Below, piece after piece: positions 1 through 37,220 of a stretch of DNA of 37,220 bases. Numbering within the stretch: position 1 is the first letter of the stretch; the number at the start of each line of letters is the position of its first letter. Source of the DNA: Chloroflexota bacterium (lineage in GTDB: Bacteria > Chloroflexota > UBA6077 > SHYK01); assembly GCA_035652535.1 (NCBI GenBank), contig DASRDP010000047.1, positions 1 to 37,220 on the forward strand. The letters run 5' to 3'. Under the pieces are notes generated by a model. That model was not told the DNA's origin and did no database searches. It was given only the letters and a program-made list of their open reading frames with translations. The translations under genes and the position numbers were made by a program.

Positions 1-1
1 C

Positions 2-328
2 CACCACCTCGTCAACAACGCCCTGGCCTGCTCGCCCGAGACGAGTTCGGTCACCGTCAACGTGAGAACCGAGGCGGATGGAGCGATTACGATCGACGTG
101 CGCGATTTGGGGGAGGGGATTCCGGCCGCCGAGCTTACTCACCTCTTCGAGCCGTTGTACCGGACGACTCGCGCCCACCGCGACGCCGTCAAGGGCGCGG
201 GAATCGGTCTGGCCCTCGTTCGCCGGATCGCTGAGCTGCACGGCGGAAGCGCGACCGTGCGGAGCATGGCAGGCGAGGGCACCACCTTTAGCCTCCGTCT
301 GCCGACGGGCTTCGACCAGCCGGACTGA
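2..328 (+). CDS. Sensor histidine kinase, C-terminal fragment (ATPase domain)
   Basis: This is the end of a histidine kinase whose start lies before the window; the frame is open from base 2 to the TGA at 326-328. The translation begins inside the HATPase_c domain with an N-box (HHLVNNALACSP), followed by a G1 box (VRDLGEGIP), an F-box (LFEPLYR) and a G2 box (GAGIGLALVRRIAELHGG). These form the ATP-binding site that feeds phosphate to the dimerisation-domain histidine. The order and spacing are those of an ordinary HisKA-type kinase, and the protein stops about 15 residues after the last strand, so nothing is fused at the C-terminus. The sensor part, histidine and partner regulator are not visible. 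The next gene starts about 55 nt downstream in the same direction but is metabolic, so a functional link is not evident. Confidence 0.9.
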   Translation, partial: HHLVNNALACSPETSSVTVNVRTEADGAITIDVRDLGEGIPAAELTHLFEPLYRTTRAHRDAVKGAGIGLALVRRIAELHGGSATVRSMAGEGTTFSLRLPTGFDQPD

Positions 329-384
329 GTGGCCGCCGTGAGCGGTCCCATACGCACATGCCATCATCTCGAGGAGGTCCCTCG

Positions 385-1644
385 ATGACTCAACCAACGG
401 CGCGACCAGATGAGCGGCCCCTTCGCGTCGGCGTAGCGGGACTCGGCTTTGGAAGCACCGAGTTCCTACCTTCCCTCGAGCGCATGCCGCAGCTTTCGCT
501 GGAGGCCGCGGCCGACGTCAGGCCGCAGGCCCTGGACGCGTTTCGCACGCGCTATGGCGGACGGGTCTACGAACGCGTCGAAGACCTGTGCGCCGATCCC
601 GACGTCGACGCCATCTGGATTGCCACGCCCAACCAGTTTCACGGCCAGCACGCGCTCTGGGCCGTCGAGCGCGGCAAGCATGTCGTCGTCCGCAAACCGC
701 TCGCCTTGACCATGGAGGAATGCCAGCGGGTCGTGGACACGGCGGAGAGGACAGGCGCGCGCGTCCTCGCAGGAGCGCAAACCCAGGGCACCAACGCACT
801 GATCAAAGAGATCCGCCGAATGATTGTCGACGGCGAGCTCGGCCGCCTGCGCGCGATCAACATGTGGGCCTACACCGGGTGGATGCTGCGCCCGCGGATG
901 CCCCAGGAGGTGGACGACAGCCAGGGTGGGGGAATTGTGTGGCGCCAGGCTCCTCACCAGCTCGAAACCATTCGGTGGCTCGGCGGAGGCCTCGTCCGCA
1001 GCGTGCGCGCGGTGACGGGACGCTGGCGGCCAGAGCGCCCCAATGGCACCGGCTATTTCACGGCTCTGCTCGAGTTCGAGGACGGTACGCCCGCCACCAT
1101 CGTCTACAACGCGTACGGCTACTTCGACTCGGTCGATCTCATCAAGTGGGGGACGGACAAGGGAATCGACGACCGCGCACGCCAGCGCAAGGCGCTCCTG
1201 AGTGGATCGATCGACGAGCCAAAACTGAAGGAGACGACGCGCTTCGGCGCCCTGATCGAGGGGCGCGAGGGCCCGCAGATCCCGTGGGAGGCCGGTACGG
1301 CATACGTGAGTAGCGACGGAGGGCCCTGGATGCCCGGCAACCAGGGCGTCTTCATCGTCAGCCTCGACCGAGGAGACGTTCGAGCTGCCCCCGCAGGACT
1401 CTATGTGTACGGCGACGAGGGCCTTCGCGAGGTTCCGATTAGCCAGCGCCGCGGGGAAGGCATGGCCTTCATGGACGAGGAAGCGATGGAGCTGTACGAC
1501 GCCATTCGCCACAATCGACCGATGCTGCACGATGCTCGGTGGGGCATGGCCACCGCGGAGGTGCAGTGGGCGATCCTCGAATCTGCTCGCACACGAAGCG
1601 AGATCGTATTGAAGCATCAGGTTCCCGTGCCGACCGGTTATTGA
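385..1644 (+). CDS. Gfo/Idh/MocA family NAD(P)-dependent oxidoreductase
   Basis: A predicted cytosolic sugar or cyclitol dehydrogenase-type protein of 419 residues. The N-terminal Rossmann fold shows the dinucleotide motif VGVAGLGFGSTEF near residues 13-25, followed by typical IDH-MocA elements (WIATPNQFH, then VVVRKPLALTMEEC). The lysine of the family's EKP signature is kept (K104), but the preceding Glu is Arg. The C-terminal half is the alpha/beta substrate-binding domain. The start is placed at ATG 385, not the in-frame ATG at 358, because gaggagg at 371-377 sits 7 nt before it. The substrate cannot be named: the family acts on inositols, glucose derivatives, phthalate dihydrodiols and others. 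No sugar transporter or isomerase is adjacent. Confidence 0.88.
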   Translation: MTQPTARPDERPLRVGVAGLGFGSTEFLPSLERMPQLSLEAAADVRPQALDAFRTRYGGRVYERVEDLCADPDVDAIWIATPNQFHGQHALWAVERGKHVVVRKPLALTMEECQRVVDTAERTGARVLAGAQTQGTNALIKEIRRMIVDGELGRLRAINMWAYTGWMLRPRMPQEVDDSQGGGIVWRQAPHQLETIRWLGGGLVRSVRAVTGRWRPERPNGTGYFTALLEFEDGTPATIVYNAYGYFDSVDLIKWGTDKGIDDRARQRKALLSGSIDEPKLKETTRFGALIEGREGPQIPWEAGTAYVSSDGGPWMPGNQGVFIVSLDRGDVRAAPAGLYVYGDEGLREVPISQRRGEGMAFMDEEAMELYDAIRHNRPMLHDARWGMATAEVQWAILESARTRSEIVLKHQVPVPTGY

Positions 1645-1747
1645 CCGCCGGCCCCGGGCCCGCGGCCACCAGGAAGCGCGTCGGGGTGAACACGCGCGCC
1701 AACATCACCGAGCTGGGCGTCTCCGCGTCCATTTCCATCACAGACCC

Positions 1748-1804
1748 GAGGGTGAGGGCACGCCCCATCCCAGCCTTCGGTCCCCTCTCCCCCGCGGCCG
1801 GGGG
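1748..1804. repeat. Dispersed palindromic repeat, single copy
   Basis: This stretch matches the unit of the tandem array near 8.5 kb (gagggtgaggg...cgccccatcccagccttcggtcccctctcc), including the G/C palindrome around cccccgcggccggggg. It lies in the 293-nt gap between the oxidoreductase and the anti-sigma gene. It carries no open frame of its own and is best read as a non-coding repeat that may fold as a hairpin in the mRNA. Confidence 0.8.
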
Positions 1805-1875
1805 ACTGTGCGCAAGTATCCCCCATGTGCGCGCGCGCCGCGCGAAGCGGCTGAGCTGAGACATTCAAGGTATAA

Positions 1876-1904
1876 GGAAACGGAACCATCGCTTGTGACG
1901 TATT
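1876..1904 (+). promoter_or_regulatory. Candidate ECF-type promoter before the anti-sigma/sigma pair
   Basis: GGAAAC (1876-1881) and CGTATT (1899-1904) are separated by 17 nt and resemble the GGAAC / CGTC-type boxes used by many ECF sigma factors, about 35 nt before the anti-sigma start. A short inverted repeat, ATTCC-ATACA-GGAAT (1902-1916), overlaps the -10 side. The position fits autoregulation by the sigma factor encoded downstream. This is motif matching by eye only. Confidence 0.35.
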
Positions 1905-1937
1905 CCATACAGGAATGCTGCGACGAGGCACGAAGAG

Positions 1938-2636
1938 ATGGCGAGCGAGACGGCGCGGGACGCCGAACACGATGAGGAGCGCGCGGTACGTTACGCGTTC
2001 GGGCTCCTGGACTCTGGGACACGGGCGACGTTCGAGCGCCACCTCGCCGACTGCGAGCACTGCCGGGAGCTGGTCCAAATTGGACGGGACGTGGCCGCGC
2101 GACTCGACGCAGAGGCCCCTGCCGTGGACCCCGGCCCCCGGCTGAGAACCCGGATCTGGCGAGAAATCGCGGAGGAATCCCGCCGCTCGGGCGCTCGCCC
2201 ATCGTTCTGGGCCCGCTTCCTCAGGCGGCCGATGGCGCGGCAACCCGCGCTCCTGGCTCCGATTGCCGCGGTCTTCGTTGTGGCCCTCACATTGGGCGCA
2301 GTGCTCGGGCGGCAGTTCACCCTCAACGAGGCGCTGCTCGTGGTTCCGCTGGCCGGCTCTGCAGGCGGCGACTCCCACGTCATCATCCACCGGTCGGGCG
2401 CGACGGAGGTCGCCCTGCGACACGTCGCGGACCCCCCGCCAGGAACCGTATACGTGGCGTGGGTGCGGGCGCCCGATGGACCACCGGTCTCGGCCGGTAC
2501 GTACGACGATGGCAACGGAACTTTTCCGCTTGCCATCTCCGCCCTCGGCAAAATCGTAGAAATCACAGTAGAAGCCAAACCGGGGGCATCGACGCCGTCC
2601 GCCGCCCCCATCCTGAGCGCGCCTGTCGTGCCCTGA
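1938..2636 (+). CDS. Membrane anti-sigma factor, RskA-like with zinc-finger
   Basis: A predicted single-pass inner-membrane anti-sigma factor of 232 residues that should hold the neighbouring ECF sigma factor inactive. The N-terminus has the H-x3-C-x2-C anti-sigma zinc motif (H35, C39, C42), set in a helix-rich domain. A hydrophobic segment at about residues 104-123 is the membrane span. The extracytoplasmic C-terminal domain resembles the RskA/anti-sigma-K fold (VYVAWVRAPDG near the middle, a strand-rich end). Its ATG at 1938 has only a weak purine-rich stretch before it. The gene lies 31 nt upstream of the sigma factor, so both are probably co-transcribed; in most such pairs the sigma gene comes first. 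Release would be expected through regulated proteolysis, but no dedicated site-1 protease is adjacent. Confidence 0.82.
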   Translation: MASETARDAEHDEERAVRYAFGLLDSGTRATFERHLADCEHCRELVQIGRDVAARLDAEAPAVDPGPRLRTRIWREIAEESRRSGARPSFWARFLRRPMARQPALLAPIAAVFVVALTLGAVLGRQFTLNEALLVVPLAGSAGGDSHVIIHRSGATEVALRHVADPPPGTVYVAWVRAPDGPPVSAGTYDDGNGTFPLAISALGKIVEITVEAKPGASTPSAAPILSAPVVP

Positions 2637-2667
2637 CGCGGCTGCGACCGCTCTTCGAGGATCAGGG

Positions 2668-3243
2668 ATGCAACAGAGCGACAACCATCAGTCATCGGCT
2701 CCGCGGGGTGACAAGTCGTCCGCGTCGCGCCTCGCGTGGTTCGATTCGCTCTATGCGGCACACCATCGGCGGGCATTCGGGCTGGCACTGAGCTTCCTGG
2801 GCAATCCCCGCGACGCCGAGGACACGGTCCAGGAAGCGTTCCTCTCGATTTGGCGATCACAAGCGTGCCCGGATCCGTCCGGCGAATCAACCCTGAGCTG
2901 GCTGCTCGCCATCGTCCGGAACCGGTCCATCGACGTGCTTCGATCACGAAAGCGGAAGGAAACGTATCCCCTCGACCCCGACGTCGACACCGCCGACTCC
3001 ATTGATGTGCCCATCGAGGTCGAGCGCCGCACAGCGCAGCGCCACGCGCATCGGATACTGGAGCGGCTTCCCGTCGAGCAGCGCCGCGTGATGGAGCTGG
3101 TCTACTTCGAGGGACTCACGCACGCGGAGATCGCCGAGCATCTCAATCTTCCGCTGGGAACTGTCAAGAGTCGGATCCGCCTGGCGCTGGAGCACCTTCG
3201 GCTCTACTTCCCGGCGCGCGAGGACCCGCCGATCTCGGCGTAG
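2668..3243 (+). CDS. ECF-family RNA polymerase sigma factor
   Basis: A sigma-70 family factor of 191 residues with only regions 2 and 4. Region 2 runs from about residue 24 to 90 and holds the core-binding and -10 recognition helices (NPRDAEDTVQEAFLSIWRS, then LLAIVRNRSIDVLRSRKRK). Region 4 runs from about 125 to 180 (LERLPVEQRRVMELVYFEG, then a helix-turn-helix THAEIAEHLNLPLGTVKSRI). The protein directs polymerase to stress-type promoters once freed from the anti-sigma factor encoded just upstream. ATG 2668 is preceded by a modest gagg/aggg purine stretch. Placement and domain make-up suggest a SigK/RskA-like module; the regulon and inducing signal are unknown. Confidence 0.92.
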   Translation: MQQSDNHQSSAPRGDKSSASRLAWFDSLYAAHHRRAFGLALSFLGNPRDAEDTVQEAFLSIWRSQACPDPSGESTLSWLLAIVRNRSIDVLRSRKRKETYPLDPDVDTADSIDVPIEVERRTAQRHAHRILERLPVEQRRVMELVYFEGLTHAEIAEHLNLPLGTVKSRIRLALEHLRLYFPAREDPPISA

Positions 3244-3261
3244 CGCGGCCCGGCCAGATGG

Positions 3262-4563
3262 TCAGAGCCTGCGGATGCTGGGCTGCCACGCCAGCACGCC
3301 CACCACCATGGCGAGGCTGCCGAGCCCGATCGTGGCCATGGCCGCGGCCGTCGAGGTGGAATCCGCGAGGGCGCCGACGAGCGGAGCAATAATCGTGCCA
3401 GCGGAGCGAAAGCCGCCATCGAGGCTCATGACGCGCCCGCGCAGCTCCTTCGGGGTAGCGGCGAGGAGCAGCCCGTTGTTGGCAGCCCGGAACGACGTCT
3501 GCGAGCCGCCCGCCAGCATCAGGCAGGCGGCCGCCGCGGCAACCAGCGGCAGCGCGCGAGGGAGCACCCCGATGGCGCCGAGCCCGAGGAGCGCGCCGCC
3601 GTTGAGCAGCCCTGCCGCCACGAGCATCCGCCCGCCCCGGGCCGCGGTCCCAAGGGAAGCCACGGCCAGACCGCCGAGCAAGGCGCCGAGACCCGCGAAG
3701 CTGTAGAGCGCGCCGTAGGCCGCGGCGCCCTGGCCGAGGGTCTCCTTCACGTAGGCGACGAGCATCGCCTGGTACGTGAAACCGATGGTGAGCGGGCCGG
3801 TCCCAATGACAAGCTGGGTGATCACGCGCCGATTCTGCGCGACGAACGACCATCCCTGGAGAAACGATGCGACTGCCGACGACTTCGCCCTCGCCACGCC
3901 CTCGCACACGTTCATCATCCGCGTGCTCGCGATCACGGCCACGTATAACGCTGCGCAAGCGGCGTAGCCCCAGCCACCGCTACCGGTCCACTGAATGAGC
4001 GCCGCGACGGTGATCGGCGATCCCATCCGCGTGGCGTTGGTCGCCACGGAGTTGAGGGAGAGGGCGTTGATGATCAGGTTCTCGGGCACGAGCGACGGCA
4101 CGAACGCCGTTCGAACCGGTTGGTTGACGGCATCGGCCAAGGAGAGAGCGACCGCGCTCGCATACAGGTGCCAGAGCGCGAGGTTGCGGGACAGGGCCAG
4201 CGCGGCCATGGCCCCATAGCAGGCGAACGTCCAGGCCTGAATCAGCGTGAGGAGGCGGCGCTTGTCGATGCGGTCCGCCAGCACGCCGCCCCACATTCCC
4301 ACAATCAACGACGCCATGCCCCGGGTCAGCTCGAGCGTCCCGAGCTGAAACGCCGATCCGGTCAGCTCGAGAGCGAGCCAGCTCCGCGCCACGCGCTCGC
4401 CGAAGCCGGCCGACGATTGGCAGAGCTGGCCGATCCACAGCAGCCGAAACTCACGGTGCGCGAGGGCCTGGAACGGGGTACGAAGGCGCGCGCGGAAACC
4501 CCGGAGGCGCGGGGATTTCTCCGCGCCTCCGGGGCTCTGGATACCTTTTACTTTTGGTGGCAC
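3262..4563 (-). CDS. MFS exporter (MFS_3 / enterobactin-exporter-like)
   Basis: A twelve-helix major facilitator transporter of the MFS_3 type, related to the transporter at 9365-10675 (both share EFRLLW-GQL at the first helix and a loop with ADR-D/GKR/K after helix 2). The frame is open further upstream, with TTG 4656 and ATG 4650, but those would overlap the upstream gene by about 85 nt. GTG 4563, just past that gene's stop, gives 433 residues and leaves about 30 residues before the first helix, as in relatives; it has no clear ribosome-binding site and the true start may lie elsewhere. A perfect hairpin lies in the first codons of this frame. The substrate is unknown; drugs or siderophore-like compounds are typical of the family. 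Confidence 0.8.
   Translation of the reverse strand: MPPKVKGIQSPGGAEKSPRLRGFRARLRTPFQALAHREFRLLWIGQLCQSSAGFGERVARSWLALELTGSAFQLGTLELTRGMASLIVGMWGGVLADRIDKRRLLTLIQAWTFACYGAMAALALSRNLALWHLYASAVALSLADAVNQPVRTAFVPSLVPENLIINALSLNSVATNATRMGSPITVAALIQWTGSGGWGYAACAALYVAVIASTRMMNVCEGVARAKSSAVASFLQGWSFVAQNRRVITQLVIGTGPLTIGFTYQAMLVAYVKETLGQGAAAYGALYSFAGLGALLGGLAVASLGTAARGGRMLVAAGLLNGGALLGLGAIGVLPRALPLVAAAAACLMLAGGSQTSFRAANNGLLLAATPKELRGRVMSLDGGFRSAGTIIAPLVGALADSTSTAAAMATIGLGSLAMVVGVLAWQPSIRRL
4499..4534. terminator. Perfect 14-bp hairpin between two minus-strand genes
   Basis: Arms ccccggaggcgcgg (4499-4512) and ccgcgcctccgggg (4521-4534) pair perfectly around an 8-nt loop. On the minus strand the stem is followed by only three T residues, so it is a weak match to an intrinsic terminator. 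It lies 34 nt past the stop of the beta-propeller gene and in the 5' end of the MFS frame, and may attenuate transcription between the two or mask the MFS start. Confidence 0.5.
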
Positions 4564-4567
4564 GCGC

Positions 4568-5668
4568 TCAGCGCGCGGCGGCCAGCGCCGGCTCGTCTCC
4601 GCGAGGGATGTTCCGAAAGTGCCCGGCTTTGGACACGGCGGGGAGGCCATCGGCAATCCTGGCCCAGGTATCGCCCTGGTCGCCGCTGTAATACACCTCT
4701 CCGTCGGTATTCGCGGCGGCGAGGGCGTAGCCGCCCGCCCAGACTTCCATGATGAGGGCCTCGAAGTTTCCGTGCACGTGCTCGGGAAGCCCGTTCTCGA
4801 GTCGCTCCCAGGTCCTCCCCGCGTCCCGGCTGCGGGCGATTCGCGAGTCGGCCGTCATCGTCTTCCGCCACCCGCCCGGGCTGCAAAAGGACCCGGACGT
4901 GTACAGGAGGTTCGCATCGTGGGGGTGCACGACGAAACCGTCCGGGTACGAGATGCCGACCGGTGCGGGCGCCAGATGGGTCCACGTCTTACCCGCGTCC
5001 GGGCTATGCCAGATGCCCTCGCCGCCAGTGGTGTAGAGGCGATCCGGCGCGGTGGGCGGAATAATGATCCGGTGCACGTCCTCGTACACGCCGGGTAGGT
5101 CGCGGAACGTGCGTCCGCCATCCTCGCTCTTGAGGGCTCCGCCGACCTCGATGCTGGCGTAAATGACGTCGGCAGAGCGCGGGTCAAACGAGATGTGCTT
5201 GACGTGCCCGATATGGGGCGGGGCGGGAAACGTCCATTTATCCACCGTGGGGACCGATCGCACGGCCGGCAGCGCTTCCCAGCTCGCCCCCAGATCGGTG
5301 CTGCGATAGAGATGCGCCGGCTCGCTGCCCGCGTACAAGCGGACCTGGCCGTCCACTTCAACGCAGCTCATCGAGTAGATATCCTTGAACTCGATGCCGT
5401 CATCGCGGCGCTGCCACGTCGCGCCCGCATCCAGGCTCGCGTAGATTCCGTCTTTGTGCACGCCGGCGAACAGCGTGCCCCGGCTCGGCTCGAACAACAG
5501 CGACGACACGTGCTTGCCCTGGAGGGTTCGTCGTCGCTCCGACCATTCCGACCCGGGAGAATTCCGGCTCAGGAGCACCACGCCATCCACAGTCCCGACG
5601 AGCAAGTCATTCGAAGGGTGATCGCTCTGGTAAACAGTACTTCCGCCGACCGACAGGCAAATGGTCAT
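4568..5668 (-). CDS. BNR/sialidase-like beta-propeller protein
   Basis: A 366-residue repeat protein with six Asp-box motifs of the S-x-D-x-G-x-T-W type (SLDAGATW, STDLGASW, SEDGGRTF, SPDAGKTW, SRDAGRTW, SGDQGDTW), which mark the blades of a sialidase/VPS10-like beta-propeller. No sialidase catalytic arginine triad or tyrosine can be pointed to, and no signal peptide is evident, so it is probably a cytosolic binding or photosystem-stability-factor-like propeller rather than a glycosidase. The start is set at ATG 5668 because ggaggt lies 6 nt upstream; 25 further codons of open frame upstream look non-coding. It is followed after a few nucleotides by an MFS exporter. Its partner or ligand is unknown. 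Confidence 0.8.
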   Translation of the reverse strand: MTICLSVGGSTVYQSDHPSNDLLVGTVDGVVLLSRNSPGSEWSERRRTLQGKHVSSLLFEPSRGTLFAGVHKDGIYASLDAGATWQRRDDGIEFKDIYSMSCVEVDGQVRLYAGSEPAHLYRSTDLGASWEALPAVRSVPTVDKWTFPAPPHIGHVKHISFDPRSADVIYASIEVGGALKSEDGGRTFRDLPGVYEDVHRIIIPPTAPDRLYTTGGEGIWHSPDAGKTWTHLAPAPVGISYPDGFVVHPHDANLLYTSGSFCSPGGWRKTMTADSRIARSRDAGRTWERLENGLPEHVHGNFEALIMEVWAGGYALAAANTDGEVYYSGDQGDTWARIADGLPAVSKAGHFRNIPRGDEPALAAAR

Positions 5669-5768
5669 CCGAGCACCTCCGATTTCATCGTTCGGATTCC
5701 GTCGTTCGATCCTACACTTCGCGTCTACGGGCGACAAGCGCATCGGCGGACATAACGCGGCGATCTTG

Positions 5769-5774
5769 TACTAT
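5769..5774 (+). promoter_or_regulatory. Possible -10 element giving a leaderless transcript
   Basis: TACTAT sits 6 nt before the ATG at 5781, so transcription would begin at or next to the start codon. There is no ribosome-binding site before that ATG, which fits a leaderless mRNA. No convincing -35 box is visible, so this is weakly supported. Confidence 0.25.
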
Positions 5775-5780
5775 TTCGCC

Positions 5781-7067
5781 ATGCGCAGGCTCCGCATCGT
5801 CGTCCAGCTCGCAACCCTTTTGGCCATTACCGCCATCGCGGCGCCGCCCGGGCTCGCGCAGGACGCGATTCCGGGCGCAGGGCTCGACCTCATCCAGCAG
5901 CGCGTGAGCCAGCTTCGCCACCTGGACTTCTCCTCGCCGGTCCGGGTCGAGATCGTCTCCAGGGATCGACTGCGATCCCTCAACACGGAGATGTTCTTCC
6001 GCGACAACACTCAGCGCGAGCTCGACGCGGAGCAAACGCTGCTCGAGACGCTCGGCTACATCCCGCCAGGCGTGGACATGGTGCAGGTGGTCCTCAATCT
6101 CCTGGGCGACGAAGTGGACGGCTTCTATGACACGGTAACGAAGACGATCTACGTCGTGTCCGACGAGGCGGAGAACCTCGATCCCAGCGCGATCCTGGCC
6201 ATCGCGCACGAGTACACCCATGCGCTCCTCGACCAGAATTTCGATCTGAAAGCGAACGAAGACGCCCGCCGCGCCAATAGCGACCAAACCCTGGCGTTCC
6301 AGGCGCTCGTCCAGGGCGACGCGGGGATCGCGCAGGCGCTGTACGCGGGGCGTTACCTCTACGACCGAACGACCGGGCAAGACGCCGACAGCGAGACGAG
6401 CGACTCGTCGTTCCTGCAGGCGCCCCTCATCCTCCGGCGCGAGCTGATGTTCCCCGAGGACAACGGGGTCGACTTCGTCGTCGATGCCTTTCTCGATGGG
6501 GCGTGGGGCGCGGTCGATGATTTGTGGGCGAATCCGCCTGCCTCGACAGCTCAGGTGCTCCACCCGGAGAAGTATCTGGCCGGCCAGGGGCCCGTCACCC
6601 TCCCCCTTCCCGACGTCCGCAGCGCGCTGGGACCCGGCTGGACCGAACTCGACGAGAACACCCTTGGAGAGCTCGACATCCGGACCCTCATCGAGCAGTA
6701 CTCCGACCGCGACATCGGCGAGCGAGCGGCCGAAGGCTGGGCCGGTGACGACTACGCGCTCCTGCGACGGGACAGCGACGGGGCGGCCGTCTTTGCCATG
6801 CGGACCGTCTGGGACACAGTCGACGACGCGAAGGAGTTCGCGACTGCCTACCAGCTCATCGCGCGAGCGCGCCACGGGGCGAAGCTGGAACGGCTGCCGG
6901 CGGTGGACGTTCCCGTCACAGGACCGGCGCCAGACACGGTTTGGGCGGCGACGGGCGACAACGTGACCCACGTGCTGATCCGGGACGGAAAATACGTTGC
7001 CCTCGTCGTGGCCACGGACCCCATCGGCCTTTCGATCGCCGAATCTCTCAGGCCTACGAGCGAGTGA
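5781..7067 (+). CDS. Exported HEXXH metallopeptidase-like protein
   Basis: A 428-residue protein with a signal peptide (positively charged start, hydrophobic core, GLAQ at about residue 27) and a zincin motif, H143-E144-Y-T-H147, within IAHEYTHALLDQNFDL. In related proteins this helix is followed by an ALVEGDA-type motif whose Glu is a likely third zinc ligand; here the motif reads ALVQGDA with Gln at 178 (codon cag, 6312-6314). The protein may therefore bind zinc differently or be inactive. The C-terminal half is mixed alpha/beta with no recognised motif. Start at ATG 5781 is chosen because the signal peptide begins there. It is probably co-translated with the S41 protease whose ATG lies 5 nt after its stop. 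Substrate unknown. Confidence 0.75.
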   Translation: MRRLRIVVQLATLLAITAIAAPPGLAQDAIPGAGLDLIQQRVSQLRHLDFSSPVRVEIVSRDRLRSLNTEMFFRDNTQRELDAEQTLLETLGYIPPGVDMVQVVLNLLGDEVDGFYDTVTKTIYVVSDEAENLDPSAILAIAHEYTHALLDQNFDLKANEDARRANSDQTLAFQALVQGDAGIAQALYAGRYLYDRTTGQDADSETSDSSFLQAPLILRRELMFPEDNGVDFVVDAFLDGAWGAVDDLWANPPASTAQVLHPEKYLAGQGPVTLPLPDVRSALGPGWTELDENTLGELDIRTLIEQYSDRDIGERAAEGWAGDDYALLRRDSDGAAVFAMRTVWDTVDDAKEFATAYQLIARARHGAKLERLPAVDVPVTGPAPDTVWAATGDNVTHVLIRDGKYVALVVATDPIGLSIAESLRPTSE

Positions 7068-7072
7068 ACACC

Positions 7073-8464
7073 ATGACTCCGAACCGATGTGCTCCCCATC
7101 GACGCAGAACGCGCGCCTTTCCGGCGACACTCATCGCCGCGCTGCTCCTCTTGGTCGTCGCCGTTCGCCCAGTCCCGGCATGGGCGGCAGCCGCCTGCGG
7201 TGACAGCGCGCTCGGGCAGCAGAGCCTGGACCTCGTCGAGCAGGCCTACAACGACTTCACCCTCTTGTACTTCGAGCCGATCCCGCCCGCCGACGTGCTC
7301 CAGCCGGCGCGGGACGCGGCGGACGAGGCCATGGGAACGGCGCCGGAGACCGAGTTCGTCACCGACTGGATGGATTTCCAACAGCAGTTCTGCGACGCGT
7401 GGGGCAGTCTGGCCGAAGACGCGTCCCCTGACGCCGTGGCCCATTCGGCCATCGACGCCATGCTCACTGCCGTGCACGAGGCCCACACCCAGTTCTACAC
7501 GCCGACCCAGTACCAGGATTACCTCCAGGCACAGTCGGGCGACGTGCACTACGTGGGGATCGGCGCGCAGCTCAAAGGGGATCCCCTTACCGTCCAGCGC
7601 GTATTCCCGGACAGCCCCGCTGAGAAGGCCGGGCTCAAGTTCGGGGACAAGATCGTCGCCATCGACGGGCAGCCCGCATCCGACCTCGATCCCGCTGACG
7701 CCGCGGACTTGATCCGGGGCGAGGAAGGGACGGTCGTCCGCCTCACGATCGACCGCCCTGGCGCCACGGGCCATCGGGAAATCGAGGTGCGTCGGGGAGC
7801 GATCCACGTCCCGGTCATCCAGTCGCGGGTGACGGACAACATCGGCTACCTGCAGATCGAGGACTTCTCGTCGGGAGACCTGCCCGCCAAGGTCAAGGCT
7901 GCGCTGGAGTCGCTCAGGAGCCAGGGCGCCCGAGGCCTCGTGCTCGACCTGCGCGGCAATCCGGGCGGGCGAATCGACGTGGGAACGGCGATCGCGGGCT
8001 ACCTCCTCCCCGCCAACGCGCCCATCTATCAGGAGACCATTCGGCGCGGCCAGACGGTGACCGCCACGGCCTCCGGCCAGAGGATCTGGGACGGGCCCAT
8101 CGACGTTCTCGTCGACGAAGGAACGGCGTCGATGGGAGAGATTCTGGCCGCCGCGCTCCAGGAGGATGTCGGCGCCAAGCTCTTCGGCGTGCAGACGGCC
8201 GGCGCGGTGGCAGGCAGCGTCGTCCTCCCCCTGGCTGACGGCTCCGCCGTCCAGATCACCATCGAGCGGATCGATTCGGCCAAGGGAACGGTGCTGAACA
8301 ACGTCGGCGTGTCGCCGGACGTTCGCATCGACACGACGCTCGGCGCGGCCGGGGAGGTGGTGGACCAGCCGCTCGACGCCGCGATGTCGGACCTCCGGAC
8401 CCGCACCGCGTCCCACGGGCCCGCGACGGCCCCTGCATCGACCGTGCGTCCCAACCCCCAATAA
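7073..8464 (+). CDS. Exported S41-family (C-terminal processing) peptidase with PDZ domain
   Basis: A 463-residue secreted protein: signal peptide (residues 1 to about 39, ending AWAAA), a helical N-terminal domain, a PDZ domain (about 158-230, VGIGAQLKGDPLTV...SPAEKAGLKFGDKIV) and an S41 catalytic core (GYLQIEDFS, LVLDLRGNPGG). The serine nucleophile is present in GTASMGE (S353). In CtpA/D1-processing proteases the general-base Lys lies 25 residues later in a G-K-G motif; here that position is Ala378 within QTAGAVAG. Some S41 branches carry TAG here, so another base may be used. Start ATG 7073 follows the metallopeptidase stop; GTG 7064, overlapping that stop as GTGA, is an alternative. The pair probably acts together outside the membrane. 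Confidence 0.85.
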   Translation: MTPNRCAPHRRRTRAFPATLIAALLLLVVAVRPVPAWAAAACGDSALGQQSLDLVEQAYNDFTLLYFEPIPPADVLQPARDAADEAMGTAPETEFVTDWMDFQQQFCDAWGSLAEDASPDAVAHSAIDAMLTAVHEAHTQFYTPTQYQDYLQAQSGDVHYVGIGAQLKGDPLTVQRVFPDSPAEKAGLKFGDKIVAIDGQPASDLDPADAADLIRGEEGTVVRLTIDRPGATGHREIEVRRGAIHVPVIQSRVTDNIGYLQIEDFSSGDLPAKVKAALESLRSQGARGLVLDLRGNPGGRIDVGTAIAGYLLPANAPIYQETIRRGQTVTATASGQRIWDGPIDVLVDEGTASMGEILAAALQEDVGAKLFGVQTAGAVAGSVVLPLADGSAVQITIERIDSAKGTVLNNVGVSPDVRIDTTLGAAGEVVDQPLDAAMSDLRTRTASHGPATAPASTVRPNPQ

Positions 8465-8782
8465 TTCGTCCCGTCTCCCCCGCGGCTGGGGGTGAGGGTG
8501 AGGGGGCTCGCCCCATCCCAGCCTTCGGTCCCCTCTCCCCCTGTGGCCGGGGGAGAGGGTGAGGGTGAGGGGGCTCGCCCCATCCTAGCCTTCGGTCCCC
8601 TCTCCCCCGCGGCCGGGGGAGAGGGTCAGGGTGAGGGGGCTCGCCCCATCCAAGCCGTCCCCGAGACGCCGGATCGCACTGCGGCGCGGTATGGGTTCGC
8701 GGTACCATGACCTGATCAGACTCGCGGAACGGGGGACCCACTGAAGGACAAATCGCCCGACGCTGGGCTGCCCGAACCGACA
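8465..8782. other. 318-nt intergenic region holding a repeat array and the lspA leader
   Basis: The first two thirds are the tandem palindromic repeat described separately. From about 8656 to 8782 the sequence is unique. It contains no ATG, GTG or TTG in the lspA frame before 8783, but gggggac at 8731-8737 followed by a CTG at 8741 in the lspA frame could be a rare start. No RNA gene is visible. Confidence 0.6.
8492..8655. repeat. Tandem palindromic repeat, 2.5 units of 66-67 bp
   Basis: Units begin at 8492, 8559 and 8625. Each has a g-rich part (gtgagggtgagggggctcg), a constant ccccatcc-agccttcggt part, and a G/C palindrome such as ccctctccccc-gcgg-ccgggggagaggg; the third unit breaks off after ccccatccaagcc. 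Differences between units are a few single bases. Single copies or fragments occur at 1748-1804 and 20797-20853. No spacer variation of the CRISPR kind is present. Confidence 0.85.
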
Positions 8783-9322
8783 GTGACCGGGCTGCTCGCC
8801 TGGCGCGCCCTCTCCTTTGCCGCGCCGCTCCTCGCAGTCATCGCCCTCGATCGCGTGTCGAAGTGGTGGGTGCGAGAGACGATCTGGGAGCCCGCTCGCA
8901 CGATCGTGCTCGTGCCGGGGTGGCTCGAGCTGACGCCGGTGAGGAATCGCGGCGTGGCGTTTGGATTGCTGCAGGATAGCGGCGGGCTTCTCGCCGTGGC
9001 CGCGGTGGTCGGGCTCGCTATACTGGGACTTCGGAGCTGGCGCCAGCTCCTCAAAGCGCCCGCTATCACCCGCGTCGCCCTCGGGCTCATCGGTGGTGGG
9101 GCGGTGGGGAACCTGGTAGATCGCGCGCAAGTCGGCTACGTCACCGACTTCATCCGCGTGCCGCACATCGAGCTGTTCCAGGTCTTCAACGTCTCCGACG
9201 CGGGCATTGTGGTGGGCACCGCCGCGCTCGTCCTCTCCATCGCGTGGAATGACGTGCGCGGCGGGCGAAAGCCGGCCGCCCAATCGGCGCGGAGGCCCGA
9301 GGAGGCGATCCGCGAGCCGTAG
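8783..9322 (+). CDS. lspA: Lipoprotein signal peptidase (SPase II)
   Basis: An inner-membrane aspartyl protease that removes the signal peptide from diacylglyceryl-prolipoproteins. The 179-residue sequence has four hydrophobic segments and the family motifs: LDRVSKWW after the first helix, VRNRGVAFGLL, GGGAVGNLVDR with catalytic Asp113, and FNVSDAGIV with catalytic Asp139. Length matches the family (about 160-180). The start is uncertain: GTG 8783 has no ribosome-binding site, while a CTG at 8741 in the same frame is preceded by ggggga; no ATG is available. The C-terminus is basic and polar. The next gene, an MFS exporter, begins 42 nt later in the same direction. Confidence 0.93.
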   Translation: MTGLLAWRALSFAAPLLAVIALDRVSKWWVRETIWEPARTIVLVPGWLELTPVRNRGVAFGLLQDSGGLLAVAAVVGLAILGLRSWRQLLKAPAITRVALGLIGGGAVGNLVDRAQVGYVTDFIRVPHIELFQVFNVSDAGIVVGTAALVLSIAWNDVRGGRKPAAQSARRPEEAIREP

Positions 9323-9364
9323 CGGTCGCCATCGGCGCATATCGTTGGGTTTTGGAGTCGCCAC

Positions 9365-10675
9365 GTGGGAGAGCCGCGCCCGCCGCGAGACGCCGCGGCG
9401 CCGCGCCCCGCCGAACCGGTGATGGGCGCCGTCGGCGGCCCGATCGGATTGCTGGCCCGCTGGTCAACCTTTGAGGCCTTCCAATTCCGGGAGTTTCGCC
9501 TCCTCTGGTTGGGTCAGCTCGGCAGCGCCATGGGCCAATGGATGGACCAGGTGACGCGCGGCTGGCTCATGTATGACCTGACCGGATCGGCGTTGCAGCT
9601 CGGCCTGGTGAGCGCTATTCGCTTCTTCCCCATCCTGCTGCTCTCGCCCCTCGCGGGCACCGCTGCCGACCGGTATGGCCGCAAGACGCAGCTCATCGCA
9701 GATCAGCTCACCAACGCCACCCTCAACTTCATCCTCGCGACCCTCGTGATCACGCGGCACGTGCAACCCTGGCACGTGTACGTGACGGGATTTCTCGTGG
9801 CGGTCCTGCAGGTGTTTCAGCAGCCGGCCCGGCTGGCGATGGTCCCCGAATCGGTGGATCGCGCGCACCTGACGAACGCGATCGGGCTCAACTCCATCGC
9901 GTTCAACTCCAGTCGAAGCCTGGGCCCTGCCATCTCGGGCGCCATCGTGGCGGCTGTCGGGCCCGGCGGCTCTTACATCGTTCAGGGGCTCATCTACGTC
10001 TTCGCGTCGCAGTGGACGGCGCAGCTCCGATTGCCCAACAAGCCGACGCACGCCCGCTCGTCGACCCAGACGTCGTCGATGGCGGCCGCCACACTGGAGG
10101 GATGGCGCTACATCATCCGCGATCCCATCATTCGGTCCGGCATGATGATCTCTTACGTCCAGGCGCTGATGGGCGTGCCCTTCGCCACGCTGCTGCCGGT
10201 GTTCGCGCGGGACATCCTGATGGTCGGGCCCGAGGGACAGGGGCTGCTCCTCACAACGATGGGCTTTGGGGCGCTCGGCACCGCGTTTCTCATCGCGGCG
10301 GTGGGCGACCGGCTGCCGAAGGGCTGGATGCTCGTCGGTGGGATCATGACGTATGGCGTTGGGCTCCTCGTATTCAGCCAGTCGCTGGTGTTCGGCCTGT
10401 CGCTCGCCGCGATGGTGGTCGTCGGCAGCTCCGGGGTGACGGCCGGCGCCCTCGTTCAGACGGTGCTCCAGGCCCACTCCCCGCCACCCCTTCGCGGAAG
10501 GATCATGGGCGTGTTTCAGCAGGCGCAGATCATGAGCACCGTGGGCGGGCTCCTCACCGGGTCCTTCGCGACGCTGTTCGGGGCCCAGCGGACGGTCGAG
10601 GGAATGGGTGTCGCCCTGGCCGCGTGCTCCGCGCTCATTTTCCTGACCATGCCGTCGATCCGAGACATCCGGTAG
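9365..10675 (+). CDS. MFS exporter (MFS_3 type)
   Basis: A twelve-helix transporter of 436 residues from GTG 9365 (ggag at 9352-9356 region upstream); an in-frame ATG at 9422 would shorten the polar N-terminus by 19 residues. Family features: FREFRLLWLGQLGSAMGQW at helix 1, a cytoplasmic loop AGTAADRYGRKTQ after helix 2, and NSIAFNSSRSLGPAISGAI in helix 5, typical of MFS_3 exporters. It resembles the transporter at 3262-4563 and probably shares an ancestor with it. The substrate is unknown; such proteins export small hydrophobic or siderophore-like compounds. It lies in a same-strand run from lspA to the hydrolases. Confidence 0.88.
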   Translation: MGEPRPPRDAAAPRPAEPVMGAVGGPIGLLARWSTFEAFQFREFRLLWLGQLGSAMGQWMDQVTRGWLMYDLTGSALQLGLVSAIRFFPILLLSPLAGTAADRYGRKTQLIADQLTNATLNFILATLVITRHVQPWHVYVTGFLVAVLQVFQQPARLAMVPESVDRAHLTNAIGLNSIAFNSSRSLGPAISGAIVAAVGPGGSYIVQGLIYVFASQWTAQLRLPNKPTHARSSTQTSSMAAATLEGWRYIIRDPIIRSGMMISYVQALMGVPFATLLPVFARDILMVGPEGQGLLLTTMGFGALGTAFLIAAVGDRLPKGWMLVGGIMTYGVGLLVFSQSLVFGLSLAAMVVVGSSGVTAGALVQTVLQAHSPPPLRGRIMGVFQQAQIMSTVGGLLTGSFATLFGAQRTVEGMGVALAACSALIFLTMPSIRDIR

Positions 10676-10690
10676 GTCGACCGCACGCGG

Positions 10691-10716
10691 TACACTCTGC
10701 CGCAGCGCGAGGAGGG
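10691..10716 (+). promoter_or_regulatory. Candidate -10 box and strong ribosome-binding site for the MBL-fold gene
   Basis: TACACT at 10691-10696 could be a -10 element; no clear -35 box lies 16-18 nt upstream. GGAGGG at 10711-10716 sits 7 nt before ATG 10724 and fixes the start of the metallo-beta-lactamase-fold gene. Confidence 0.4.
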
Positions 10717-10723
10717 AGACAGC

Positions 10724-11563
10724 ATGGCGCACCGAATCGACGTCGGCGACGTGCAGATCATCTCGCTGTTGGACGTGGGAAACTGGACCCTCGCCGGCTT
10801 TTTCCCAACCGTACCGGCGGAGCTGTGGGAGGAGTACCGCGCCATCTATCCGGATGCGCTGCTGGAGCACAACAGCATCGCCACGTCCGCGACCTGCTAC
10901 GCCGTACGGTCACGGTCCCAGACGATCCTCCTCGACGCGGGGCTCGGTCCTGGCCCGCACGAGCGCGCGGGAGGCCAGCGCGGCCAGCTCCTCGAGGAGC
11001 TCCGGTCGGTCGGGATCGCGCCGAGCGATGTGGACGTGGTCGCCATGACGCACCTCCACCGCGACCACGTCGGCTGGAACGCGCTGCTCCATGAGGGCGG
11101 TGCCAAGCCCACCTTTCCCCGCGCGCGCTACCTCGCGCCCCGGAAGGACTGGGCGCACTTCGAGCGACCGGAGATCCGGGAGCGGTCGCCATACCTAGCC
11201 GGAACGATCGCCCTCTTCGAGAAGGGGCTCATCGAGCTGGTCGACGGCGAGCACAGCGTGAGCGCCGAGGTCACCCTCGTCCCGACGCCGGGCCACACGC
11301 CCGGCCATCAGGCGGCGATGATCGCCTCGCGGGGAGAGCGGGCGATGGTGATCGGCGACGTCGCGCATACGCCACCGCAGGTACAGGAGATCGAATGGAG
11401 CGCGAGCGCCGACGTCGACGCGGAGGCGGCCTGCCGGACCCGCCAGGCGACGTTCGACCGCGCCGAGGCGGAGCGCCTGCTCCTCTGCGCGAACCACTTC
11501 CCCCATCCGGGGTTCGGGCGTCTCGTCCGTCTGAACGGGCGCCGAGTCTTTCAGGCGTTGTAG
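10724..11563 (+). CDS. MBL-fold metallo-hydrolase
   Basis: A 279-residue enzyme of the metallo-beta-lactamase superfamily. The di-metal site is visible: H110-L-H112-R-D114-H115 in THLHRDHVGWN, H191 in GHTPGH, D212 in VIGDVAH, and a late His in CANHFPHPG. The order and the HxHxDH form match the lactonase/phosphodiesterase-like branch that includes N-acyl-homoserine lactonases, but the substrate cannot be read from sequence. No signal peptide, so cytosolic. Start ATG 10724 is supported by GGAGGG 7 nt upstream. It is followed in the same direction by an alpha/beta hydrolase, which may hint at a shared ester or lactone degradation role. Confidence 0.9.
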   Translation: MAHRIDVGDVQIISLLDVGNWTLAGFFPTVPAELWEEYRAIYPDALLEHNSIATSATCYAVRSRSQTILLDAGLGPGPHERAGGQRGQLLEELRSVGIAPSDVDVVAMTHLHRDHVGWNALLHEGGAKPTFPRARYLAPRKDWAHFERPEIRERSPYLAGTIALFEKGLIELVDGEHSVSAEVTLVPTPGHTPGHQAAMIASRGERAMVIGDVAHTPPQVQEIEWSASADVDAEAACRTRQATFDRAEAERLLLCANHFPHPGFGRLVRLNGRRVFQAL

Positions 11564-11586
11564 GGATTCCGAAAGACCCACGAGAA

Positions 11587-11626
11587 CCGTTCGCGCTGGG
11601 CCCTTCGACAACCCAAGGGCGAACGG
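11587..11626. repeat. Small inverted repeat of a dispersed 'cttcgac' family
   Basis: Arms ccgttcgc (11587-11594) and gcgaacgg (11619-11626) flank gggcccttcgacaacccaag. The core, cccttcgacaa, resembles short dispersed repeats known from many environmental genomes, with the same gcgaacgg-type ends. It lies in the gap between two hydrolase genes and could form a hairpin in the transcript. Confidence 0.6.
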
Positions 11627-11664
11627 CAATGAGCATTCGGCGAAAGCCACAACGGGAGCGAGAA

Positions 11665-12357
11665 ATGGCCACGTACGTCCTGATCCACGGGTCCTGGCAG
11701 GGAGGATGGACCTGGAAGCCGGTTGGGCTGCGGCTCCAGGCAGAGGGCCACCTGGTGTATCGGCCGAGCCTCGACGGCTGCGCGGAGCGGGCCCACGCCC
11801 TGCGCCCCGAGATCACCCTCGACACCCAAGGGGCCGAGGTGGCGCGGCTGATGTTCTACGAGGACCTCTCGGACGTGATCCTGGTGGGGACGAGCAGCGG
11901 CGGGATGGTCATCGCCCGGGCGGCCGAGCTGGCGGCGGACCGGATTCGGCGGCTGGTGTTCGTGGACGCGTTGTGTCCCATGCCCGGAGAGACGGTCGCC
12001 GCCATCAACAACCGCCCGCCGCGCGACCCGAGCCTGCTGGCCGACGGGCTTCCACCGGACCAGGTACGGGCGCGGGCTTTCGCCGACCTCGAGCCCGCCA
12101 TGCGCGAGTGGGCCGTCGCGCGGTACACGCTCCATCCACGCGCGCCGACGGAGGAGCCGGTGGACCTACGTGAGTTCTGGTCCCGTTCATGGCGGGTGGA
12201 CGTGCTGCGTGGGAAGCGGAGCCCGCAGCCATCCGAGGCGCACCAGCGCCGCACGGCGGAGAAGCTGGGCGGGACCTACACCGAGATCGACGCCGGCCAC
12301 TACCCGATGCTCACGAACGTCGACGAGGTCGCGCGCTACCTGCTCGCGATGGCGTGA
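11665..12357 (+). CDS. Alpha/beta-hydrolase (esterase-like)
   Basis: A cytosolic alpha/beta-hydrolase of 230 residues. It opens with YVLIHGSWQGGWTW, the oxyanion-hole HG strand, and has the nucleophile elbow VGTSSGGM with Ser77 in G-x-S-x-G and a C-terminal catalytic His212 in DAGHYPM. The compact size and IHGSW-type opening resemble the methylesterase/hydroxynitrile-lyase branch (EstA/AB_hydrolase_6). Start ATG 11665 is chosen because gggagcg lies just upstream and the fold begins there; a longer open frame back to 11629 or beyond runs through a repeat. It follows the MBL-fold hydrolase; substrate unknown. Confidence 0.85.
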   Translation: MATYVLIHGSWQGGWTWKPVGLRLQAEGHLVYRPSLDGCAERAHALRPEITLDTQGAEVARLMFYEDLSDVILVGTSSGGMVIARAAELAADRIRRLVFVDALCPMPGETVAAINNRPPRDPSLLADGLPPDQVRARAFADLEPAMREWAVARYTLHPRAPTEEPVDLREFWSRSWRVDVLRGKRSPQPSEAHQRRTAEKLGGTYTEIDAGHYPMLTNVDEVARYLLAMA

Positions 12358-12387
12358 GCTTTCCGGCGGTTGGCGCCGTCGCGTGCC

Positions 12388-13635
12388 TTAGGCCGCTCCG
12401 ACGCGTGCCGTCTGGCGCGGCTTGAGCCGCAGTGGGATCAGCAGCAGCACGCCAACCAGGTACGAGACCGAGATGACCCGGGTGGCCACTTCAAAGCCGG
12501 CGTTCTGCATGATGGCGCCCATGAGGAGCGTCCAGAAGGGCGCGCTGATGAACCCAATCGTGAAGTAGATGCTGTAGGCGGCATCCTCCAGCTCCTCGCC
12601 GGCGTAGTCGCCCACCATGGCCTGCGTGATCGCCCCGCGTGCCTGCACCACGAGACCGTAGATCGCGAGGTTGAGGAGCAGCAGCGCGCCAAGAGAGCCC
12701 TCGATCCCCAGCCACACGGTGGCGATGGCCGTGAGGATCAATGACGCCTGCATCGCCAGCTTCCGCGGGATCCGGTCGGAGATCCATCCCCACGCCAGCG
12801 GCCCGACGAGCCCGCCGGCGTTCACGATCGTGAGAAGCGATGCGGCGATGGCGCTCTCGATACCCAGGTCGTGGATGAAGTGCGGCACCAGATACGTCTG
12901 GTTGATTCCACCCCCGCGGCCAGCGGCCCCCACCATCATGAGCGCGCTCACCAGCATCAGGTCCCGGTTCTTCAGGCACGCCACGTACGCGCCCCAGCCC
13001 GCGCGCCCGCGCGCCCGATGGCTGTCCGAGGGGCGCACGACGTCCCGGAGCCAGAAGTACGAGAGGCCAATGAACACACTGGGGATCCCGATGATGATCA
13101 CCACGATCCGCCAGTCGAACACGGCCAGCATCACCGCGGCCAAGAGCGGCGCGATGAGCGTCCCAACGTTCCCTGCCGTGTTGTGCAGCCCGAGCGCGCG
13201 CCCGCGCGACGCGCCGAAATAGGTCGAGAGGATCGTCGAGCCGACCGGATGCTGCGGGCTGGAGCCCGCGCCCGCCATGGCCCGCCAGAATACGAGCTGC
13301 GGAAAGCCCGTGACCGTCGAGGTCGCGATGCTCGCGAGCCCGAGTAGCGTGTTCCCCGCGCCCAGGATGATCGACCGCTTCACGTACTGCGCGATGACGC
13401 CGTAGGTTGCCTGCAGTCCGTTTGACACGAGCGTGTTGACCGTCTGCAGCACGCCCAGCTCCGCGTACCCAAACCCCAGCGGCCCCATCATCACGGCGAA
13501 CAGGATCGACATCATCGAGCTGTTCATGTGGTTGATCGTGTGCGAGAGATTCACGATCCCGAGCACCCAGCGCTTCTGACGCTCGACCGCCCGCTCGCTC
13601 AGAACGGCGCTCGCAACCTGAACGTCTGCAACCAT
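12388..13635 (-). CDS. MFS transporter, fosmidomycin-resistance (Fsr)-like
   Basis: A twelve-helix transporter of 415 residues. The first half fits the Fsr branch: FGYAELGVLQTVNTLVSNG, then AGAGSSPQHPVGSTILSTYF and RGRALGLHNTAGNVGTLIAP, where Fsr proteins have the comparable 'H-P-G' and 'GNLG' motifs. The family exports fosmidomycin and other small anions, but relatives also import organic acids, so the substrate is open. Start ATG 13635 is supported by aaggag 7 nt upstream; a TTG codon directly before it is also in frame. It is convergent with the alpha/beta hydrolase and divergent from the small secreted protein gene. Confidence 0.85.
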   Translation of the reverse strand: MVADVQVASAVLSERAVERQKRWVLGIVNLSHTINHMNSSMMSILFAVMMGPLGFGYAELGVLQTVNTLVSNGLQATYGVIAQYVKRSIILGAGNTLLGLASIATSTVTGFPQLVFWRAMAGAGSSPQHPVGSTILSTYFGASRGRALGLHNTAGNVGTLIAPLLAAVMLAVFDWRIVVIIIGIPSVFIGLSYFWLRDVVRPSDSHRARGRAGWGAYVACLKNRDLMLVSALMMVGAAGRGGGINQTYLVPHFIHDLGIESAIAASLLTIVNAGGLVGPLAWGWISDRIPRKLAMQASLILTAIATVWLGIEGSLGALLLLNLAIYGLVVQARGAITQAMVGDYAGEELEDAAYSIYFTIGFISAPFWTLLMGAIMQNAGFEVATRVISVSYLVGVLLLIPLRLKPRQTARVGAA

Positions 13636-13728
13636 CAACGATCTCCTTGAACACAGACCTCACCAGGTCTGCCGCGCACCAGTTTCGAAGTCAGAATAAC
13701 TCCCACGGCGAAGCATTTCAACTTGCGC

Positions 13729-13755
13729 TTGGCCTCCGACCGCCCCTGCTATACT
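13729..13755 (+). promoter_or_regulatory. Extended -10 promoter for the small secreted protein
   Basis: TGC-TATACT at 13747-13755 is a good extended -10 element (TGnTATAAT-like). A weak -35 candidate, TTGGCC at 13729-13734, lies 15 nt upstream. The start codon at 13792 is 37 nt downstream with GGAGGG between them. Confidence 0.5.
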
Positions 13756-13791
13756 GCCCCCGACCGCCAGGGACGGAGGGCGAACAACCCC

Positions 13792-14142
13792 ATGGCTCGA
13801 CTCGTATCCGCTGCCATCAGCAGCGTCTCGGCGCTCGCGCTGGCCGTGCTCGTCACTGCTCCCGCCGTCGTTCACGCCGATCCACGTGACTTCACCCTCG
13901 TGAACAACAGCTCCGTCGAGATCGACTACGCGTACGTGTCCTCCAGCTCCATCAACGATTGGCAGGACGACGTCCTGGGGAACAGCGTCCTCGAGCCGGG
14001 CGGCTCCATCCAGATCACCTTCTCCGATTTCAAGGAGGGGGACTGCCAGTACGACATCAAGGTTGTCGGGAAGAGCGGTGAGGAAGGCTACCTCTACGCC
14101 ATCGATCTCTGCTCGACCGCCACGGTCACGTTCACTGACTAA
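13792..14142 (+). CDS. Small secreted protein of unknown function
   Basis: A 116-residue protein with a signal peptide (MARLVSAAISSVSALALAV..., cleavage near VVHA-DP at about residue 27) and a mature domain of about 90 residues. The mature part is strand-rich and acidic: FTLVNNSSVEIDYAYVSSSS, then WQDDVLGNSVLEPGGSIQITF, then two cysteines (C in GDCQYDIKV and in IDLCSTATV) that could form a disulfide. The pattern VNN...I...YVS...W..D.LG...L.PG matches a widespread small exported domain often misnamed in databases after unrelated enzymes; no function is established that I can name. Start ATG 13792 has GGAGGG 11 nt upstream and a good promoter. Confidence 0.75.
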   Translation: MARLVSAAISSVSALALAVLVTAPAVVHADPRDFTLVNNSSVEIDYAYVSSSSINDWQDDVLGNSVLEPGGSIQITFSDFKEGDCQYDIKVVGKSGEEGYLYAIDLCSTATVTFTD

Positions 14143-14184
14143 CGTGCGCGCCCATCCTCGGCGCCCCGCGCGATCGTCCGCCTC

Positions 14185-14595
14185 GTGAGCGATGTCGTGG
14201 ACGTGGCGGTGCGCGTCCGCTACGGCGAGACCGACCAGATGGGGATCGCCTACCACCCGAGCTACTTCGTCTGGTTCGAGATCGGGCGCACCGAGCTGCT
14301 CCGCCAGCGCGGTCTCGCCTATCGAGCGATGGAAGAGGAAGACGGCTGCTTCGTCGTGGTCACGAGCGCCTCGTGCGACTATCGCGCCCCCGCGCGCTAC
14401 GACGACGAGCTGACCGTGCGAACTCGGGTCTCCTCGGCGAACAGCCGCCGGATCGCGTTCGCGTACGAGATCCTCGCCCAGGATGGGCGCGTCCTGGCCA
14501 CCGGCGCGACGAGCCACGTCATCACGGATCGTGGGGGAAGGCCTCGGCGCCTTCCCGAGCGCTACCTTCGCGCCCTGGCGCCGTCGGCCCGGTAG
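14185..14595 (+). CDS. Acyl-CoA thioesterase, YbgC/4-hydroxybenzoyl-CoA thioesterase family
   Basis: A 136-residue hot-dog-fold thioesterase. The N-terminal motif VRYGETDQMGIAYHPSYF carries the catalytic Asp (ETDQMG) and the Y-H-x-x-Y/N pattern of the YbgC group, followed by the long hot-dog helix FVWFEIGRTELLRQRG. Length is that of the family. It hydrolyses acyl-CoA thioesters in the cytosol; YbgC proteins are often part of the tol-pal cluster, but no tol or pal gene is present here. Start GTG 14185 is set by the domain boundary; no strong ribosome-binding site precedes it. It lies 42 nt after the small secreted protein. Confidence 0.88.
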   Translation: MSDVVDVAVRVRYGETDQMGIAYHPSYFVWFEIGRTELLRQRGLAYRAMEEEDGCFVVVTSASCDYRAPARYDDELTVRTRVSSANSRRIAFAYEILAQDGRVLATGATSHVITDRGGRPRRLPERYLRALAPSAR

Positions 14596-14599
14596 TCGT

Positions 14600-14773
14600 C
14601 ACCCCCCTCTCTTCCCGCCGCCGTCGAGGGAGAGGGAAGTTCCACCCCCTCCCCTGCCACAGCGGGGGGGGAACGTCGCGCTCTTCGGCGTCGATCGGTC
14701 CGGGTTCACCTCCCCGGCCACAGCGGGGGAGGGCGGGGGGACATCACCCCGCCTCGTCTGTCGCCCGACGAGG
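14600..14773. repeat. Degenerate palindromic repeat cluster at the sensor-kinase 3' end
   Basis: A run of G/C palindromes between the thioesterase and the convergent kinase gene: ccctct...agaggg around 14606-14636, cctcccc (14709-14715) with gggggagg (14725-14732), and cctcgtc (14752-14758) with gacgagg (14767-14773). The last hairpin lies within the kinase's final codons, and the kinase stop (14744-14746) is inside the cluster. It resembles, but does not match exactly, the 66-bp family. Confidence 0.6.
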
Positions 14774-16996
14774 GGAAGGGGGTTTCTGCTCGCCCCATGC
14801 CCGCTCCTCGGGCTCCAGGGGAAGCGTCAATCGGACGGTCGTGCCGCTCCCGGGCGCGCTCGTCACGACCATCGTTCCGCCGATCACGGCCATCATCGCG
14901 CTGTGCAGCTCCAGCCCCTGCCCCGTGCGCCCGTCCGTCCCGCGCGCCGCGCCGTCCGACCCGCCGCCCGGCGCTCCGACGCCCGCCCCCATGCCCATGC
15001 CGTCGTCGGCCACGCGAAGGTCGAGCTGGCCATCTCCGACCGTTGCCGCCACCGACAGGTGGATCGGAGCCGACGCTGGGTCGGCGCTGCCGTGGCGCGC
15101 GGCGTTGCGAGCCGCCTCTCGCGCCGCGCCGAACAGCACCTCCGCCTGGAACGGCGAGAGCGCGGTCATCGCGCGCTCCGCCTCCGCGTCAATGCGCCAC
15201 AAGACCTGGGCGAAGGCATGTCCGAGATCCCCTTCGACGGCATCTCTGAGGACGGGCAGGAGCCCGACCTGGGCGATGCGCGCAGCGGCCGTTGGTGGCA
15301 TCGTGCGCAGGAGGCTCGCGATCTCCTGGTGGGCATCGGCGATCAGCCGGGCCACGTCGGAAGACGCGGCGCTCATCGTGGCGCGTCGACCGCTCCGCGC
15401 GTGGTCTGCCGAGCCCGCTCGGCTTGTCACCGACAGGAGGGCGGCATGGAGGAGAGGAAGCACGTCGTCGTGGAGGGCCCGGCGCGTCCGCATGTCCAGC
15501 ACCTGGCTCTCGGATAGCCGCTGACGCGCCAGCGCCATCAATCTCCCCGCGGTGACTGCCGTCGCCTCCATGTCGATCAAGCGCTCGCCGGTGGCGCGAG
15601 CGATCTCGATCTCTTCCTGCGTGTAAAGCCCGTCGTCACTCTTCGGCCCGAGCAAGAGCGCGCCGAACAACCCTCGGCTGCTCCAGAGGGGCACGCCCCA
15701 GATCGCGCCAGCAAACGCATCCGGCTCGAGCGCGACGCACATCGTCTGCGGCGATGCGAGCCGCTCCACCAGACGCTCGATCGCGGAAGGGGAGATGGCC
15801 GGGCCCGCCTCGGGCTCGGGGAACGTCAGCGGGCTCCCCGTCAACGGCGCCGCCGGGCCGAGGGGGATGAGATAGGCGCGCCGTGCGCCCAGCACGTCCT
15901 GGCAGAGCGCGACGAACGGATGCATCGCGCCCTCGTGCGCGCCTCGGCCCGTATCCGCGAGGAGGCGCTCGTAGAGCCGCTCGCTCGTGACGAAGGGCCG
16001 GAGCTGGGCGATGCTCGCTTCGCGATCGACGTACACCCGCCAGCTATGCAACGCGTAGAGCGCGGTCACCACGCCGGTCGCGAGCATCAGGCGAAAGATC
16101 GGGTCGATCGGCAGCTCGAGGCTCGCGGCCATCAGCCCGCCGAAGCCGGCGGCCAGGACGAGGCTGTTTCTCCACTGACGCGAGAGTCCCCCGCGGGGGA
16201 GCGCCTTGCCCGTGAACACCTCGTAGGACACGACCGCGCGCCCGAGCAGCACGGTGGCCAGGGCGAGCAGGCCCGAAATCGCGACGTCGAACGCCTTGAG
16301 CATGGCAACGGTCTGGGCCGAGAAGAGATCCAGCTCGCCGACTGCGACCGCGTGCAGGACCCAGCTTGCCATCGCGCCGACCAGCACGCTGGACCCGAGG
16401 AGCACCACGGATACGCACAGCAGCCACGGGCGTGCCCGGCGCCGCGCCAGGTCGCCCATGAACCGATTCGACACGGGCGGGCGACGGAGCGCCGCGATGG
16501 CGAGGCCGATGCAGACGGCGCTGTATGCGGGATAGAACAGCACGAGGATCGGCACGCCGCCCAGCTCGGCGCCACCGGACCGGCGCTGGAGGAGGTCGAC
16601 GAAGCTCGGCAACGGGCTGACGAAGAAGATCGGAACGAGCCCGACGAGCCCGATCGCCCCCAGGAGAATCGCCGCGACCCGATGGAGGCGCCTCGTAAAG
16701 GCGGACGCATACCACGCCACCATGACGTACCAGAGGTACGGAGGGCTCACGAAAGGGATCCATCCGACTCGCCACCAGAACTCCATCTCACCGTTGAACG
16801 TGCCGAGCTGGCGGCTCACCACGGTGGTGTGGCCGGCGAAGAAGAGCCCTCCCACGACGAGCCCGCCTCCGGCGACGAAGGTGCCCCAGCGACGCTCTTC
16901 GGCATTCAGCAGCACCGAGAGCCCGAGCCACAAGATGGCGATGGTGTTGAAGAAGGACAGCGAGCGGACGGCCCAGTCGAGCACCGCCACGCTCAT
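14744..16996 (-). CDS. Membrane sensor histidine kinase with GAF domain
   Basis: A 750-residue sensor. Residues 1 to about 330 hold roughly nine hydrophobic helices with no recognised ligand motif. A GAF-like domain follows (about 365-480, FVALCQDVLGARRAYLIPLG...). The dimerisation domain has the phospho-acceptor H509 in RRALHDDVLPLLHAALL, of the NarX/HisKA_3 type (HDD), and the ATPase domain has AAREAARNAARHG (N-box), VADDGMGMG (G1) and GQGLELHSAM (G2). It should phosphorylate the regulator encoded 48 nt upstream on the same strand. The last 15 or so residues (KPPSPRRATDEAG) follow the ATPase core and are encoded in a repeat, so they are probably not native to the family. Confidence 0.88.
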   Translation of the reverse strand: MSVAVLDWAVRSLSFFNTIAILWLGLSVLLNAEERRWGTFVAGGGLVVGGLFFAGHTTVVSRQLGTFNGEMEFWWRVGWIPFVSPPYLWYVMVAWYASAFTRRLHRVAAILLGAIGLVGLVPIFFVSPLPSFVDLLQRRSGGAELGGVPILVLFYPAYSAVCIGLAIAALRRPPVSNRFMGDLARRRARPWLLCVSVVLLGSSVLVGAMASWVLHAVAVGELDLFSAQTVAMLKAFDVAISGLLALATVLLGRAVVSYEVFTGKALPRGGLSRQWRNSLVLAAGFGGLMAASLELPIDPIFRLMLATGVVTALYALHSWRVYVDREASIAQLRPFVTSERLYERLLADTGRGAHEGAMHPFVALCQDVLGARRAYLIPLGPAAPLTGSPLTFPEPEAGPAISPSAIERLVERLASPQTMCVALEPDAFAGAIWGVPLWSSRGLFGALLLGPKSDDGLYTQEEIEIARATGERLIDMEATAVTAGRLMALARQRLSESQVLDMRTRRALHDDVLPLLHAALLSVTSRAGSADHARSGRRATMSAASSDVARLIADAHQEIASLLRTMPPTAAARIAQVGLLPVLRDAVEGDLGHAFAQVLWRIDAEAERAMTALSPFQAEVLFGAAREAARNAARHGSADPASAPIHLSVAATVGDGQLDLRVADDGMGMGAGVGAPGGGSDGAARGTDGRTGQGLELHSAMMAVIGGTMVVTSAPGSGTTVRLTLPLEPEERAWGEQKPPSPRRATDEAG

Positions 16997-17044
16997 CGCT
17001 GGCGCAACCCGGTCCCGCTCGGGCGGCCCATCACCGTGCGGCGC

Positions 17045-17812
17045 CTATCGCCCCGGCGGCCCGGCTGCCCGCTCGGCAAGAGGATACGGGGTGAGGTCGC
17101 CGTGGGCGCCGACCGCGCACACATGCCCGTCGGCGTCCCATCTCAGGAGCCGCCCCTCCCGAACGATGATGGCGACCCGCGTCCGTGCGACCTTCTCGTC
17201 GGTCGCGCTGTCCGACAGCCCCCAGGCGGCGTAGATCTGCCCGTTCGTCCTGCTGATGGTCCGCTTGTCCCGAAATCCCATGCGCGCGGCGATCTGCTCG
17301 TTGCTCAACCCGTCGGCCAGCATGCGGGCGACGGCTTGCTCGCTGGGCTCGAGGAGCGCCATGGGCGACTGCTCGTCGCGCTCGCGCACCTCCTGCACCC
17401 GGGACTCGATCTCGCTGTCGATGAAGCTGCGGCCGGCCACTGCGTCCTTCAGCAGCGGAACGATCAGCTCCGGCAGCAGGTAGTTCGACTTTCGAACGTA
17501 CGCGTAGTGGCTGAGGATCCCCGAGCGGAGAAATGCCCGGTAGTGCGCGTCGTCGTCCTGGATCGAATAGAAGACGACCGGATGCCGCGGAATCTCGCGC
17601 CGAATCGCGATCGCCGCGGCGATTCCATCCATGGGCCCGTCCAGCTGCACATCCATGAGGGTGGCGGTGGGACCGTGCTCGAGGCACGCCGCGACCGCTT
17701 CGTCGCCCCGGCCACACGCTTGGACGACGGAAACGGCCCCGGTGGCGTCGAGGCCTGCGCGCAGCGCCGGCCGCAGCCGCTCGTTGTCCTCCACCAGCAA
17801 GACCTTCAGCAT
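17045..17812 (-). CDS. NarL/LuxR-type response regulator
   Basis: A 255-residue regulator with a receiver domain (acidic pocket E8-D9, phospho-acceptor D54 in LMDVQLDG, conserved Lys in YVRKSNY) and a LuxR-like helix-turn-helix (LEPSEQAVARMLADGLSNEQIAARMGF, written here in two parts: LEPSEQAVARMLADG and LSNEQIAARMGF). The recognition helix region (RTISRTNGQIYAAWGL) departs from the usual KTV-x-H-x-x-N pattern. About 60 further residues follow the DNA-binding domain, with a short strand-rich part (AIIVREGRLLRWDADGHV). It is the first gene of a two-gene unit with the membrane sensor kinase. Its targets are unknown. Confidence 0.87.
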   Translation of the reverse strand: MLKVLLVEDNERLRPALRAGLDATGAVSVVQACGRGDEAVAACLEHGPTATLMDVQLDGPMDGIAAAIAIRREIPRHPVVFYSIQDDDAHYRAFLRSGILSHYAYVRKSNYLLPELIVPLLKDAVAGRSFIDSEIESRVQEVRERDEQSPMALLEPSEQAVARMLADGLSNEQIAARMGFRDKRTISRTNGQIYAAWGLSDSATDEKVARTRVAIIVREGRLLRWDADGHVCAVGAHGDLTPYPLAERAAGPPGR

Positions 17813-18120
17813 TCCGTCTCCCGCAGAAGGCTACTCAAGAGGGCAAGCAGGAGGCAAGCACTCGTGTGCGCGCTGCAGCGGATCTATGTGCCGTGACTTC
17901 GTTCCTCAGACCGTCGCGCCGGTCATGTTGGCTCTGCGAATCTGTGTCGGCTCGATGGCGGCGTCCGAGATCGCCGGGAAGGGGGCGGGTCGCCGCCGTG
18001 AACGGCGGGCCTGAATGGCGGACTCCCTCCCCTGTCGCGGCTGGGGAGGGCAGGGGTGGGGCGGCGGGAAAAAGTTGACCCCGCAGGGGCGAGACGAATT
18101 TTCACACTCCAGGAGGCATC
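17813..18120. other. 308-nt divergent intergenic region before ribB
   Basis: It separates the response regulator (minus) from ribB (plus). It contains a repeat hairpin, ccctcccc (18025-18032) with ggggaggg (18043-18050), and an aggagg ribosome-binding site at 18111-18116, 4 nt before the GTG start of ribB. I looked for an FMN riboswitch and saw no matching conserved boxes. No small gene is evident. Confidence 0.6.
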
Positions 18121-18813
18121 GTGATATCCATCACTGCATCTTGCGGTCACGACCGATGGGGGTTCGCGACCGTGGATGAGGCCGCGCGCGCGTTCAGGAG
18201 CGGCGGCTTCGTCCTCATCGTCGACGACGAGGAGCGGGAGAACGAGGGAGACCTGACGGTGGCGGCCGAGCACGTGACCGCCGAGACGATCGCCTTCATG
18301 GCGACGTATGGACGCGGGCTCATCTGCATGCCGATGACCGGGCCGCGTCTGGACACGCTGCGCATTCCCCTCATGATCCCGGAATCCGTGGACCGAGGAG
18401 GCACGGCCTTCACCGTGTCGGTGGACGCGCGCGGCGGAACGTCGGGCATCTCCGCGCGTGACCGCGCCCGCACCGTTCGCGCCCTCATCGACCCGGCCAC
18501 GTCGCCGGATGACCTCATTCGGCCGGGTCACCTCTTCCCGCTCCGAGCGGCGCCAGGGGGCGTGCTCCAGCGGCGCGGTCACACGGAGGCATCGGTCGAT
18601 CTCGCGCGAATCGCGGGCTGTTTCCCCGCCGCCGTTATCTGCGAGGTCATGAAGGATGACGGGACCATGGCGCGCCGTGACGACTTGGTGATCTTTGCCC
18701 GCCGACACGGGATCTGCGCCATCACCGTCGATCAGGTCGTGGAGTGGCGGCAGACCCACGAAATTCCACGTCGCCAGACAAGCGATAGCCTCGCTCCTGC
18801 CTATACTCTCTGA
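18121..18813 (+). CDS. ribB: 3,4-dihydroxy-2-butanone 4-phosphate synthase
   Basis: Converts ribulose 5-phosphate to 3,4-dihydroxy-2-butanone 4-phosphate and formate, supplying the four-carbon unit of riboflavin. The 230-residue protein shows the family motifs: VDDEERENEGDLTVAAEHV (metal- and substrate-binding acidic loop), RGLICMPMT, GTSGISARDRA, RPGHLFPLRA, GHTEASVDLA and ICEVMKDDGTMARRDDL. It is a stand-alone RibB: there is no GTP cyclohydrolase II domain after it, unlike the common RibBA fusion, and no other rib gene is in the window. Start GTG 18121 is fixed by aggagg 4 nt upstream. It is followed by an S9 peptidase in the same frame after its TGA stop. Confidence 0.95.
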   Translation: MISITASCGHDRWGFATVDEAARAFRSGGFVLIVDDEERENEGDLTVAAEHVTAETIAFMATYGRGLICMPMTGPRLDTLRIPLMIPESVDRGGTAFTVSVDARGGTSGISARDRARTVRALIDPATSPDDLIRPGHLFPLRAAPGGVLQRRGHTEASVDLARIAGCFPAAVICEVMKDDGTMARRDDLVIFARRHGICAITVDQVVEWRQTHEIPRRQTSDSLAPAYTL

Positions 18814-18840
18814 GGCGCGTCACGCGCCACGGAGCCCACG

Positions 18841-20832
18841 ATCGCGACGGTCGCCCCCTACGGTTCCTGGAAATCGCCCATCACCTCGGCCCTCATCGCC
18901 GCCGGCACGATCGGTCTCGGGCAGATGGCCACCGACCGTGCGACCGTATATTGGATCGAGCAGCGACCCGCCGAAGGAGGTCGCTCCGTAATCGTGCGCA
19001 GGGCCCCCGACGACACCATCGCGGACGTGACGCCGCGACCGTTCAGCGTTCGGACGCGCGTCCACGAGTACGGCGGTGGGGCATTCGCCGTGGGGGGCGG
19101 CGTCGTGTACTTCGTGAACGATGCCGACCAACGGATCTACGCGGTTCGGGATGGCCACGCGCCCACTCCCCTGACACCCATCAACTCCTGGCGATATGCC
19201 GACTTCGCGCTCGATCCGCGCCGAGGGCTGCTCTTCTGCGTGTACGAGCGCCGCGTGTCACCGCCCGACGATAGCGGCGACGTGCGGGAGGTCGTCGAGA
19301 ATGGGCTCGCCGCGATCCCGCTCGCAGGAGGTCCACCCCGGTCGCTCATTGCCGATACCGATTTCTGTGCGAGCCCGCGCCTGAGCCCGGACGGCCAGCG
19401 ACTCGGCTGGCTGTCGTGGAATCACCCCAACATGCCCTGGGACGGGACGGAGCTTCGGGTGGCACGGATCAACGCGGAGGGCGATCTCGAGACCCCAGAC
19501 ACGATCGCTGGGGCGCGGGACGGCAACGAGTCCATCTTTCAACCGGAGTGGGCCCCGGATGGGAGCCTCTGGTTCGTCTCCGACCGGTCGGGCTGGTGGA
19601 ACCTCTATCGCTCTCGTGCCGGTGCGGTCGAGGCGCTGTGCCCCCGGGAGGCCGAGTTCGGCTTACCGCAGTGGGTCTTCGCCATGTCAACCTACGCCTT
19701 TCTCCACGATTCCGCGAGCCGCGTGCTGTGCGCGTTCTGCGACCGTGGGGTTTGGCGCCTGGGAACCCTGGACGCGAACAATGGTCGGCTCTCCCAGATC
19801 GATCTCCCCTACGTCACGGTCAGCGGCATTCGGACATCGGGCGACCACGCATGGTTCGTGGGAGCGACGCCGACTGAGGGGCCCGCCATCGTCGATCTGG
19901 ACTGCACGACGGGCCAGGCGAACACGATCCGGAGATCGAGCGACACGGCCATCGACCCGGGATTCATCGCGCGAGCGGAGGCGGTTCAGTTCCCATCGGA
20001 GGGTGGCGAGCCCGCGCACGCATTCTTCTATCGCCCCCGGAATCGCGACTTCGTCGCACCGCCGGCTTCGCTCCCGCCCCTCATCGTGATGAGCCATGGT
20101 GGACCGACGGGCGCGACGACCCCGGCGTATCGCCCGGCAATTCAGTTCTGGACGAGCCGGGGATTCGCCGTGTTGGACGTCAACTACGGCGGGAGCACCG
20201 GCTACGGGAGGGCCTACCGCCAGCGGCTCGACGGGGAATGGGGCGTCGTGGACGTCGCCGACTGCGCCAATGGGGCACGATGGCTAGCCCAGCGGGGGCT
20301 GGTCGACCCGCGCCGGCTCGCCATCACGGGCGCCAGTGCGGGCGGCTACACGACCCTCGCCGCCCTCACCTTCACCGACGTGTTCTCCGCGGGCGCCAGC
20401 TCCTACGGCATCAGCGATCTGGCATCGCTGGCGCGCGATACGCACAAGTTCGAATCCCACTACTGCGACCGGCTCGTCGGCCCCTATCCGGAGCAGCGCG
20501 ACCTGTACGCCGAGCGTTCGCCGGTCCACCACGTCGATCGGCTGTCCAGCCCGATGATCATCCTCCAGGGACTCGACGACCCTGTCGTGCCTCCGAACCA
20601 GGCGGAGGCGATGGTCGCGGCGCTCCGGCGCAAGGGCTTGCCCGTCGCGTACATAACGTTCGCGGGCGAGCAGCACGGGTTCCGCCGGTCTGATTCGATC
20701 GCGCGCGCGCTCGACGCGGAGCTGTACTTCTATTCGCGGGTGTTCGGATTCGATCTGGCCGAGCCTATCGAGCCCGTCCCCATCGAGAATCTCGACGAGG
20801 CGCGAACCCCCTCGCCCCCGACGATCGGGTGA
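18841..20832 (+). CDS. S9-family prolyl-oligopeptidase / acylaminoacyl-peptidase-like
   Basis: A 663-residue serine peptidase: an N-terminal beta-propeller (to about residue 390) with the family opening APYGSWKSPITSALI, and a C-terminal alpha/beta-hydrolase domain with Ser499 in TGASAGGY, Asp579/580 in GLDDPVVP and His612 in GEQHGF. The family opening lies upstream of the first ATG (18925), and no ATG, GTG or TTG exists between the ribB stop and it. I therefore place the start at ATC 18841, with ggag at 18831-18834 6 nt before it; ACG 18838 is another possibility. Its final codons and stop lie in a copy of the palindromic repeat. Predicted cytosolic, cutting short peptides. Confidence 0.82.
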   Translation: MATVAPYGSWKSPITSALIAAGTIGLGQMATDRATVYWIEQRPAEGGRSVIVRRAPDDTIADVTPRPFSVRTRVHEYGGGAFAVGGGVVYFVNDADQRIYAVRDGHAPTPLTPINSWRYADFALDPRRGLLFCVYERRVSPPDDSGDVREVVENGLAAIPLAGGPPRSLIADTDFCASPRLSPDGQRLGWLSWNHPNMPWDGTELRVARINAEGDLETPDTIAGARDGNESIFQPEWAPDGSLWFVSDRSGWWNLYRSRAGAVEALCPREAEFGLPQWVFAMSTYAFLHDSASRVLCAFCDRGVWRLGTLDANNGRLSQIDLPYVTVSGIRTSGDHAWFVGATPTEGPAIVDLDCTTGQANTIRRSSDTAIDPGFIARAEAVQFPSEGGEPAHAFFYRPRNRDFVAPPASLPPLIVMSHGGPTGATTPAYRPAIQFWTSRGFAVLDVNYGGSTGYGRAYRQRLDGEWGVVDVADCANGARWLAQRGLVDPRRLAITGASAGGYTTLAALTFTDVFSAGASSYGISDLASLARDTHKFESHYCDRLVGPYPEQRDLYAERSPVHHVDRLSSPMIILQGLDDPVVPPNQAEAMVAALRRKGLPVAYITFAGEQHGFRRSDSIARALDAELYFYSRVFGFDLAEPIEPVPIENLDEARTPSPPTIG

Positions 20833-20853
20833 GCGTGAGGGGGTTCGCGCCTC
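20797..20853. terminator. 17-bp inverted repeat between convergent genes, from the repeat family
   Basis: Arms gaggcgcgaaccccctc (20797-20813) and gagggggttcgcgcctc (20837-20853) pair perfectly around a 23-nt loop. The stem spans the S9 stop codon (20830-20832) and ends 3 nt before the stop of the convergent gene. The right half, gggtgagcgtgagggggttcgc, written in pieces as gggtgagcg and tgagggggttcgc, differs from the 8.5-kb repeat by only a few bases. It may act as a bidirectional terminator. Confidence 0.65.
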
Positions 20854-20856
20854 CTA

Positions 20857-23800
20857 TCACGGCCCGCCGCGCGAGCCGAGCCTGTTCGGCGTGGCCACTT
20901 GAAGGGCGCCGCGCGCCGCGGCCCGCGAATCCGTCGCGAGATTGCTGACGCCCGGTAGCCCGCACAGGATGTCGGTGTATCCCAGGAGCGTCGGACCGCT
21001 GAGGGCGCCGACCGCGTAGCAGGACATGCCGTTCGTCGGCAGCTGCGCGCTGTTGATACTTCCGGCGACCACCTGACCCGCTCCACCAATGGGCTGCACC
21101 AGGAAGCTATCTTGGCCGCCACCGAACGGTCCGTTCCACGTCAGGCTGGCCGTCGTCGATTGGTTGAGCGCGAGGGTGAAGTTCTGTGGAGACCCAGAGG
21201 GCGTGTGGAATCCCACCAGGGCGCACAGCACGTCCGACAGCGCCTGCGGAGAGGTCCCCAGCGGCAGGAGCAAATAGCAGTCCATGCCGAACGGCGCGTT
21301 GAAGTCGGTGAAGCTCGTGGCGGCAGACGGAAGTGGGCCGCCGGTTGGGAGGGTCGAGAGGACCCCGTTTGCCAGGCGAAGGATCAAGTAGCCGGACTGC
21401 GCGCCGCCGGGCTGCCAGTTCAGCAGGACGCCGCTGCTATTCGTCGTAATGGAGAGATTGCGACCTCCGATGGCGCCGCCGATGGTCGGCGTCGCGGTCG
21501 GGGTGCGCGTCTGGGTCCGCGTGGGCGACGCCACGAGCGTGTTCACCGGCGACGTCGACGTCGGTGGGGGCGAAGTAGGCGTCGCCGCCGCGCTCACCTT
21601 CTTCTCGATGAGCACGTCGTCGACGAACGGCCCATTGTCGGTGATACTGCTATCGCTTTGGAAGATCCACGCGATGTAGACGACCGGCTCGCCCATGAGG
21701 TTCCCGAGCGCCGGCGCGTTCTTCAGATCGATGACCTCGTCAAGCCAGCCGTTGGCCGTGGGCGGCTCGGAGGTCGTAGAGCGTCCCGACAGCCCGGTGA
21801 CCTGGAACTCCTCGCCATCAATGGAAGCGCCCCAGTACACGTAGTCGAAGTTGATCTCCGTCTGCAGCCAGAGGCTGAACCGGACATCGCCGTCGACCGC
21901 GTCGGCGAGGCTAAACGGCCCGAAGATCATCCATGAGTCCATATTGTTCGCGTAGTTCGACGTTGCGGGGTTGAGCGCACCGGAGCACCCGGCGGCGGGC
22001 CAGGCGCTCTTCGAGCCGAAGCGCGCCTGGAATGCGACCGGTGCCCAGCACAGGCCGTTGCCGAAGGTCGCCGCCGAGTTGTCGAACGTCAGCCACGAGC
22101 TGGTCGGCCAGGAGCCCTCGAACGTCTCGCAGGTAATCGTCGTGAAGCCCGGCGTGGTGGACAGGGGCTGGGCGGTGGTTCGAGCCGATGCCATCGGCGC
22201 CGTGGCCGTGTCGACGATCGTCATGTGCCGCGGCGCGCTCGTGCGCAGCATCGGCCGCACGTCGCTCGCCGATCCGGAGCAGGACGAGTTGGGGAGCGGG
22301 GTCAGGGTGCCCGCGGCGGTCTGCGTCGGCGTGCGCGAGGGAGCCGACGTGGAGGTGGGGAGAATCGTGCCCGTCGGAGTGGGCGTGGAGGTCGGCAGGA
22401 CCCCACCGGGGTCGTCGCGCTCGCGCATAAACCAGAAATTGTGGGGTTTCACGTTCGCGTTGGCGCTTCCGCCCTGCTGAACGTGTCCCACGGCGAGCCA
22501 GGTGTTTGGAAACTGGTCATGGGCCACCGCGCCGGTGTAGTCACCCCAGCGCCCTGAGGTCCCGTTGGTGCTCGTCGCGACCTGGTGGATCTCCCAACCG
22601 CTTGTCGTGACGTCCGGCGAGAAATCGTCCCGAATCAGCGCCTCGATCGTGGGCAGGCTGCTGCCCCCGAGCACGCTGACTTCACCACCGATGTGCCCGC
22701 GCGCGTTCACCGCGACCGCGGGGTACAGAATGGCGGTGCTCGTGCTGAACATATCCGGTTGCGACACGATCGCCAGGGTGGACGGGTTGAGGATCAGCAC
22801 CCGCACGAACGGGAACGGCCGCCCGGTCATGCTCGCCGAGTCCCACATAAATCCCAGCTCGGTCGAGTTGAGCCAGCCGGTCTGCATTCGCCGGTCCGCG
22901 CGCGTGCACGGATCGAGATTGTCAGGCCCAGTGCAGCTGAACGTGGCATTGCTCGATCCGGAGAGGCCCGAGACCGTCGTGATCGTCGGAGACGAGTCTG
23001 ATTCCGGCCACCGGAACACATCGACTGAGGTGCTGCCCGATACGGATCCGAAGAACATCGTCGTTGTGGCGCCGGATACTGGTGTCACGGAGAAGCGGCT
23101 CTGGTTGACGAGCGTATTCATCGTGAACGAGACGTTATCGCGCAGCGCGTCGAGGGGGATGCGGGCCATCACCGACATGCTGCTGCTCGTCGCGTTCGTG
23201 TCGAACACGTTGCTTGTGAAGTACAGGAAGTTGTTGCTCACCGCCAACGTGGGATAGTCGAGCCACTTGCCAAGGCCGAAACCGAAATCCGCCGGCGTGA
23301 AATCGTGCATCTGCCACGTGTTGGAGGCGAGATCGCCCGCGCCGTGGGCGACGGCGATCCGGACACCGTTGGTGTCGGTGGAGGTCGACCCGGTCTTGAC
23401 GTACTGGAGGTACCAGAAAACGAGGTCGCGACTGTTGTCCTGGGCCACGCGCTGGTCGCAACAGAAGCCCGCAGAGAAAGCGAACGGGGCTTCCGGGAAA
23501 GTCGTGGAGGGATCTATGTACGAGAAGGTGGACCCGTTGTTGGAGGATACGGCTGCGTACCAGTTGCCCGTTTGGAAGATGGTGCTGCCCTGAACGCCGA
23601 CATTCGGCTCGTTGACGTTCGAGGTGCCCGATGTCGGACTGAGGGCGGTGTCGCGTTTGAGGACGAACGTGCCGGACGCTTGCGTCGTCACGTCACCCAC
23701 CCGTGTCTCAGCGACCTGGCTCGCTGGCGCGGAGCCGCCTGAGTCGGCGATCGCTGATCGGCCGAGAGGCTTGTCGACCGCTGGTCCCGACGGCGGCGCA

Positions 23801-24000
23801 GCCAGCAGTGGCCCCTGCACGACCGTCCCCGCAGGCTTCAGCACCGTGCCGGCGACATCGCCGTTCGGCAGAACCTTGGTCACGACGTACTGGTCGACTT
23901 TCGGTTCTGCCTGACCGCTGACCGGTCCGGATTGGAGCGCCAGGAGACCGACCGAGAAGATGGCCGCGACGAGTCCGGTGATTCTGCGAAATGAGTCCAC
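20857..24000 (-). CDS. Large secreted modular protein with Thr/Pro-rich linkers
   Basis: A 1047-residue exported protein. A signal peptide covers residues 1 to about 31 (hydrophobic core GLVAAIFSVGLLAL, end VSGQA). The N-terminal half is a beta-propeller-like, sialidase-type region (VNEPNVGVQG, FPEAPFAFSAGFCCDQRV). A Thr/Pro linker (PTSTPTPTGT) leads to a jelly-roll-like domain (CETFEGSWPTSSWLTFDN, FSLWLQTEINFDYVYWGAS) like those of the immune-inhibitor-A/choice-of-anchor-J kind. A second linker (PTRTQTRTPTATPT) leads to two FN3-like repeats, each ending in a Cys pair (MDCYLLLPLG...DVLCALVG; MSCYAVGALS...DILCGLPG). No catalytic site or anchor was recognised. Start GTG 24000 is chosen because ggagg lies 5 nt upstream and the signal peptide begins there. 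Confidence 0.8.
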   Translation of the reverse strand: MDSFRRITGLVAAIFSVGLLALQSGPVSGQAEPKVDQYVVTKVLPNGDVAGTVLKPAGTVVQGPLLAAPPSGPAVDKPLGRSAIADSGGSAPASQVAETRVGDVTTQASGTFVLKRDTALSPTSGTSNVNEPNVGVQGSTIFQTGNWYAAVSSNNGSTFSYIDPSTTFPEAPFAFSAGFCCDQRVAQDNSRDLVFWYLQYVKTGSTSTDTNGVRIAVAHGAGDLASNTWQMHDFTPADFGFGLGKWLDYPTLAVSNNFLYFTSNVFDTNATSSSMSVMARIPLDALRDNVSFTMNTLVNQSRFSVTPVSGATTTMFFGSVSGSTSVDVFRWPESDSSPTITTVSGLSGSSNATFSCTGPDNLDPCTRADRRMQTGWLNSTELGFMWDSASMTGRPFPFVRVLILNPSTLAIVSQPDMFSTSTAILYPAVAVNARGHIGGEVSVLGGSSLPTIEALIRDDFSPDVTTSGWEIHQVATSTNGTSGRWGDYTGAVAHDQFPNTWLAVGHVQQGGSANANVKPHNFWFMRERDDPGGVLPTSTPTPTGTILPTSTSAPSRTPTQTAAGTLTPLPNSSCSGSASDVRPMLRTSAPRHMTIVDTATAPMASARTTAQPLSTTPGFTTITCETFEGSWPTSSWLTFDNSAATFGNGLCWAPVAFQARFGSKSAWPAAGCSGALNPATSNYANNMDSWMIFGPFSLADAVDGDVRFSLWLQTEINFDYVYWGASIDGEEFQVTGLSGRSTTSEPPTANGWLDEVIDLKNAPALGNLMGEPVVYIAWIFQSDSSITDNGPFVDDVLIEKKVSAAATPTSPPPTSTSPVNTLVASPTRTQTRTPTATPTIGGAIGGRNLSITTNSSGVLLNWQPGGAQSGYLILRLANGVLSTLPTGGPLPSAATSFTDFNAPFGMDCYLLLPLGTSPQALSDVLCALVGFHTPSGSPQNFTLALNQSTTASLTWNGPFGGGQDSFLVQPIGGAGQVVAGSINSAQLPTNGMSCYAVGALSGPTLLGYTDILCGLPGVSNLATDSRAAARGALQVATPNRLGSRGGP

Positions 24001-24038
24001 GTTCGCCTCCCTGGCGGTAACAATTTGTAACATCGGCC

Positions 24039-24068
24039 AGTGTAGACGCCAGGACACCGATGGATCAA
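24039..24068 (-). promoter_or_regulatory. Sigma-70-like promoter for the secreted modular protein
   Basis: On the minus strand TTGATC (24068-24063) and TACACT (24044-24039) are separated by 18 nt, about 40 nt before the GTG start. This is the best promoter match in the divergent gap between the secreted protein and the molybdopterin subunit gene. Confidence 0.5.
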
Positions 24069-24166
24069 GCCCGCGCTGATCCGATACTTCCCGTCATCAG
24101 ATCGCCATCGCGAGGCATCGGCGCGCTGGTGCACAATGAGAGGCACCAAGAGGCTGGGAGGCATTG

Positions 24167-26410
24167 ATGGCGATGGCGCCTGCGTTTTCGACAATCGGGA
24201 AGCCGATCCCCCGCATCGAAGGGCGTGAGAAGGTAACCGGCGAAGCGACGTACGCGGTCGACGTCGTCCTCCCCGGTACGCTCTGGGGGATCAACGTTCG
24301 GAGTCCAGTACCCAGCGCGCGCATCGTTTCGATCGACACCGCGCGAGCCAGGGCGCTCCCCGGAGTGCGGGCCGTCCTCACCGCGGCCGACATCCCGGCG
24401 AAGCGCGTGGGGCGTTCCATCAAGGACTACGAGGTCATCTGTCGCGATCGCGTGCGGTACGTTGGCGACGTCGTGGCCATTATCGCCGCGGACGATCGCG
24501 ACGTCGCGGAAGAAGCGGCGCAGCTCGTCGCCGTCGCATACGAAGAGCTACCGGCTGTTTTCGATCCCGTTCTCGCGCTCGAACCGGGCGCTCCGCTGAT
24601 CCATCCGGACCTTCGATCGTACGAGGGTTTTCCGGAGGGGATTCCAGAGGAGCTACGCAACGTCTGCTCGAGGCTCGTTGTCGAGCGGGGCGATCTCGCC
24701 GCCGGCTTTGCCCAGGCGGACGTCGTAATCGAGAACACGTACCAGACGCAGATCCAGCATCAGGCGTACCTCGAGCCCTACAACTGCACGGCGCGCGTCG
24801 ACGAGCGCGGGCGAGCCGAATTCTGGGGGCTCAACAAGATCCCGTTCGCCCTCAGAAATGAGCTATCCGGCACCCTGGGCCTGCCCGTCGAACAGATCGT
24901 CATCCATGCCGTACACATGGGCGGCGAGTTCGGCGCGAAGGCCAGCCCGGGGGACGCGCCCGCGGCGTATTACCTCGCGCGGGCGACCGGGCGGCCCGTC
25001 AAGTTCGTCAACACCTACCAGGAGGAGCTGGCCGTGGGAACGCCACGCCACGCGGCCATCATCCGCCTCCGCACCGGCGTGAAGCGCGACGGGATTCTGA
25101 CAGCCTGGGATGCCCAGGTGCTGTGGAACAGTGGGGCATATGGCGGCCACAAGCCGCCGCTGTTCAATGGGAACCTGGGCGGGTCCAACAATGCCGCTGG
25201 GTGGTGGGCCGTGCCAAATGTTCGAATCGAGGCCCTCATGGTCTACACGAACAACGTACCGTGCGCGTACATGCGGTCCCCCGGCCAGCCCCAGACGGTA
25301 TTCGCGGAGGAGGCCCAGATGGACGCGGTCGCCCGCGCGCTCGGGATCGATCGGCTGGAGCTCCGTTTGAAGAATCTCCCCTCCAGCACGTTCGCGCCGG
25401 AAGCCGTGCGTCGCGCGGCGGAGGCGATTGGGTGGAACGAGCCGAAGCCGCCCCACGTGGGACGAGGCGTGGCCGTAGGCGCCCGGGGCACCGGCGCCGG
25501 GACCGCCAGCTCGGACATCACGCTGAACCCGGACGGCACCATCACCGCCATCACGGCGGTCCCCGACCAGGGTACCGGCGGCCTCACGGTCGTCGGCCAG
25601 GTGGTCGCCGAGGTGTGGGGCGTGCCGCTCGACCGGGTCCACGTGGTGCACGGCGACACCGACATGCTTCCCGTTGACGTGGGATCCGGGGGAAGCAGTA
25701 TCACCAACTCCGCCGGCCACGCCGCGATGGCCGCGAGCGCCAAGGTCCAGGAGCAGCTGGCTCCTCTCGCCGCCGAGATGCTGAATGTGGCGCAGGCGGA
25801 GTGGACGTCTGGTGGCTGGCGAGAGGCCGGGCGCCCAAACGGACGGGTCGTCACAGTCGATGAGCTGGCCGCCGAGATGCTTCGGCCAGGCGACGAGCGA
25901 GCCCATGCCCAGGTGACGCTGGCGCCGGAGCGCAGTCCGAATCAGCTCTTCTCCGGTCAGGCGGCCGAAGTCGCGGTAGACCCCGAGACGGGCCAGGTGC
26001 GGCTGCGCAAGATCGTTTCCGTGCAGGACGTGGGAACCGTGATCAACGAGCTGGGCCACCAGGGCCAGATCGATGGGTGCGTCGTCCAAGGGGTGGGGCT
26101 CGCGCTAACGGAGGAGGTCGGACTCGAAGAGGGTCACGTCACGACCCAGAACCTGGGCGACTACAAGCTTCCCACGATGCCGGACGTTCCGGCTCTCGAA
26201 ACGATCAACGTGAACGTGGAGACCGGCCCCGGCCCCTTCAACGCCAAGGGCATTGGGGAAACGCCGCACGTGCCCACCGCGGCCGCCATCGCGAGCGCCG
26301 TGGCCGACGCCATCGGTGCGCCAGTGACCCGCCTGCCGATCACCGCGGAGCGGGTCCTTGCGGCGATGGCGGAATCGGGGGGCCAGCGCACCGAATCAGC
26401 CCATCGGTGA
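24167..26410 (+). CDS. Xanthine-dehydrogenase-family molybdopterin-binding (large) subunit
   Basis: The 747-residue catalytic subunit of a molybdenum hydroxylase. It begins with the a/b-hammerhead domain (RIEGREKVTGEATYAVDV, LPGVRAVLTAADIP) and continues with Mo-cofactor domains: GGEFGAK, AYMRSPGQPQ at the position of the active-site loop, GTGGLTVVGQV, and KGIGETPHVPTAAAIA with the catalytic Glu698. The active-site loop is neither the AYxCSFR of form I CO dehydrogenase nor the AYRGAGR of form II, so CO oxidation is not indicated; an aldehyde, purine or N-heterocycle substrate is more likely. Start ATG 24167 follows gggagg by 5 nt; TTG 24164 is less likely. The FeS and FAD subunits it should need are not beside it. 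Confidence 0.9.
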   Translation: MAMAPAFSTIGKPIPRIEGREKVTGEATYAVDVVLPGTLWGINVRSPVPSARIVSIDTARARALPGVRAVLTAADIPAKRVGRSIKDYEVICRDRVRYVGDVVAIIAADDRDVAEEAAQLVAVAYEELPAVFDPVLALEPGAPLIHPDLRSYEGFPEGIPEELRNVCSRLVVERGDLAAGFAQADVVIENTYQTQIQHQAYLEPYNCTARVDERGRAEFWGLNKIPFALRNELSGTLGLPVEQIVIHAVHMGGEFGAKASPGDAPAAYYLARATGRPVKFVNTYQEELAVGTPRHAAIIRLRTGVKRDGILTAWDAQVLWNSGAYGGHKPPLFNGNLGGSNNAAGWWAVPNVRIEALMVYTNNVPCAYMRSPGQPQTVFAEEAQMDAVARALGIDRLELRLKNLPSSTFAPEAVRRAAEAIGWNEPKPPHVGRGVAVGARGTGAGTASSDITLNPDGTITAITAVPDQGTGGLTVVGQVVAEVWGVPLDRVHVVHGDTDMLPVDVGSGGSSITNSAGHAAMAASAKVQEQLAPLAAEMLNVAQAEWTSGGWREAGRPNGRVVTVDELAAEMLRPGDERAHAQVTLAPERSPNQLFSGQAAEVAVDPETGQVRLRKIVSVQDVGTVINELGHQGQIDGCVVQGVGLALTEEVGLEEGHVTTQNLGDYKLPTMPDVPALETINVNVETGPGPFNAKGIGETPHVPTAAAIASAVADAIGAPVTRLPITAERVLAAMAESGGQRTESAHR

Positions 26411-26605
26411 GCCGTCGTCGGTGGGCGCCACCCGCCTCTCGCACCCGGCGCGCGCGGCGATCTCAACGCTCCCTCCCCGGCCCGCGCCTGCTCCAAATTG
26501 CCCCCTCCTCCGCCGCGGCGGGAGGGTCGGGTTGGGGACCCTGCGTCAGGCCTGCCCTGAGCGAAGCCGAAGGGCTCAGGGCGACCGGATCGGGGCCCCG
26601 CGGGG
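26411..26605. repeat. Convergent gap with two repeat elements
   Basis: Between convergent genes. It holds a G/C-rich palindromic stretch around ccctcctccgccgcggcgggaggg (roughly 26506-26526) and, at 26555-26581, ccctgagc-gaagccgaagg-gctcaggg, with 8-bp arms. The latter matches a short dispersed repeat familiar from environmental genomes. Either could end transcription from both sides. Confidence 0.6.
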
Positions 26606-29032
26606 CTACGGGTGGGGAACGCGAATGCCGAGGTCGGACCCGAGCGCCAGGAACCGACGCCGTCGGGCACTGTGTTCCTCGCTGAGCCCACCGTCCCCGC
26701 AGAGGGAGACGCCGACATCCCCGTGGAGCAGCGACCAGTAGACATTCTGCACGCGCCACAGATCGACGTTGAATGGAAAGAGCTTGATGGCCCGGACGAC
26801 CGCCGACAGCGAATCTAGAAGCCTGGGGCTCGACGGATCGCGCGCCAACTTTTCCGCGGCTCGGACCGCGCGCTGGCCCGCAAGTTGGCGAAGGCTCGCT
26901 TCATCCAGCCCGACGCCTGCGCGTCCGACCGAGGCCAGGATGCCGCGCATTCGCTCCAGATCCGGCTCGTCCCGTTCGAGCTCGCGCCGCAACGCGCTGT
27001 TCAGGACGGTCTCAGCGGCCGTCTTCAGGGAGCGCGGAAGCGGAATGCCCAGCTCGTGCACGAGGGCGACGAGCGGCGCGCGGCGCTCGAACACCTGTCG
27101 CGCGGCGCTTTCCGTCTCCTCGACAGCCGCCGCCAGCATCGGAGCGAGGATCTCCCGCTGTTCGTCTCGAAACAGCGAGTTGAGCGAGTACCGAACGCCG
27201 CCGAAGTGTTTGTCGAGCTGCCGGATTACCTGTGCAAGGTCCGCCTGTTCGAAATCCGCCGTCACCTCCTCGGCCATGGAAGCGAAATCGCCGAGATCGG
27301 CGGACCTGCGAACGCCGGCGCTCAGGTTCTGGTCGCCGAAATGCAGGACGCCAAAGGTCACCGAGTCGCTGTCCCAGGTCAGACCAGATGTCACATGCAC
27401 GCGGCCAACCGCGAGCTTCGCGCTCCCGCGCTGCCGGACTTCATAGTCCTCGACGTCGAAGGCGAAATGGTAGCGCGTCGCGCTGGCGACGGTCGATCGG
27501 AATACGGAGCTGATGGCGAAGTGGGCGCCGGCCTCGAGCGGCCCAACGATTGACGGTTTCACCAGCGCGCGGTAGATGTCCGCCCCGTTGCCGCGCTCCG
27601 GCACGTTGCTCTTCGCCCCTTCGAGGATCTGACAGAACCGCGGCTCGAGGTCACGATGGAGCACGTCCCGCGCAAGCTGAATGACCCTCCCCGCGTATTC
27701 GAGGATCTGGACCGTCTCGATGCCGGAGATGTCATCGAAGAACCAACCACAGCTGGTGTACATCAGCATCGCGTGGCGCTGCATCTCCATAAGGCTCAGA
27801 ACCTCGCGTCGGTCGTCGGGGCTCAGGACGTGTCGCGCGTGCCGCGCGAAGAACGCCTCGACGCTCGCGCGCGAGCGGTCGAGGATCACCGAGATGTAGT
27901 CGTCACGCGCGCTCCACGGGTCGTTCAGGTGGCGACCGGCTCGCTCCTCCCAAGGCCTCGCGACGGCGTCGCGCAGATCGTCGAGCGCCGCGCGAAGCGG
28001 CGCTCGCCATCGCTGATTCCATGAACGACCCGAATTGCAGCCGCAATCACCACGCCAGCGCTCGAGGCCGTGGGCGCAGCTCCATGCGGTGTTTTCGCGG
28101 ATGTCGACTTCGTGGGTGGGAGGGCGCAACGCCAGGTACTCGCCATATACGGTGATGCGGGCCAGCGAATCGCGCGCAATCCGGCGCAGCGCGAAGGCAA
28201 GGGCCATCTCACCCCACCGATGGTGGTGACCGTAACTCTCGCCATCCGTGGCGAAGTGGACGAGCCCCGCCGAGGCGCCGTTTTCCCGATAGCCCGCCAT
28301 GAGACGCTCGGCGAAACGCGCTCCGTCTGCGAGCAGCCCCTCGAAGGCGACACCGTGCGCGATCGCGCCGTCGTAGAAGAACAGGTCGATCGATTTGCCG
28401 GACGGGAGGCGGCGGCGGTATGGCATCGTCGGGTCGATCCGCCCACCCTCGACGTCCTGCCACGCGTCCGTGCCGATGCGGCGAACGCCGCGGGCCTGAT
28501 CCGGAGAGAGGATGGTGAAACGGATGCCCGCCTCCGCGAGCGCCTCCAGCGATGGGTCGTCGACCGCCGTTTCGGGCAGCCACATCCCCTCCGGCGCGCG
28601 GCCAAACCGGTGCTGAAAGTCTCGGAGCCCCCAGAGAACCTGTGTATGGCGATCCTTTGCGTTCGCGAGGGGCATGATCATGTGGTTGTACGCCTGCGCG
28701 ATAGCGCAGCCGTGTCCGCCGTAGCGATGCTCGCTCTCGTGGTCCGCGGCGATGACGGCGCGGTAGACGTCGGGCGCATGGCGCTCCATCCAGCTCATGA
28801 GCGTGGGCCCGAAATTGAAGCTCATCGACGCATAGTTGTTGACGATGTCGATGATCTGGTCCTCGTCGTTCAGGATCCGCGCGGCCGCGTTCGGTCCGTA
28901 ACACTCGGCGGTGATCCGCTCGTTCCAGTCGTGATACGGCGCAGCCGATTCCTGGTACTCGACCGCTTCAAGCCATGCGTTCTCGCGAGGCGGCTGATAG
29001 AAGTGGCCGTGGATGCACACAAACCGATCCAT
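26606..29032 (-). CDS. Glycoside hydrolase family 57 protein with DUF3536
   Basis: An 808-residue cytosolic GH57-type enzyme. The N-terminal (beta/alpha)7 barrel has CIHGHFYQPPREN, then the nucleophile motif MWLPETAVD (Glu154) and the acid/base region HFATDGESYGHH (Asp263), the two catalytic carboxylates of GH57. The C-terminal half, from about residue 330, is helical and matches the DUF3536 region that follows GH57 in many proteins (MLMYTSCGWFFDDISGIE). GH57 enzymes act on alpha-glucans (amylase, branching enzyme, pullulanase), so a role in glycogen or maltodextrin metabolism is likely but unproven; no other glycogen gene is in the window. ATG 29032 starts the first strand directly; no good ribosome-binding site precedes it. 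Confidence 0.9.
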   Translation of the reverse strand: MDRFVCIHGHFYQPPRENAWLEAVEYQESAAPYHDWNERITAECYGPNAAARILNDEDQIIDIVNNYASMSFNFGPTLMSWMERHAPDVYRAVIAADHESEHRYGGHGCAIAQAYNHMIMPLANAKDRHTQVLWGLRDFQHRFGRAPEGMWLPETAVDDPSLEALAEAGIRFTILSPDQARGVRRIGTDAWQDVEGGRIDPTMPYRRRLPSGKSIDLFFYDGAIAHGVAFEGLLADGARFAERLMAGYRENGASAGLVHFATDGESYGHHHRWGEMALAFALRRIARDSLARITVYGEYLALRPPTHEVDIRENTAWSCAHGLERWRGDCGCNSGRSWNQRWRAPLRAALDDLRDAVARPWEERAGRHLNDPWSARDDYISVILDRSRASVEAFFARHARHVLSPDDRREVLSLMEMQRHAMLMYTSCGWFFDDISGIETVQILEYAGRVIQLARDVLHRDLEPRFCQILEGAKSNVPERGNGADIYRALVKPSIVGPLEAGAHFAISSVFRSTVASATRYHFAFDVEDYEVRQRGSAKLAVGRVHVTSGLTWDSDSVTFGVLHFGDQNLSAGVRRSADLGDFASMAEEVTADFEQADLAQVIRQLDKHFGGVRYSLNSLFRDEQREILAPMLAAAVEETESAARQVFERRAPLVALVHELGIPLPRSLKTAAETVLNSALRRELERDEPDLERMRGILASVGRAGVGLDEASLRQLAGQRAVRAAEKLARDPSSPRLLDSLSAVVRAIKLFPFNVDLWRVQNVYWSLLHGDVGVSLCGDGGLSEEHSARRRRFLALGSDLGIRVPHP

Positions 29033-29158
29033 GGGTCGATGGTAACTCCGGAGAGCGGGACATCACGTGTCGCCGCTGCGATCGCTCGGGGATGCGCGCG
29101 GGAGGAACGTCTGGCGAATCCTCGCCGCGCGAGCGCGCCCGAGGCGCCAGGACCGCGG

Positions 29159-30391
29159 CTACACCCAGGCGGGCTCTGGGAATCCGGACATTTTGGTCCA
29201 GTCCGCTCCCGTGGGAACGAGCCGCTGCTCGGCTCGAAGCTCGTCGAAGCGAAGGGATGGGTCGAGCCCTGGTGGCTGTTCGCCTCGTTCAAGTCCCCGC
29301 ACGGCGTCCAGCATGCGTCGGCGGAACCGAATCACGGCGACGTCCGACGCCCCGAGGTGCTCCTTGTGGCGCGGGGCGAGCAAGCCCATGCTTTCCGTCA
29401 TCGCGCGATCCTGGGCACGAATTCCCTGAATTCCGGACCAGTTCCCAGCCTTCATCGCCGCCCGGTCTTGCAGATGCATGTTGCCGCGATTGCCGGCCGG
29501 TCGGTAGCCCGTCTCGAGCCCGGCCTCCTTCTGAGAATCGACGAGGGGCCCGAATCGACTCAGACTGAAGCTGAAGAACGCGTGCGTCTCGTCGTCGATC
29601 GGCACGTAGACGCGATGGGTCGCCGTCTCATACGGCGCGCCGTCGCGCATGGTGCGGAGCGGAGGCGTGAACGTGTGAAACGGCGCCGCGAATAGCGTGA
29701 TCCGCACGTACTTGAGCTTGTCTGCGTCGCTATCCGGATCTCGAATGGCGGCGTACCGGTAGCCATAGAGCGTGTCCTCGACCTCGAAGCGTGGGGCGTG
29801 GTCCCGCGGCCGTCCGCGCACGTCTGACGAGTGGAGATAATCCGTGTGAGCGGAATCGATGTCTCCTTCGAGCGCCTGGGCCCAGTTACACGCCTGGATC
29901 GTCTTGGCCAGCCCCACGCGCTCCGGCGGAAAGTGGGTCCATTCCCACTCTGGAAAGGCTGGCACACGATGCTTCGGTCCCATGTATGTCCAGATCACGC
30001 CCGCGTGCTCGCGTACGAGGTATGCTCGCTGCTTGATCCGGTCCTTGAACGTGCTCTCCGGTGGCTCGGGCGGCGTTTCGAGGATGTTCCCCTCCACGTC
30101 ATACTTCCAGCCGTGGTACAGGCAGCGGAGGCCGCCTTCCTCGTTTCTACCATAGGCCAACGAGGCGCAGCGATGCGCGCACGCCTCGTCCAGGATCCCG
30201 ACTCGCCCGGTGGTGTCGCGGAATGCGACCAGGTCCTCGCCGAGCAGACGCGTCCGGACGGGCGTGCAATCCGGTTCCGGCAGCTCCTCGCTGAGCAGGG
30301 CGGGCATCCAGTAGAGGCGCACGAGCTCTCCCATGGGCGTGCCCGGCCCGGTTCGTGCGAGCAGCTCGTTCTCTTCAACACTCAGCATCAT
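29159..30391 (-). CDS. Rieske non-heme iron oxygenase, alpha subunit (phthalate dioxygenase type)
   Basis: A 410-residue ring-hydroxylating or O-demethylating oxygenase. The Rieske [2Fe-2S] site is complete (C71-A-H73 in EACAHRCASL, C90-L-Y-H93 in CLYHGWKYD). The mononuclear iron site is present in NWAQALEGDIDSAHTDYLH (D179, H182, H187), with the bridging Asp expected in this class. Length and the single-subunit look fit the class of phthalate 4,5-dioxygenase and vanillate-type demethylases, which need a separate reductase; none is adjacent. Two ATG codons (30391, 30388) follow ggagg at 2 and 5 nt, so 30388 is the better-spaced start. The substrate is an aromatic compound not identifiable from sequence. 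Confidence 0.92.
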   Translation of the reverse strand: MMLSVEENELLARTGPGTPMGELVRLYWMPALLSEELPEPDCTPVRTRLLGEDLVAFRDTTGRVGILDEACAHRCASLAYGRNEEGGLRCLYHGWKYDVEGNILETPPEPPESTFKDRIKQRAYLVREHAGVIWTYMGPKHRVPAFPEWEWTHFPPERVGLAKTIQACNWAQALEGDIDSAHTDYLHSSDVRGRPRDHAPRFEVEDTLYGYRYAAIRDPDSDADKLKYVRITLFAAPFHTFTPPLRTMRDGAPYETATHRVYVPIDDETHAFFSFSLSRFGPLVDSQKEAGLETGYRPAGNRGNMHLQDRAAMKAGNWSGIQGIRAQDRAMTESMGLLAPRHKEHLGASDVAVIRFRRRMLDAVRGLERGEQPPGLDPSLRFDELRAEQRLVPTGADWTKMSGFPEPAWV

Positions 30392-30427
30392 GTCCTCCGC
30401 GTGCCCGGTTGGGAAACTGACCCCTGC

Positions 30428-30433
30428 ATCATA
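30428..30433 (-). promoter_or_regulatory. Possible -10 box for the Rieske oxygenase gene
   Basis: TATGAT on the minus strand (30433-30428), about 37 nt before the start codon and downstream of the signalling operon's last stop. No clear -35 box is seen, so the call is weak; it suggests the oxygenase has its own promoter. Confidence 0.3.
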
Positions 30434-30454
30434 CTCGGTGCAGTCGATCTCGTC

Positions 30455-30859
30455 CTAGTCCGCGGCAAGGGTGCCGCGCACCGCGGCGGCGAGATCGTCG
30501 AGGTCAAAAGGCTTCGCGATATATCCGGCCGCGCCGATTTTTCGGGCGCGCTCGGCCACGGTTCCCGCGGCGCTCATGACGAGAATCGGTGGAGGATCGG
30601 CGAAGAGCTTCGTCAGCTCTGCCGCGACCTCCTCCCCGCTCAGGACGGGCAAACCCATATCGAGCACGACGAGAGTCGGGCGCTCCTCCGCCGCGCGATC
30701 GAGGGCTTGCCGGCCATCGGCCGCGCTGGCAACGATATACCCTTCGTCCTCGAGCACAGCGCAGACGACGTCTCGAAGGTCTGGCTCGTCCTCGACAACC
30801 AGCACAACCGCGCGCCCGCCCGATCCAGCACGGACTATCGACGGGCTCTGCTCCGTCAA
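30455..30859 (-). CDS. Single-domain response regulator (CheY-like)
   Basis: A 134-residue stand-alone receiver domain. It has the acidic pocket E-D in VVEDEPDLRD, phospho-acceptor Asp in LVVLDMGLPVLSG, Ser in LVMSAAG at the conserved Thr/Ser position, and the Lys in YIAKPFDLDDL. With no output domain it must act by protein contact, or as a phosphate relay or sink. The TTG start at 30859 overlaps the TGA stop of the upstream kinase gene by 4 nt (TTGA), which supports translational coupling. It is the last gene of the four-gene signalling operon and the natural partner of the REC-PAS-PAS kinase. Confidence 0.9.
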   Translation of the reverse strand: MTEQSPSIVRAGSGGRAVVLVVEDEPDLRDVVCAVLEDEGYIVASAADGRQALDRAAEERPTLVVLDMGLPVLSGEEVAAELTKLFADPPPILVMSAAGTVAERARKIGAAGYIAKPFDLDDLAAAVRGTLAAD

Positions 30860-32865
30860 CCGGTCCTTCCGCGCGCAACACCGGGAAGCTGGACGACGAA
30901 CATCGTGCCCTTTCCCTCGGCGCTCTCGACGGTGATGAACCCTCCGTGCTGGTCGATAATCTGCTGTGCGCCCGAGAGGCCGATCCCAGCGCCCTCGATA
31001 TGGCCATGAACGTTGCTGCCGCGATAGAAGCGTTCAAAGATCCGCGGGATCTCGTCGGCTGGTATGCCCAATCCGTGGTCTCGCACGCGAAGTTCTGCCC
31101 ACTCGTCATCGCCCACAGTCGTGACCGCGACTCCCAATTCGATGCGCCCTCCCTCGGGGCTGTACTTTATCGCGTTGGTGACCAAATTCACGATTACCCG
31201 CTCGATTCGGTCGCGGTCCCAGACTCCGACGATCGGATCGCTTGCGCATTCGACGAGAATCTCGTGCCGGTCGGACGAGGACTGCAGCTCGCTCGCAACC
31301 TCGCGCACGAGGGAGATGAGGTCGACCGGTTTGGGGTCCAGCTCGATGGGCCGACCCATCTGCAGGCGTGCCACGTCGAGCAGCTCGTTGACCATTCCAT
31401 TGAGCCGCCGCGTTGCCTGATCGATGCTCCGGAGCCCCTCCAGGACCGTATCCATCGCCGCTCCCTCGGTCCGGCCCGCGCGACGCATGAGGAGCTGGGC
31501 CTGAGCTTTGACGATTGCCAGCGGATTCTTCAGATCATGTGACGCCGCAGCCAGAAACGCATCCTTCTGGCGTTCGAGCTCGATGATTGGCGTAATGTCC
31601 TGGAGCGCGGCGACACCGCCCACAATGCGCCCATCGGCGTTGCGCAGCGGCGCGCTGTTCATCAATACGGGGATGGGATTGGCGCTCGCCTTGCTGCTGA
31701 TCATCAACTGTTCGCCGAGCACCGTTTCTCCCTGCACAATGGCCCGCACGAGAGGAAGCTCCTCGGAGGACATGGGGGACCCATCGAGACGATAGCGGCT
31801 GAGCGACTCGGCGGCCCAGCAGTCCGATGCGTCGGGGAGTCCGCCGATGATCTTCACGGCCGTGGCATTGCACATTTCGATGCGCCCGTCAGCGTCCGCG
31901 ATCAGGATCCCCTCCGGCAGCACGTCCAGCACTTGCTGTAGATGGTCGCGGGCGCGCTCCGCCTCGGCGCGCGCGGTCTGCTCGTGGATGAGCCGCGCTC
32001 GCTGCTCCTCCGCCTCACGCATCTGCGTGATGTCCTGCCCAATGGCAACGTACCCGACGAGGCGCCCGTCCGTGCCGACGCGCTGCTCCACGGAGAACGC
32101 CGCGCTGAAGGTCGAGCGGTTCCTCCGCACGCCGTCGAGCCTGCTCGTCACTCGTCCGTGCTCCCGCGCGGCTTTGAGCAGGCCCTCGACTCGCCTCGCG
32201 GATGCGTCCTCCGCACGCACGAGTCGAGCGAGGCTCTTACTGCCCACGATCTCCGAATCCTTGTACCCGAAGATTCGCCGAGCGCCCTCGTTCCAGGACA
32301 GAATGGTGCCGTCGAGGTCGAGGGCCATGATGGCGTATGCCGTCGCGCCCTCGAGCACGCTGTTGAGGAACGCGGTCGTATCGGCGAGCGCCACAGCCTG
32401 CCGCTTCACCTGTTCGGTCTTCCTGAACAGGTCGATGAATACGTTGACCTTGGAGCGCAGGATCTCCGCGTCGATCGGCTTGACGATGTAGTCAACGGCG
32501 CCCAGGGAGTACCCGCGGGCGATGGATACGTCCCCACTAATCGCCGCGGTCAAAAAGATGATGGGCGTCTCCCGCGAGCGCTCCCTGCTGCGGATCAACT
32601 CGGCGGTCTCGAATCCGTCCACATCGGGCATGTGGACATCGAGCAGCACGACAGCGAAATCGTCATGCAAGACGGCGCGGAGCGCCGCGGCGCCCGAGTC
32701 GGCGCGGACCAGCTCGCGATCCGGCGCCGCCAGCACGCTTTCCAGCGCCGTCAGGTTCTTCACTTCGTCGTCAACGAGCAGAATCTTTGCTGCCGGCACG
32801 TCCTGGACGGCCGCGTCCTCGCTGGATACCCGCCTTTTCGGTTCAGCGATGCGGGACGTCGCCAT
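30856..32865 (-). CDS. REC-PAS-PAS hybrid sensor histidine kinase
   Basis: A 669-residue soluble kinase with an N-terminal receiver. Order: REC (LLVDDEVKNLTAL, phospho-acceptor in VVLLDVHMPDVDGFE, FLTAAIS, YIVKPIDAE), a PAS domain (ALDLDGTILSWNEGARRIFG) with a PAC-type end (GYVAIGQDITQMREAE), a coiled coil, a second PAS (VLPEGILIADADGRIEMCN), then HisKA (AAASHDLKNPLAIVKAQ) and HATPase_c (NLVTNAIKYSPEGG, VRDHGLGIPADEI, GAGIGLSGAQQI). The N-terminal REC lets the upstream hybrid kinase control this one. Start ATG 32865 lies 2 nt after the stop of the CheR-like gene, with ggagga upstream; a longer frame upstream overlaps that gene and looks non-coding. No membrane segment. Confidence 0.92.
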   Translation of the reverse strand: MATSRIAEPKRRVSSEDAAVQDVPAAKILLVDDEVKNLTALESVLAAPDRELVRADSGAAALRAVLHDDFAVVLLDVHMPDVDGFETAELIRSRERSRETPIIFLTAAISGDVSIARGYSLGAVDYIVKPIDAEILRSKVNVFIDLFRKTEQVKRQAVALADTTAFLNSVLEGATAYAIMALDLDGTILSWNEGARRIFGYKDSEIVGSKSLARLVRAEDASARRVEGLLKAAREHGRVTSRLDGVRRNRSTFSAAFSVEQRVGTDGRLVGYVAIGQDITQMREAEEQRARLIHEQTARAEAERARDHLQQVLDVLPEGILIADADGRIEMCNATAVKIIGGLPDASDCWAAESLSRYRLDGSPMSSEELPLVRAIVQGETVLGEQLMISSKASANPIPVLMNSAPLRNADGRIVGGVAALQDITPIIELERQKDAFLAAASHDLKNPLAIVKAQAQLLMRRAGRTEGAAMDTVLEGLRSIDQATRRLNGMVNELLDVARLQMGRPIELDPKPVDLISLVREVASELQSSSDRHEILVECASDPIVGVWDRDRIERVIVNLVTNAIKYSPEGGRIELGVAVTTVGDDEWAELRVRDHGLGIPADEIPRIFERFYRGSNVHGHIEGAGIGLSGAQQIIDQHGGFITVESAEGKGTMFVVQLPGVARGRTG

Positions 32866-32867
32866 CA

Positions 32868-33710
32868 CTAGTAGATCCTCCGATAGATTCCACCTGTGGA
32901 GAACAGCTCGTACGCGGAACGCGCGGAACCATCGATCGTCTCGCTGGCGCCCAGACACAAGAACCCCAGACGCACCAGACTGGTTCGAAAGAGCTCATGG
33001 CCCCGCGCTTGAACCGGGGCGCCAAGCGCGGGAAGCACACCGCGGCAGAGGATCGCCTGAAACTCATTGAACGGACCGTCGGTCGCGAGATTGTGCTGGG
33101 CGAAAATCACGTTGCGCTTGAGGGATGGGCGGAAGATCGCGTTGTCGTAACGCGCTGTGTAGTATTCAGAAAAGGCTTCCCTGCCCCCTGCGCGCACATA
33201 ATTCGCAGTGTACTCCTGCATGGACGCGAGGGGGAAGATGCCTTCCCGCGCCCGATTCAGGGACCAGCCGACGACGTCGGTGGCATAAAGCCGGCACCGA
33301 TCGTACAGGCCCTCCTCCTCGAGGAGTATCGCCATCGAATAGACCTCTTCGCCCGTCGAGCACCCGACGTGCCAGATACGGATGAAGGGATAGGTTCTGA
33401 GGAAGGGAACCACCGCCACCCGAAAGGCGCGGTAGAAAGCGGGCTCGAAGAACATGGCGTCCGCCTCGGTGGTGAGGCTCCGAAGCAGCCGTCGCCGACT
33501 CCCTTCGTCGTGGAGCATCTTCTCCCGTAGCCCCCTCACCGTCTGAAGCTGCTCCGCCTCGACTCGGCCCTGGATCTTGCTCCGCAGCCGGGCCACCGGC
33601 ATGGCGCGGTAGTCGAACCCATAGTCGTGCAACAGGATCTCCAGCAGATCCAGCTCAGCCGGATCCAGGAGGCCCTCGCCAATCAGACTGCCCAAACCGC
33701 CCACTTCCAT
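32868..33710 (-). CDS. CheR-like protein with degenerate catalytic motifs
   Basis: A 280-residue CheR-family protein. The SAM-binding motif is kept (IWHVGCSTGEEVYSMAILL near residues 112-130, YATD with D145) and the middle matches the CheR type found beside hybrid kinases (MQEYTANYVRAGG, SEYYTARYD, FAQHNLATDGPFNEF). The catalytic signature L-T-x-N-x-T-x-x-F-R reads LTTEADAMFFEP, with Glu82, Asp84 and Phe88 for Asn, Thr and Arg. The motif CRNVLIYF reads CRGVLPAL, with Gly224, Ala228 and Leu229 for Asn, Tyr and Phe. The C-terminus has also drifted. The start ATG touches the TAA of the hybrid kinase gene (TAAATG). Methyltransferase activity is doubtful; a binding role is more likely. Confidence 0.85.
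   Translation of the reverse strand: MEVGGLGSLIGEGLLDPAELDLLEILLHDYGFDYRAMPVARLRSKIQGRVEAEQLQTVRGLREKMLHDEGSRRRLLRSLTTEADAMFFEPAFYRAFRVAVVPFLRTYPFIRIWHVGCSTGEEVYSMAILLEEEGLYDRCRLYATDVVGWSLNRAREGIFPLASMQEYTANYVRAGGREAFSEYYTARYDNAIFRPSLKRNVIFAQHNLATDGPFNEFQAILCRGVLPALGAPVQARGHELFRTSLVRLGFLCLGASETIDGSARSAYELFSTGGIYRRIY

Positions 33711-37220
<3,510 letters not shown>

Follow-up and report, generated by a model that had tools for sequence, protein, structure and literature searches.

The window analysed here, a whole contig of 37,220 nucleotides from a Chloroflexota bacterium, encodes a CheR-family protein without its catalytic residues, in which one bounded stretch, the SAM-sheet core with the β-subdomain, nevertheless keeps every conserved position. 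The gene lies in an operon that lacks the stand-alone CheB of most relatives, next to a hybrid kinase whose S-helix lacks a conserved heptad. We consider it fairly probable that a methylation circuit like that of RsbK/RsbM was dismantled in this lineage, and that CheR survives as a partner that no longer catalyses but docks or binds SAM/SAH. The loss of CheB and of the kinase heptad, which gives the finding most of its meaning, was missed by the initial annotation of this DNA, which had dealt with CheR alone as a possible pseudo-methyltransferase.

The cheR frame starts with an ATG at 33710, directly after the stop codon of the upstream kinase gene, and runs without internal stops to its own stop codon at 32868-32870. 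A search of the other frames with the family profile gave no match and thus no frameshift, and coding GC periodicity is retained. The intact frame with E82, D84, F88 and CRGVLPAL is as the initial annotation had described it. Taken alone, the open frame is a weak sign of selection on the gene, as the probability of finding no stop under modest neutral change is 0.09-0.23. The protein belongs to the CheR family according to its Pfam PF01739 match (95.2 bits, against a curated cut-off of 27). Structure prediction, a check suggested at the outset, yielded a confident CheR fold (AlphaFold2, pLDDT 88.3) with a Foldseek TM of 0.80 to the Bacillus subtilis CheR structure 5ftw. The earlier statement that the rest of the fold remains thus agrees with the model, but in sequence the protein has strongly diverged at both its N-terminal domain and its C-terminal part.

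Table 1. Features of the cheR operon in the window, with the basis of each assignment.
Positions	Strand	Feature	Basis
33711..37220	-	Upstream hybrid kinase: HAMP repeats, GAF, S-helix, HisKA, HATPase, three receivers; cut by contig end	domain search
35940..35993	-	S-helix stretch of the kinase, lacking a heptad that relatives have; junction near 35963/35964	comparison of kinases
32868..33710	-	CheR-family protein, 280 aa, without catalytic residues	open frame, Pfam CheR 95 bits, AlphaFold2 pLDDT 88.3, Foldseek TM 0.80 to 5ftw
33477..33668	-	CheR N-terminal domain, residues 15-78; 6/12 conserved positions lost	conservation count, branch lengths
33438..33476	-	CheR motif 1, residues 79-91; LTTEADAMFFEP replaces L(S/T)VNVTxMFRDP; R98 equivalent is F88	alignment, relatives' conservation
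33048..33437	-	CheR SAM-sheet core and β-subdomain (158-200), residues 92-221; 0/31 conserved positions lost, rate normal	conservation count, branch lengths
33006..33047	-	CheR motif 2, residues 222-235; CRGVLPAL replaces CRNVLIYF; Y235 equivalent is A228	alignment, relatives' conservation
32866..32867	.	2-bp gap from cheR stop to next start; most relatives carry stand-alone cheB here	gene-order comparison
30856..32865	-	Receiver-PAS-PAS-histidine kinase, next gene of the conserved module	domain search, gene order
30455..30859	-	Single-domain response regulator, last in the cluster	domain search

The window protein was compared with 96 relatives that score above 150 bits and belong to Chloroflexota, cyanobacteria, Gemmatimonadota, Paenibacillus and other groups. 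Its nearest matches are about 55-58% identical and are encoded in same-order genomes, and no CheR orthologue was found in the four genomes of the same family. The finding concerns one draft genome without a close relative, the nearest being too distant for a dN/dS estimate. In a phmmer alignment to 5ftw, E82, D84 and F88 stand opposite N, S and R, and G224, P227, A228 and L229, from the stretch at residues 222-229, opposite N, I, Y and F. Among the 96 relatives, conservation of R88, N224, I227 and Y228 reaches 100% when given to two decimals, and that of T84 is 96%. The window protein alone lacks all of R88, N224, I227 and Y228, and therefore no pseudo-CheR clade exists in the sampled data. 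The search proposed earlier, for a clade sharing E82, F88 and G224, found none among the 96 relatives, 29 genomes of the class and 400 genomes sampled from the phylum.

In Salmonella CheR, R98 and Y235 form the key catalytic pair, and an R98A mutant is cited as non-swarming (PMC3447774). At the positions of this arginine and tyrosine of active CheR glutamate methyltransferases, the window protein carries F88 and A228. Because both published catalytic residues are gone, the loss of methyl transfer is strongly supported, and we infer that methyltransferase activity is absent. The residues that we take to contact the methionine end of SAM in the Salmonella structure (N92, T94, R98, N231) are lost, whereas those presumably contacting the adenosine side are kept, so that ligand binding may be weak; SAM binding by this protein is uncertain.

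Sequence change along CheR is regional. Of the positions conserved in at least 95% of 47 thinned relatives, the two motifs have lost 7/10 and the C-terminus 0/8. Together, the core and C-terminus keep 39/39, whereas the N-domain and the two motifs have lost 13/22 (Fisher test against the core: 5e-6 for the motifs, 1.5e-4 for the N-domain). None of six sister sequences shows the same pattern of loss. Branch lengths estimated per region on a fixed tree agree. For the core, the window branch has a length of 0.23, against 0.29-0.57 for the sisters, and for the β-subdomain 0.10 against 0.37-1.33. The window branch is instead the longer one for the N-domain (1.59 against 0-0.25), the motifs (4.5 against 0.13-0.43) and the final 45 residues (1.44 against 0-0.34). 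The kinase encoded next to CheR evolves in a clock-like manner (0.26 vs 0.25 and 0.25), as an identity comparison confirms. Acceleration is therefore confined to CheR, where it affects every part but the core. The decay is non-random, and the constraint confined to the core supports continued selection on the protein. Loss of methyl transfer and this sign of selection both favour a pseudo-methyltransferase, a reading that they support in part. The idea that the second helix of the N-domain had become less positively charged was rejected, the net charge being inside the family range.

The same gene order of kinase, CheR, CheB and receiver/kinase is found in cyanobacteria, Gemmatimonadota and Chloroflexota, with kinases up to 73% identical to that of the window over 1199 aa and CheR proteins up to 58% identical. 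Unlike the window, these operons have kept the catalytic residues and mostly CheB, and the heptad is present in all of their kinases examined. In most relatives, including L034 and L006 from the same order, a CheB of about 190-200 aa is encoded between cheR and the receiver-PAS-kinase gene. Stand-alone CheB is absent both from the window operon and from the 98%-complete genome, whose only two CheB-domain proteins (frames of 388 and 397 aa) are encoded on contigs that also carry chemoreceptor genes. Many Nostoc loci, as well as Paenibacillus and genome G014, have an intact CheR with no CheB next to it. Loss of CheB is thus not enough to bring about decay, and a strict coupling between CheB loss and CheR decay was rejected.

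The window kinase is split over two contigs. The assembly break falls in the HAMP repeats, at window end 37220, and the probable N-terminal part lies at G000:C140:8639-9439 and is 79% identical to L034. Further downstream in the window are genes for a GH57/DUF3536 protein (26606-29032) and a Rieske oxygenase whose C-terminal domain is LigXa-like (29159-30391). A true CheR pseudogene follows a related hybrid kinase in L180 (G099:C17, ~648-1025, minus strand); it matches profile positions 18-65 and then 222-273 in another frame, the middle being deleted.

Between GAF and HisKA, the S-helix of L034 carries TSELQEQQEELQQTNEELEEK, and the window kinase has one heptad less. The heptad, QQ(E/D/Q/R)(E/Q)(L/M), is present in all 50 first-examined kinases that lie beside an intact family CheR, and in those added later. 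Among twelve kinases with a readable S-helix from genomes without a strong family CheR match, 11 keep the heptad or a variant; the exception is G008, a genome of the same order, in which the kinase gene is followed by the receiver-kinase gene with neither CheR nor CheB between. The corresponding locus, L175 (G008:C274, 7619-11071 and 4300-7619), lacks the same heptad as the window. In the kinase tree the window groups with the heptad-bearing L034 and G010, and G008 falls outside (SH-aLRT 100). This topology does not support a shared ancestry of the two heptad losses, so they are most simply, and apparently, independent. Since CheR-less kinases mostly keep the heptad, a strict coupling of heptad and CheR was rejected, and the link of the heptad to methylation is loose. 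S-helix length varies by sevens, in whole heptads, among the kinases of L034-L187, as if the phase of the coiled coil were kept. In kinases of the genomes G099, G281, G117, G180, G194 and G306, which give no strong CheR match, the QQEEL heptad often contains a basic residue (QQDRL, QQREL, QQKEL), perhaps a sign that acceptor residues are under less constraint there.

The operon is reminiscent in its architecture of the RsbK-RsbM system of Bacillus cereus. There RsbM, a CheR-like protein with no CheB as its counterpart, methylates the S-helix of the hybrid kinase RsbK, and receiver and S-helix are in stronger contact when RsbM is co-expressed (PMC4574943). In both, a CheR-like gene directly follows a hybrid kinase gene with HAMP, GAF, S-helix, kinase (HisKA) and receiver domains, and there is no partner CheB. 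The likeness is one of architecture: RsbM is an active methyltransferase, whereas the window CheR is without catalytic residues and its kinase without the heptad; the window kinase also has more HAMP and receiver domains, and the neighbouring genes downstream encode a receiver-PAS-kinase and a single receiver, not an RsbY phosphatase regulator with sigma B output. Given the comparable architecture, the ancestral CheR probably served to methylate the S-helix of the kinase. The loss of the catalytic residues and of the heptad speaks against such methylation in the present window system.

We therefore favour the explanation that a circuit of hybrid kinase, CheR writer and CheB eraser, comparable to RsbK/RsbM, would have been taken apart in this lineage. 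CheB would have been lost, the kinase S-helix would have lost the heptad as a candidate acceptor or contact site, and CheR would have lost its methyl-transfer residues together with much of its N-domain sequence, yet been retained as a non-catalytic protein whose gene abuts that of the kinase. The β-subdomain serves in receptor systems as the docking site for the receptor pentapeptide (PMC7390727), and since the conserved remainder of the window CheR consists of the SAM sheet and this subdomain, we propose a non-catalytic partner of the kinase, in which these parts may still work by docking on the kinase and possibly by reading SAM or SAH. More tentatively, the pseudo-CheR could bind SAM/SAH through its core and dock through its β-subdomain, methylation adaptation being replaced by direct metabolite or occupancy control.

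The fast evolution of the N-domain and C-terminal part weighs against retention as a partner and would be expected of a relic, that is, of a CheR decaying slowly toward deletion after loss of its circuit. This main rival draws on the window branch being several times longer than those of the sisters, on the outright loss of cheR and cheB from the related genomes G008, G253 and G117, on the truncated pseudogene of G099, and on how little an open frame proves. We nevertheless regard a slow relic as unlikely because the core is untouched: the conserved positions of core and C-terminus are all kept, the core evolves at a normal rate and the β-subdomain more slowly than in intact sisters, and the gene has no frameshift and a confident fold. 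The same fully conserved core would suit a protein that is still an enzyme, methylating another substrate or using other catalytic residues after change of its N-domain and active-site loops. The CheR N-domain faces the substrate helix, and its changes here would fit a switch to a new partner. There are also known pseudoenzymes whose catalytic residues have migrated (PMC10211241). Against this stand the loss of both published catalytic residues, the effect of R98A on swarming in Salmonella (PMC3447774), and the lack of any apparent compensating basic or aromatic residue at the lost positions, and we judge continued catalysis quite improbable.

An assembly or consensus artefact, or a recombinant gene, is barely credible. 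The genome is a draft of 168 contigs, the window is a whole contig with the kinase cut at its end, and the divergence is blocky along the gene; but the other frames do not match the family profile, and the many separate in-frame codon changes are unlike consensus error. A chimera or gene conversion was likewise rejected, as the trees of core and flanks both place the window nearest same-order relatives (with weak support).

Compared with the proposed retention of CheR as a non-catalytic partner, putatively inactive CheRs and pseudo-methyltransferases of other families are already known. Four CheR proteins with N-terminal TPRs, suggested to be inactive, likewise lack the R98 and Y235 equivalents (PMC3447774). 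These are TPR fusions that align poorly with canonical CheR, whereas the window CheR stands alone, has a well-conserved core and is encoded next to a hybrid kinase. A methyltransferase fold has also been kept for a non-catalytic role in METTL14, the pseudo-methyltransferase that partners METTL3 (PMC5023411). METTL14 belongs to an unrelated family, and no active paralogous partner is known for the window CheR. In the open-access literature we found no earlier account of a writer, an eraser and a kinase heptad that had changed together while a bounded core stayed conserved.

Kinases offer many known pseudoenzymes, but among CheR methyltransferases they are scarcely documented. Here the writer, the eraser and the candidate target are all altered in one lineage, yet constraint persists over a bounded portion of the writer; this points to a non-catalytic function of CheR. 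A CheR-less kinase has lost the heptad too, apparently independently, and this suggests where CheR enzymes may act on hybrid kinases, which is testable in intact systems.
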